Program-made: the position numbers and the translations under genes | NCBI GenBank assembly: GCA_900320855.1 | Contig: ONTV01000005.1 | Coordinates: 1-38,005 of the forward strand | Origin: an uncultured Lentisphaerota bacterium | GTDB lineage: Bacteria > Verrucomicrobiota > Kiritimatiellia > RFP12 > UBA1067 | Direction of reading: 5' to 3' | Length of the DNA stretch: 38,005 nucleotides | Shown here: in pieces, positions 1-38,005 of the stretch | How the letters are laid out: each line of letters begins with the position of its first letter | How positions within the stretch are numbered: position 1 is the stretch's first letter | The notes under the pieces: model-generated | What the model was told of the DNA's origin: nothing | The model's input: only the letters and a program-made list of their open reading frames with translations | The model's database searches: none

Positions 1-2
1 TG

Positions 3-1013
3 AACATCGGTGCGGTCATGCATGCGGCGAAGAGCGACAGCCGTGCCAAGCTTGTGGCCTCGCCGATTATCATGACACTTGACAACAAGGAGGCGACGAT
101 TGAAGCGACCAAGATGCGTTACTTGCTAAAAGGATATACCTATTCAGGTTCGACTTACAACGGAAGTGCAGTGCCGGACTATGAACAGAAGGAAATTGGC
201 TTGACGGCGAAAATCACGCCTAAAATCAATCCGAACGGGACGGTCATGCTGACAATTGAGGAGGAGTTCTCCGCGTTGGGGGATAGCCAGACCATCCAAG
301 CGGCGACAGGAGGAACGTCAAACAACCAACAGGTTGTCAGCGGAATCAACGTCGAGACGACGGTCACACGCAAACTGTCAGCCGACATCACCGTCGAGAA
401 TCGTCAGACAGTTGTCTTGGGGGGACTTTCTCAGACTGAGTATTCGACGGTTGACAGTGGCATCCCGATTCTGAAGGATATCCCCTATATTGGACGCTAT
501 CTTTTCGGCTCGACGAAGGACGTTGAGACTCGGCAGGAACTTTTGATGTTCTTGACTCCTTATGTGCTCGACGATGCGGAGAGTGCGGTTGCGGAGGCGC
601 GGAGGCGCAAGTTGACATTGAGCGATGACAGACCGTGGGACGATCACGGTTGGAGCGCATCGCCATTGGCCGATGCGGTGTCTCTCAAGGAATTGCTGAA
701 GCGGCGTCAGCGTGAATGGGCGGCGCAGGACAAAGAGTATGAGGCCCAGTTGGAATTGGCAAAGAAAAACGAAAAGAGGGTCGAGGAATTGAAGGCGCGC
801 GCGGCAAAGGAAATGGCGTTGCGTGCGGCTGAGGCCAAGCGCTTGACGGATGCAATCAATGCGGTCGAGGAGAAGAAAGCTGAGGCGCGTGCTGGGGCTG
901 AGGTCAAGGTACGTGAAATGAACGCAGGACTTTTGCGGCAGTTGGAATCGGAATCCGAGGCGGCGGCCGAGGAGAAGAAGGCCGGCGCTGTCGAGAAGGC
1001 GAAGGGCGAGTGA
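3..1013 (+). CDS. gspD: Secretin (GspD/PilQ family), 3' part, with coiled-coil tail
   Basis: Outer-membrane secretin channel, C-terminal part only; the frame is open to the window's left edge. The S/beta-barrel region is recognisable from the segment LDNKEATI and from the signature VVLGGL followed by GIPILKDIPYIGRYLF and a LLMFLTPYVL end (about residues 135-187 counted from the ATG at 18). After it comes an unusual tail of roughly 110 residues rich in Lys, Glu, Ala and Arg, predicted by eye as one long coiled coil; most secretins end soon after the barrel. It belongs with the pseudopilin genes 33 kb downstream (33763-36863), as type II secretion or type IV pilus parts. Base composition is clearly less GC-rich, with many TTG codons, than every later gene. 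Identity as secretin is secure; GspD versus PilQ is not settled. Confidence 0.9.
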   Translation, partial: NIGAVMHAAKSDSRAKLVASPIIMTLDNKEATIEATKMRYLLKGYTYSGSTYNGSAVPDYEQKEIGLTAKITPKINPNGTVMLTIEEEFSALGDSQTIQAATGGTSNNQQVVSGINVETTVTRKLSADITVENRQTVVLGGLSQTEYSTVDSGIPILKDIPYIGRYLFGSTKDVETRQELLMFLTPYVLDDAESAVAEARRRKLTLSDDRPWDDHGWSASPLADAVSLKELLKRRQREWAAQDKEYEAQLELAKKNEKRVEELKARAAKEMALRAAEAKRLTDAINAVEEKKAEARAGAEVKVREMNAGLLRQLESESEAAAEEKKAGAVEKAKGE

Positions 1014-1290
1014 GGCCCGGCTTTGACGAGAGAGACTTGAGCGACGGGAGAGGCGAGAGAATGGGCTTTGACGAGAGAGACGAGAGGGGCTTGAGAGACA
1101 AGAGAGGTGGCTTTGACGCGAGTGACTTGGGCGACTTGAGGGGCGAGAGGGCTCAAGCCCCTCAAGCCTCTCTTGACCCTCGCGTCATTTCTCAAGCCGC
1201 TCGCGCCCCTCACGTCACTCGCGTCATTTCCAGAGTCTCTCGCGCCCCTCGCGTCTCTCACGTCGTCTTGAGCCTCATTTCCCCTTAACG
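1014..1290. repeat. Tandem-repeat region with 45-bp and 39-bp periods and reverse-complement-like halves
   Basis: The left half is purine-rich: GGCTTTGACGAGAGAGAC starts at 1019 and 1064 and a diverged copy starts at 1109, exactly 45 bp apart. The right half is pyrimidine-rich: CTCGCGTCATTTC at 1179 and 1218, and CTCGCGCCCCTC at 1200 and 1239, both 39 bp apart. Words of the left half recur inverted in the right: GAGGGGCTTGAG (1084) against CTCAAGCCCCTC (1152), and GCGAGTGAC (1118) against GTCACTCGC (1214). RNA from either strand could fold into a long imperfect hairpin. A GTG at 1010 overlapping the secretin stop opens a 92-codon frame in which the left half encodes three 15-residue repeats starting GFD; I do not regard this as a proven gene. 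Confidence 0.85.
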
Positions 1291-1300
1291 GAGCCTTGTC

Positions 1301-2254
1301 ATGAATCAAAAGAACATCTCTTTCATCGCCCTTGCGCTCGCCATCCTGGCGGCGGCAACTGCGGCGGTCGTCGTGAGCGTGAACCGGTCGTCCGAGGCGC
1401 AGGCGTGGGCTGAGGCCGAGGCGGCCGCCGCCGAAAAGGCGACGGCGCTCGCCAAGGCCGCGTCGAAGACGGCCGAAGCCGAGGCGTCGAAGGCCCGTGC
1501 CGCCGAGGCCGGCCTCGCGTCCGAGAAGGAGACGCGCGCGTCGAACGCAGCCGCCGCCGAGAAGGCGAAGGCCGAGACCGAAGTCGCGGCGGCGAAGCGC
1601 GCCCAGGCCGAGGAGCTGCGCCGGAAGGCCGAGGCCGACGCCGAGGCGGCGAAGGAGAACCGTCTCGCGGAGAAGCTGAAGGCTGAGGCGGCGGCCGCCG
1701 AGAAAGCGAAGGCCGTCGCCCTGCAGAAGGCCGAAGAGGCCAAGGCCGAGGCGGCCGCCGACCAGCTCGCGGCGGAGAAGCTCCGCTCCGAGAAGGTCAT
1801 CGCCGAGGCGAAGCTCCTCGAACTCCGCAAGATCGACTTCGAGACGGCCGAACGCGACCTGCGCGAATGGCGACAGGACCTTGAGGAGCGCGAGCGCGCG
1901 CTCACGCCGGAGAAGACGGTCGCTGACCTCGCCTGGGCGGGCGGCGTGGAGGACACGGTCATCGACGCCGAGGGGAACGTCCGCAAGCAGGCGAAGACGC
2001 CGTATCGGGCGGAGGACGACCGGACGCTGCCGCGCGCGACGCGGCAGCTGGCGCGCGTCGAGCGCGAGACGGCGGAGGCCGTCGCGCAGGAGGCCGCGCG
2101 GACGCGCGCGTCGGTCGTCGCCGCGCTGGAGCGGCTCTACGTCGCGGCGCTCAGGGACGACCGCGTCATCGACGCCGACTACTACCGCAAGGCGCTCAAG
2201 GCGCTCTACCCCGACTGGGAATTCAAGGGCGAGTCGGCGGCGCGCGACCGGTAG
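1301..2254 (+). CDS. TolA-like membrane-anchored Ala-rich coiled-coil protein, function unknown
   Basis: A 317-residue protein with one N-terminal membrane helix (about residues 7-27), then about 170 residues of almost pure Ala/Glu/Lys heptad-like sequence predicted to be a long coiled coil. A more normal C-terminal region (about 195-317) ends in a compact segment around LERLYVAALRDDRVID and YYRKALKALYPDWEF. The layout (TM anchor, long periplasmic helix, small C-terminal domain) resembles TolA or TonB-type spanning proteins, but I see no TolA domain III signature. GGAG at 1290-1293 lies 7 bases before the ATG. It follows the secretin gene, whose own tail is also coiled coil, so a role spanning the periplasm beside the secretin is possible but inferred. 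Confidence 0.7.
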   Translation: MNQKNISFIALALAILAAATAAVVVSVNRSSEAQAWAEAEAAAAEKATALAKAASKTAEAEASKARAAEAGLASEKETRASNAAAAEKAKAETEVAAAKRAQAEELRRKAEADAEAAKENRLAEKLKAEAAAAEKAKAVALQKAEEAKAEAAADQLAAEKLRSEKVIAEAKLLELRKIDFETAERDLREWRQDLEERERALTPEKTVADLAWAGGVEDTVIDAEGNVRKQAKTPYRAEDDRTLPRATRQLARVERETAEAVAQEAARTRASVVAALERLYVAALRDDRVIDADYYRKALKALYPDWEFKGESAARDR

Positions 2255-2287
2255 CGGCGGCTGGTTGCCGCGCGCGGGGCGGAAGTT

Positions 2288-2296
2288 TGCTATAAT
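2288..2296 (+). promoter_or_regulatory. Extended -10 promoter of pgi
   Basis: TGCTATAAT. No -35 box at proper spacing. The predicted start leaves a leader of about 57 bases carrying AAGGAG at 2348-2353, so this is a conventional leadered transcript. Confidence 0.75.
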
Positions 2297-2359
2297 ACGC
2301 GGCCACGGCGGGGCGCGTCCGCTCCCCGATGATTGCGAACAGGCAGCAAGGAGACTGAA

Positions 2360-3970
2360 ATGACCGACAAGTGGCAGTATCTGGACGAGGCGATGACGGC
2401 CTCGTCGAAGAAGACGATCAGGGAGCTTTTCGCGGAAGACCCCGCACGCGCGGAGACGTTCTCCCTTGAGGCGGCGGGCTGGTTCCTCGACTACTCGAAG
2501 AACCGCGTCGACAAGTCCGTGATGAAGGCGCTCGTGAAGCTTGCCGAGGCGTCGAACCTCAAGGCCGAGATCGAGAAGATGTTCACCGGCGAGAAGATCA
2601 ACGTGACGGAGAACCGCGCCGTTCTGCACACGGCCCTCCGGAACTGCGACCCGAAGGCGCAGGTCTTCGTGGACGGCAAGGACGTGATGCCCGACGTGCG
2701 CGCCGTCCTCGCGCAGATGGGCGACTTCTCCGACCTCGTGCGGCAGGGCAAGTGGAAAGGCTTCACGGGCAAGCGCATCAAGTACGTCGTCAACATCGGC
2801 ATCGGCGGCAGCGACCTCGGCCCCGTCATGGCGAACCTCGCGCTCACGCCCTATGCGAAGCGGACGCTGAAGTTCTTCTTCGTCTCGAACGTCGACTCGA
2901 CCCACCTCGCCGAGACGCTGCGTCAGGTCAAGCCGGCCGAGACGCTCTTCATCGTCGCGTCGAAGACGTTCACGACGCAGGAGACGATGTCCAACGCCGA
3001 GGCGGCGAAGGACTGGCTCGTGAAGGCGCTCGGCGATCCGTCGGCCGTCGCGAAGCACTTCGTCGCGCTCTCGACGGCGGCGAAGGAGGTGACGGCATTC
3101 GGCATCAGCCCGGCGAACATGTTCCCGTTCTGGGACTGGGTGGGCGGTCGCTATTCGCTGCCGTCGGCGATCGGCCTTTCGCTCATGATCGCGATCGGGC
3201 GCACGAACTACGCGAAGCTCCTCAAGGGCTACTGGAAGATGGACAAGCACTTCCGCACGGCGAAGCTCGAGAAGAACATGCCGGTCGTGATGGCGCTCCT
3301 CGGCCTCCTCTACTCGAACGGCTACGGCGCCGAGACGTACTGCTGCCTTCCGTACGACCAGTACCTCGCGCGCTTCCCGGCCTACCTCCAGCAGATGGAC
3401 ATGGAGTCGAACGGCAAGGGCGTCGACAAGGACGGCCGCGTCGTGGACCGCGAGACCGGCCCGATCGAGTGGGGCGAGCCGGGCACGAACGGCCAGCACT
3501 CGTTCTACCAGCTCATCCACCAGGGCACGCACCTCATCCCGTGCGACTTCATCGGCTGCGCGCGGACGCACAACCCGATCGGCGACCTGCACGACAAGCT
3601 CATGGCGAACCTCTTCGCCCAGACCGAGGCGCTCGCGTTCGGCAAGACGGCCGAGCAGTGCCGCGCCGAGGGCGTGCCGGAGAGCCTCGTGCCGTTCAAG
3701 ACGTTCGAGGGCAACCGGCCGACGAACACGCTCCTCTGCGACGAGCTGACCCCCGAGACGCTCGGCGCGCTCATCGCGCTCTACGAGCACAAGGTCTTCA
3801 CGCAGGGCGTGATCCTCAACGTCTACTCGTTCGACCAGTGGGGCGTGCAGCTCGGCAAGGTGCTCGCGAAGGGCGTCCTCTCCGACCTGACGGCGAAGGA
3901 GGCGTCCGGCAAGCACGACGCCTCGACGAACCAGCTCATCGCGCGCTACCGCAAGGCCGTCGGCCGCTGA
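2360..3970 (+). CDS. pgi: Glucose-6-phosphate isomerase
   Basis: Interconverts glucose-6-phosphate and fructose-6-phosphate in cytoplasmic glycolysis and gluconeogenesis. The 536-residue product has the family's signatures: [11 protein letters not shown] for phosphosugar binding, [31 protein letters not shown] with the catalytic Glu/His region, and near the C-terminus [10 protein letters not shown] with the catalytic Lys. Length matches the usual 530-560 of the bacterial long form. The ATG at 2360 is chosen because AAGGAG (2348-2353) lies 6 bases upstream; a TTG at 2333 would only add nine residues outside the conserved fold. It ends 2 bases before miaB, so the two are probably co-transcribed. 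Confidence 0.97.
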
Positions 3971-3972
3971 GC

Positions 3973-5298
3973 ATGCGGTTCCTCGTCCACACCTACGGCT
4001 GCCAGATGAACGTGCGCGACTCCGAGGCGGTCGCGGCGCTTCTCGTCGCGGCCGGCCACGAGGAGGTCGCGTCGGAGGACGCGGCCGACCTCGTCCTCAT
4101 CAACAGCTGCACCGTGCGCCAGAAGGCCGAGGAGAAGGCGATCGGCAAGGCGGGCAACCTCCTGGCGGCCGGCAAGGTCGTCGGCCTCATGGGGTGCGCG
4201 GTGAAGCGGCTGGGTGCGGACGTCTTCACGCGGCTGCCGAAGCTCCACTTCGCCGTCGGCCCGCGCCGGTTCGGGCTCATCCCGAAGATCGTCGCGGACG
4301 CGCGGTATCCGACGCTGGAGCTAGGCGACGACGAGGTGCCGGAGGGGCTGGACGCGCATCCGGACACGCGGCGCGCCGGCACGTTCGCGCGGGTCCAGAG
4401 CTACGTCACCGTCCTCCTCGGCTGCGACAACCGCTGCAGCTACTGCATCGTCCCGGACGTGCGCGGCCACGAGTATTCGCGTCCCGCGAAGGAGGTGATC
4501 GAGGAGGTGCGCTGCCTCGCCGCGCGCGGCGTGAAGGAGGTCTGCCTCCTCGGCCAGAGCGTCCTGCGCTACGGCATCCGCAACAAGGCGTGGGAGACGG
4601 CGGGCGGCGAGCCGTTCCCGCGCCTTCTGCGCGCGCTGCAGGAGATCGACGGCCTCGAACGCATCCGCTTCACGTCCGCCCATCCGAAGGGCTGCACGGA
4701 CGAGCTGCTTGCGGCCTACCGCGACTGCCCGAAGGTCTGCCGTCACCTGCATCTGCCGGTGCAGTCCGGCTCCGACCGCATCCTGGCGGAAATGGGACGG
4801 CACTACACGCGCGCGGAGTATCTCGACGCCGTGCGGCAGCTCCGCGCGTTCGATCCCGAATTCGCCGTCACGACGGACGTGATCGTCGGCTATCCGGGCG
4901 AGACGGAGGCGGACTTCGAGGCGACGCGCTCGCTCATGGAGGAAGCCGGCTTCGACAACGCCTTCGTCTTCAAGTACTCGCCGCGTCCCGGCACGCGCAG
5001 CGCGGCGTTGCCGGACGACGTGCCGACGGCCGAGAAGGAGCGCCGCAACCAGGTGCTTCTCGCCGACCAGGAGATTCGGGGCCAGCGCCGCAACGACGCG
5101 CTCGTCGGCACGGTGCGCGAGGTGATGGTCGAAGGCCCCTCGAAGCGCAACAAGGCGCGGCTCTCGGGGCGCGACTCGGGCAACCGCATCGTCGTCTGGG
5201 ACGCGCCGGACGGCGCGCGCCCGGAGATCGGCTCGACGGTGCGCGTGCGCATCGACGCGGCCCATCCGCAGATTCTCGTCGGCACGCGCGTCGCGTGA
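3973..5298 (+). CDS. miaB: tRNA-2-methylthio-N6-dimethylallyladenosine synthase (radical SAM methylthiotransferase)
   Basis: Adds the methylthio group to i6A37 of tRNAs reading UNN codons. The 441-residue product has three N-terminal cluster cysteines (C10 in YGCQMN, C46 in INSC, C75 in LMGC), the radical-SAM triad C151-C155-C158 (CDNRCSYC) and a C-terminal TRAM RNA-binding domain (about 375-441). HLHLPVQSGSDRIL and DVIVGYPGET are typical of MiaB. The ATG at 3973 is two bases after the pgi stop and puts the first cluster Cys at the usual place. I see no miaA in the window. RimO and MtaB are the alternatives, but the cysteine spacing and HLPVQSGS context favour MiaB. Confidence 0.93.
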   Translation: MRFLVHTYGCQMNVRDSEAVAALLVAAGHEEVASEDAADLVLINSCTVRQKAEEKAIGKAGNLLAAGKVVGLMGCAVKRLGADVFTRLPKLHFAVGPRRFGLIPKIVADARYPTLELGDDEVPEGLDAHPDTRRAGTFARVQSYVTVLLGCDNRCSYCIVPDVRGHEYSRPAKEVIEEVRCLAARGVKEVCLLGQSVLRYGIRNKAWETAGGEPFPRLLRALQEIDGLERIRFTSAHPKGCTDELLAAYRDCPKVCRHLHLPVQSGSDRILAEMGRHYTRAEYLDAVRQLRAFDPEFAVTTDVIVGYPGETEADFEATRSLMEEAGFDNAFVFKYSPRPGTRSAALPDDVPTAEKERRNQVLLADQEIRGQRRNDALVGTVREVMVEGPSKRNKARLSGRDSGNRIVVWDAPDGARPEIGSTVRVRIDAAHPQILVGTRVA

Positions 5299-5305
5299 GC
5301 CGTCC

Positions 5306-5335
5306 TTGCGCCGCGCCGCGTGGTTATGGTACAAT
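5306..5335 (+). promoter_or_regulatory. Promoter of recD2 (TTGCGC-18-TACAAT with TGG extension)
   Basis: Extended -10 TGGTACAAT at 5327-5335 with a TTG-type -35 at 5306-5311 and an 18-base spacer. The predicted start (about 5342) is one base before an ATG at 5343, which opens an 8-codon ORF rather than recD2 itself. Confidence 0.65.
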
Positions 5336-5342
5336 GCGCGCC

Positions 5343-5369
5343 ATGAAAACGCAGGTGCCAGAGCGGTGA
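5343..5369 (+). CDS. Possible leaderless 8-residue leader peptide upstream of recD2
   Basis: ATG at 5343, seven bases after the -10 box, reads MKTQVPER and stops at TGA 5367-5369. That stop overlaps the GTG start of recD2 (GTGA), an arrangement that would couple recD2 translation to this peptide. It could equally be chance, because AGGTG at 5353-5357 can serve as a weak ribosome site for the GTG directly. Confidence 0.3.
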   Translation: MKTQVPER

Positions 5370-7558
5370 CGGACGGTCGCGAGACGGTCGAGGGGACGAT
5401 CAAGTCCGTCGTCTACCACAACGACGAGAACGGGTACACCGTCCTCCACGTCGAGACGCCGAGCGAGTTCGAGCTCGCGCGCAACCCCGAGATCACGGTC
5501 GTCGGCAAGACGCAGGCCGTCTGGGAGGGCGAGGACGTCAAGGCCGAGGGCCAATGGGTGACGGACAAGGTGCATGGCCGCCAGTTCAAGGCCGACACGC
5601 TCACTTGCATCGCGCCGCGCTCGCTGAAGGGCGTCGAGCGCTATCTCGCCTCCGGCCTCATCAGGGGCGTCGGACCCGTCCTCGCCAAGCGCATCGTCGC
5701 GACGTTCGGCGAGGACACGATGCACGTGCTCCAGTACCAGTCGGCGCGTCTCGCGGAGGTGCCGAAGCTCGGCGCGGCGAAGGTGCGCCAGATCCGCGAA
5801 AGCTGGCACGCGAACGAGACGATGCGCGAGAACCTCATCTTCGGGCAGACCTACGGCATCTCCATCGCGAAGATGACGAAGATCGTCCGCAAGTACGGGC
5901 CGGACGCGATCGCCATCGTCAAGGCAGACCCCTACCGCCTCTGCCGCGACATCTGGGGCATCGGCTTCGCGACGGCCGACAAGATCGCGCTGTCCGTCGG
6001 CCTCCCGAAGGACTCGCCGCTGCGCGCGCGCGCCTCGGTGAGCTACACGCTGGAGACGGAGGCCGAGTCGGGCGGGCACTGCTGGACGTTCGAGAACGAC
6101 CTGCTCCTGCACGCGCACGAGCTCACGGAGATTCCGCTGGAGGTCCTGGCCGACGCCCTGCGCGCGGAGACCGAGGAAGGGCGGGTCGTCGCCGTCGCGG
6201 GCGCGACGCCCGACGCGCCGCGCAAAGTCTATCTCAAGTCGCTCTACTTCTCCGAGCGCGACGTCGCCGTGCGCGTGAAGGCGATTCTCGCTGCACCGCC
6301 CTCGTTCGCCGCGTTCGAGCCGGCGCGTGCGATCGCCTGGTGGCAGTCGCGCCAGCGCTTCGAGCTCGCCGAGCGCCAGCGCGAGGCGCTTGAGCACTCC
6401 CTCTCGTCGAAGTTCTCGATCATCACGGGCGGGCCGGGCGTCGGCAAGACGACGATCATCCGCGCGCTCGTCGAGATCTTCTCCGCGCGGCGGCTGAAGG
6501 TCGTCCTCGCCGCGCCGACGGGCCGCGCCGCGAAGCGGATGACGGAGTCGGTCGGCGCGGGCGCGCAGACGATCCACCGCCTGCTCAAGTGGAATCCCGT
6601 CACGAACCGCTTCACGTTCGACGCGGAGAATCCGCTCGAAGGGGACGTCTTCGTGTTCGACGAGACGTCGATGATCGACGTGCGGCTCGCGTGCGAGCTC
6701 CTGAAGGCGATTCCCGACGCGGCGACCGTCGTCTGGGTCGGCGATACGGACCAGCTGCCGTCCGTCGGGCCCGGCTCTGTCCTCGGCGACCTCATCAAGT
6801 CGCGCGCGCTGCCGGCGACGCGGCTCGACTTCATCTTCCGGCAGGACACCGCGGGCCTCATCGTCAAGAACGCCCACCACGTGAACGCGGGCGAGCCGCT
6901 GGAGGTCGCGCACGGCGACAGCGACTTCTATTTCGTGCGGTGCGAAGACCCGGAGCTCTGCCTCAAGCGGGCGATCGAGTTCATGACGACGCGCATCCCG
7001 CGCAAGTTCGGGATGGATCCCCTGCGCGACGTGCAGGTCCTGACGCCCATGCGGCGGAACGTCCTCGGAACGGACAACCTCAATGTCGAGCTGCAGAAGG
7101 CGCTCAACCCGACGGGCGACTCGCTCTCGCGCGGCGGCACGGTCTTCCGCGTCGGCGACCGCGTCATGCAGCTGCGGAACAACTACGACAAGGACGTCTT
7201 CAACGGCGACGTCGGCTTCGTGAAGTCGGTGAGCGCGTCGGACCGCTCGCTCGTCGTCCTCTTCGACGGCCGGCCGGTGAAGTACGACGCGGGCGACCTC
7301 GACGAGCTTGTCCTCGCCTACGCGATGACGATCCACAAGTCGCAGGGCAGCGAGTATCCGGCGGTCATCGTCCTCGTCCACACGCAGCACTACGTGATGC
7401 TCCAGCGCAACCTCCTCTACACGGCGATCACGCGCGGCAAGCGGCTCGTCCTGCTGGTCGGCGTGCCGTATGCGGTTGACCGGGCGATCCAGACGAACGC
7501 GGTGCGCGAGCGCCGCACGTCCCTCGCCGAGCGGCTGGCGGCCGAGCCCGCCGGATGA
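5366..7558 (+). CDS. recD2: RecD2-type ATP-dependent DNA helicase (SF1B)
   Basis: A 5'-3' DNA helicase acting without RecBC, of the Deinococcus/Bacillus RecD2 type. The 730-residue product begins with an OB-like N-terminal region (about 1-80) and a helix-hairpin-helix segment (LASGLIRGVGPVLAKRI, about 90-110). It then has Walker A GGPGVGKTT (about 354-362), Walker B with FDETSMID (about 430-437) and a UvrD-like C-terminal motif TIHKSQGSEYPAVIV (about 655). The GTG start at 5366 is chosen because the frame upstream only holds the promoter. No recB or recC is nearby, as expected for RecD2. Confidence 0.93.
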   Translation: MTDGRETVEGTIKSVVYHNDENGYTVLHVETPSEFELARNPEITVVGKTQAVWEGEDVKAEGQWVTDKVHGRQFKADTLTCIAPRSLKGVERYLASGLIRGVGPVLAKRIVATFGEDTMHVLQYQSARLAEVPKLGAAKVRQIRESWHANETMRENLIFGQTYGISIAKMTKIVRKYGPDAIAIVKADPYRLCRDIWGIGFATADKIALSVGLPKDSPLRARASVSYTLETEAESGGHCWTFENDLLLHAHELTEIPLEVLADALRAETEEGRVVAVAGATPDAPRKVYLKSLYFSERDVAVRVKAILAAPPSFAAFEPARAIAWWQSRQRFELAERQREALEHSLSSKFSIITGGPGVGKTTIIRALVEIFSARRLKVVLAAPTGRAAKRMTESVGAGAQTIHRLLKWNPVTNRFTFDAENPLEGDVFVFDETSMIDVRLACELLKAIPDAATVVWVGDTDQLPSVGPGSVLGDLIKSRALPATRLDFIFRQDTAGLIVKNAHHVNAGEPLEVAHGDSDFYFVRCEDPELCLKRAIEFMTTRIPRKFGMDPLRDVQVLTPMRRNVLGTDNLNVELQKALNPTGDSLSRGGTVFRVGDRVMQLRNNYDKDVFNGDVGFVKSVSASDRSLVVLFDGRPVKYDAGDLDELVLAYAMTIHKSQGSEYPAVIVLVHTQHYVMLQRNLLYTAITRGKRLVLLVGVPYAVDRAIQTNAVRERRTSLAERLAAEPAG

Positions 7559-7568
7559 GCGGTCGGCT

Positions 7569-7590
7569 GGCGTCGGGACGCGCCGTTTTT
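7569..7590 (+). terminator. Possible intrinsic terminator after recD2
   Basis: A short stem (GGCGT against GCGCC, one G-T pair, loop of six) followed by G and five T. The stem is weak, but position between the recD2 stop and the prs promoter fits. Confidence 0.35.
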
Positions 7591-7629
7591 CCGAGCTTGC
7601 AGCCGCATCGGCGCAGGCGCGGTGGTTTT

Positions 7630-7638
7630 TGGTATAAT
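7630..7638 (+). promoter_or_regulatory. Extended -10 promoter of prs
   Basis: TGGTATAAT, perfect -10 with TG extension and no recognisable -35. The leader is about 35 bases and carries AAGGA at 7663-7667. Confidence 0.75.
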
Positions 7639-7678
7639 ATGCGCCCATCATTCCACGAAACTAAGGACTGCCTCAATC

Positions 7679-8647
7679 ATGACGGAAACGAAGGATGACT
7701 TCATGGTGTTTTCGGGAACGGCGAACCTGCCGCTCGCGGAGAAGATCGCCGAGTATCTCGGCCGGCCTCTGAACAGGATCGAAATTCCGCACTTCCCCGA
7801 CGGCGAGACGTTCTGCCAGGTGCTCGACGGCGTGCGCGGGCGCGACGTGTTCGTGATCCAGTCCGGCTCGCCGTCGCCGAACGAGGCGTACATGGAGCTG
7901 TTCATCATCATCGACGCGCTCCGTCGCGGCAGCGCGAAGCGCATCACGGCGATCCTTCCGTACTACGGCTACGCCCGCCAGGACCGCAAGGACCAGCCGC
8001 GCGTGCCGATCACGGCGCGCCTCGTCGCGAACCTCCTTGAGGCGGCCGGCGCCGACCGCGTCATGACGCTCGACCTGCACGCGAACCAGATCCAGGGCTT
8101 CTTCGACATTCCGCTTGACCACCTGCACGCCGAGCCGATCATCCTCAAGTACATCCGCGACCAGCACTGGGCGAACCCGATCGTCGTCGCGCCCGACACG
8201 GGCGGGGCGAAGACGGCCTACGGCTACAGCCGCAAGCTCGGGACGGGGCTCGCGATCGTCGCCAAGCAGCGCACGGGCGGCGATTCGGTGGACGCCTTCT
8301 CGGTCGTCGGCGACGTGAAGGGCCACGACGTCATCATGATCGACGACATGACCGCGACGGGCGGCACGCTCTCGGCGGCGGCGAAGATGTGCCGCGAGCA
8401 GGGCGCGAAGACGGTCCATGCCTTCGTCTCGCACTTCCCGCTCACCGACAAGGGCGTCGAGCGCCTGATGAAGGAGGTGCAGCTCGACGAGCTCGTCGTG
8501 ACGGACTCGATCCAGCTCCGCAAGGACTTCGACGTCTCGAAGCTGCCGTTCAAGCTCACGCAGATCTCCGTCGCGCCGCTCATCGGCGAGGCGATTCGCC
8601 GCACGCACAACAACGAGTCGATCAACGACCTGTTCAACCACGAGTGA
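7679..8647 (+). CDS. prs: Ribose-phosphate pyrophosphokinase
   Basis: Makes PRPP from ribose-5-phosphate and ATP for purine, pyrimidine, His, Trp and NAD synthesis. The 322-residue product has the class I features: FPDGET near the N-terminus, YYGYARQDRK (ATP site), DLHANQIQGFFDIP, the flexible-loop region KQRTGG, and the PRPP-binding motif VIMIDDMTATGGT (about 215-228). Length matches the usual 310-330. The ATG at 7679 is taken because upstream in-frame codons lie in the promoter. It forms its own transcription unit with promoters on both sides. Confidence 0.96.
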   Translation: MTETKDDFMVFSGTANLPLAEKIAEYLGRPLNRIEIPHFPDGETFCQVLDGVRGRDVFVIQSGSPSPNEAYMELFIIIDALRRGSAKRITAILPYYGYARQDRKDQPRVPITARLVANLLEAAGADRVMTLDLHANQIQGFFDIPLDHLHAEPIILKYIRDQHWANPIVVAPDTGGAKTAYGYSRKLGTGLAIVAKQRTGGDSVDAFSVVGDVKGHDVIMIDDMTATGGTLSAAAKMCREQGAKTVHAFVSHFPLTDKGVERLMKEVQLDELVVTDSIQLRKDFDVSKLPFKLTQISVAPLIGEAIRRTHNNESINDLFNHE

Positions 8648-8685
8648 GGCGGGGTGCGCCGGGCGCGCGCCGTTCGGACGCGGCG

Positions 8686-8715
8686 TTGATTTGCGGCGGC
8701 GAACTATGGTATAAT
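8686..8715 (+). promoter_or_regulatory. Promoter of secDF (TTGATT-18-TATAAT, extended -10)
   Basis: TGGTATAAT at 8707-8715 with TTGATT at 8686-8691. One of the better two-box promoters here. Leader about 31 bases with AAGAGG at 8735-8740. Confidence 0.75.
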
Positions 8716-8752
8716 TTACACTCAAATTCCAATCAAGAGGACAACATTCAAC

Positions 8753-9571
8753 ATGGCTAAAGACTCGGTTGTGCGCAACAACATCTGGAAGTGGCTGATT
8801 CTGCTGCTTATTGCGGGTATCTCCTATTATGTCTGCACGCCGCCGGTCGAGAAGTTCCGGTTCGGCCTCGACCTGAAGGGCGGCACGTCCTTCACGCTCG
8901 GCGTCGACACCGACAAGCTCGCGCAGTCGATCATCGCGGCGAACCCGGCGATCACCAACACGCCCGGCGCCGTCGAGAAGAAGATCGAGGAGACGCTGGC
9001 GGGGTGCGACGACCGCATCATCTCCGTCATCCGCCGCCGCGTGGACGCGATGGGCACGAACGAGCCGGTCATCCAGGGCCTGAAGGGCCACCGTCTGCTC
9101 GTCCAGCTGCCGGGCATCGACGAGGAGGTGCGCAAGGCCGCGAAGGCCTCGCTCCAGAGCGCGGCCTTCCTCGAGTTCCGCCTGACGCACCCGAAGAACG
9201 ACCAGCTCGTCGGCAAGCTCCTGTCGAAGGACGTCGCGCCGGAGGGGCTTCATGCTGGAGGACAACGGCGACGGCACGTATTCGCCGAACTACGTCGCGC
9301 GCTCGACCGAGCCGCGCGTGACGGGCGAAGACCTCGTCTCGGCCGCCGTCCAGCGCGACCCGACGACCGGCCAGCTCTCGATTGGCTTCCGCCTCTCCGG
9401 CGAGGGTGGGCGCAAGTTCTCGACGCTCACGCGCAACTACAAGGCGCACGGCCGGAAGAATCCGACCGACCGCGGCCGCCAGCTCGCGATCGTCCTCGAC
9501 GACACGCTCATCTCCGCGCCGGTCATCAACAGCGAGATCGGCTCGCAGGGCGAGATCACGGGCCGCTTTGA
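8753..9571 (+). CDS. secD: SecDF, N-terminal part of SecD (real up to the frameshift near 9247)
   Basis: First piece of a SecDF protein-export motor. The first 165 or so residues are genuine SecD: an N-terminal membrane helix (about 12-28), the D1-type motif FGLDLKGGTSF, then the start of the periplasmic P1 region ending at LLSKDVAPEG. From about 9247 the frame turns into Arg-rich shadow sequence up to the stop at 9571, while the true SecD sequence continues in the +1 frame from 9252 (MLEDNGDGTYSPNY). Removing one G from the GGGG run at 9244-9247 would read EGFMLEDNG, joining the two parts seamlessly. See the entries at 9241 and 9252. Confidence 0.85.
   Translation: MAKDSVVRNNIWKWLILLLIAGISYYVCTPPVEKFRFGLDLKGGTSFTLGVDTDKLAQSIIAANPAITNTPGAVEKKIEETLAGCDDRIISVIRRRVDAMGTNEPVIQGLKGHRLLVQLPGIDEEVRKAAKASLQSAAFLEFRLTHPKNDQLVGKLLSKDVAPEGLHAGGQRRRHVFAELRRALDRAARDGRRPRLGRRPARPDDRPALDWLPPLRRGWAQVLDAHAQLQGARPEESDRPRPPARDRPRRHAHLRAGHQQRDRLAGRDHGPL
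9241..9254 (+). other. Frameshift site inside secDF
   Basis: GGAGGGGCTTCATG. The upstream frame reads GAG GGG CTT CAT and the downstream frame starts at ATG 9252. An extra base in the G4 run is the simplest explanation (sequencing error or true mutation). GGAGG also sits 6 bases before the ATG, an ideal ribosome site, so independent initiation of the second part is possible. Confidence 0.8.
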
Positions 9572-11195
9572 CGCGAAGGCCGCGAAGAAGCTCGCCGACG
9601 AGCTCAACGCGGGTGCGCTTCCGGCGCCGATGAAGATCCTCGCCGAGACGACGGTCGCCCCGACGGTCGGCGACGACGCGATCCACGCGGGCAGCGTCGC
9701 GGCGGCGATGGGCTTCCTCCTCGTGGCGATCTTCATGTTCGTCTACTACTGGCGCGCGGGCCTCGTCGCCGACGTCGCGCTCTTCCTCGACATCGCGCTC
9801 CTGCCGACGGCGCTCATCCTCTGCGCGAACATCCTCGGCGTCTTCGCCCACGATCCCTCGATGGGCGGCGGCGGCTCGATGCAGCTGCCCGTGCTCACGA
9901 TGCCCGGCATCGCCGGCCTCGTCCTCTCGCTCGGCATGGCGGTTGACGCGAACGTCCTCATCTTCGAGCGCATCCGCGAGGAGTTCCGGGCGGGCCGCAC
10001 GGCGGGCAAGGCCATCGAGAACGGCTATGGCCGCGCGTTCACGGCAATCTTCGACTCGAACCTGACGACGATCATCACGGGCATCATCCTCTTCGTCGTC
10101 GGCACGGGCCCCGTGCGCGGCTTCGCGATCATGCTCACGGCGGGCGTCGTCATCTCGATGTTCACGGCGGTCGTCGTCACGCGCCTCATCTTCGACCACT
10201 GCGTCGATCCGAGCCGCACGAAGCCGTTCAAGATGCTTCAGGTCTTCAAGAATCCGCGCTTCGACTTCATGAAGGTCCAGAAGTACGCCGTCGGCGGCGC
10301 GTTTGCGCTCGTCGTGATCACGATGGTGATCTTCGCGGTGCGCCTGGCGACGAACAAGGCGGCCGTCCTCTCGGTTGACCTGACGGGCGGCACGTCGATC
10401 GTCTACGAGCTCAAGCAGGACGCGAAGCCGGAGACGGCGGCGATCCGCGCGGCGCTCGACGACTTCGACAACGCGGCGGTGATCCAGTATCAGGAGGGCG
10501 TCGGCGACGCGACGCTTCTCGTGAAGACGGGCGAGACGGCCGAGACGGCCAAGGGTGCGGCGCTGGAGAACAAGGACGTCGGCGCGCACGTCACGAAGCT
10601 CCTGCAGGCGAAGTTCCCCGACGCCCAGTTCAAGGCCGCGTCGGTGGACGAGGTCGGCTCGATGGTCGGTGCAGACCTCAAGAAGAGCGGCACGTACGCG
10701 GTCGTCTTCTCGCTGCTCGCGATTCTTATCTACGTCGGCTTCCGCTTCCAGTTCGGGTTCGGCCTCGGCGCGATCGTCGCGCTGGCGCACGACGCGCTCA
10801 TCTCGCTCGGCCTCTTCTCGCTCTGCGGCCGTCAGGTCTCGCTCATCGTCATCACGGCGCTCCTCACGATCATCGGCTACTCGGTGAACGACACGGTCGT
10901 CTTGTTCGACCGCATCCGCGAGATGCTCCACCACGACAAGAAGATGACGTTCGCCGAGCTCTGCAACGTCTCCATCAACGCCTGCCTCTCGCGCACGGTC
11001 ATCACGTCGGTGACGACTTTCTTCGCGGTGCTCGCGCTCTTCGCGTTCGGCGACGGCTCGATCTTCGACTTCGCGCTCATCATGCTCTTCGGCGTGGCCG
11101 CGGGCACGTTCTCGTCGGTCTTCATCGCGACGCCGATCATGTACTGGTGGTACAAGGGCAAGCGCCCGGCGTTTGATGCCGAGGCGGCTCAATGA
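9252..11195 (+). CDS. secDF: SecDF fusion protein, SecD C-terminal part plus SecF
   Basis: Membrane motor that uses the proton gradient to pull secreted proteins across the SecYEG channel. This 647-residue frame has the rest of SecD P1 (DDTLISAPVINSEI), then SecD helices with VLSLGMAVDANVLIFERI and a second block ending near 10200. SecF follows: a helix near 10290, the SecF periplasmic motif SVDLTGGTSIVYEL, then VGFRFQFGFG, YSVNDTVVLFDRIRE and the final helices to IMYWWYKG. Natural SecD-SecF fusions are common in several phyla. Without the frameshift the whole protein would be about 814 residues from 8753. The stop overlaps the start of the next gene by 20 bases. Confidence 0.95.
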   Translation: MLEDNGDGTYSPNYVARSTEPRVTGEDLVSAAVQRDPTTGQLSIGFRLSGEGGRKFSTLTRNYKAHGRKNPTDRGRQLAIVLDDTLISAPVINSEIGSQGEITGRFDAKAAKKLADELNAGALPAPMKILAETTVAPTVGDDAIHAGSVAAAMGFLLVAIFMFVYYWRAGLVADVALFLDIALLPTALILCANILGVFAHDPSMGGGGSMQLPVLTMPGIAGLVLSLGMAVDANVLIFERIREEFRAGRTAGKAIENGYGRAFTAIFDSNLTTIITGIILFVVGTGPVRGFAIMLTAGVVISMFTAVVVTRLIFDHCVDPSRTKPFKMLQVFKNPRFDFMKVQKYAVGGAFALVVITMVIFAVRLATNKAAVLSVDLTGGTSIVYELKQDAKPETAAIRAALDDFDNAAVIQYQEGVGDATLLVKTGETAETAKGAALENKDVGAHVTKLLQAKFPDAQFKAASVDEVGSMVGADLKKSGTYAVVFSLLAILIYVGFRFQFGFGLGAIVALAHDALISLGLFSLCGRQVSLIVITALLTIIGYSVNDTVVLFDRIREMLHHDKKMTFAELCNVSINACLSRTVITSVTTFFAVLALFAFGDGSIFDFALIMLFGVAAGTFSSVFIATPIMYWWYKGKRPAFDAEAAQ

Positions 11196-12264
11196 CGACT
11201 TGAATCGGCTCTCCTATCTGATTCGACGTCTCATCCTGGTGGTCCCGACGTTTGTCGGGATCACCATCGTCTGTTTTGCCCTGACGCGCTTCCTGCCGGG
11301 CGGGCCGGTCGAGATCCGCCTGATGCGGATGAAGGGCCTGGCCGCGCAGGGCGGCGGTGCGGGCGAGGCGGCGGCCGCCGCGATGGCGGCGGGCGCTTCG
11401 GGGGTGACCGCGTCCTATCGCAAGGAGCTGGAGGCGCAGTTCGGCTTCGACAAGCCGCTTCTGCGGCAGTACTGGGACTGGCTGGTCGTGAACCGCATGG
11501 GGCTGACGCTGCCGAGCTACGACTATCCGGACAAGACGGCGTGGCAGCTGATCCGCTCGCGCATTCCCGTCTCGGTCAGCTTCGGGCTCGCGGCGTTTGT
11601 CCTGACCTATCTCGTCTGCGTGCCGCTCGGCGTCGCCAAGGCCCTTCGGCACCGTCAGGCGTTTGACGCCGTCTCCTCGCTCGTCGTCTTCGCGGCCTAT
11701 GCCGTGCCGTCCTTCGCGTTCGCGATGCTCCTGAAGACGCTCTTCTGCGGCACGGTCGAGGGCTTCTGGGACGTCTTTCCGCTCGGCGGGCTGTCGAGCG
11801 ACTTCGACGTCGAGCCGTCGTTCCTCGTTCGTCTTGCCGACCGCGCGTGGCACATGGCGCTGCCGGTCGTCTGCTATGTCGCCGGGTCGTTCGCGATGCT
11901 TACGCTGCTGATGAAGAACTCGCTCCTCGACCAGATCGCGGCGGACTATGTGCGGACGGTGATCGCGAAGGGCGCGACGCGCCGTCGGGCAATCTGGCTG
12001 CACGCCTTCCGCAACGCGCTCATCCCGCTCGCGACGGGCTTCGGGTCGATGATCGGGCTTCTCTTCGCCGGCTCGATCGTCATCGAGACGATTTTCGAGA
12101 TTCCGGGCATGGGGCGGCTTTCGTGGGACGCGCTGATCGGGCGTGACTACGCGGTCTTCCTCGCGCTCCTCGCGCTCACGGCGAGCTGTCAGCTCATCGG
12201 CAACCTTCTGAGCGATCTCCTTTATCTGCTCATCGACCCGCGCATCGACTTCTCGCGAAAATGA
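11176..12264 (+). CDS. yejB: Peptide ABC transporter permease, YejB-like (OppB family)
   Basis: Inner-membrane permease for oligopeptide import. The 362-residue product has an N-terminal helix (IRRLILVVPTFVGITIVCFALTRFLPGGP), a long periplasmic insert containing YRKELEAQFGFDKPLLRQYWDWL typical of YejB rather than plain OppB, and the EAA loop RTVIAKGATRRRAIWLHAFRNALIPL contacting the ATPase. It ends in IDPRIDF, as this family does. The ATG at 11176 overlaps the secDF stop region by 20 bases; a TTG at 11173 is equivalent. The next gene starts at its stop (ATGA). No ATPase gene of the YejF/OppD/OppF kind is in the window. Confidence 0.88.
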   Translation: MPRRLNDDLNRLSYLIRRLILVVPTFVGITIVCFALTRFLPGGPVEIRLMRMKGLAAQGGGAGEAAAAAMAAGASGVTASYRKELEAQFGFDKPLLRQYWDWLVVNRMGLTLPSYDYPDKTAWQLIRSRIPVSVSFGLAAFVLTYLVCVPLGVAKALRHRQAFDAVSSLVVFAAYAVPSFAFAMLLKTLFCGTVEGFWDVFPLGGLSSDFDVEPSFLVRLADRAWHMALPVVCYVAGSFAMLTLLMKNSLLDQIAADYVRTVIAKGATRRRAIWLHAFRNALIPLATGFGSMIGLLFAGSIVIETIFEIPGMGRLSWDALIGRDYAVFLALLALTASCQLIGNLLSDLLYLLIDPRIDFSRK

Positions 12265-13385
12265 CGCTTCTCTCGCCACTGACACGAAAGCGGCTTTCTG
12301 CGTTCCGGCGGACGCGGCGCGCGTGGTATTCGCTTCTTGCGCTGGGCGGAATCTTCGTCTTCTGCCTCTGCGCGGACTGGGTCTGTCCCTGCGATCCGCG
12401 CGCCGTGGTCGATCCGGCGAGCCTCGAGAAGTACCGCGAGCCGGTCGTCGTGCGCGCGTATGACATCCGCACGGCGCGCGCCAGCATTCTGGACGACGGT
12501 TCGCTCGTCGATTTCGAGGGCCCGGAAGACGTGCGGAAACGGCTCGCGAGCCCGGAGGGGCTGGAACGCCTGTCGGACGAGTATGTTGTGCGGCAGACGC
12601 GGCGCGACGGGTTGACGCGCGTCTTCCTGTCGCCGAGGACGCCGCCGACGGCGGCCGAGACGGTCTTGCCGGCGCCGGAGGTCTCCTACCCGTTCCGTCC
12701 CGTGCCCGAACATCCCTTCGGCATTGACGCGGGTGGGCGCGACGTCTATGCGCGCGTTGTCCACGGTCTGCGCATCGCGCTTCTCTTCGGCCTTGCGCTG
12801 GCGCTGTCGGGGATGCTCTTCGGCGTGGTCATCGGCGCGGTTGAAGGCTATTTCGGCGGCTGGGCGGACATCCTTCTGCAGCGGTTCACCGAGATCTGGT
12901 CGGCGATGCCGTTCCTCTACGTCATGATTTTCATTGGCTCGACGGTCGGGCGCTCCTTCGGGGTGCTGCTCGTCTGCTATGCGATCTTCAACTGGATCGC
13001 CGTAAGCTATTACCTGCGCGCGGAGTTCCTGCGCCTCCGGGGGCGCACGTTCGTCGAGGCGGCGAAGATGAGCGGCTGTTCGACCGCGCGCATCCTCTTC
13101 GTCCACATTCTCCCGAACGCGCTGACGCCGCTCATCACGCTCTTCCCGTTTCTCCTGATGGGCGCGATTGGCTCGCTGGCGGCGCTGGACTTCCTTGGCT
13201 TCGGGCTGCCGCCGATGACGCCGTCGTGCGGCGAGCTTCTGCAGGAGGCCCAGCAGTTCCGCCACGCCTGGTGGCTTGTCGTCTTCCCCGCGTCGGCGCT
13301 GTTCGTCGTCATGCTCCTGACGGTGCTGGTCGGCGAGGGCCTTCGCGACGCCTTCGATCCGCGTCCGCGCGCCCGCCTGGAATGA
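12261..13385 (+). CDS. yejE: Peptide ABC transporter permease, YejE-like (OppC family)
   Basis: Second permease subunit, partner of the preceding gene with which it overlaps by ATGA. The 374-residue protein has an N-terminal helix (about 25-45), a large extracytoplasmic insert of about 100 residues before PEHPFGIDAGGRDVYARVVHG (the OppC-type hallmark of the start of the permease domain), then five helices with the EAA loop FVEAAKMSGCSTARILFVHILPN. The long insert fits YejE-type proteins. GGGTCTGTCCC at 12379-12389 resembles the 13-mer repeat described elsewhere here and may be a degenerate copy. Confidence 0.88.
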   Translation: MTLLSPLTRKRLSAFRRTRRAWYSLLALGGIFVFCLCADWVCPCDPRAVVDPASLEKYREPVVVRAYDIRTARASILDDGSLVDFEGPEDVRKRLASPEGLERLSDEYVVRQTRRDGLTRVFLSPRTPPTAAETVLPAPEVSYPFRPVPEHPFGIDAGGRDVYARVVHGLRIALLFGLALALSGMLFGVVIGAVEGYFGGWADILLQRFTEIWSAMPFLYVMIFIGSTVGRSFGVLLVCYAIFNWIAVSYYLRAEFLRLRGRTFVEAAKMSGCSTARILFVHILPNALTPLITLFPFLLMGAIGSLAALDFLGFGLPPMTPSCGELLQEAQQFRHAWWLVVFPASALFVVMLLTVLVGEGLRDAFDPRPRARLE

Positions 13386-13408
13386 ACGGCCCGTCCATAG
13401 GCTGAAAA

Positions 13409-13417
13409 TGGTATAAT
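13409..13417 (+). promoter_or_regulatory. Extended -10 promoter giving a near-leaderless transcript
   Basis: TGGTATAAT with no -35 (the expected site reads GCCCGT). Only 10 bases separate it from the ATG at 13428, leaving an estimated leader of about 4 bases and no room for a ribosome site. Confidence 0.75.
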
Positions 13418-13427
13418 TCGCGGCGTC

Positions 13428-14912
13428 ATGTTGCTGTTCGCCTTTTTGCCTCTTGTCCTGGCCGCGACGTTTACGCGTCCGATGGAGCGCGTGTCGTCTC
13501 TCGATCCGGCGCAGGCGCGGTCGCTCTACGACACGCACGCGGTCGGGCTGCTCTACGAGATGCCGCTGGCAATCGACTACAAGGCGCGGCCCTACCGGGT
13601 CATTCCGGGATTCTTCGAATTGCCCGACGTCTCGTCCGACGGCCTCGTCTACACGTTGCGTCGCGCGCGGCCGGAGTCGGATGCGCTCACGGCCCTGGAC
13701 GCGGCGCGGTCGCTCGAACGTCTGCGCGACCCGAAGGCCGTTTCGCCGAACGGCTGGATCCTGAAGGACGTTGGGGCCATTTCCGCGCCCGACGCGCAGA
13801 CGCTCGTCATCACCCTGCGGCGCCGTTGCCATTTCTTCCCGTGGCTGCTCACGATGCCGGCGACGGCCGTCTGCGGCCCGCACGGCGAGGGGACGGGGCC
13901 CTATCGGCTGGCGGCATGGCGGAAGAACCACGAGATGGTCTTCGCGCGGCGCGGAAGGGGGATGCCGCAGGGGTTCGACGTCGTGCGCTATCTGGTCATC
14001 GACGATGCGTCCACGCAGTGGCTCATGTTCCTGAAGGGGGAGCTGGACTTCCTTGGCGAGGTTTCGCGTGACAACTGGGATTCCGTCGTCGGCCCGGACG
14101 GTCGGCTTGCGCCTGCCCTTGCCGCGCAGGGCATCCGACTCCATTCGATTGCCTCGCTCGAATCCCTCTATGTCGGCATCAACTTGCGCGACCCCGTGCT
14201 GGGTCCGAACCGAAAGCTGCGCCAGGCGCTGAACGCGGCGTTTGATTCGGCCGCGTGGGAACGGTTCTACAACGGGCGTGTCCTGCGCGGCGACGGCCCG
14301 GTGCCGCCGGGCGTCGAGGGGCGCCTGGAGACACCGTTTCCCTACGCCTTCGACCTTGCGAAGGCGCGGCGTCTCATGTCCGAGGCCGGCTATCCGGACG
14401 GCCGCGATTCGCAGACGGGGCGTCGTCTCGTGCTGACCCTCTCGGTCGGGCGTGCCTCCCAGGAGAGCCGCGAGGCGGCCGAGCTCATGGCGGCGTTCTA
14501 CGAGCGGATCGGCATCCGTCTCGAATGCGACTTCAAGACGTGGGACGCCTTCCTCCGCGCGACGGCGGAGGGGCGCGTGCAGCTCTTCCGCATGGGCTGG
14601 GTCGGCGACTATCCCGATGCGCAGAACTTCCTGCAGCTCTTCTACTCGAAGAACCGTGCGCCGGGGCCGAATCGCGCGGCCTATGCCAGCGAGGCGTTCG
14701 ACCGCGCCTACGAGGCCGCGCTCGCCGCGCCGACGGCGGACGAGCGAAACGCGCACTGGGCGACGTGCCAGGAGATCGTCCGCGAGGACTGCCCCTGGAT
14801 CTTCACGCACTACAACCGCGCGTATTCGCTGACGCGGCCGAATGTCGGCAACTACGTGCCGACCGATTTTCCCTATGGAGTCGAACAGCATTATGAAAAC
14901 GTTGTACCTTGA
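13428..14912 (+). CDS. Periplasmic peptide-binding protein (SBP_bac_5 family)
   Basis: Substrate-binding protein expected to deliver oligopeptides to the YejB/YejE-like permeases just upstream. The 494-residue product starts with a short signal peptide (hydrophobic residues 2-13, ending AATF). SBP family 5 features follow: SLDPAQA, a central EGTGPYRLAAW, and AFDSAAWERFYNGRVLRGDGPVPPG (the usual segment preceding the last lobe). DLAKARRLMSEAGYPDG and FLQLFYSKN are likewise characteristic. It has its own promoter although it follows the permeases by only 42 bases, so it can be made in excess. Its end overlaps tsaB by 20 bases. YejA or DppA/OppA identity cannot be fixed from sequence alone. Confidence 0.9.
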   Translation: MLLFAFLPLVLAATFTRPMERVSSLDPAQARSLYDTHAVGLLYEMPLAIDYKARPYRVIPGFFELPDVSSDGLVYTLRRARPESDALTALDAARSLERLRDPKAVSPNGWILKDVGAISAPDAQTLVITLRRRCHFFPWLLTMPATAVCGPHGEGTGPYRLAAWRKNHEMVFARRGRGMPQGFDVVRYLVIDDASTQWLMFLKGELDFLGEVSRDNWDSVVGPDGRLAPALAAQGIRLHSIASLESLYVGINLRDPVLGPNRKLRQALNAAFDSAAWERFYNGRVLRGDGPVPPGVEGRLETPFPYAFDLAKARRLMSEAGYPDGRDSQTGRRLVLTLSVGRASQESREAAELMAAFYERIGIRLECDFKTWDAFLRATAEGRVQLFRMGWVGDYPDAQNFLQLFYSKNRAPGPNRAAYASEAFDRAYEAALAAPTADERNAHWATCQEIVREDCPWIFTHYNRAYSLTRPNVGNYVPTDFPYGVEQHYENVVP

Positions 14913-15429
14913 GCGCTCGACCGGGTCGAGCCGCGACGGCCGTTGGGTCGAGGCGCTGGATCTTGACGGCGTCGCGCGGATCGTCGTGGGGACAGGCCCC
15001 GGCAGCTTCGCCGGCATTCGCGCGGCGCTCGCGTTCGCGCAGGGCTTCGCGCTTGGTCGGCCCTGCGAGGTCTTGGGGCTTCCGTCGCCGTGCGCGATTG
15101 CCGCGCAACTGGGCGGGGCGGGGCCTCTCGCCGTTGTCGGCGATGCGCGTCGCGGCAAGGTCTGGATCGCGCTATTTGACGGTTTCTCTCTTGTTCGCGA
15201 TGTTTTCCAGGTTGATTCGGAGAATCTGCTGGGGTCTGTCCCCGGGGGTTGGCCGGTCGTCACGCCGGATGCGGCGCGGTTGGGCGACTCTCTCGCGGCG
15301 ACGTTCGGGGCGCGCTATCGTGGGGGACAGACCCCGACGGACGAGGGCCTGCGGGCGTTCGCCGAGGCGAATCCGGCCGCGCTCGTGCGCGAGCCAAGGC
15401 CGATCTACCTCAATCCGGCCGTGCGGTAA
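14893..15429 (+). CDS. tsaB: TsaB, tRNA threonylcarbamoyladenosine synthesis protein, short form
   Basis: Partner of TsaD in making t6A37 of ANN-decoding tRNAs. The 178-residue product has the family core VVGTGPGSFAGIRAALAFAQGFALG and the GDARRGKVWIALF segment. It is about 40-50 residues shorter than typical TsaB: the stretch between the N-terminal strand (KTLYLERSTGSS) and VVGTGPGSF is nearly absent, removing part of the ASKHA nucleotide-like region and much of the TsaD-facing helix. It holds three copies of the GGGGACAG-type 13-mer (14988, 15231, 15323). The ATG at 14893 lies inside the preceding gene, suggesting translational coupling. No tsaD or tsaE is visible. Confidence 0.82.
   Translation: MKTLYLERSTGSSRDGRWVEALDLDGVARIVVGTGPGSFAGIRAALAFAQGFALGRPCEVLGLPSPCAIAAQLGGAGPLAVVGDARRGKVWIALFDGFSLVRDVFQVDSENLLGSVPGGWPVVTPDAARLGDSLAATFGARYRGGQTPTDEGLRAFAEANPAALVREPRPIYLNPAVR
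14988..15000 (+). repeat. GGGGACAGGCCCC 13-mer, copy 1 (in tsaB)
   Basis: Nearly palindromic 13-mer. Here it encodes GTGP of the conserved VGTGPGS motif, so the match may partly be coding constraint. Confidence 0.6.
15231..15335. repeat. Inverted pair of GGGGACAGACCCC 13-mers (in tsaB)
   Basis: GGGGTCTGTCCCC at 15231-15243 is the exact reverse complement of GGGGACAGACCCC at 15323-15335. The pair sits in a poorly conserved part of TsaB, and transcript from it could fold into a hairpin with an 80-base loop. Confidence 0.75.
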
Positions 15430-15463
15430 GCGCGCGGGCATCGGAAGGGTGCGGGTCAAAATA

Positions 15464-15472
15464 TGGTATAAT
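15464..15472 (+). promoter_or_regulatory. Extended -10 promoter, near-leaderless, zinc-finger gene
   Basis: TGGTATAAT nine bases before ATG 15482, giving an estimated leader of about 3 bases. No -35 is visible. Confidence 0.75.
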
Positions 15473-15481
15473 ACGGAAATC

Positions 15482-16972
15482 ATGAGCGAAGAGAACGGAA
15501 ACATCCTTGACCTCGGGTCGTTCGACTTCACGCCCGCCTGGGCGAAGACGGACGCCAAGGTCAACGTCGGCAAGATCCGTCCCGAAGGGGACCGTGGCAC
15601 GGAACGCGGGGACAGGCCCCGCAAGCCGTTTGGCGACCGCAAGCCGTTTGGGGACGGACGGCGTCCGCAGGGCGGCCGGAAGCCGTTTGGGCCGCGCAAG
15701 CCGTTCGGCGACCGTCCGCGCTTCGAGGAACGTCCGCGTCCGCTCGCCTGCGAGGTGAAGGTCCTGCCTGAGACGAAGGCGCTCGGCACGATCATCCGCA
15801 AGCTCCAGGGCGATGCGCACGCCTACAAGCTCAAGGATCTCGCGTACTTTTTCCTCGACAATCCGCAGTCGGTTCTCCTGAAGATCACGCCCAAGGCACC
15901 CGAATCCTCCAACGCCCAAGCCGCCGCAACCTTCTTCCAGTGCAAGGCCTGCGGGTTTGCCTCGACGCGCGAGGAGGACGTGCTCGCGCATGCGCTCGCG
16001 GCGCATCTCGGCGACTACTACGACGCGAAGGAGATCGAGTGCGAGCCGCCGAAGGGCAACTTCAACTGCGTCGCGAAGTGCGGGCTCTCGGGCGTTCTCC
16101 TCGGGCCGCCGAACATCCACGAGTTCAACGCGACCGTCCGCGAGATGGTGCGCACGCGCTATCCGGAGATGAGCGAGGAGCAGTATCGCGCGCACATCGA
16201 GATGGTGCGTGACGCGGACGCGATCGAGGAATGGCGCAAGGGCGCGACGAAGAAGACCGTCTTCTTCGCGAAGGGACAGGCCGAGGTCGAGGGCGCGGCG
16301 CAGCTGACGCGCGAACAGGCCGAGGGCGAATTCCGCCGCACGATCCTGCCGTCGCTGCTGGAGCGTCCGAAGAGCCTCATGATCACGGCGGACGTCGCGC
16401 AGAAGTCGCCGGTGAAGCCGCTCGTCTGGGCGGTCAACGACGCGATCCAGGCCGAGCGGCGCGCGCCGGCGGCGATGTGCTTTGCGTTGCGCGGCGCGTT
16501 CCACCACCGCAAGCTCCATTTCTTCCGCGCGAACGATGCGCGCGGCCCGGAGTTCGTGACGGGCGTCGAGTACAAGCCGTTCGACGCGGCGCACGCGATT
16601 CCGGAGCTGGCCCGCGCGGCGACTTTCGTCGCCGAGAACCCCTGCTGCGACAAGTCCGAGTTCCCGGCGGACGACCCGGAGTTCGAGCAACACCTGAACT
16701 GGCTCGTCACGACGGGCCACGTCGTCGCGTTCACGAACGGCGTCTTCTCGGCCGTCGAGAAGTTCCCGAAGTACGGGCCGCAGTGGAAGAAGCGGGGGAT
16801 GAAGGGGAAAAAGGTGGAGGTTGAAGGTGGAGGTGGAGAGCGGAAGGAAGAGACTCCTTGCTCCACCTCGACCTCGAAGCTCGAGCCTGGTGAGAAGGGA
16901 CTCGAGGCTGGTGAGAAAGTTGTGAAAGAAGAAGAGGTGAAGGATGAGACTGCCCCTGTCGTGGCTGAATGA
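15482..16972 (+). CDS. Conserved protein with basic repeat N-terminus and a C2H2 zinc finger, function unknown
   Basis: A 496-residue protein I cannot name. Residues 45-85 are a basic low-complexity stretch with repeated KPFGD/KPFGPR units, of the kind found on RNA-binding proteins. At about 154-175 lies a classical C2H2 pattern, C-x2-C-x12-H-x4-H (CKACGF to HALAAH), rare in bacteria; a Cys pair (CVAKC) follows near 200. The rest is well-composed globular sequence with conserved-looking blocks (FHHRKLHFFRAND, WLVTTGHVVAFTNGVFS). The last 55 residues are low-complexity Gly/Glu/Lys with a 7-residue repeat. Nucleic-acid binding is inferred from the basic repeats and the finger. It overlaps pheT by 29 bases, suggesting a translation-linked role. 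The 13-mer repeat at 15608 encodes part of the basic region. Confidence 0.75.
   Translation: MSEENGNILDLGSFDFTPAWAKTDAKVNVGKIRPEGDRGTERGDRPRKPFGDRKPFGDGRRPQGGRKPFGPRKPFGDRPRFEERPRPLACEVKVLPETKALGTIIRKLQGDAHAYKLKDLAYFFLDNPQSVLLKITPKAPESSNAQAAATFFQCKACGFASTREEDVLAHALAAHLGDYYDAKEIECEPPKGNFNCVAKCGLSGVLLGPPNIHEFNATVREMVRTRYPEMSEEQYRAHIEMVRDADAIEEWRKGATKKTVFFAKGQAEVEGAAQLTREQAEGEFRRTILPSLLERPKSLMITADVAQKSPVKPLVWAVNDAIQAERRAPAAMCFALRGAFHHRKLHFFRANDARGPEFVTGVEYKPFDAAHAIPELARAATFVAENPCCDKSEFPADDPEFEQHLNWLVTTGHVVAFTNGVFSAVEKFPKYGPQWKKRGMKGKKVEVEGGGGERKEETPCSTSTSKLEPGEKGLEAGEKVVKEEEVKDETAPVVAE
15608..15620 (+). repeat. GGGGACAGGCCCC 13-mer, in the zinc-finger gene
   Basis: Exact copy, here read in another frame (GDRPR) than in tsaB and folC, which argues against a shared protein motif as its cause. 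Confidence 0.75.
16811..16920. repeat. Low-complexity repeats and hairpin at the 3' end of the zinc-finger gene
   Basis: Purine-rich AGGTGGAGGT-type units (16812-16838) face a pyrimidine-rich stretch beginning CTCCACCTC (16861-16869), exactly complementary to GAGGTGGAG at 16830-16838. A 21-bp direct repeat then starts at 16880 and 16901 (CTCGAGSCTGGTGAGAA) and encodes LEPGEKG/LEAGEKV. Confidence 0.75.
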
Positions 16973-19412
16973 GTATGTCAAGGTCGATGACATCGACCCG
17001 AAGGAACTGGCCGAGAAGCTGACGCGTGCGGGACTTCAGGTCGAGTCGATCGAGACGGTCGGCGGCAATCCGCTCTCCGACCTCATCGTCGTCGCCGAAG
17101 TCGTCGCGTGCGCGGCGCACCCGAACTCCGACCATCTGCACGTCTGCACGGTGACAGACGGCACGGACTCGTTCCAGGTCGTCTGCGGCGCGCCGAACAT
17201 GCGCCAGGGAATCAAGACGGCGTTCGCGAAGATCGGTGCGCCGATTCCCGCGTTCCTCGACAAGAACGGCAATCCGGAGAAGATCAAGAAGGGCAAGCTG
17301 CGCGGCGTCGAGAGCTTCGGCATGTGCTGCAGCGAGAAGGAGCTTTGCATCGGCGAAGGGGCGGACGGCATCATCGAGTATCCGTCCGACACGCCGAACG
17401 GCACGCCCGTGCGCGATGTCGCGAAGCTTGAGAAGCCAGAGGTCGTCTTCGACATCGAGGTGACGTGGAACCGTCCGGACGCGCTGTCGGTCGTCGGCCT
17501 TGCGCGCGAGTTCGCCGCGATCCTGGGCCGTCCGCTCACGCTGCCGCCCGTCGATTTCGTCGAGGGCGCGGGGAATGTGAACGACGAGGTCAAGGTGCGC
17601 GTCGAAGATCCGGCGAAGTGCCTGCGCTACACGGCGCGCGTCGTCACGCGCGTTACGGACGGGCCGTCGCCCGCCCTGATGGCGAAGCGCCTTGAGCTCT
17701 GCGGCGTCCGTTCGCTGGGGCTGGTCGTGGACGTCACGAACTACGTCCTCATGGAGCTGGGCGCGCCGCTGCACGCCTTCGACTACACGAAGCTCGCGGA
17801 GCGGACGGTCGTCGTGCGCGACGCGAAGGACGGCGAGACGATCCAGACGCTGGACGGCGTCACGCGCACGCTCGACCCGTCGATGCTCGTGATCTGCGAC
17901 GCGGTGCGTCCGAACTGCGTCGCCGGCATCATGGGCGGCGAGGCGTCCGGCATTTCCGAGGGCGCGACGAAGAGCGTCTTCCTCGAGTCCGCGCTGTTCG
18001 AGCCGACGTCGACGAAGGACACGGCGACGAAGCTCGGCCTGTCGAGCGAGTCATCCTACCGCTACATTCGCGGCGTCGACAAGGACGTCGCCGACTTCGC
18101 CTCGCGCCGTGCGGCGCATCTCCTGCAGAAGTACGGCGCGGCCGAGATCGCGAAGGGCGTCATCGACATCGACAACCGCGCGCAGCCGCTCAACGCGCCG
18201 GTCGCGCTCGACTTCGACCGGGCGCGCAAGCTGATCGGCATCGGGATCGACAACGACACGATGGTGCGGCTCCTCACGTCGCTGGGGCTGAAGCCGACGG
18301 CGCCGGCCGCGTCGTATGCGGACGTGGCGGGCGTGACGTTCGAGATTCCGTCCTGGCGCTGGGACCTCTCGATGGAGGCCGACCTCGTCGAGGAAGTCGC
18401 GCGGCTCTACGGGCTGGACAACATTCCGGACACGATGCCGAGCGCGCCGTCGGTCTCGTCCCTCTCGGACGCGCCGTTTCGCGCGAAGTGCCGGCTGCGC
18501 GAGATCGCGACGGGCCTTGGCTTCTCCGAGGCGATGCATTACTCCTTCCTCTCCGCGAAGGAGCTGAACGGCTTCGATTCGCGCGAGGAGACGCAGAAGG
18601 CGCGGCTTGCGATTCCCGATCCTGTGTCCGCCGAATACGGCGTCATGCGCGACAGCCTGCTGCCGCAGCTCTACGCGACGCTGGGCAAGAACGCCGCGCA
18701 CGAGACGTCGGCGATGCTCTTCGAGACGGGCAAGGTCTTCGGGCAGGTCACGATTCCGGCGCGGGGCGAGATGCCCGCCAAGACGCAGCCGACGGAGAAG
18801 GAGATGGTGTCGCTTGGGTTCGTCGGGCCCGTCGGGCGCGAGGCCCTGCGCCGGCGGCTGCCGCTGAACGAGGAGGAGGCCGTCCTCTGGCTGAAGGGCG
18901 CGGTCGAGGAGCTCGTCCGCCGTCTGCACGCCGGGCGCGTCGAGTTCGTCGCGGCAGACCATCCGGCGTTCGCGAAGGGCGCGGCGCTTCAGGTGCGGAT
19001 CAACGGCAAGGCTGTCGGCGTCCTCGGCGCCGTCTCGGCGAAGCTGCGGCATGCGTTCCGCCTGACGACGCAGATGGCGCTGTGCGAGCTGGAGGCGAAG
19101 GCCCTGCTCAAGAAGTTCGACGAGGTCGGGCGCGTCTCGGCGGTTCCGGCGTTCCCGGGCGTCCGCCGCGACATCGCGCTCGTCGACAAGGGCGGCGTGC
19201 CGCACGCGCAGGTCGTCGAGACGATCCGGAAGAACGGCGGCAAGGATCTCGTGAAAGTCGAGCTCTTCGACGTGTTCAAGGACTCGCGCGCCTACGCGCT
19301 CGAGTTCCGCAGCGCGGAGAAGACGCTGACGGACGACGAGGTCGGGCGCGCTTTCCAGCGGATCGTCGAGGCGCTCAAGGCGACGGACGGCCTTGAGGTG
19401 CGGGAGGGCTGA
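16944..19412 (+). CDS. pheT: Phenylalanine-tRNA ligase beta subunit
   Basis: Large subunit of the alpha2-beta2 enzyme charging tRNA-Phe. The 822-residue product has the full layout. The start is MRLPLSWLNEYVKV, followed by the tRNA-binding B1 domain (about 40-155: HPNSDHLHVC, VVCGAPN) and B3/B4 with the editing region (about 215-400: SLGLVVDVTNYVLMELGAPLHAFD, AGIMGGEASGI). Next come B5 (about 415-490, SWRWDLSMEADLVEEVARLYG), the catalytic-like core and the C-terminal FDX-ACB anticodon-binding domain (about 728-820, FPGVRRDIALV). Length is usual. The start overlaps the upstream gene by 29 bases. pheS is not adjacent; normally pheS and pheT are neighbours. Confidence 0.96.
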   Translation: MRLPLSWLNEYVKVDDIDPKELAEKLTRAGLQVESIETVGGNPLSDLIVVAEVVACAAHPNSDHLHVCTVTDGTDSFQVVCGAPNMRQGIKTAFAKIGAPIPAFLDKNGNPEKIKKGKLRGVESFGMCCSEKELCIGEGADGIIEYPSDTPNGTPVRDVAKLEKPEVVFDIEVTWNRPDALSVVGLAREFAAILGRPLTLPPVDFVEGAGNVNDEVKVRVEDPAKCLRYTARVVTRVTDGPSPALMAKRLELCGVRSLGLVVDVTNYVLMELGAPLHAFDYTKLAERTVVVRDAKDGETIQTLDGVTRTLDPSMLVICDAVRPNCVAGIMGGEASGISEGATKSVFLESALFEPTSTKDTATKLGLSSESSYRYIRGVDKDVADFASRRAAHLLQKYGAAEIAKGVIDIDNRAQPLNAPVALDFDRARKLIGIGIDNDTMVRLLTSLGLKPTAPAASYADVAGVTFEIPSWRWDLSMEADLVEEVARLYGLDNIPDTMPSAPSVSSLSDAPFRAKCRLREIATGLGFSEAMHYSFLSAKELNGFDSREETQKARLAIPDPVSAEYGVMRDSLLPQLYATLGKNAAHETSAMLFETGKVFGQVTIPARGEMPAKTQPTEKEMVSLGFVGPVGREALRRRLPLNEEEAVLWLKGAVEELVRRLHAGRVEFVAADHPAFAKGAALQVRINGKAVGVLGAVSAKLRHAFRLTTQMALCELEAKALLKKFDEVGRVSAVPAFPGVRRDIALVDKGGVPHAQVVETIRKNGGKDLVKVELFDVFKDSRAYALEFRSAEKTLTDDEVGRAFQRIVEALKATDGLEVREG

Positions 19413-19571
19413 GCATCTTTCAACGACGTGGGTCCTGGGTTGCACGCGGATTCAGCAGAAGTTTCTTCGACCGACATTTGAATAGGGAGCGTCAGCTCCA
19501 CATTTGGAACGACGGGTTCCGGGGATTCTGTGCTACGGCAGTCTGGGATCTTTTTCAGGGGAAAGTCCGCC
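19413..19571. other. Intergenic region with two adjacent perfect hairpins
   Basis: 159 bases of lower GC. GGAGC-GTCA-GCTCC (19486-19499) and GGAAC-GACGG-GTTCC (19506-19520) are two small hairpins six bases apart, an arrangement like paired REP hairpins. I see no TGNTATAAT box. AGGGGA at 19557-19562 is the ribosome site of the next gene. The open frames across it look like chance. Confidence 0.6.
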
Positions 19572-19988
19572 ATGGGAATCGGGCATCTTCCGTTTGCCGC
19601 CGCCGCGCTGGCGGCCATTGCGCTCCTGTCGGGGTGCCATGTCGGGCGGCACTATTCGGTCGTGCCGGAGCGCAACCAGGTCTTGGCCGCCCAGAGCGGC
19701 GACCGCTTTTTCTTCGACCTTGAGGAGAACGCGACGACGGGATACGCCTGGCGTGCGACGTGCGACGACGCGGACGTGTCCGTTCGGGTGACGCACGTCG
19801 CCGGCGAGTCGGACGCGGGGCTTGTCGGCGTGCCCGGAAAGGCCGAAGTCGAGATTCGCGTCCATCGCGGCTACGACGGGCCTTCGGCCATCCGGTTCCA
19901 GTACCGCCGCGCGTGGGAGGCGCGTCCGCTCAAGGAATTCACGATCACCCTCCACAAGCGCACGGGCGACCGCGCGTTCTGGGAATGA
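19572..19988 (+). CDS. Chagasin-like (I42) cysteine protease inhibitor lipoprotein
   Basis: A 138-residue exported lipoprotein: signal sequence with lipobox LLSGC (Cys about 22), then a small beta-rich domain. The three chagasin loops are recognisable: NATTGYAW (the family's NPTTGY-W, with Ala for Pro), a VGVPGKAEVEI segment in place of the Gly-rich loop, and RRAW near the end in place of RPW. Members inhibit papain-type cysteine proteases. In bacteria they may guard the envelope against the cell's own or host proteases; which applies here is unknown. It starts after AGGGGA (19557-19562), 9 bases upstream. It stands between pheT and thrS with no functional link to either. Confidence 0.75.
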   Translation: MGIGHLPFAAAALAAIALLSGCHVGRHYSVVPERNQVLAAQSGDRFFFDLEENATTGYAWRATCDDADVSVRVTHVAGESDAGLVGVPGKAEVEIRVHRGYDGPSAIRFQYRRAWEARPLKEFTITLHKRTGDRAFWE

Positions 19989-20004
19989 GGGGCGGCTGAA
20001 ATTA

Positions 20005-20013
20005 TGATATAAT
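20005..20013 (+). promoter_or_regulatory. Extended -10 promoter of thrS
   Basis: TGATATAAT followed by a short leader of about 18 bases with AAGGAGA at 20027-20033. No -35 seen. Confidence 0.75.
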
Positions 20014-20037
20014 ACGAGCGTTTTTTAAGGAGAATCC

Positions 20038-21780
20038 ATGTCAGAGATCAGCGAGCAGCAGAGACGGCATTCCGCCGCGCACATGATGGCGCGGGCGGTC
20101 ATGAACCTTTTTGACGACGTGCAGGTCGACATCGGGCCGGCGACGGACGACGGCTTCTACTACGACTTCGACCTTCCCCATCGCATCACGCCGGAGGACT
20201 TCCCGAAGATCGAGGCCGAGATCGCGCGCCTCATCGCGTTGGACGAGCCGTTCGTGCGGAAGGAGGTCTCGGCCGACGAGGCGAAGGCCCTCCTCGCGGG
20301 CCAGAAGTACAAGCTCGAGCGACTCGCTGACGTCGTCGCCGACGGCGGACCGATCTCGACCTACGCGGTCGGCGACTACGTCGAGATGTGCCGTGGGCCG
20401 CACGTCGAGCACGCGAAGCAGATTGGCGTCGTCAAGCTCACGAAGATCGCGGGCAGCTACTATCGCGGCGACGAGAAGAACAAGATGCTCCAGCGCGTCT
20501 ACGGCATCGTCGCGAAGGACCAGAAGGAGCTCGACGAGATCGTCGCCCGCGCGGAGGAGGCGAAGAAGCGCGACCACCGCGTCCTCGGCAAGCAGCTCGG
20601 CCTCTTCACGATCACCGACCAGGTCGGCCCCGGCCTCGCCCACTGGCTGCCGCGCGGCGCGCGCGTGCGCGTCGCGATCGAGGAGTACTGGCGGCGGAAG
20701 CACTACGAGGCGGGCTACGAGATCGTCTACACGCCGCACGTCGGCAAGTCGAACCTCTGGGAGACGTCGGGGCACCTCGGCTTCTACAAGGAGGGCATGT
20801 TCCCGGTGATGAAGGTCCAGGAGGGCGAGGGCAAGGACGCCTACGTCCAGGACTACTACGTCAAGCCGATGAACTGCCCGTTCCACATCCAGTGCTACCA
20901 GTTCGAGAAGCGCTCGTACCGCGACCTGCCGATCCGCTACGCCGAGCTTGGCACGGTCTACCGCTACGAGAAGGACGGCGTGCGGCACGGGCTCTTCCGC
21001 GTGCGCGGCTTCACGCAGGACGACGCGCACATCTTCTGCACGCCCGACCAGATCGTGCAGGAGATCAAGGACACGGTCGAGTTCGCGAAGAAGATGCTCG
21101 GCAAGTTCGGCTTCCACGACATCCAGGCGTATCTCTCGACGAAGCCCGCGAAGGCCGTCGGCGACCCCGCGCGCTGGGAGCAGGCGACGCAGTCGCTGCG
21201 GGACGCGCTCGACCAGGAGGGGATGAGCTACGAGGTCGACGAGGGCGGCGGCGCGTTCTACGGCCCGAAGATCGACATGAAGATCAAGGACGCGCTCGGC
21301 CGCCCGTGGCAGCTCGGCACCGTCCAGTTTGACTTCAACCTGCCGGAGCGCTTCAACCTCACCTATGTCGGCGACGACGGCAAGGAGCATCAGCCCTACA
21401 TGGTGCATCGCGCGCTCCTCGGCTCGATCGAGCGCTTCTTCGGCATCCTCATCGAACACTACGCGGGCGCGTTCCCGCTCTGGCTCGCGCCGGAGCAGGT
21501 GCGTGTCCTGCCGATCTCCGACAAGGCGATGGACTACGCGAAGAAAGTCCAGTCGGCCCTGCGGGCGGCGGGCTTCCGCGTGGACGTGGACGCGTCGGCG
21601 GAGAAGCTCGGCGCGAAGATCCGCGCGGCGACGCTCATGAAGGTGCCCTACCAGGTCGTGGTCGGGCCGCGCGACGAGGCGGCGGAGCAGATCTCCGTGC
21701 GCAGCCGGGCGGACGGCGACCTCGGCGCGATGAAGCTGCCCGACTTCGTGGCGCGGCTGCGCGCGGAGCTGGAGGCGTAG
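20038..21780 (+). CDS. thrS: Threonine-tRNA ligase lacking the TGS domain
   Basis: Charges tRNA-Thr and edits Ser-tRNA-Thr. The 580-residue product starts directly in the N2 editing domain (H11-x3-H15, later CRGPH) without the roughly 60-residue N-terminal TGS domain of most bacterial enzymes. The class II core has the zinc ligands in NCPFHIQ, RHGLFRVRGFTQDDAHIFC and IEHYAGAFPLWLAPEQV; the C-terminal 100 residues are the anticodon-binding domain (VRVLPISDKAMDYAKKV). AAGGAGA lies 4 bases before the ATG, and upstream of it is only the promoter, so the short form is genuine and not a missed start. It is followed by the pilin-like cluster after 22 bases. Confidence 0.95.
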   Translation: MSEISEQQRRHSAAHMMARAVMNLFDDVQVDIGPATDDGFYYDFDLPHRITPEDFPKIEAEIARLIALDEPFVRKEVSADEAKALLAGQKYKLERLADVVADGGPISTYAVGDYVEMCRGPHVEHAKQIGVVKLTKIAGSYYRGDEKNKMLQRVYGIVAKDQKELDEIVARAEEAKKRDHRVLGKQLGLFTITDQVGPGLAHWLPRGARVRVAIEEYWRRKHYEAGYEIVYTPHVGKSNLWETSGHLGFYKEGMFPVMKVQEGEGKDAYVQDYYVKPMNCPFHIQCYQFEKRSYRDLPIRYAELGTVYRYEKDGVRHGLFRVRGFTQDDAHIFCTPDQIVQEIKDTVEFAKKMLGKFGFHDIQAYLSTKPAKAVGDPARWEQATQSLRDALDQEGMSYEVDEGGGAFYGPKIDMKIKDALGRPWQLGTVQFDFNLPERFNLTYVGDDGKEHQPYMVHRALLGSIERFFGILIEHYAGAFPLWLAPEQVRVLPISDKAMDYAKKVQSALRAAGFRVDVDASAEKLGAKIRAATLMKVPYQVVVGPRDEAAEQISVRSRADGDLGAMKLPDFVARLRAELEA

Positions 21781-21802
21781 CCAGACGGTTTGCGGGGTGC
21801 GG

Positions 21803-21946
21803 ATGCGAACGGGCCAATCGCTCCTCGAATACGTGCTGGCGCTGGCGGGGGTCGCCGCCGTGGTCGCCGTGCTGGGATTTCTCGTCTTGGGCGCGGTCGG
21901 CTACGGCGTCCGCACGGAGAGTCTCGTTTCAAGCGAATGTCCGTAG
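21803..21946 (+). CDS. Flp-type pilin-like peptide, 47 residues
   Basis: A short reading frame: MRTGQSLLEYVLALAG, then hydrophobic residues up to about 36 and a short polar end. The pattern basic residue, Gly|Gln-x-x-x-Glu-Tyr, then a membrane helix is the Flp (type IVb) prepilin processing site, with cleavage expected after G4. Only a weak GGGG (21794-21797) precedes the ATG. It is the first of five genes with this type of start. Its cytoplasmic leader of four residues is very short even for Flp pilins. Confidence 0.7.
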   Translation: MRTGQSLLEYVLALAGVAAVVAVLGFLVLGAVGYGVRTESLVSSECP

Positions 21947-21965
21947 GCAAAAAGGAGAACAAGAA

Positions 21966-22184
21966 ATGACGAAAACGCTACGCAAAGGTCAGACGATGGT
22001 CGAGTACATCATCATCGTCGCGCTCATCGCCGTCTCCCTCATCGCCGTCTTCACCTACCTGAGCCGCGCGATCGGCAAGAAGGCCGCCGGCGCAACGGAG
22101 GCCCTGTCGTCCGAGGAGGGCAACAAGGCGAAGTCGGCGGCGGATTCGATCAGTTCGGATTCGATTAAGTCCCTCGGGGAGTGA
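21966..22184 (+). CDS. Flp/Fap-type pilin
   Basis: Major-pilin candidate of a Tad-type pilus. 72 residues: a leader TKTLRKG, the processing site KG|QTMVEY with Glu5-Tyr6, a 22-residue helix (IIIVALIAVSLIAVFTYL) and a hydrophilic Ser/Ala/Lys-rich tail. A strong AAGGAG (21952-21957) 8 bases upstream is the best ribosome site in the cluster, consistent with an abundant structural subunit. No Tad ATPase, secretin partner or prepilin peptidase lies in this window. Confidence 0.85.
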   Translation: MTKTLRKGQTMVEYIIIVALIAVSLIAVFTYLSRAIGKKAAGATEALSSEEGNKAKSAADSISSDSIKSLGE

Positions 22185-22188
22185 GGCC

Positions 22189-22680
22189 GTGCGGCGGGCG
22201 CGCCGAGGCCAGGCGATGGTCGAGACGGTCTTGGCCGTCTTGATCGTCACGTTCGCGTTTCTTGCGCTCTTCCGGCTCTCCACGATGCTGACGGGCAAGA
22301 TCCTCCTCGAACACGCCGCCATGCGCGTCGCGCGCGCCCGCGCCGTCGGGTTCAACGACTACATGTGCCGCAAGATCGCGCGCGTCGCCGTCATCCCCGT
22401 CGCGGGGCGGCGCACCTGGCCGGAGGCGGGGACGGACTGGCGGGACGGGATGGAGCGCGCGCGCGTCGGGGCCTATCTCGCGTCCGAACACGAGGCCGAG
22501 GCGCGCGGCATTCTCGACTACGAACGCTGGGGCGATCTGTCCGTCGCGCCCGGCGACGGCATGGACGCGCGCGTCGGGCTGGACGTCGAGTTGCTCGACG
22601 GCGCGGCGCGCGTCGGGCTGTCCGGCGTGGCTGGCGTCGAGCCGAACCACACGCTGTACTTGAACGACGCGGGACGATGA
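22189..22680 (+). CDS. TadE-like pseudopilin
   Basis: 163 residues. RRARRG|QAMVETVLAVLIVTFAFLAL has the Arg-rich leader, Gly|Gln site and Glu5 of TadE-type minor pilins, followed by a helix and an extracytoplasmic domain with LLEHAAMRVARARAVGF, as in TadE proteins. The GTG start follows the pilin stop by four bases, and GGGGAG precedes it at 22176-22181. It overlaps the next gene by ATGA. Probably a minor subunit or initiator of the same filament. Confidence 0.75.
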   Translation: MRRARRGQAMVETVLAVLIVTFAFLALFRLSTMLTGKILLEHAAMRVARARAVGFNDYMCRKIARVAVIPVAGRRTWPEAGTDWRDGMERARVGAYLASEHEAEARGILDYERWGDLSVAPGDGMDARVGLDVELLDGAARVGLSGVAGVEPNHTLYLNDAGR

Positions 22681-24071
22681 AGACGCGGCGGGGACAGGTT
22701 GCGCTCTATCTCGTGTTTGCGCTCGTCGCGCTCACGGTGCTCGTCCTCATGAACGTCGGCGTCTACCTCGCGGTCACGGCCAAGAACCGCTCGATGAACG
22801 CGGGCGACGCGGCGGCCCTCGCCGTCGCGCGCCATCAGGGCGAGCTGCTGAACGGGATTGGGCGCCTCAACCTCGACCATCTGAAGGCCGCGCTCCAGGG
22901 CGACGCGGAGGAATGCGCGCGTCTCGTGGCGGAGCAGACGCGCCGCTGCTTCCTCGACCCCCTGCAGTGCCTGTCGGTCGGCAGCGCCGCCGCGCAGGCG
23001 AACGGCGCGGAGCCGAGCGACGAAATGCGCGAGATCCTGGCGCTGCACGTCATCGAGATCCGCACGGTCTACGCGACGACGCCGGAGGCGTATCCCGAAC
23101 CTTGGGACGGCGCGTGGGAGGAATATGCGCAGGCGCTGGAGGTCGCAATCGGCGCGCCGCTCTATGCGGGGCCGGACAACGTCACGTTCATGGACGAGGC
23201 GGGCGGACACCTTCTCCTCGAAAAGTCGTTCTACGATGCCGTCGCGGGCCGCAACTGGTGCTGGTTCCATTTCGACGCGGCGGGAATCCTGGACAACTAT
23301 TCGAGCTTCCTCGACTGGGGGCCGTTGCCGCGCGCGGACGACGCGACGCGGCGGCGGCGCTGCGCGAACAGCGAGGTCTACTCGCTCCATCTCGCGCCGC
23401 GCGTGGGGCGCGCGATCGATCTTCTCGGCGACGAGCTGATTGCCCGCCTGACGGATGCGACGCCTGAAGAGATTGCGAATGCGCCGCTGCTGGCCGACCC
23501 GGAGCAGACCTGGTTCTTCTACGACACGACGGACGGCGCGTGGGGGCGCTGGTCGGAAATCGATCCCGACGGCGACGCGCGCTTCCCCGTCGTCGGGTCG
23601 GTGAAGCCGGAGTATGACGTGCAGGGCGCGGCGGCGGCCTGTCGCGTGCGGATGCCGATTCCCAACCTGCTGGAAACGGGTGCCGCGCGCGTTGCGAACT
23701 GGGCGGCGGCGGCCAAGCCCTTTGGCACGGTCGTGGACGAGGCGGGGCGGCTCTCCGTCGTCACGGCGCTGAAGGGGTTCGTCACGCCCGCCTTCGAGGC
23801 CGTGCGGCTCGTGCCGCTCGATGCCGTCGGCGGCAGCGACCTCTCGACCGCCGACCCCGAATGGATGCGCCATCTGCGCGAGGACTTGCCGGCCTATTTC
23901 CGGGGCGGGCCGGACGTGCTGAAGGGCTGCTACTACTGCCGGCAGCTGGTGGACTGGGAGAAGCCGTCCGTCCGCGAGCAGGGCCGCACGTGGCTGAAGT
24001 ACAATTCGTCGAGCTGCCTGCGCCCCACGAGCGGCAGCGGCGGGCGGGGAGGCACGCGACATGGGCATTGA
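22677..24071 (+). CDS. Putative TadG-like pilus assembly protein
   Basis: 464 residues. MKTRRG|QVALYLVFALVALTVLVLMNVGVYLAV is again an Arg-rich leader with Gly|Gln and a membrane helix, followed by the NAGDAAALAVARHQGELLN segment typical of TadG/TadE N-terminal regions (DAAALAGA in the family). The large remaining extracytoplasmic part matches nothing I can name; near the C-terminus it has a Cys-rich motif (GCYYCRQL to SSSC) that could form disulfides. It lacks the Glu5 of classical prepilins, so processing is uncertain. It overlaps both neighbours, so the five genes are one unit. Confidence 0.65.
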   Translation: MKTRRGQVALYLVFALVALTVLVLMNVGVYLAVTAKNRSMNAGDAAALAVARHQGELLNGIGRLNLDHLKAALQGDAEECARLVAEQTRRCFLDPLQCLSVGSAAAQANGAEPSDEMREILALHVIEIRTVYATTPEAYPEPWDGAWEEYAQALEVAIGAPLYAGPDNVTFMDEAGGHLLLEKSFYDAVAGRNWCWFHFDAAGILDNYSSFLDWGPLPRADDATRRRRCANSEVYSLHLAPRVGRAIDLLGDELIARLTDATPEEIANAPLLADPEQTWFFYDTTDGAWGRWSEIDPDGDARFPVVGSVKPEYDVQGAAAACRVRMPIPNLLETGAARVANWAAAAKPFGTVVDEAGRLSVVTALKGFVTPAFEAVRLVPLDAVGGSDLSTADPEWMRHLREDLPAYFRGGPDVLKGCYYCRQLVDWEKPSVREQGRTWLKYNSSSCLRPTSGSGGRGGTRHGH

Positions 24072-24336
24072 GCGCGAGATGCCCGGCGGCGCCCGTGGCC
24101 AGGCGCTGATGGAACTGGCCGTCGGCCTGTTTGCGCTCGCGCTCGTCGTCAGCGCGCTTTGCGGCTTCGCGCATTACATCGCCAAGTCCCTGCGCGTTCA
24201 AAACGAGCTGCGCGTCGGCGGCAAGCGGTCGGATTCCGTCGAAATTTCCTCGTGGGCCGCGCAGCACGTCTTTGGCGCGGAGACCTTGAAGATCTCTGAA
24301 AAACTTAACTGGCCCTCGACGACCATCTTGAAATGA
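24061..24336 (+). CDS. TadE-like small pseudopilin
   Basis: 91 residues; REMPGGARG|QALMELAVGLFALALVVSALCGF gives the leader, site, Glu5 and helix of a TadE-type minor pilin; the extracytoplasmic tail is only about 50 residues. The start lies 11 bases inside the previous gene. The last codons and the stop coincide with the first unit of the CTTGAAAT repeat array that begins at 24327. Confidence 0.7.
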   Translation: MGIEREMPGGARGQALMELAVGLFALALVVSALCGFAHYIAKSLRVQNELRVGGKRSDSVEISSWAAQHVFGAETLKISEKLNWPSTTILK

Positions 24337-24412
24337 AAGAGAGCCGGCCTTATAGCCTTGAAATGACGCCGGCCCGATGACTTGAAATCAAGCGGCCCGA
24401 TAACCTTGAAAT
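24327..24412 (+). repeat. CTTGAAAT tandem array, four units
   Basis: CTTGAAAT at 24327, 24357, 24381 and 24405 (spacings 30, 24, 24). The first and last units continue as GAAAGAGA, and the middle ones end in GGCCCGAT. ATGAAAGAGA is thus present twice, at 24333 (overlapping the previous stop) and at 24411 (a possible start of the next gene). Confidence 0.85.
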
Positions 24413-24425
24413 GAAAGAGAACGCG

Positions 24426-25457
24426 ATGAGGCTCAACGAACTCGAAAAGCTGGCGAAGCGGCGGCGTCTCGACGTCGTCCTCGTTTGCGCAGAACCCAAC
24501 ATCCTTGCCTTGACGGGCATTCGGTGCGACAATGCCGTTCTGGTGGGGAAAGTGGGAAGGTGGGAAAGTGGGAAGGTGGGAAGGTGCCTCCACACCGACT
24601 TTCGCTATGTGCCGATGGTGCATCGCGTCGCGCCGGACCTCGATTGCCGCGACCTCAAGGAACTGAAGATCCGGGGGCGCCGCATCGGCTACGAGTCGTC
24701 GATTTCGCATGCGCAGTTCCTCAAGTTCCAGAAGCTCGCGCCGCGCGGCGCGACGTTCGTCGACGTCGCGGACGACCTTCTTGCGATTCGCGCCGTGAAG
24801 ACGCCGGACGAGATCGCGAAGATCCGCGCGGCGGAAGCGCTTACCTGCAAAATCTGGCGCACGGCGTCCGCGCGCTTCCGCGCCGGTATGACGGAGCGCG
24901 ACATGGCGCGGATCATCCAGAAGCTGATGATCGAGAAGGGCGAGGGCGAGGCGTTCGGGACAATCGTCTGCGTCGGGAAGAACGCCGCCGAATGCCATCA
25001 TGAGCCGGACGAAACGGTCTGGAACGGACGCGAGCCCGTGCTCGTGGACATGGGCGTGCGCCTCGGCGGCGTCTGCGGCGACCTGACGCGCAACCTCGTC
25101 CCCGGCCTCCAAACCTCCAAACTTTACCGCCAGGTCTATGCGCTCGTCGCGGAGGCGAATCGTGCGGCGATTGCGGCGGCGAAGCCGGGGATGACGGGAA
25201 AGGCGCTGGACAAGGTCGCGCGCGACGTCATCGCGAAGGGCGGCTTCGGGAAGTGCTTCGGTCACTCGCTGGGGCATGGCGTCGGCTACGAGATCCACGA
25301 GGCGCCCGTCGCCTCGCCCAGGAGCGACACGGTCTTGAAGCCGGGGATGTGCGTGACGATCGAGCCGGGCATCTACCTGGAAGGCAACCTCGGCGTCCGC
25401 ATCGAGGATCTCGTCCTCATCACGGAAACCGGCTGCGAAGTCCTGTCCAAGCCGTAG
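24426..25457 (+). CDS. M24-family aminopeptidase (Xaa-Pro peptidase type)
   Basis: Cytoplasmic dimetal peptidase cleaving N-terminal residues, probably before Pro. About 343 residues: a small N-terminal creatinase-like domain (1-110), then the pita-bread fold with the metal ligands visible (Asp in VDMGVRLGG, Asp in CGDLTRN, His in GHSLGHGVGYEIHEAP, Glu in TIEPGIY, Glu in RIEDLVLIT) and a His pair in ECHHEP. ATG 24426 is favoured (AAAGAGA 5 bases upstream); ATG 24411 lies in the repeat array and adds five residues. Two repeat tracts sit in the gene: an 8-bp array at 24543-24582 encoding GKVGRWESGKVGR in the N-terminal domain, and two CCTCCAAA units at 25106-25121 after the second metal Asp. 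Both look like in-frame insertions in surface loops. Confidence 0.88.
   Translation: MRLNELEKLAKRRRLDVVLVCAEPNILALTGIRCDNAVLVGKVGRWESGKVGRCLHTDFRYVPMVHRVAPDLDCRDLKELKIRGRRIGYESSISHAQFLKFQKLAPRGATFVDVADDLLAIRAVKTPDEIAKIRAAEALTCKIWRTASARFRAGMTERDMARIIQKLMIEKGEGEAFGTIVCVGKNAAECHHEPDETVWNGREPVLVDMGVRLGGVCGDLTRNLVPGLQTSKLYRQVYALVAEANRAAIAAAKPGMTGKALDKVARDVIAKGGFGKCFGHSLGHGVGYEIHEAPVASPRSDTVLKPGMCVTIEPGIYLEGNLGVRIEDLVLITETGCEVLSKP
24543..24582 (+). repeat. (RGTGGGAA)n octamer array inside the M24 peptidase gene
   Basis: Four exact 8-bp units (24551-24582) plus a degenerate one before them, alternating AGTGGGAA and GGTGGGAA. Three units equal eight codons, so the protein repeats GKVGRWES. It stays in frame. 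Confidence 0.9.
25106..25121 (+). repeat. Two CCTCCAAA octamers inside the M24 peptidase gene
   Basis: Direct 8-bp pair, the same octamer family as the longer array in kdsB 950 bases downstream. Confidence 0.7.
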
Positions 25458-25494
25458 GCGCGGCTTCGGCCCGGAACCGTGTCGGCACGAAATG

Positions 25495-25503
25495 TGGTAT
25501 AAT
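25495..25503 (+). promoter_or_regulatory. Extended -10 promoter of kdsB, near-leaderless
   Basis: TGGTATAAT, 8 bases before ATG 25512. Predicted leader about 2 bases, no ribosome site, no -35. Confidence 0.75.
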
Positions 25504-25511
25504 GAGCCCCA

Positions 25512-26336
25512 ATGAAGACATATGGAATCATTCCGAGCCGGTTCGGTTCGAGCCGCTTTCCCGGCAAGCCGCTCGCGAACCTCGCGGGCAAACCCCTCGT
25601 CGCGTGGGTCGTCGAGGCGGTGAAGAAGGCGAAGGGCCTGGACGCCGTTGTGGTCGCGACGGACGACGAACGCATCGTGAAGGCCGTCGAGGCGTGCGGC
25701 GGCATCGCCGTCCTGACGCCGAGCGACCTGCCGAGCGGCACGGATCGCATCGCCTGCGCCGCGCGCCGCTATCTGGGGGGTGACTTCGGCGACGACGACA
25801 TTCTCGTGAACGTCCAGGGCGACGAGCCGCTGATCGATCCCGCGCTCGTCGAGGCGCTCGCGGCGAAGCTGAAGGACGACGCTCGTTGGTCGATGGCGAC
25901 GGCCGTCACGCCGATCCGCTGCGCGGCGGACTTCGCGGCGAGGACGGTCGTGAAGGTCGTCCTCGACCGCGACGACGGCGCGCTCTACTTCTCCCGCGCG
26001 CCGATTCCCTGCGACCGCGACCACACCCCGACGTTCCAAACGCCCGCCCCCCCAAACTCCCAAACCTCCAAACTCCCAAACCTCCAAACTCCCAAACCTT
26101 CGAACTCCCTCTACGTCCGCCACCTCGGCATCTACGCCTATCGCGGCGCGTTCCTGAAGCGGTACATCGCCGAGCCGCCGTGCGAACTTGAGAAGACGGA
26201 GAAGCTGGAGCAGCTTCGGGCGCTTTGGATGGGTGCGAAGATCGCGGTCGTGCGGACGGACGACGAGGGCGTGGGCGTCGACACGCCCGAGGACGCCGCG
26301 CGCGTCGAACAGCTGCTCCTTGCGCGACATGCCTGA
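25512..26336 (+). CDS. kdsB: 3-deoxy-manno-octulosonate cytidylyltransferase (CMP-KDO synthetase)
   Basis: Activates KDO with CTP for the inner core of LPS, so the organism makes an LPS-type outer membrane. 274 residues, about 25 more than usual. The nucleotide-binding start IIPSRFGSSRFPGKPL, VVVATDD, the LPSGTDRIA loop, VNVQGDEPLID, LYFSRAPIP, RHLGIYAYR and GVDTPEDAARVE are all in place. The extra residues form one insert between CDRDH and YVRHLGIYAYR, encoded by the 8-bp array at 26052-26099 and its flank (Pro/Ser/Thr/Gln/Asn-rich). In the family this position is a variable surface loop, so activity is probably kept. Its stop lies inside azlC's first codons. Confidence 0.95.
   Translation: MKTYGIIPSRFGSSRFPGKPLANLAGKPLVAWVVEAVKKAKGLDAVVVATDDERIVKAVEACGGIAVLTPSDLPSGTDRIACAARRYLGGDFGDDDILVNVQGDEPLIDPALVEALAAKLKDDARWSMATAVTPIRCAADFAARTVVKVVLDRDDGALYFSRAPIPCDRDHTPTFQTPAPPNSQTSKLPNLQTPKPSNSLYVRHLGIYAYRGAFLKRYIAEPPCELEKTEKLEQLRALWMGAKIAVVRTDDEGVGVDTPEDAARVEQLLLARHA
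26052..26099 (+). repeat. (CCAAACYY)6 octamer array inside kdsB
   Basis: Six 8-bp units alternating CCAAACTC and CCAAACCT, 48 bases, exactly 16 codons. Flanked by degenerate units on both sides. Confidence 0.9.
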
Positions 26337-26955
26337 GTCCGTCGCCATTCCGCCGCGTGAACGCCGCGCGATCCTGCGCCGCGCGTTCATCGATTCGCTG
26401 CCCGTCCTGATGGGCTACACGACGATGGGCTTCGTCGCGGGCGTCCTTCTCGCGGCGAAGGGGGATGTCGTCCTCGCGCCGCTCTGGGCGTTCCTGACCT
26501 CGGCCCTCTGGGTCACGGGCACGCTGTCGATCGCGGGCGTGCCCGAGATTGCCGCGCGCGCGCCGCTGGTGACGTTTGCGCTCCTGACGCTCGCGGTCAA
26601 CTTCCGCTATTCGTTCTACGGGTTCACGATGCTGAAGCGCTGGCAGCGCGTGCCGTTTCTGCACAAGGCGTATCTCGTCCTCATGCTGACGGACGAGAAC
26701 TATGCGCTGGAGGCGGCGTGCGCCTACCATGACCCGGAGAAGAACCTCCGCTACTGCACGGTCCTCTCGGTCTTGAACCATTCGTACTGGGTCGTCGGCG
26801 TCGTGGTCGGCGCGCTGGTCGTCAGCGTCCTTGGGCATCTCGTCGATCCGGCGGTCATCCGGCGCTACACGAACGGGATGGAGTTCTCGATGGCGGCGCT
26901 GTTCATCGTGATCCTGACGGACCAGATCCGGGCGATGAAGACGGGAAGAAGATGA
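26329..26955 (+). CDS. azlC: AzlC-type branched-chain amino acid exporter subunit
   Basis: Large subunit of a LIV-E family exporter that works with AzlD. 208 residues, starting with AILRRAFIDSLPVLMGYTTMGFVAGVLL, typical of AzlC, followed by LWVTGTLSIAG, NFRYSFYGFTML and the remaining membrane helices. The ATG at 26329 lies eight bases inside the kdsB end, and the gene joins azlD by ATGA. No strong ribosome site precedes it, which fits translation coupled to kdsB. Confidence 0.85.
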   Translation: MPESVAIPPRERRAILRRAFIDSLPVLMGYTTMGFVAGVLLAAKGDVVLAPLWAFLTSALWVTGTLSIAGVPEIAARAPLVTFALLTLAVNFRYSFYGFTMLKRWQRVPFLHKAYLVLMLTDENYALEAACAYHDPEKNLRYCTVLSVLNHSYWVVGVVVGALVVSVLGHLVDPAVIRRYTNGMEFSMAALFIVILTDQIRAMKTGRR

Positions 26956-27635
26956 AAGACGAGATCCTCTACATGCTGGGCGTCGTGGCGGTCGGCTTCG
27001 CCGTGACCTATGCGCTGCGTGCGCTGCCGTTTCTCCTGTTCGCCGGGCGCAGCCGGTCGCTGCCGCCGTGGGTCGAGCGGTTCGGGAACCTGATCTCGCC
27101 CGTCATCATCGCCGGGCTCGTCGTCTACGCCTATTCGGGGCTCGCGTGGCGGACGGCGTGGCCGTATCTCGCGGGCGCGCTCACGGTGGGTCTCCAGCTC
27201 TGGAAGCGCAACCCGCTCGTCTCCATCGTCGCGGGTACGCTCCTCTACATGGCCTTGATCGCCACATGCGGCTGCACGACGTACCGGACGCTGGAGCTAG
27301 ACGCGAAGAACCCGGCCGTCCGCGTCTCGACGAAGGGCGTTCTCTTCGGCGACGCCTACGTCGCGCCCGCGCGCGTGCCGGAGATCCTGGCGGACTACGA
27401 CGTGCCGCGCGACCGCGTCATCCACATCCTGCTCGATCCCGACGTGCGCGACCTCCGTCCCGCGCGCTTCCTGATGGCCTGTCTGCGCAAGGGCGGCTAC
27501 ACGCGCCCCGTGCTCGTGACGGCGCGTCACGCCGAGTCGTTCGTGACCGAGAAGAAGCCGAAGGCCGCGTCGTCGCGCCGCGTGTCGCCGGCCCCCGCGA
27601 AGAAGACGATTCGCTACAAGGGGGCGAACGAATGA
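26952..27635 (+). CDS. azlD: AzlD exporter subunit fused to a TolR/ExbD-like periplasmic domain
   Basis: 227 residues, twice the usual AzlD length. Residues 1-100 are AzlD: four helices with TYALRALPFLLF and ISPVIIAGLVVYAY. They are followed without a break by CGCTTYRTLELDAKNP and a soluble domain (about 115-200) with the pattern of ExbD/TolR tails: a short strand, a helix (VPEILADYD), IHILLDPDV, RFLMACLRKGGYTRPVLV. The Lys/Arg-rich end is probably unstructured. The ExbD likeness is by eye and moderate. The CGC after the last helix resembles a lipobox, but a separate start (ATG at 27249, MALIATC) would give too short a signal. ATGA overlaps join it to azlC and to ligA. Confidence 0.75.
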   Translation: MKDEILYMLGVVAVGFAVTYALRALPFLLFAGRSRSLPPWVERFGNLISPVIIAGLVVYAYSGLAWRTAWPYLAGALTVGLQLWKRNPLVSIVAGTLLYMALIATCGCTTYRTLELDAKNPAVRVSTKGVLFGDAYVAPARVPEILADYDVPRDRVIHILLDPDVRDLRPARFLMACLRKGGYTRPVLVTARHAESFVTEKKPKAASSRRVSPAPAKKTIRYKGANE

Positions 27636-29698
27636 CGAAGGGCGAGATTCAGGCGCGGATCGCCGAGCTGCGGCGGCTGATCGAAAAGGCGAACCACGAC
27701 TACTACGATCTCCACCAGCCGACGGTCGGCGACCGCGACTATGACCTCTGGGAGGCGGAGCTTCTGCGGCTGGAGGACGCGAATCCCGAGTTCCGGAACG
27801 CGGCCTCGCCCGTCCGCAACGTCGCCGGCGGCGTCTCTGAGGGCTTTGCGAAGGTCACGCACCATCCGCCGATGCAGTCGCTCGACAAGACGCACGCGAA
27901 GGGCGAGCTCGCCGAGTTCGACGCCTTTGTCCGCAGGACGGTCTCGGGCTTCACCTACGTCGTCGAGCCGAAGGTCGACGGCGTCTCGCTCTCGCTGCGC
28001 TATTCGGGCGGGCGGCTCGTCCAGGCGGCGACGCGCGGCAACGGCACGGTCGGCGACGACATCACGGCGAACGTCCGCACGATCCGGACGATTCCGCAGG
28101 CGCTGCCGCCGGACGCGCCGCGCGAGCTGGAGGTGCGCGGCGAGGCGTACATGACGCGCGAGGGCTTCGTCGAGCTCAACCGCCGGCAGGCCGAGGCGGG
28201 GCTGGAGGAGTTCGCGAACCCGCGCAACGCCTGCGCGGGCTCGCTCAAGCAACTCGACCCGAAGGTGACGGCGCAGCGTCCACTCGACGTCGTCATCTAC
28301 AACGCGGGCGGCGTGGGCTGCGACGCCTTCGCCTCCCATTCGGAGATGATTGCCGCGTTTCGGGCGTGGGGCTTTCCCGTCGCGCCGTGGTCGCAGTCCT
28401 GCCGCACGATGGACGAGGTCTTCGCCGCGATCGACGCGCTTCAGGCGAAGCGCCACACGTTCCGTTTCGAGATCGACGGCGCGGTCGTCAAGATCGGCGA
28501 GCGCCGGTTCTACGCCGCGCTTGGCGCGACGGCGCACGGCCCCCGGTGGGCGCGCGCCTACAAGTACGAGCCCGAGCGCGCGGAGACGGTCGTCGAGGCG
28601 ATCACCGTCCAGGTCGGGCGGACGGGCATCCTCACGCCCGTCGCGGAGCTGCGGCCGACGGCGCTCGCCGGCTCGACGATCACGCGCGCGACGCTGCACA
28701 ACGCCGACCAGGTCGCTCGGCAGGACATCCGCATCGGCGACCACGTCTGGCTCGTGAAGGCGGGTGACGTCATTCCGGCGGTCGATTCCGTCATCGTCGA
28801 GAAGCGCACGGGGGCGGAGCGCGTCTTCGCGATGCCGGCAGCGTGTCCCGTCTGCGGCGGCACGGTCGTGCGCGAGCCGGGCGAGGTGGCGGTGCGGTGC
28901 GTGAACCCGGCGTGTCCCGCCCAGCTCGCGCGGCGCGTCGAGCACTTCGCCTCCCGCAATGCGCTGGACGTGAAGGCCCTGGGGGAGACGGTCGTCGAGG
29001 CGCTCGTCGCGCGGAGGATGATCGCCGACCCGCTCGACCTCTTCACGCTGCGCGTCGTCGATCTCTACGCGCTCGAGATTTCGGGCCATCGCTTCGGCAA
29101 GAACGCGGAGACGGCGAAGGCCGCGCTGGAGGCCGCGAAGGCGCTGCCGCTCCATCGCTGGCTCTACGCGATCGGCATACCGAACGTCGGCGTGACGGTC
29201 GCGAAGGACATCGCCGCTGCGCACGCGAAGTTCTCCGACCTCGCCGACTCGCCGGTCTTGAAGGACGTCCTCGCGAACGACGCGCGGAAGGGGAAGGAAC
29301 GGCAGATCCTGAAGATCAAGGTCGAGGCGGCGCGGGCCGTCCTCGCCTTCTTCGCGAGCGACTACGGGCGCGCGTTCGCCGTGCGGATGGCCGAGCTTGG
29401 CCTCGACCCCGTCTCCGAGCGCCCGGCGGCGGTGCGGACGGACGGGCCGCTCGCCGGCGCCGGGTGCGTCCTCACCGGTACGCTGTCGCGTCCGCGCGGC
29501 GACTACGCGAAGCTCATCGAGGCGGCGGGCGGCGTCGTCCAAAGCGCGGTCACGTCGAAGACGCGCTACCTGATTGCCGGCGCGAACGTCGGCGCGACGA
29601 AGACGGCGAAGGCGCGCGCGCTGGGCACGGAGGTCATCGACGAGGCGCGCCTCGTCGAGCTGCTTAACGCGGGCGGCCGGACGGAGGGGACGACCTGA
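27632..29698 (+). CDS. ligA: NAD-dependent DNA ligase
   Basis: Essential ligase sealing nicks in replication and repair. 688 residues with the complete layout: Ia domain (YYDLHQPTVGDRDYDLWEAEL), adenylation domain with the nucleophile Lys114 in EPKVDG, OB-fold (about 320-395, TGILTPVAELRP), Cys4 zinc finger (CPVCGG and CVNPACPAQ), HhH repeats (about 425-565) and a C-terminal BRCT domain (about 610-680, GAGCVLTGTLSRPRGDYAKLIEAAGG). Length matches E. coli LigA (671). It overlaps azlD by ATGA and the next gene by TGATG. Confidence 0.97.
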   Translation: MTKGEIQARIAELRRLIEKANHDYYDLHQPTVGDRDYDLWEAELLRLEDANPEFRNAASPVRNVAGGVSEGFAKVTHHPPMQSLDKTHAKGELAEFDAFVRRTVSGFTYVVEPKVDGVSLSLRYSGGRLVQAATRGNGTVGDDITANVRTIRTIPQALPPDAPRELEVRGEAYMTREGFVELNRRQAEAGLEEFANPRNACAGSLKQLDPKVTAQRPLDVVIYNAGGVGCDAFASHSEMIAAFRAWGFPVAPWSQSCRTMDEVFAAIDALQAKRHTFRFEIDGAVVKIGERRFYAALGATAHGPRWARAYKYEPERAETVVEAITVQVGRTGILTPVAELRPTALAGSTITRATLHNADQVARQDIRIGDHVWLVKAGDVIPAVDSVIVEKRTGAERVFAMPAACPVCGGTVVREPGEVAVRCVNPACPAQLARRVEHFASRNALDVKALGETVVEALVARRMIADPLDLFTLRVVDLYALEISGHRFGKNAETAKAALEAAKALPLHRWLYAIGIPNVGVTVAKDIAAAHAKFSDLADSPVLKDVLANDARKGKERQILKIKVEAARAVLAFFASDYGRAFAVRMAELGLDPVSERPAAVRTDGPLAGAGCVLTGTLSRPRGDYAKLIEAAGGVVQSAVTSKTRYLIAGANVGATKTAKARALGTEVIDEARLVELLNAGGRTEGTT

Positions 29699-30597
29699 TG
29701 GCGAACGTGCTTCTCTGGGCGCGGGCGATCCGCGTCGAGCAGTGGACGAAGAACGGCGTCGTCCTGATGGCGTGGTTCTTCTCCGTCGCCGACGCCTCCC
29801 AGCGCGCGATCGCGCGAGGCTGGGAGTCCTTCCTCATGGCCGTGGCGATGGCCGGCGCGTTCTCCTTCGTCTCGTCGGCGTTCTACCTCCTGAACGACGT
29901 CTCCGACTACGAGGCCGACCGCCTCCATCCCGTCAAGCGCTTCCGCCCGGTCGCGGCGGGGCTCGTCTCCCGCATCTCCGCCGTGCGCGTCGCGCTCGTC
30001 CTCTTCGCGATCGGCTTTCTCTATCCGGCGCTGGTCGTCATCTTCCTGCCGTCGCGCACGGTCGCCTTCGCGACGATGCTCGCCTACACGGTCATGCAGT
30101 GCCTCTACACCGGCTTCCTGAAGCGCGTGCCGTATCTCGACGTCGCGACGCTCGCGGCGGGGTTTGTCCTGCGCGCGATCGCGGGCGCGGCGATCATCTC
30201 GGCCTACATCTCGCCGTGGCTCCTGGTCTGCACATTCACGCTCTCGATGTTCCTCGCGTTCTGCAAGCGCCGCGCCGAGATGGAGACGGCGAAGGCGTCG
30301 CGCGCCGTCCTCCGCCACTACCATCCGCGCGTGCTGACGGCGCTCATCCTGCTCGCGGGCGCGGCGTCCGTCGGCGAGTACCTCGCCTACACGCTGACGT
30401 CGAAGATGGGGGCGCGCTTTCCGTTCCTCTGGGTGACGTCGCTCTTCGTCGCGGCCGGCGTCGTGCGCTACCTCGTCCTCGTCGGGCGAAGGGCCGACGT
30501 CGGGCGGCCCGAGCGAATCCTCCTCTCTGACCGGCCGCTCTGGCTCGTCATCGTCGGCTACGGGCTCGCGTCCGTCCTCGTCGTCCTTTGGGGTTGA
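29698..30597 (+). CDS. UbiA-family prenyl-phosphate phosphoribosyltransferase-like membrane enzyme
   Basis: 299 residues, about eight membrane helices. The prenyl-diphosphate/Mg motif NDVSDYEADRLHPVK with KRFRPVAAG and the second segment LDVATLAAGFVLRAIAGA are those of the decaprenyl-phosphate phosphoribosyltransferase branch (DprE pathway, Rv3806c-like) rather than of UbiA or CyoE. CKRRAEME in the second half is also typical of this branch. It would attach a phosphoribosyl group to a polyprenyl phosphate for making cell-surface pentoses. No DprE1/DprE2 genes are in the window, so the pathway is inferred. It overlaps ligA and folC. Confidence 0.8.
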   Translation: MANVLLWARAIRVEQWTKNGVVLMAWFFSVADASQRAIARGWESFLMAVAMAGAFSFVSSAFYLLNDVSDYEADRLHPVKRFRPVAAGLVSRISAVRVALVLFAIGFLYPALVVIFLPSRTVAFATMLAYTVMQCLYTGFLKRVPYLDVATLAAGFVLRAIAGAAIISAYISPWLLVCTFTLSMFLAFCKRRAEMETAKASRAVLRHYHPRVLTALILLAGAASVGEYLAYTLTSKMGARFPFLWVTSLFVAAGVVRYLVLVGRRADVGRPERILLSDRPLWLVIVGYGLASVLVVLWG

Positions 30598-31934
30598 TGC
30601 GCATGAAGGGGTCTTTTCTCGCGGAACTGGCGGCGCGGCGCCGCTTTGGCATGAAGCCGGGGCTGGAGACGATGACGGCGCTCTGCCGGGCGCTTGGCGA
30701 TCCGCAGCGGCGCTTCCGCGCGATCCATGTCGCCGGGACGAACGGGAAGGGCGCGGTCTGCGCGATTCTCGACGCGGCGCTGGGGGCGGCGGGGACAGGC
30801 CCCGTCGGGCGCTACACGTCGCCGCACCTCGTGCGCCTCAACGAGCGCTTCTTTCTGGACGGCGCACCGGTCGGCGACGCGACGCTGGAACGGCTGTCCC
30901 GGACGGTTCACGAGACGGCCGGGTGCCTGCCGCCCGCCGCCGAGCTGACGTTCTTCGAGGCGCTGACGGCCGTCGCGTTTCTGCTCTTCGCCGAACGGCG
31001 GGTGTCGCACGCGGTTCTCGAGTGCGGACTGGGCGGGCGGCTGGACGCGACGAACGTCTGCGCGCCGGAGCTGTGCGTCATCACGAAAGTCGGCCTCGAC
31101 CACTGCGACTGGCTGGGGAACACGGTCGAGAAGATCGCGGCGGAGAAGGCGGGCATCGTCAAGCCCGGCGTGCCGGTCGTGCTCGCGCGGAACGAGCCGT
31201 CGGTCGTCGCCGTCGTCCGTGCCGTTGCCCAGGCGAAGGGCGCGCCGTTCCACTACGCGCCCGACCTCGCCGACGCGGCGGAGATTCCGGCGGACTTCGC
31301 CCTGACGGGGGCCTTCAACCGGGAGAATGCCGTCACGGCCCTGGCCGCGCTGAAAGTCCTCGACGCCCGCCCGTCCGTCCCGCCGTCCGCCTTCGCGCGC
31401 GTCGTCTGGCCCGGACGCTTCCAGCGCGTCGGCGCGTTCCTGGTGGACGGCGCGCACAATCCGCCGGCCGCGCGGGCGCTGGCGGCCTCGCTCGCAGGGC
31501 TGCCGGACGTGGGCGGCGCGCGTCGCCTCAACCTCGTCTTCGGAGCCTGTGGCGACAAGGCCGTCGCGGACGTCCTGCGCATTCTCGCGCCGTTCGTCGC
31601 GCGGGCCTATGCCGTGCGCACGGGCAATCCGCGTTCCCTTTCGGCGGAAGACCTCGCGACGACGATGCGCGCCGTCGGACTCGCCGCGACGCCGTGCGCG
31701 TCGCTGGCGGAGGCGCTGGCGCGCGCCTCGGCGGACGCCGCGCCGGGGACAGGCCCCGCCGTGCTCGTCTGCGGATCCCTCTTCCTCGCGGGCGAGGCGC
31801 TCGTCGCGCTGGACGCGTATCCATGGCCCGCGACGCGCTTCGACCCGTCGGAGCTGCTGGGCCGTGTGGACACCTCCAAGGCAGAGGTGCAGAATGGAAT
31901 CAGTCTCAAGGCAGAACAGGAGAAACAGTCATGA
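30597..31934 (+). CDS. folC: Folylpolyglutamate synthase / dihydrofolate synthase
   Basis: Adds Glu to folates (and to dihydropteroate). 445 residues with P-loop AGTNGKGAV (about 43-51), YTSPHLVRLNERF, VLECGLGGRLDATN, ITKVGLDHCDWLGNTVEKIAAEKAGI and the Mur-ligase C-domain LVDGAHNPPAARAL. Two copies of the 13-mer lie in it (30791, 31745), each encoding GTGP in a variable position. The last 25 residues (after LLGRVD) form an unusual polar tail from lower-GC DNA with a direct repeat CAAGGCAGA (31877, 31907) and a 6-bp hairpin CACCTC/GAGGTG. The ATG at 30597 overlaps the preceding stop (TGATG). Confidence 0.92.
   Translation: MRMKGSFLAELAARRRFGMKPGLETMTALCRALGDPQRRFRAIHVAGTNGKGAVCAILDAALGAAGTGPVGRYTSPHLVRLNERFFLDGAPVGDATLERLSRTVHETAGCLPPAAELTFFEALTAVAFLLFAERRVSHAVLECGLGGRLDATNVCAPELCVITKVGLDHCDWLGNTVEKIAAEKAGIVKPGVPVVLARNEPSVVAVVRAVAQAKGAPFHYAPDLADAAEIPADFALTGAFNRENAVTALAALKVLDARPSVPPSAFARVVWPGRFQRVGAFLVDGAHNPPAARALAASLAGLPDVGGARRLNLVFGACGDKAVADVLRILAPFVARAYAVRTGNPRSLSAEDLATTMRAVGLAATPCASLAEALARASADAAPGTGPAVLVCGSLFLAGEALVALDAYPWPATRFDPSELLGRVDTSKAEVQNGISLKAEQEKQS
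30791..30803 (+). repeat. GGGGACAGGCCCC 13-mer, in folC (first)
   Basis: Exact copy encoding GTGP before VGRYTSPHL. Confidence 0.75.
31745..31757 (+). repeat. GGGGACAGGCCCC 13-mer, in folC (second)
   Basis: Exact copy encoding GTGP before AVLVCGSLFLAGE, a spot that is variable in FolC. Confidence 0.75.
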
Positions 31935-32668
31935 AAATCGGATTCCTCGGCGCGGGCAAGATGGCCCACGGCATTCTCTCGGCGATGGCGGACACGTCGT
32001 CCGTCGTCCTCTCGTCGGTGGACGACAACCGCAACGTCGAGATCGCGCGGACGTGCGAACTCATCTTCCTCGCGGTGCGTCCGCAGGACGTGGACGCGGT
32101 CGCGGCGGAGGTGAAGCCGCTTCTGACGGCGAAGCAGACGGTCGTCTCGATCGTCGCGGGCAAGACGCTGCGGAAGCTGCGCGCGGCCCTGGGCGCGAAG
32201 GTGAACCTCATTCGCGTCATGCCGAATCTCGCGCTCCGGGCGGGCGCGGGCATGTGCGCGATCTGCCCCGGGCCGAAGGCGCCGAAGCGCCACCTCGCCG
32301 AAGTCGAGCGAATCCTCGGCGGCGCGGGCGAGACGGTTGTCCTGAAGGAAAAGGACTTCGACGCGGTGACGGCGCTCTCCGGCTCCGGCCCGGCCTATTT
32401 CGCCTACATGGAGGAGGCGATGGCCGAGGGCGGCGTCGCGCTCGGGCTCAAGCCGGCCGTCGCGCGGCTGCTGGCGGAGCAGACGATGTACGGCACGGCC
32501 AAGTTCCTGCGCGAGTCGAAGATGCCGCTGCGGGACTTCATCGAAGGCGTCTGCACGAAGGGCGGGACGACCGCCGCCGGGATGAGGCGCCTCGCGACGC
32601 CGGCGTTCAAGCGGATCGTCGCCGGGACGCTCGCCGCCGCCGCGCAGCGCTCGCGCGAACTGGCGTGA
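31931..32668 (+). CDS. proC: Pyrroline-5-carboxylate reductase, short form
   Basis: Last step of proline synthesis, NAD(P)H-dependent. 245 residues against the usual 260-280. The Rossmann start GFLGAGKMA is intact, but the following strand-helix-strand is shortened (VVLSSVDDNRNVEIARTCELIFLAVRPQ), with 20-odd residues fewer than typical. The dimerisation domain is complete: LSGSGPAYFAYMEEAM, and RDFIEGVCTKGGTTAAGM in place of the signature's V-SPGGTT-AG. AGGAG at 31919-31923 precedes the ATG, which overlaps the folC stop (ATGA). Confidence 0.92.
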   Translation: MKIGFLGAGKMAHGILSAMADTSSVVLSSVDDNRNVEIARTCELIFLAVRPQDVDAVAAEVKPLLTAKQTVVSIVAGKTLRKLRAALGAKVNLIRVMPNLALRAGAGMCAICPGPKAPKRHLAEVERILGGAGETVVLKEKDFDAVTALSGSGPAYFAYMEEAMAEGGVALGLKPAVARLLAEQTMYGTAKFLRESKMPLRDFIEGVCTKGGTTAAGMRRLATPAFKRIVAGTLAAAAQRSRELA

Positions 32669-32685
32669 AACGCCCAAAGTTTCCG

Positions 32686-32715
32686 TTGTCTAACAGGTCG
32701 GCGAGGTGATATAAT
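32686..32715 (+). promoter_or_regulatory. Promoter of the ferredoxin operon (TTGTCT-18-TATAAT)
   Basis: TGATATAAT at 32707-32715 with TTGTCT at 32686-32691. Leader about 41 bases with AAGGAGA at 32748-32754. Confidence 0.75.
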
Positions 32716-32762
32716 ACGCGCATTGTTTCAACCAACCACCAACAACGAAGGAGAACAGAACC

Positions 32763-32933
32763 ATGGCTCACAAGATTGCGGCCGACAAGTGCGTCGGATG
32801 CGGATGCTGCAAGGACGCCTGCCCGGCGGAGGCGATTGCCGAGGGTACGCCCTACACGATCGATCCCGACAAGTGCGTTGACTGCGGCGCCTGCGCGGCG
32901 CAGTGCCCGAACGAGGCGATCACCGCCGCGTGA
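32763..32933 (+). CDS. 2[4Fe-4S] ferredoxin, 56 residues
   Basis: Small cytoplasmic electron carrier of clostridial type. Two clusters: C10-x2-C13-x2-C16-x3-C20-P (with an extra Cys15), and KCVDCGACAAQCP in the second half, separated by TPYTIDPDK. Length and symmetry are exactly those of the bacterial 2[4Fe-4S] type, which goes with anaerobic metabolism (pyruvate:ferredoxin oxidoreductase, hydrogenases). AAGGAGA 8 bases before the ATG predicts high expression. The stop overlaps the GTG of the following permease (GTGA). Confidence 0.95.
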   Translation: MAHKIAADKCVGCGCCKDACPAEAIAEGTPYTIDPDKCVDCGACAAQCPNEAITAA

Positions 32934-33766
32934 TTGCGTTCGTCCAGGAAACCCTGCTGCTGCTCCCGTTCCTCTTCGCGACCTATCTGGTCCTGGAGGC
33001 CGTGGAGGCGCATGCGGGCGGTGCGCTCGAGAGAATTCTCGAGCGTGCGCGTTTGATTGGGCCGCTGGCGGGGGCGGCCGCAGGGGCGGTTCCCCAGTGC
33101 GGCGTCTCGGCGGCGGCGGCTTCGTTCTTTGCGGGCGGCGTCGTCACGGTCGGGACGCTTCTCGCCGTTTTCCTCTCGACGTCCGACGAGCTCCTGCCTG
33201 TTCTCCTGTCCAAGCAGGTTCCCGTTTCCATCCTCGTGCGGATCGTCCTTCTGAAGGTCGGCGCGGCGGTTGCCGTCGGCTTTCTTGTGGACGGGGTCTG
33301 CGCCGCCCTCCGCGTGCGGCGTCGGGCCCTGCACGTCCATGACCTCTGCGAGCACAGCCACTGCGGCTGTCGCGCGCACAAGGGCATTCTCGTCCCCGCG
33401 CTCATCCACACGGCGGAGATCTTCTTCTTCATCGTCCTCGTCTCGGGCGCGATCGAGCTGGCGATCCATTTCTTCGGCGAGGGCTGCTTCCAGTCGCTGC
33501 GCCTCAACACGCCGGTTCTCGGCGAACTGGCGGCGGGCGCGCTGGCCCTCATTCCGAACTGCGCCGTCTCCGTCGCGGGTGCGGAGCTTTACTGTTCGGG
33601 CGCGATGAGCGGGGGGGCGCTGATGGCGTCTTCGTTCACGGGGTCGGGCCTCGGGCTGCTCGTCCTCTTCCGCACGAACCGCAGTCTGCGCGAGAACCTG
33701 GCGATTCTCGCGACCGTCTACGTGGCGGGCGTCGCCCTCGGGCTTCTGACGGGGCCGCTGCTGTGA
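32930..33766 (+). CDS. Polytopic permease, putative manganese/arsenic efflux family
   Basis: 278 residues with about eight to ten membrane helices in two related halves. Each half has a motif with Pro-x-Cys: PQCGVSAAAASFFAGGVVTVGTLLA, and IPNCAVSVAGAELYCSGAMS with GGALMASSFTGSGLGLLVLFR. The middle hydrophilic loop carries a His/Cys cluster (HDLCEHSHCGCRAH), a likely metal-binding site. This matches the family annotated as putative manganese transporter or arsenic efflux protein; the substrate is not known to me. The GTG at 32930 is inside the ferredoxin stop, so the two are translationally coupled. GTGA joins it to the next gene as well. Confidence 0.75.
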   Translation: MIAFVQETLLLLPFLFATYLVLEAVEAHAGGALERILERARLIGPLAGAAAGAVPQCGVSAAAASFFAGGVVTVGTLLAVFLSTSDELLPVLLSKQVPVSILVRIVLLKVGAAVAVGFLVDGVCAALRVRRRALHVHDLCEHSHCGCRAHKGILVPALIHTAEIFFFIVLVSGAIELAIHFFGEGCFQSLRLNTPVLGELAAGALALIPNCAVSVAGAELYCSGAMSGGALMASSFTGSGLGLLVLFRTNRSLRENLAILATVYVAGVALGLLTGPLL

Positions 33767-35580
33767 CACGCCGCCTCGAACGCGCGTGGACGGTCGGCCA
33801 GGCGTCGTTCGCCGGGCGCGTCGTTCGCCGGTTCCTTTCCTGCAACTGCACGATGCATGCGGCGGGGCTGACGTATTTCTCGCTCCTCGCGGTCGTGCCG
33901 GTTCTCTGCTGCATTCTCGTCGCGGCGAAGGCTTGCCGCGTCGACGAGTATGCGCGCGTCCAGCTGAACGCTCGGATTGACGCGCTCATCGTCGAGATCG
34001 AGCGGGCGCCGGACGGCGAGCTGCCGCTCCTGGCCGCCGACGACGAGGAGGCGCGGCGCGCGAAGCGCCTCGCGGCGTCGGAGTTCGCGCGCGAGGCCCG
34101 CGACGTCTCGAACAAGCTCTTTGCGCGCGTCGAGTCGTTTGACGTCGGGACGTTCGGCTGGATCGGCTTCGGCTTTCTCCTCTGGACGGTCATCTCGTCG
34201 CTGGCGTCCGTCGAGACGAGCTTCAACGAGATCTTCGGCGTGGCGCGGGCGCGCCCGGTCTGGAAGCGCGCGTATCTCTACCTCTTCATACTCGTCGTCC
34301 TGCCGGTGCTCGCGACGGTGGCGATGTCATTGCCGATCCTGCGGACGGTCGAGGACGTCCTAACCTGGACGATGGGGCGGCTCTGGGTCACGAAATGGAT
34401 GTCGGACGGCCTGATCGGCCTTCTGGACTCGCGGCTCTTCGGCTTCGCGTTCACGCTCGGCGCGGCGTCGCTCGCCTTCGGCTTCTTCTTCTGGATCGTC
34501 CCGAACTGCGCCGTCCGTTTCCGCTGCGCCGGGCTGGGCGGGCTCGTCACGGCCGCGTTGTTCGGCGGCTGGCTCAAGCTCTGCGCGGTCGCGCAGGTCG
34601 GGATCGCGAAGTCCTCGGCGCTCTATGGCTCGTTCGCGTTCCTGCCGATCGTCCTCGCCTGGCTCTACATGAGCTGGCAGATCGTCCTCCTGGGCGCGTG
34701 CCTCGTGCGGGAACTGGAGAAGGCGCCGCGCGCCGTCGCGTCCGCGCGACGGGGGCGGGCGGGCTTCACGCTCGTCGAGATGCTCCTGGCGACGCTGCTG
34801 GTGGGCGTCCTCACGGCGCTGAGCGTGATGACGTTCCAGTCCGTCTCGCGCGGCTGGCAGGTCTCAACCGACTATCTGGACAAGATGCAGCGCACGGACT
34901 ACGCCCTCGGCCAGGTCATCGCGGGGCTGCGCTCGATGTACTACCCGCATGACGGCAAGCAGAACGCCGACTATGGCTTCGTACTCGAAGACCGGGGCTC
35001 GGGCGAAGACCCCGACCGGTCGGACGTCATCACCTGGTCGAAGACGGGCCCGGCGATCGTCGGCACGAAGAGCGCGCTCGCCGACACCGTCCATCGCGTT
35101 CAGGTGATGGTGCTGGAGGAGGGGAACGGCGACTATGCCGAGCCGATCCAGAAGACGGGGCTGTACGCGCGCCTCTGCGGCGACGCCGCGCTCATTCCGA
35201 AGGACGACGGCGACGACACCGACTACTCGTTCGCGAACGCCGAGCTCTACCAGCCGATCCTCGTCGCGGACGGCGTGACGGGCTTCAACTGCCGCGTCCT
35301 CGCGACGGCGGAGGAGGGAAAGGCCGGCGCGAAGGACGGCGCGGGCGAGAACGAGAAGCGGGACTTCGAGGACACGTTCGACGCCTCGAACGCCGTCCCC
35401 TACAAGGTCGAGCTGACGTTCCACATCGAGAAGCCGGACGAGAACTTCCGCTCGCAGACGGATCGCGCGCCGATGGTGCGCATCGTGCGCATCCCGATCC
35501 ACGAGCAGTCGCTGGACGGCGCGTCGCCGCCGGGCGGCGAGGAGGCCGAGAAGGAAGGGAAGGGGGCGAAGCGCAAATGA
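33763..35580 (+). CDS. Fusion of a YihY/BrkB-family membrane protein with a GspJ-type pseudopilin
   Basis: One uninterrupted 605-residue frame. Residues 1-322 are a complete YihY/BrkB-family protein (older name RNase BN, now doubtful): FLSCNCTMHAAGLTYFSLLAVVPVL, the central helices with SSLASVETSFNEIFGV, and the typical end YGSFAFLPIVLAWLYMSWQIVLLGACL. About twelve residues later stands a full prepilin site, RRGRAG334|F335TLVEMLLATLLVG with Glu339 at position 5, a pseudopilin helix and a soluble domain as in GspJ, to 605. A GTG at 34705 could start the pseudopilin separately with a basic 20-residue leader, but no ribosome site precedes it. Since the YihY C-terminus is probably cytoplasmic, prepilin peptidase could cut the fusion. 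The next gene, GspK-like, overlaps by ATGA, the usual J-K order. Confidence 0.88.
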   Translation: MTRRLERAWTVGQASFAGRVVRRFLSCNCTMHAAGLTYFSLLAVVPVLCCILVAAKACRVDEYARVQLNARIDALIVEIERAPDGELPLLAADDEEARRAKRLAASEFAREARDVSNKLFARVESFDVGTFGWIGFGFLLWTVISSLASVETSFNEIFGVARARPVWKRAYLYLFILVVLPVLATVAMSLPILRTVEDVLTWTMGRLWVTKWMSDGLIGLLDSRLFGFAFTLGAASLAFGFFFWIVPNCAVRFRCAGLGGLVTAALFGGWLKLCAVAQVGIAKSSALYGSFAFLPIVLAWLYMSWQIVLLGACLVRELEKAPRAVASARRGRAGFTLVEMLLATLLVGVLTALSVMTFQSVSRGWQVSTDYLDKMQRTDYALGQVIAGLRSMYYPHDGKQNADYGFVLEDRGSGEDPDRSDVITWSKTGPAIVGTKSALADTVHRVQVMVLEEGNGDYAEPIQKTGLYARLCGDAALIPKDDGDDTDYSFANAELYQPILVADGVTGFNCRVLATAEEGKAGAKDGAGENEKRDFEDTFDASNAVPYKVELTFHIEKPDENFRSQTDRAPMVRIVRIPIHEQSLDGASPPGGEEAEKEGKGAKRK

Positions 35581-36863
35581 CGGCGAGACGCGGCAGCGCG
35601 CTCATCGTTTCGCTCTGGATCATCGCCGTCCTCTCGGTGATGGTCTTCTCCTTCGCGTTCGAGGCGCACCAGCAGGCGGGCATCAACCTCTTCGTGCGCG
35701 AGCGCAACCGCGTCACGCGGCTGATCGAGCCGGGGCGCATCCTCGGCGAGACGATTCTCCTCGGCTTCAACGACGCGAAGGCCTGGAGCGACGGCGAGAA
35801 CGCGAAGGAGCTGGACGAGGAAGACCGCTTCTACCTCGAGAAGCGCGCGCTCAAGTTCGAGTCGAAGTGCACGGTCGGCCCGATCCTGCTGGACGAGTCG
35901 GACGAGTCGTCGGGCACGGTGACGGTCGAGATCCAGCTCGCCGGCTCGGGGTCGTCGAACGGCATCAACGTCAACGAGCTCTATGCGGGCGGCGACAAGA
36001 ACTACGCGCTGCGGTGGCAGATGATCCTGAAGGCCTCCGGCATCGACGAGGAGCTGGAGGTCGACGCGCCGGAGGCGGACGGGCGCGGCACGAAGCGCCA
36101 CAACCTCATGAACCTCCTCATCGCGAGCTGGAACAACTGGCGCGACACGAGCACGTCGATGATGGGCCCGCTCCCCGACCTCAATCCGCAGGAGGACGAC
36201 GGCGCGGACGAGGCGTGGTACAAGCAGCTGAACGAGCGGCTGGAGGACGAGGCACGCGGCAAGGCGGCGCGCAACGCCGCGAAGGAGGAGATGCTGCTGC
36301 CGCGCAACGGCGCGATTCCCGACGTCAAGGAGCTGGCCTCCGTGCGCGGCTTCCGCGACTTCCCGGCCGTCCTCACGGGCGGGCTGCTCCATCCGGACGC
36401 GGACGAGTCGGAGGAGAATCCGCGCCTCAAGGGCATCGTCAACGTCTTCGGCACGTCCGGGAGCGCGAAGGTGAACGTGAACGACTGCACGGTCGAGCAG
36501 CTTCTGACGGTGCCCGGCATCTTCAACGAGGACGCGACAACCGACGGGGACACGGCGGAGTCGGAGGAAATCGCGCGGGCGATCGTCGAGGCGCGCACCG
36601 TGATGCCGGAGGGCGAGGACGTCGACGAGTCACGCGACTGGTGGCCCTACAAGGACTGGCAGGACCTCTGCCGCCGCGTCTCGGACCATGCGAACGTCGA
36701 CGTCGGACAGGAGGCGAACGAGTATCTCTGCTACACGCCGGACGCGGACACGGTCTTCCAGATGCGGATCGTCGCCGCGTCGATGGGCATGACGCACGAG
36801 GCCCAGTGCGAGTGTTACGTGAAGGACGGAAAGGTGCGCTACCTCAAGTGGCGCGAGGATTGA
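35577..36863 (+). CDS. gspK: GspK-like type II secretion pseudopilin
   Basis: 428 residues. TARRG|SALIVSLWIIAVLSVMVFSFAFEAHQQAG is the processing site, helix and continuation typical of GspK, which lacks Glu5 as here. A large extracytoplasmic domain follows with the helix-hairpin-helix-like segment KVNVNDCTVEQLLTVPGI (GspK: N-N-A---L--LPG). GspK caps the pseudopilus tip together with I and J, and the J-like domain is encoded just upstream. Acidic loops dominate (DESDESS, DEEDR). The secretin partner is at the other end of the window. Confidence 0.85.
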   Translation: MTARRGSALIVSLWIIAVLSVMVFSFAFEAHQQAGINLFVRERNRVTRLIEPGRILGETILLGFNDAKAWSDGENAKELDEEDRFYLEKRALKFESKCTVGPILLDESDESSGTVTVEIQLAGSGSSNGINVNELYAGGDKNYALRWQMILKASGIDEELEVDAPEADGRGTKRHNLMNLLIASWNNWRDTSTSMMGPLPDLNPQEDDGADEAWYKQLNERLEDEARGKAARNAAKEEMLLPRNGAIPDVKELASVRGFRDFPAVLTGGLLHPDADESEENPRLKGIVNVFGTSGSAKVNVNDCTVEQLLTVPGIFNEDATTDGDTAESEEIARAIVEARTVMPEGEDVDESRDWWPYKDWQDLCRRVSDHANVDVGQEANEYLCYTPDADTVFQMRIVAASMGMTHEAQCECYVKDGKVRYLKWRED

Positions 36864-36877
36864 TTCCTGGAAAACTT

Positions 36878-36888
36878 GGGGACAGGCC
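36878..36888 (+). repeat. Partial GGGGACAGGCC repeat after gspK
   Basis: The only intergenic copy in the window; it ends TT where CC is expected and lies 15 bases after the gspK stop. Confidence 0.55.
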
Positions 36889-36929
36889 TTCGTTACGGCG
36901 CGGTGGCCGACGGCGCGCGCATTACGGCC

Positions 36930-37571
36930 CTAGGATCGCGTCGCGATGGTGTGGGAAAGGACGGCGAGGGACTGGGCGAGGTCGACGTTCTGGACGACGA
37001 CCTTGTCCGGGACGTCCAGCTGGACGGACGTGAAGTTCCAGATGCCGCAGATGCCGGCCGCGACGAGCTGGTCGGCGCAGGCCTGGGCGGCGGCGCTGGG
37101 GACGGTCAGGATGCCGAGCTTGATCGCGAGGCGGCGGACGAGGCGCGGCAGGTCTTCCATCGGGCGGACCTTGACGCCGTGGAACGTGAGGCCCATCAGG
37201 CCCGGATTCGCGTCGAACGCGACGGCGATCGACAGGTTGTGCTCCTCGAAGCCGCGATAGCCCAGAAGGGCGTTGCCGAGCGAGCCGACGCCCACGAGGA
37301 CGGCGTCCGTCGTGCTGTCCCAGCCGAGGGCCTTGTTGATGGCGTCCTGGAGCGCTAGGGCCGGGTAGCCGCGCCGGGGCTTGCCGGGGACGCCGGCCAT
37401 GGCGAGGTCCTTGCGCGCAAGCACCGGGTCGAGGCCGAGGCGTTCCGCGACGACGGCGCTCGAAATGTGCAGTTCGCCGGCGGTGATCAGCTCGCGGATG
37501 CAGCGCAAGTAGATCGGGTAGCGGCGAATGGTCGGCAACGGGAGGACGGCGGGAGGCGTCTGTTCATTCAT
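36930..37571 (-). CDS. rex: Redox-sensing transcriptional repressor Rex
   Basis: Senses the NADH/NAD ratio and represses anaerobic energy genes when NADH is low. 213 residues: N-terminal winged helix (LPTIRRYPIYLRCIREL, ISSAVVAERLGLDPVLARKDLA), then a Rossmann domain with VLVGVGSLGNALLGYRGFEEHNL and IAVAFDANPGLMGL, and the final helix (NVDLAQSLAVLSH) that swaps between subunits. The usual GAG-LG is GVGSLG here. Length matches the family (205-225). The only minus-strand gene; its 3' end faces gspK with 66 bases between. An extended -10 ends 10 bases upstream of the ATG, and a TTGTGA Rex half-site overlaps it, suggesting autoregulation. Confidence 0.95.
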   Translation of the reverse strand: MNEQTPPAVLPLPTIRRYPIYLRCIRELITAGELHISSAVVAERLGLDPVLARKDLAMAGVPGKPRRGYPALALQDAINKALGWDSTTDAVLVGVGSLGNALLGYRGFEEHNLSIAVAFDANPGLMGLTFHGVKVRPMEDLPRLVRRLAIKLGILTVPSAAAQACADQLVAAGICGIWNFTSVQLDVPDKVVVQNVDLAQSLAVLSHTIATRS

Positions 37572-37581
37572 GGCAGGGCGT

Positions 37582-37593
37582 ATTATATCACAA
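37582..37593 (-). promoter_or_regulatory. rex promoter with overlapping Rex half-operator
   Basis: On the minus strand TTGTGATATAAT: TTGTGA is the known Rex half-site (full site TTGTGA-N6-TCACAA), and TGATATAAT is the extended -10. The second half-site is not conserved. The start codon is 10 bases downstream, so the transcript should be almost leaderless. Confidence 0.65.
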
Positions 37594-38005
37594 GATGCGG
37601 CGCATTCCTATCGCTCCCGCACGGACGGCGGAGGTCGATGCGAGTATTCGGAAAACAAAAAATCCACCGAACCCTGAAACTACCAGGTTTAACGGACTGC
37701 TTTCGTTATTGCGAGGCCTCCCAAGTTCCTGACTGAACTTTCAAGGCGCGTCGTCCTTCTATGCCCCGCGCGGGCCCTTGCGGTCGGCTTTGCCGTCGCC
37801 TCCGGCGACCTCCCCTCTGGGCTTCGCCCTTCGGCGCATGCGCCCGCGCGTCCAAAACCGATTCGGGCGCTCGGCGTCGGCTTCACAGCGTCAGAACTGC
37901 TGGCCGCGCGGAACTTTAGTAACGAGACTTTACGAAAGAGATTCACTTGCGTTATCGCTTATCCGTTCGTCCGGCGAGACTCGCGCACATCGGTCGCGGA
38001 CTACG
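37594..38005. other. Gene-free end region with structured DNA
   Basis: No coding frame I can support. 37637-37740 is AT-richer (an A6 run at 37666-37671). 37765-37844 is a hairpin cluster described separately. The last 90 bases are of mixed composition with no recognisable motif. A promoter for a gene beyond the window or a non-coding RNA is possible, but I cannot assign a family. Confidence 0.5.
37765..37844. repeat. Cluster of five short palindromes
   Basis: CCCGCGCGGG (37765-37774), GGC-TTT-GCC (37786-37794), GTCGCC-TCC-GGCGAC (37795-37809), GGGC-TTC-GCCC (37819-37829) and GGCGCATGCGCC (37833-37844). Dense, GC-rich, symmetric on both strands. Confidence 0.8.

Follow-up and report, generated by a model that had tools for sequence, protein, structure and literature searches.

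Between a secretin gene and a gene for a coiled-coil protein on the same strand (secretin stop 1013, coiled-coil start 1301) lies a repeat region with a purine-rich and a pyrimidine-rich half. The question raised by this locus is what kind of DNA the region represents, and whether it belongs to this place alone. The window analysed here (the whole stretch of DNA, 38,005 nucleotides) is an entire contig, C62. A search with its secretin gave as nearest relative, at 54% identity, that of a Kiritimatiellia MAG obtained from horse faeces, and genes similar to the coiled-coil gene, with C-terminal YPDWE/K, occur near the secretin in relatives. A scan of the window for tRNA and tmRNA found none, and there is no S23/IVP ORF within 1014-1300. 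The features discussed are collected in Table 1.

Table 1. Location of the genes, arrays and predicted structures discussed in the text
Feature	Location	Strand	Basis or remark
Secretin gene, 3' part	3..1013	+	PF00263, E 4.7e-39; contig begins within the gene
Open frame, 92 codons, GTG start overlapping secretin stop	1010..1288	+	Judged a by-product of the words
Purine arm: GRCNNGAGN words, TTT-containing spacers each five words (45-bp super-unit)	1019..1149	+	Repeat analysis
Predicted long hairpin, 255 nt	1019..1273	+	RNA folding, -133 kcal/mol
Pyrimidine arm: words inverted (NCTCNNGYC), three 39-bp super-units	1152..1264	+	Repeat analysis
Coiled-coil gene, 317 aa, 3' of array	1301..2254	+	Without Pfam family
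Array of 8-nt word GGGAANGT within Xaa-Pro peptidase-like gene (24411-25457)	24546..24586	+	
Array of 8-nt word CCAAACNN within kdsB, in frame	26035..26109	+	18-residue gap-insert versus PDB 3jtj
carB, nested F2(F1) palindrome of ~78 codons plus smaller F2 insert, all in frame	G000:C66 (L123) 6538-6995		
IVP gene between inverted F2 arrays	G000:C64 (L241) 1126-1800		

The words of the array

The unit of the array is a degenerate 9-bp word, GRCNNGAGN (family F1). Split into nines, the purine half reads GACGAGAGA, GACTTGAGC, GACGGGAGA, GGCGAGAGA and so on, so that 45 bp corresponds to five words and 39 bp to four words plus three. The original prediction had reported an exact 45-bp periodicity. 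In the purine half (period 45, 2.9 copies, 75% inter-copy matches) the spacing is indeed exact (0% indels), but the copies are not identical (80-85% identity to the first) and the true unit is the 9-bp word. The 39-bp periodicity of the pyrimidine half was recovered as three units, the second and third of which are 79% and 62% identical to the first. Inversion of shared words between the halves was likewise borne out, positions 1114-1149 and 1152-1187 being 75% complementary and positions 1074-1095 and 1152-1173 being 86% complementary. Because the arms share a word type but differ in word order, the array is not a recent perfect palindrome. A CRISPR reading was ruled out, as the words are contiguous, with no unique spacers.

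Like the intervening sequences (IVS) of 23S rRNA, the array has terminal inverted arms able to form a stem. The strong transcript fold that had been anticipated was obtained for RNA from 1000-1300 (-153.9 kcal/mol; none of 100 dinucleotide shuffles as good), with a z-score of -6.5 that partly reflects the repeats, which shuffling destroys. An effect of the predicted hairpin on the transcript is plausible, and it may separate expression of the two genes, as had been suggested.

The GTG overlapping the secretin stop opens a frame with three GFD repeats (GFDERDLSDGRGERM / GFDERDERGLRDKRG / GFDASDLGDLRGERA), as had been described. In the purine arm this frame reads the word as GRC-NNG-AGN, where only TA at NN gives a stop; the pyrimidine arm is read as CNN-GYC-NCT, where no stop is possible. 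As the word leaves almost no possible stop in register, the openness of all 92 codons would be automatic, forced by the words, and would give no evidence of translation.

Arrays elsewhere in the genome and at the secretin of relatives

The region had been explained as an old duplication-inversion private to this locus. This does not hold, since dozens of loci carry these words, in many cases as inverted pairs, and F1 is also present at the secretin loci of sibling species. A pattern of two F1 words plus GRC had 107 matches in the bacterium's own genome (52 and 55 by strand) versus nine for the reversed pattern. The proposed search of the genome with the repeat, run with the array, gave 57 matches (self-matches included) and revealed a dispersal that, like the 9-bp unit, had previously been missed. 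A second family, F2, with the 8-bp word GANNATTC, had 249 matches in the same genome versus 0 for the control. A tandem-repeat scan of ~394 kb (20 stretches and the window) disclosed further families of 7-9-nt words, for example CCAAACNN.

Among 187 F1 units, bases are nearly free at the two middle positions and at the last one (0.16, 0.06 and 0.15 bits), and the high bits at the fixed positions stem in part from the pattern used for the search. The F1 clusters of the 394-kb sample comprised nine purine-first pairs, two pyrimidine-first pairs and nine clusters of single orientation; clusters with both orientations were thus purine-first in 9/11 cases for F1, and in 7/7 for F2. As dozens of copies exist, the window array is ordinary as a local feature; its interest lies in the general connection of IVP genes with word arrays to which it points. 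A 35-bp tandem array of telomere-like appearance (GAACTAGAAACCCTAACC..) was also seen at positions 4066-4171 of another stretch (L107).

Some arrays of this genome sit in frame inside conserved genes. The ORF picker used for a census of coding and intergenic arrays was crude, overcalling coding (96% of the sample) and picking a wrong-strand ORF in the window, so host genes were taken only from those checked with HMMs. Hosts confirmed with NCBIfam are carB, uvrA, mutL, priA, kdsB and HydF, together with the genes for a glycogen-debranching enzyme, an Xaa-Pro peptidase and V-type ATPase subunit A. One of ten scanned array-bearing proteins (L124:2140-3027) had no NCBIfam match, and hisH and RNase D are candidate hosts from the reading of their frames. 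Compared with PDB 1bxr, CarB has an insert of ~78 residues, placed between E. coli positions 553 and 556 and composed of an F1 hairpin nested within F2 arrays. With so few stops possible in the words, genes would be able to tolerate such inserts. Arrays in frame within carB, kdsB, uvrA and other genes would constitute a clear bacterial case of repeat DNA giving rise to protein sequence.

An orthologous secretin was present in 58/58 genomes searched, with best matches of differing quality, and three F1 words in a row were found in six of the 58, the bacterium's own genome among them. In three sibling species, F1 matches on the contig of the secretin and at most ~3.2 kb away from it numbered 8/10 (G006), 6/8 (G004) and 9/16 (G008). 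In G004 and G006 the order is secretin, F1 array, a gene for an IVP-like/zinc-ribbon protein (IVP-zinc), F1 array and coiled-coil gene. In G008 it is secretin, F1, coiled-coil gene, F1, IVP-zinc gene, F1 and a ychF-like gene. The arrays to the left and right of the IVP-zinc gene are 93% identical over 120 nt in G006, 96% over 95 nt in G004 and 83% over 151 nt in G008. Such paired arrays resemble long terminal repeats, and if the two recombined, a solo array like that of the window would remain.

The IVP-zinc product matches the 23S_rRNA_IVP four-helix bundle (PF05635; E 5.7e-5, 23.7 bits versus a cut-off of 33.8) and a topoisomerase zinc ribbon (E 6.7e-5, below the curated cut-off). IVP-zinc proteins were found in 37/58 genomes, and a search for an IVP-zinc gene of F1 type in the window's own assembly (2.41 Mb, 217 contigs, 87% complete) gave 0 matches. 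The comparison of related loci thus agreed with the original prediction in part, F1 repeats being at the site in G004, G006 and G008 but this word being absent there in other relatives; none of six other secretin junctions inspected carried F1. Directly 3' of the secretin of G027 (L191, ~1440-1600) lies a hairpin of a different 8-nt word (AATTATGT / CCATAATT), and other repeats occupy the junction of secretin and coiled-coil genes in G047 and G038.

IVP genes and their inverted arms

The PF05635 family had matches in 11 of 12 genomes (the own genome, ten genus relatives and G048), in 160/240 genomes of the phylum Verrucomicrobiota and in 49/151 of the order Lysobacterales. It was also present in 39 plasmid records, mostly from Nostocales, and had no match in phage records. 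A PDB search with an IVP protein of the phylum matched 2gsc (XCC0516) and 2rld.

Against a dinucleotide-shuffle null (p < 0.05), inverted arms were detected at 14/19 IVP loci of the genus and G048, 28/30 of the phylum, 27/30 of Lysobacterales and 12 of the 16 plasmid loci inspected (from 39 records). This amounts to 81/95 loci, which are the best-scoring ones, at most 30 per search, and lean towards intact genes. Five of the 19 loci in the genus set failed, and in the bacterium's own genome two of three IVP genes (L233 and L251) have no inverted arms by this test. One run over IVP loci used 47 of 49. Pairing mismatched left and right flanks left 6/30 phylum loci at p < 0.01, a control that suffers from words in common and from a pair of loci that are almost identical; the shuffle null and off-gene positions were added for this reason. 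At off-gene positions of the same loci (29 and 26 of the two sets of 30), 3/58 and 2/52, together 5/110, passed, while the IVP positions re-tested beside them passed in 28/29 and 24/26 cases (52/55).

In comparison with 600 random windows of the same genome, 13/18 over-cut-off IVP genes scored above all or nearly all windows (18 of 19 loci used, one flank being too short). None of 11 weaker genes of the IVP-zinc subtype did so, their flanks having been placed too close to the profile match; with flanks set by ORF, 7/11 have arms (inverted, direct or both; shuffle p < 0.05). Arm words are 7-9 nt long overall, with a period of mostly 7. IVP genes of Lysobacterales have GGGATTC and GGGAATC words at their flanks (an assignment at order level, with no claim to Xanthomonas), and those on Nostocales plasmids have AGGGAAC, TAGGGAG and GGTGACA.

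Several of these loci have features of their own. The left F2 array of the IVP gene on C64 reaches the start of a gene with a prepilin-leader-like AFTLVELLVV. Word-armed IVP genes occur inside CRISPR-cas operons of cyanobacterial plasmids (cas6/IVP/cas4 and cas10/IVP/cmr3; L306, L317 and L318), and on Nostoc edaphicum plasmid pNe_5 an IVP gene lies on the opposite strand between ribonucleotide reductase subunit genes (L307). A Deltaproteobacteria MAG (G288, L322-L328) has seven IVP copies, each with internal stops, and heptamer-like words near those inspected.

The words follow the protein. Sharing of arm 6-mers rises with IVP protein identity (Mantel r 0.218, permutation p 0.0005; 93/95 loci), and within groups words were shared in 62% of 63 pairs with at least 60% identity versus 13-17% below. 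This link fits inheritance of gene and arms as a unit as well as specific recognition. For IVP-zinc, proteins 80-100% identical to that of G006 (G004, G006 and G008) have arms of GACNNGAGN, which is also the word of the window array. Those 71-74% identical have GACNNGA-like 7-mers, those 59-70% identical GACNNGCGG-like words and those 47-51% identical GGACNCA-like words. These words were read by eye and not every locus shows both sides: among the flanks inspected, no array was found on the left in G009 and G046 or on the right in G027.

Solo words of a single element can also be amplified in its own genome. Words of the only F2-flanked IVP gene (on C64) occur at 246 per 100 kb versus 13 in samples of ten other genomes (19-fold), and words of one element each at 339 versus 30 per 100 kb in G030 and 96 versus 10 in G048. 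As strong over-representation in their own genome was found for only three of the 14 IVP word sets that could be tested (five of 19 loci have no shared words) and not for most others, no claim is made that every IVP element amplifies its words.

A candidate element and its likely relatives

The window feature is probably a solo (gene-less) arm or copy of a dispersed, IVP-type palindromic word-array element of family F1. Complete elements would carry a 23S_rRNA_IVP (S23) four-helix-bundle gene beside or between their arms; the complete F1 form would be that of the siblings, with arrays bracketing the IVP-zinc gene at the secretin (G004 and G006) or after the coiled-coil gene (G008). The data show the anatomy of the arrays, their dispersal, the bracketing of IVP genes and the tie of words to protein; mobility is inferred, for an array whose ends are ill-defined. 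Sections of PMC4990558 describe X. campestris S23p as a homopentamer built from four-helix bundles. An IVP protein with such a five-fold ring may recognise the words in DNA or RNA, and the ring could hold successive words and protect or copy the arms, which would then spread in trans, either via DNA or via RNA. We know of no catalytic activity of IVP proteins. The window copy, for which an autonomous partner is assumed, would be one whose gene was lost or that was gene-less from the start. In the transcript its stem is probably cut by RNase III, as published for the Coxiella IVS, and the secretin would thereby be uncoupled from the downstream gene as a side effect.

Alternatively, the array may serve mainly as a structural or regulatory part of the mRNA, its long stem terminating or processing the transcript between the genes, with dispersal and the IVP link secondary. 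The very stable predicted stem (z -6.5), the position between same-strand genes, the equally intercistronic place of the cas6/IVP/cas4 and cas10/IVP/cmr3 plasmid elements and the different hairpin at the same place in G027 would all suit this account. However, it appears unlikely given that related arrays lie in frame inside genes, a position in which termination or cleavage would do harm, that most inspected secretin-coiled-coil junctions of relatives lack F1, and that a scan of the window at the Rfam gathering threshold matched no RNA family.

Word number and order vary within arrays, and the arms share words but not order, as plain tandem growth by replication slippage and strand switching might produce with neither mobile element nor protein partner; slippage is also the guess published for heptamer repeats in sections of PMC4692102. 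Such growth does not predict inverted pairing, the IVP association or words that follow the protein, and it is rather improbable as the source of a word that recurs at dozens of unlinked sites and keeps its register across three positions that are nearly free.

REP/REPIN sequences with RAYT are dispersed hairpins with autonomous (gene-carrying) and solo forms. The REPIN-like logic of dispersed palindromes in both forms, and one Y1_Tnp match in the bacterium's own genome (C54, E 3.8e-5), could point to hairpins moved by a Y1 (IS200-type) transposase. This is very improbable, however, as word pairs of F1, F2 and F3 are all absent from the 2.15-kb locus of the Y1_Tnp match and the gene recurrent beside arrays is IVP-like, not Y1. 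The arrays also differ from REP/REPIN in their protein family and in their much longer word-array arms. Translation of a 92-aa repeat peptide from the GTG within the secretin stop codon can hardly be expected, since the frame is open and in register with the words but open by their construction, and no examined relative has a matching peptide of its own at the site.

The palindromic word-array element tied to IVP genes can also be set beside other known repeats. Rickettsia palindromic elements are palindromes inserted in frame in protein genes and between genes. In-frame coding insertion is shared by the family described here (carB, uvrA, mutL, priA and others), not by the intergenic copy of the window; in contrast to the Rickettsia elements, the arrays consist of 8-9-nt words of several families and are tied to IVP genes. 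Cyanobacterial STRR sequences are degenerate, dispersed, purine-rich 7-nt words. The heptamers of Xanthomonas (GGGAATC) and Nostoc (GGGGA(C/T)T) are described in sections of PMC4692102 as degenerate and dispersed, with no function assigned, and 70 cases of inverted pairs are given for Xcc. They resemble the present arrays in being degenerate purine-rich words, dispersed and often in inverted pairs, but differ from F1 in their unit (7 nt versus 9 nt) and in being reported, in those sections, as mainly non-coding. The parts of that paper covered contain no mention of IVP, and a term search of the accessible text on Beggiatoaceae TAACTGA repeats (PMC4679880) found no S23, IVP or four helix.

The IVS of 23S rRNA (Leptospira and Coxiella), which have been called selfish, share with the arrays an inverted stem, an IVP/S23 gene in the complete form and degenerate tandem repeats beside the ORF. 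In Coxiella, tandem heptamers GACAGAT/GACAGAA precede the S23p ORF and the IVS is excised by RNase III, according to sections of PMC4990558. Unlike these IVS, the window array is outside 23S rRNA, between protein genes, has 9-bp words and lacks an ORF, and F1 is dispersed in tens of copies, some inside protein genes. Coding palindromes of Nematomorpha mitochondria, from what is available of PMC6649704, are also long inverted repeats inside coding genes, but with perfect arms, in animal mitochondria and with no IVP gene known.

Related repeats bracketing IVP genes in many bacteria suggest a little-known kind of spreading DNA. More tentatively, palindromic elements whose arms reiterate an element-specific 7-9-nt word may form a class found across bacteria, with IVP/S23 as its proteins. 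The rRNA IVS, the cyanobacterial and Xanthomonas heptamers and the Kiritimatiellia arrays would then be forms of one class whose solo arms spread in trans and even enter coding sequence, there to be translated as parts of proteins. This would join two old puzzles, the role of the small IVP/S23 protein and the origin of dispersed heptamer-type repeats. Apart from the Coxiella IVS heptamers, no report linking IVP genes to word arrays was found in open-licence PMC literature.

Two further repeats were observed in the window. An 18-bp tandem repeat at 15619-15714 (five copies) is in coding frame (KPFGDR-like), and a 24-bp repeat at 24342-24412 (CTTGAAATGAAAGAG.. / GCCGGCCCGAT) lies directly 5' of the peptidase gene.

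Follow-up and report, generated by a model that had tools for sequence, protein, structure and literature searches.

It is very probable that five consecutive prepilin-like genes in the window (the whole stretch of DNA analysed here, 38,005 nt of the forward strand of contig ONTV01000005.1, assembly GCA_900320855.1, labelled C62) are the pilin set of a Tad system belonging to the core of the class, and that in the genus of the host this system now lies in at least three separate pieces. Comparison of gene order among relatives suggests that the ancestral Tad locus was repeatedly scattered without loss of the system.

The host genome consists of 217 contigs (2.4 Mb, 87% complete). The comparison covers 52 fetched loci, in which some genomes are present twice (two collections), and the number of distinct flp1 DNA sequences is 43. 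The linkage of tadG and tadA was compared in 106 genomes, and locus maps were drawn for 26 core loci. In the following, "the genus" is the genus of the window, and f3, f4 and f8 are families of relatives.

The Five Prepilin Genes

The initial annotation had proposed five consecutive prepilin-like genes, overlapping or nearly touching, with G/Q leaders (the slash marks the junction). All five open reading frames are present at the positions given in Table 1, separated by overlaps or gaps of 4–19 bp, and each product opens with a short leader of basic character, after whose G/Q junction comes a hydrophobic segment. The 464-residue member reads QVALYL after the junction and lacks Glu at +5, as noted earlier. 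None of the pilins of the window itself reaches a curated Pfam cut-off. Synteny in relatives, which had been suggested as a check, gave a clear picture: the order flp1-flp2-tadE-tadG is the same in 49 of the 52 fetched loci (some genomes being counted twice), and orthologues of TadG were found in 54 of 58 relatives. Therefore, the clustering of the five genes is far beyond chance.

Table 1. Coordinates of the genes discussed in the text (window positions unless a locus is named).
Feature	Position	Strand	Remarks
Secretin, C-terminal half	3-1013		PF00263 E=5e-39; frame cut by the contig start
thrS, upstream neighbor	20038..21780	+	ends 22 bp before flp1
flp1, mini-prepilin, 47 aa	21803..21946	+	MRTG/QSLLEY...SSECP; orthologues in 43 distinct loci; pN<pS
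flp2, Flp-type prepilin, 72 aa	21966..22184	+	KG/QTMVEYIIIV; PF04964 below cut-off; conserved Q at +1 and E at +5
tadE-like minor prepilin, 163 aa	22189..22680	+	GTG start; PF07811 matches among orthologues
tadG-like large minor prepilin, 464 aa	22677..24071	+	C-terminal GCxYC...C; PF13400 in orthologues
tadF-like minor prepilin, 91 aa	24061..24336	+	GG..RG/QALMEL; position, motif, weak PF07811 in orthologues
Xaa-Pro peptidase (M24), downstream neighbor	24411..25457	+	PF00557 E=2e-62
Gene X, between tadF and cpaB	L065:7539-8249; L181:215-895	-	intact loci of relatives

The shortest frame had been called easy to miss, and its lack of conservation had been named among the observations that would speak against the proposal. 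Instead, the mature Flp1 has exactly 43 residues and a Gly at -1 in 42 of the 43 distinct sequences, while in the remaining one Ala replaces this Gly and the mature length is 43 too. The invariant or nearly invariant positions include G(-1), Q+1, E+5, Y+6, an R, an L and the final P, and the C-terminus of the orthologues is LVxS[DE]YP-like. No convincing family match of Flp1 was found in Pfam. In 854 of 861 flp1 pairs, which are non-independent, pN is lower than pS, and close pairs alone also show this (for example, pN 0.010 vs pS 0.340). The conserved 47-residue frame is thus a genuine gene under purifying selection. Flp2 matches Flp_Fap PF04964 with E=5.6e-6 and 26.5 bits, which is under the cut-off of 32.2, and all 38 of its orthologues carry Q at +1 and E at +5; Flp2 is likely the major pilin.

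The three remaining genes resemble the minor prepilins of Tad systems. The TadE-like protein of the window matches TadE PF07811 below the cut-off (E=0.008), and 20 of 25 orthologues match the same family (best 8.8e-8). Its AF2 model has a pLDDT of 89.9, and the best Z in the VIA comparison was 5.2 over 69 residues, for a competence pilin, which is hardly higher than the values of unrelated rows. The TadG-like protein behaves similarly towards Tad PF13400 (E=0.022, below the cut-off; 19 of 33 orthologues match, best 1.4e-8), and its gene is conserved class-wide. The initial annotation had pointed out the Cys-rich end of this protein: C418, C421 and C447 are conserved in at least 90% of the 33 orthologues and C195 is invariant, so this end is a family trait and its cysteines probably form disulfides. 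Structure prediction, also suggested earlier, gave a confident AF2 model of the TadG-like protein (pLDDT 89.2, pTM 0.87) with an N-terminal helix of 70 residues followed by a mixed domain. A Foldseek search of the TadG-like and TadE-like models against the PDB returned nothing at E<=1e-3, and the VIA comparison of the TadG-like model was uninformative (best Z 3.4); such a lack of PDB matches does not show a new fold. Among the orthologues of the fifth protein 7 of 19 match TadE PF07811, weakly (best 3.5e-4), and by its position and motif the fifth gene is TadF-like.

Tad Machinery outside the Window

It had been stated that the window holds no Tad ATPase, platform protein or peptidase. This is consistent with our search, in which T2SSE, T2SSF and A24 peptidase gave no match on C62; apart from the secretin half at its start, nothing resembling a machine gene was found in the window. 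The earlier guess that a Flp-type filament could use machinery at a distant site is supported as well: TadA, TadB, TadC and CpaB are encoded on other contigs, and in many relatives the five genes are immediately followed by the orthologues of these four. Both a Tad ATPase and a prepilin peptidase, whose absence from the genome would have spoken against such a filament, are present.

The host genome encodes two Tad machines, a dispersed one and a self-contained one. To the dispersed machine belong a TadA with an FHA domain (TadA2) and the adjoining CpaB (CpaB2) on contig C61, a tadB2 gene that begins on C61 and runs onto C10, and, on C35, TadC followed by an FHA protein and a PEGA protein. TadA2 matches the solved CpaF in the PDB with E=4e-129 as well as T2SSE PF00437; it keeps the Walker A motif GGTGSGKTT, and its FHA domain (PF00498) covers residues 21-85 with E=2e-15. 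CpaB2 matches RcpC PF16976 with E=3e-25. The T2SSF matches on C10 and C35 are the paired single-domain platform proteins TadB and TadC, whose genes adjoin tadA in intact loci. The self-contained machine (Tad1, locus L020 on contig C99) comprises three Flp-like genes, a CpaA-type peptidase, TadE- and TadG-like genes, CpaB, a secretin, TadA, TadB and TadC. Its Flp pilins have A, T or S at +1, its TadA is 55-57% identical to TadA2 over the matched part, and loci of this type are patchy among the relatives. A24 prepilin peptidases, whose genes may stand apart in Tad systems, are encoded on C99 and C19, and a peptidase of this family was found in 21 of 21 near-complete relatives.

The host genome carries four secretin genes elsewhere, and no relative is without a secretin match; the search of the four own secretins against the 26 core loci (E<=1e-3) gave no match. 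The secretin on C24, considered as the dedicated partner, has good orthologues in most of the genus and in some other families, while family f3, which possesses the pilin set, yields only weak matches, and these to other secretins than the C24 type. A TadV/peptidase was not identified in the core locus of any relative, and, without a dedicated model for TadZ, neither TadZ nor TadD was noticed there.

The Ancestral Locus and Its Scattering

In Kiritimatiellae relatives the genes form a single locus of the order flp1-flp2-tadE-tadG-tadF-X-cpaB-tadA(FHA)-tadB-tadC-FHA-PEGA. This order is full or nearly full in many of the 26 mapped loci, and for two of them (L168, L169) the genome is a single contig. 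Two families belonging to the host's order have FHA-TadA and TadB within 2-4 kb after the orthologue of the 464-residue protein. Because ancestral synteny joins the five genes to TadA2 in relatives, we assign them to this machine.

The genes tadG and tadA are less than 6 kb apart on the same strand in 47 of the 106 genomes; these 47 include 38 of the 43 class genomes that do not belong to the families examined in detail. On the other hand, they lie on separate contigs in all 30 genomes of the genus, in 7 of 7 genomes of family f3 and in 6 of 6 of f4, and in G076 (family f8) they are 188 kb apart on one contig. Separate contigs alone could reflect the assembly; however, cpaB and tadA are both missing from the 8 kb that follow tadG in the loci of the genus, and in the window from 13.7 kb, and the distance in G076 was measured within one contig. 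Therefore, the split in the genus is not a contig-end artefact. Since tadG and tadA stay together in two further genera of the family to which the host belongs, the split lies within this family.

Despite the scattering, TadG, TadA2 and TadB2 are each present in 21 of 21 near-complete members of the order. Some families of the class lack both TadG and TadA2, and thus losses have occurred in the class. Gene X of the intact loci encodes a product of about 230 residues with a likely signal peptide and conserved GG..N and GW motifs, for which no Pfam family was found. It was sought in 35 genomes of the genus and found in none, which suggests that gene X was lost there.

Proposed Mechanism and Alternative Readings

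An A24 peptidase encoded elsewhere (on C19 or C99) would cleave after the G of each G/Q leader, and the FHA-TadA motor would then, together with the TadB/TadC platform, extract the mature pilins from the inner membrane. Flp2, perhaps with Flp1, would build the filament, and TadE, TadF and the Cys-rich TadG could sit at its tip or prime its assembly, in line with the proposal made for CpaJ/K/L of Caulobacter. CpaB/RcpC is the periplasmic partner of Tad secretins; here CpaB would align the filament within the periplasm, and a secretin from another site in the genome would let it out. The filament is thus predicted to be exposed on the surface and to serve in adhesion, perhaps under FHA control.

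One could argue that without a linked secretin the product is a short periplasmic pseudopilus, the second option of the initial annotation, or a secretion piston and not a surface pilus. The four own secretins found no match in the 26 core loci, whereas the C99 operon has one, and the large TadG-like protein has a fold without a confident structural match. Yet CpaB/RcpC is encoded in the locus, secretins are available elsewhere in the host and in every relative, and Flp2 is a normal Flp-type pilin, which makes the pseudopilus unlikely in our opinion. We give less weight still to a contact-dependent killing apparatus in place of an adhesive pilus. The Kil system of Myxococcus xanthus is without TadG and has its own short secretin, while the present system includes TadG and yielded no linked secretin; the features shared with Kil are the FHA-fused TadA, the FHA protein encoded with tadC and the split genes (PMC8460266).

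The five pilins could also be extra substrates of the self-contained C99 machine. Such cross-use is physically possible, as the peptidase, CpaB, secretin, TadA, TadB and TadC of that machine are encoded in the same genome and such systems are known to be able to exchange their peptidases (PMC6668835). However, we rejected the C99 machine as the partner of these pilins and hold cross-use to be highly improbable: Tad1 comes with a Flp-, TadE- and TadG-like set of its own and is patchily distributed, at E<=1e-40 the FHA-TadA2 type is the sole ATPase in most of the near-complete relatives that carry the five genes, and ancestral synteny joins the cluster to TadA2. Hardly credible, finally, is a decaying, nonworking Tad remnant, given five intact frames, the purifying selection on flp1, the retained Walker A motif of TadA2, the presence of the components in all near-complete members of the order and the promoter-like elements of the separated parts. 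What one could cite for decay is the fragmented locus, the disappearance of gene X from the genus and the loss of the promoter in the window.

The reading of the five genes as the pilin set of a scattered core Tad system can be carried further. The system could be a core Tad machine of a diderm class that lacks a dedicated secretin and borrows one or stays within the envelope, has a motor controlled by FHA phosphopeptide binding and an obligatory mini-pilin with a fixed length of 43 residues, and forms a separate branch, possibly Kil-like in acting on contact. We regard this extended version as doubtful, though conceivable.

Relation to Known Systems

The system resembles the Tad/Flp pili (type IVc; cpa of Caulobacter, tad of Aggregatibacter) in its Flp pilins, its TadE/F/G-like proteins, its CpaF-type ATPase, TadB, TadC and RcpC/CpaB, and all defining Tad parts appear to be present except a linked secretin. 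It differs from these pili in the N-terminal FHA domain of TadA and in the FHA and PEGA proteins of the locus; its loci yielded no linked secretin, and no TadZ, TadD or peptidase was noticed in them. Moreover, of its two Flp genes one encodes an unusual mini-pilin of fixed length. The C99 locus of the same genome has Flp-, TadE- and TadG-like genes, CpaB, TadA, TadB and TadC in common with it; contrastingly, it is self-contained, owns a secretin and a peptidase, is patchily distributed and does not have Q at +1 of its Flp pilins.

Kil of Myxococcus xanthus is a Tad-like system with an FHA-fused ATPase and extra FHA proteins, encoded in two gene clusters, and this splitting was called a unique situation (PMC8460266). 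Compared by description, with genes alone on our side, both systems have an FHA-fused Tad ATPase, associated FHA proteins and distant split clusters. The differences are that TadG is missing from Kil, whose short secretin and peptidase genes are linked, whereas here TadG is present and the pilins are the separated part. Judging from its genes, this scattered core Tad system, FHA-coupled and with no linked secretin found, would be a variant of the known Tad machines.

One Tad system looks vertically kept throughout the class and was scattered several times, while the second, single-locus Tad system in the same genome is patchy; such a pair allows the proposal that operon integrity and transfer are linked to be tested directly within one clade. 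The findings also raise the question of how a diderm Tad machine without a linked secretin exits through the outer membrane. A literature search for Tad pili in Kiritimatiellota/Verrucomicrobia found nothing relevant, and what is likely an adhesion system of bacteria common in the ruminant gut seems hitherto undescribed.

Promoters and Neighboring Genes

An extended -10 element, TGnTATAAT, is found 6-9 bases before the start of flp1 in 29 of 43 orthologous loci. The flp1 of the window lacks it, and among the fetched loci only this genome has thrS upstream of flp1. Since the window's flp1 is without this element and begins 22 bp past thrS, it may share the thrS transcript and depend on read-through. 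Extended -10 elements stand directly before cpaB2 and tadB2, and TTGACA-18-TATACT precedes tadC2; the parts now lying apart seem to possess their own promoters. The M24 peptidase gene is found downstream in most loci of the genus and is outside the Tad system.

In 287 kb, both strands considered, TGnTATAAT-like elements lie 5-10 bases before start codons at 14 of 36 sites (permuted motifs: 0 of 1). Genes with such an element include ruvB, gatB-like, gpsA-like, kdsB-like, cpaB and tadB, and the positions are 25503, 13417 and 15472 in the window, 7259, 6155 and 82 (-) in L022 and 6113 (-) in L145. This closeness to the start codons predicts widespread leaderless mRNAs in the group.

Between pheT and thrS lies a small lipoprotein-like open reading frame (19530-19988), whose ATTGYAW resembles chagasin-type protease inhibitors as far as a reading of the sequence alone can tell. 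Minisatellites of the GGGAAGGT / CCCAAACT type occur in the M24 peptidase gene (24546-24586) and in the kdsB-like gene (26035-26109); both lie inside reading frames that stay unbroken, and the same family is found at L143:10760.
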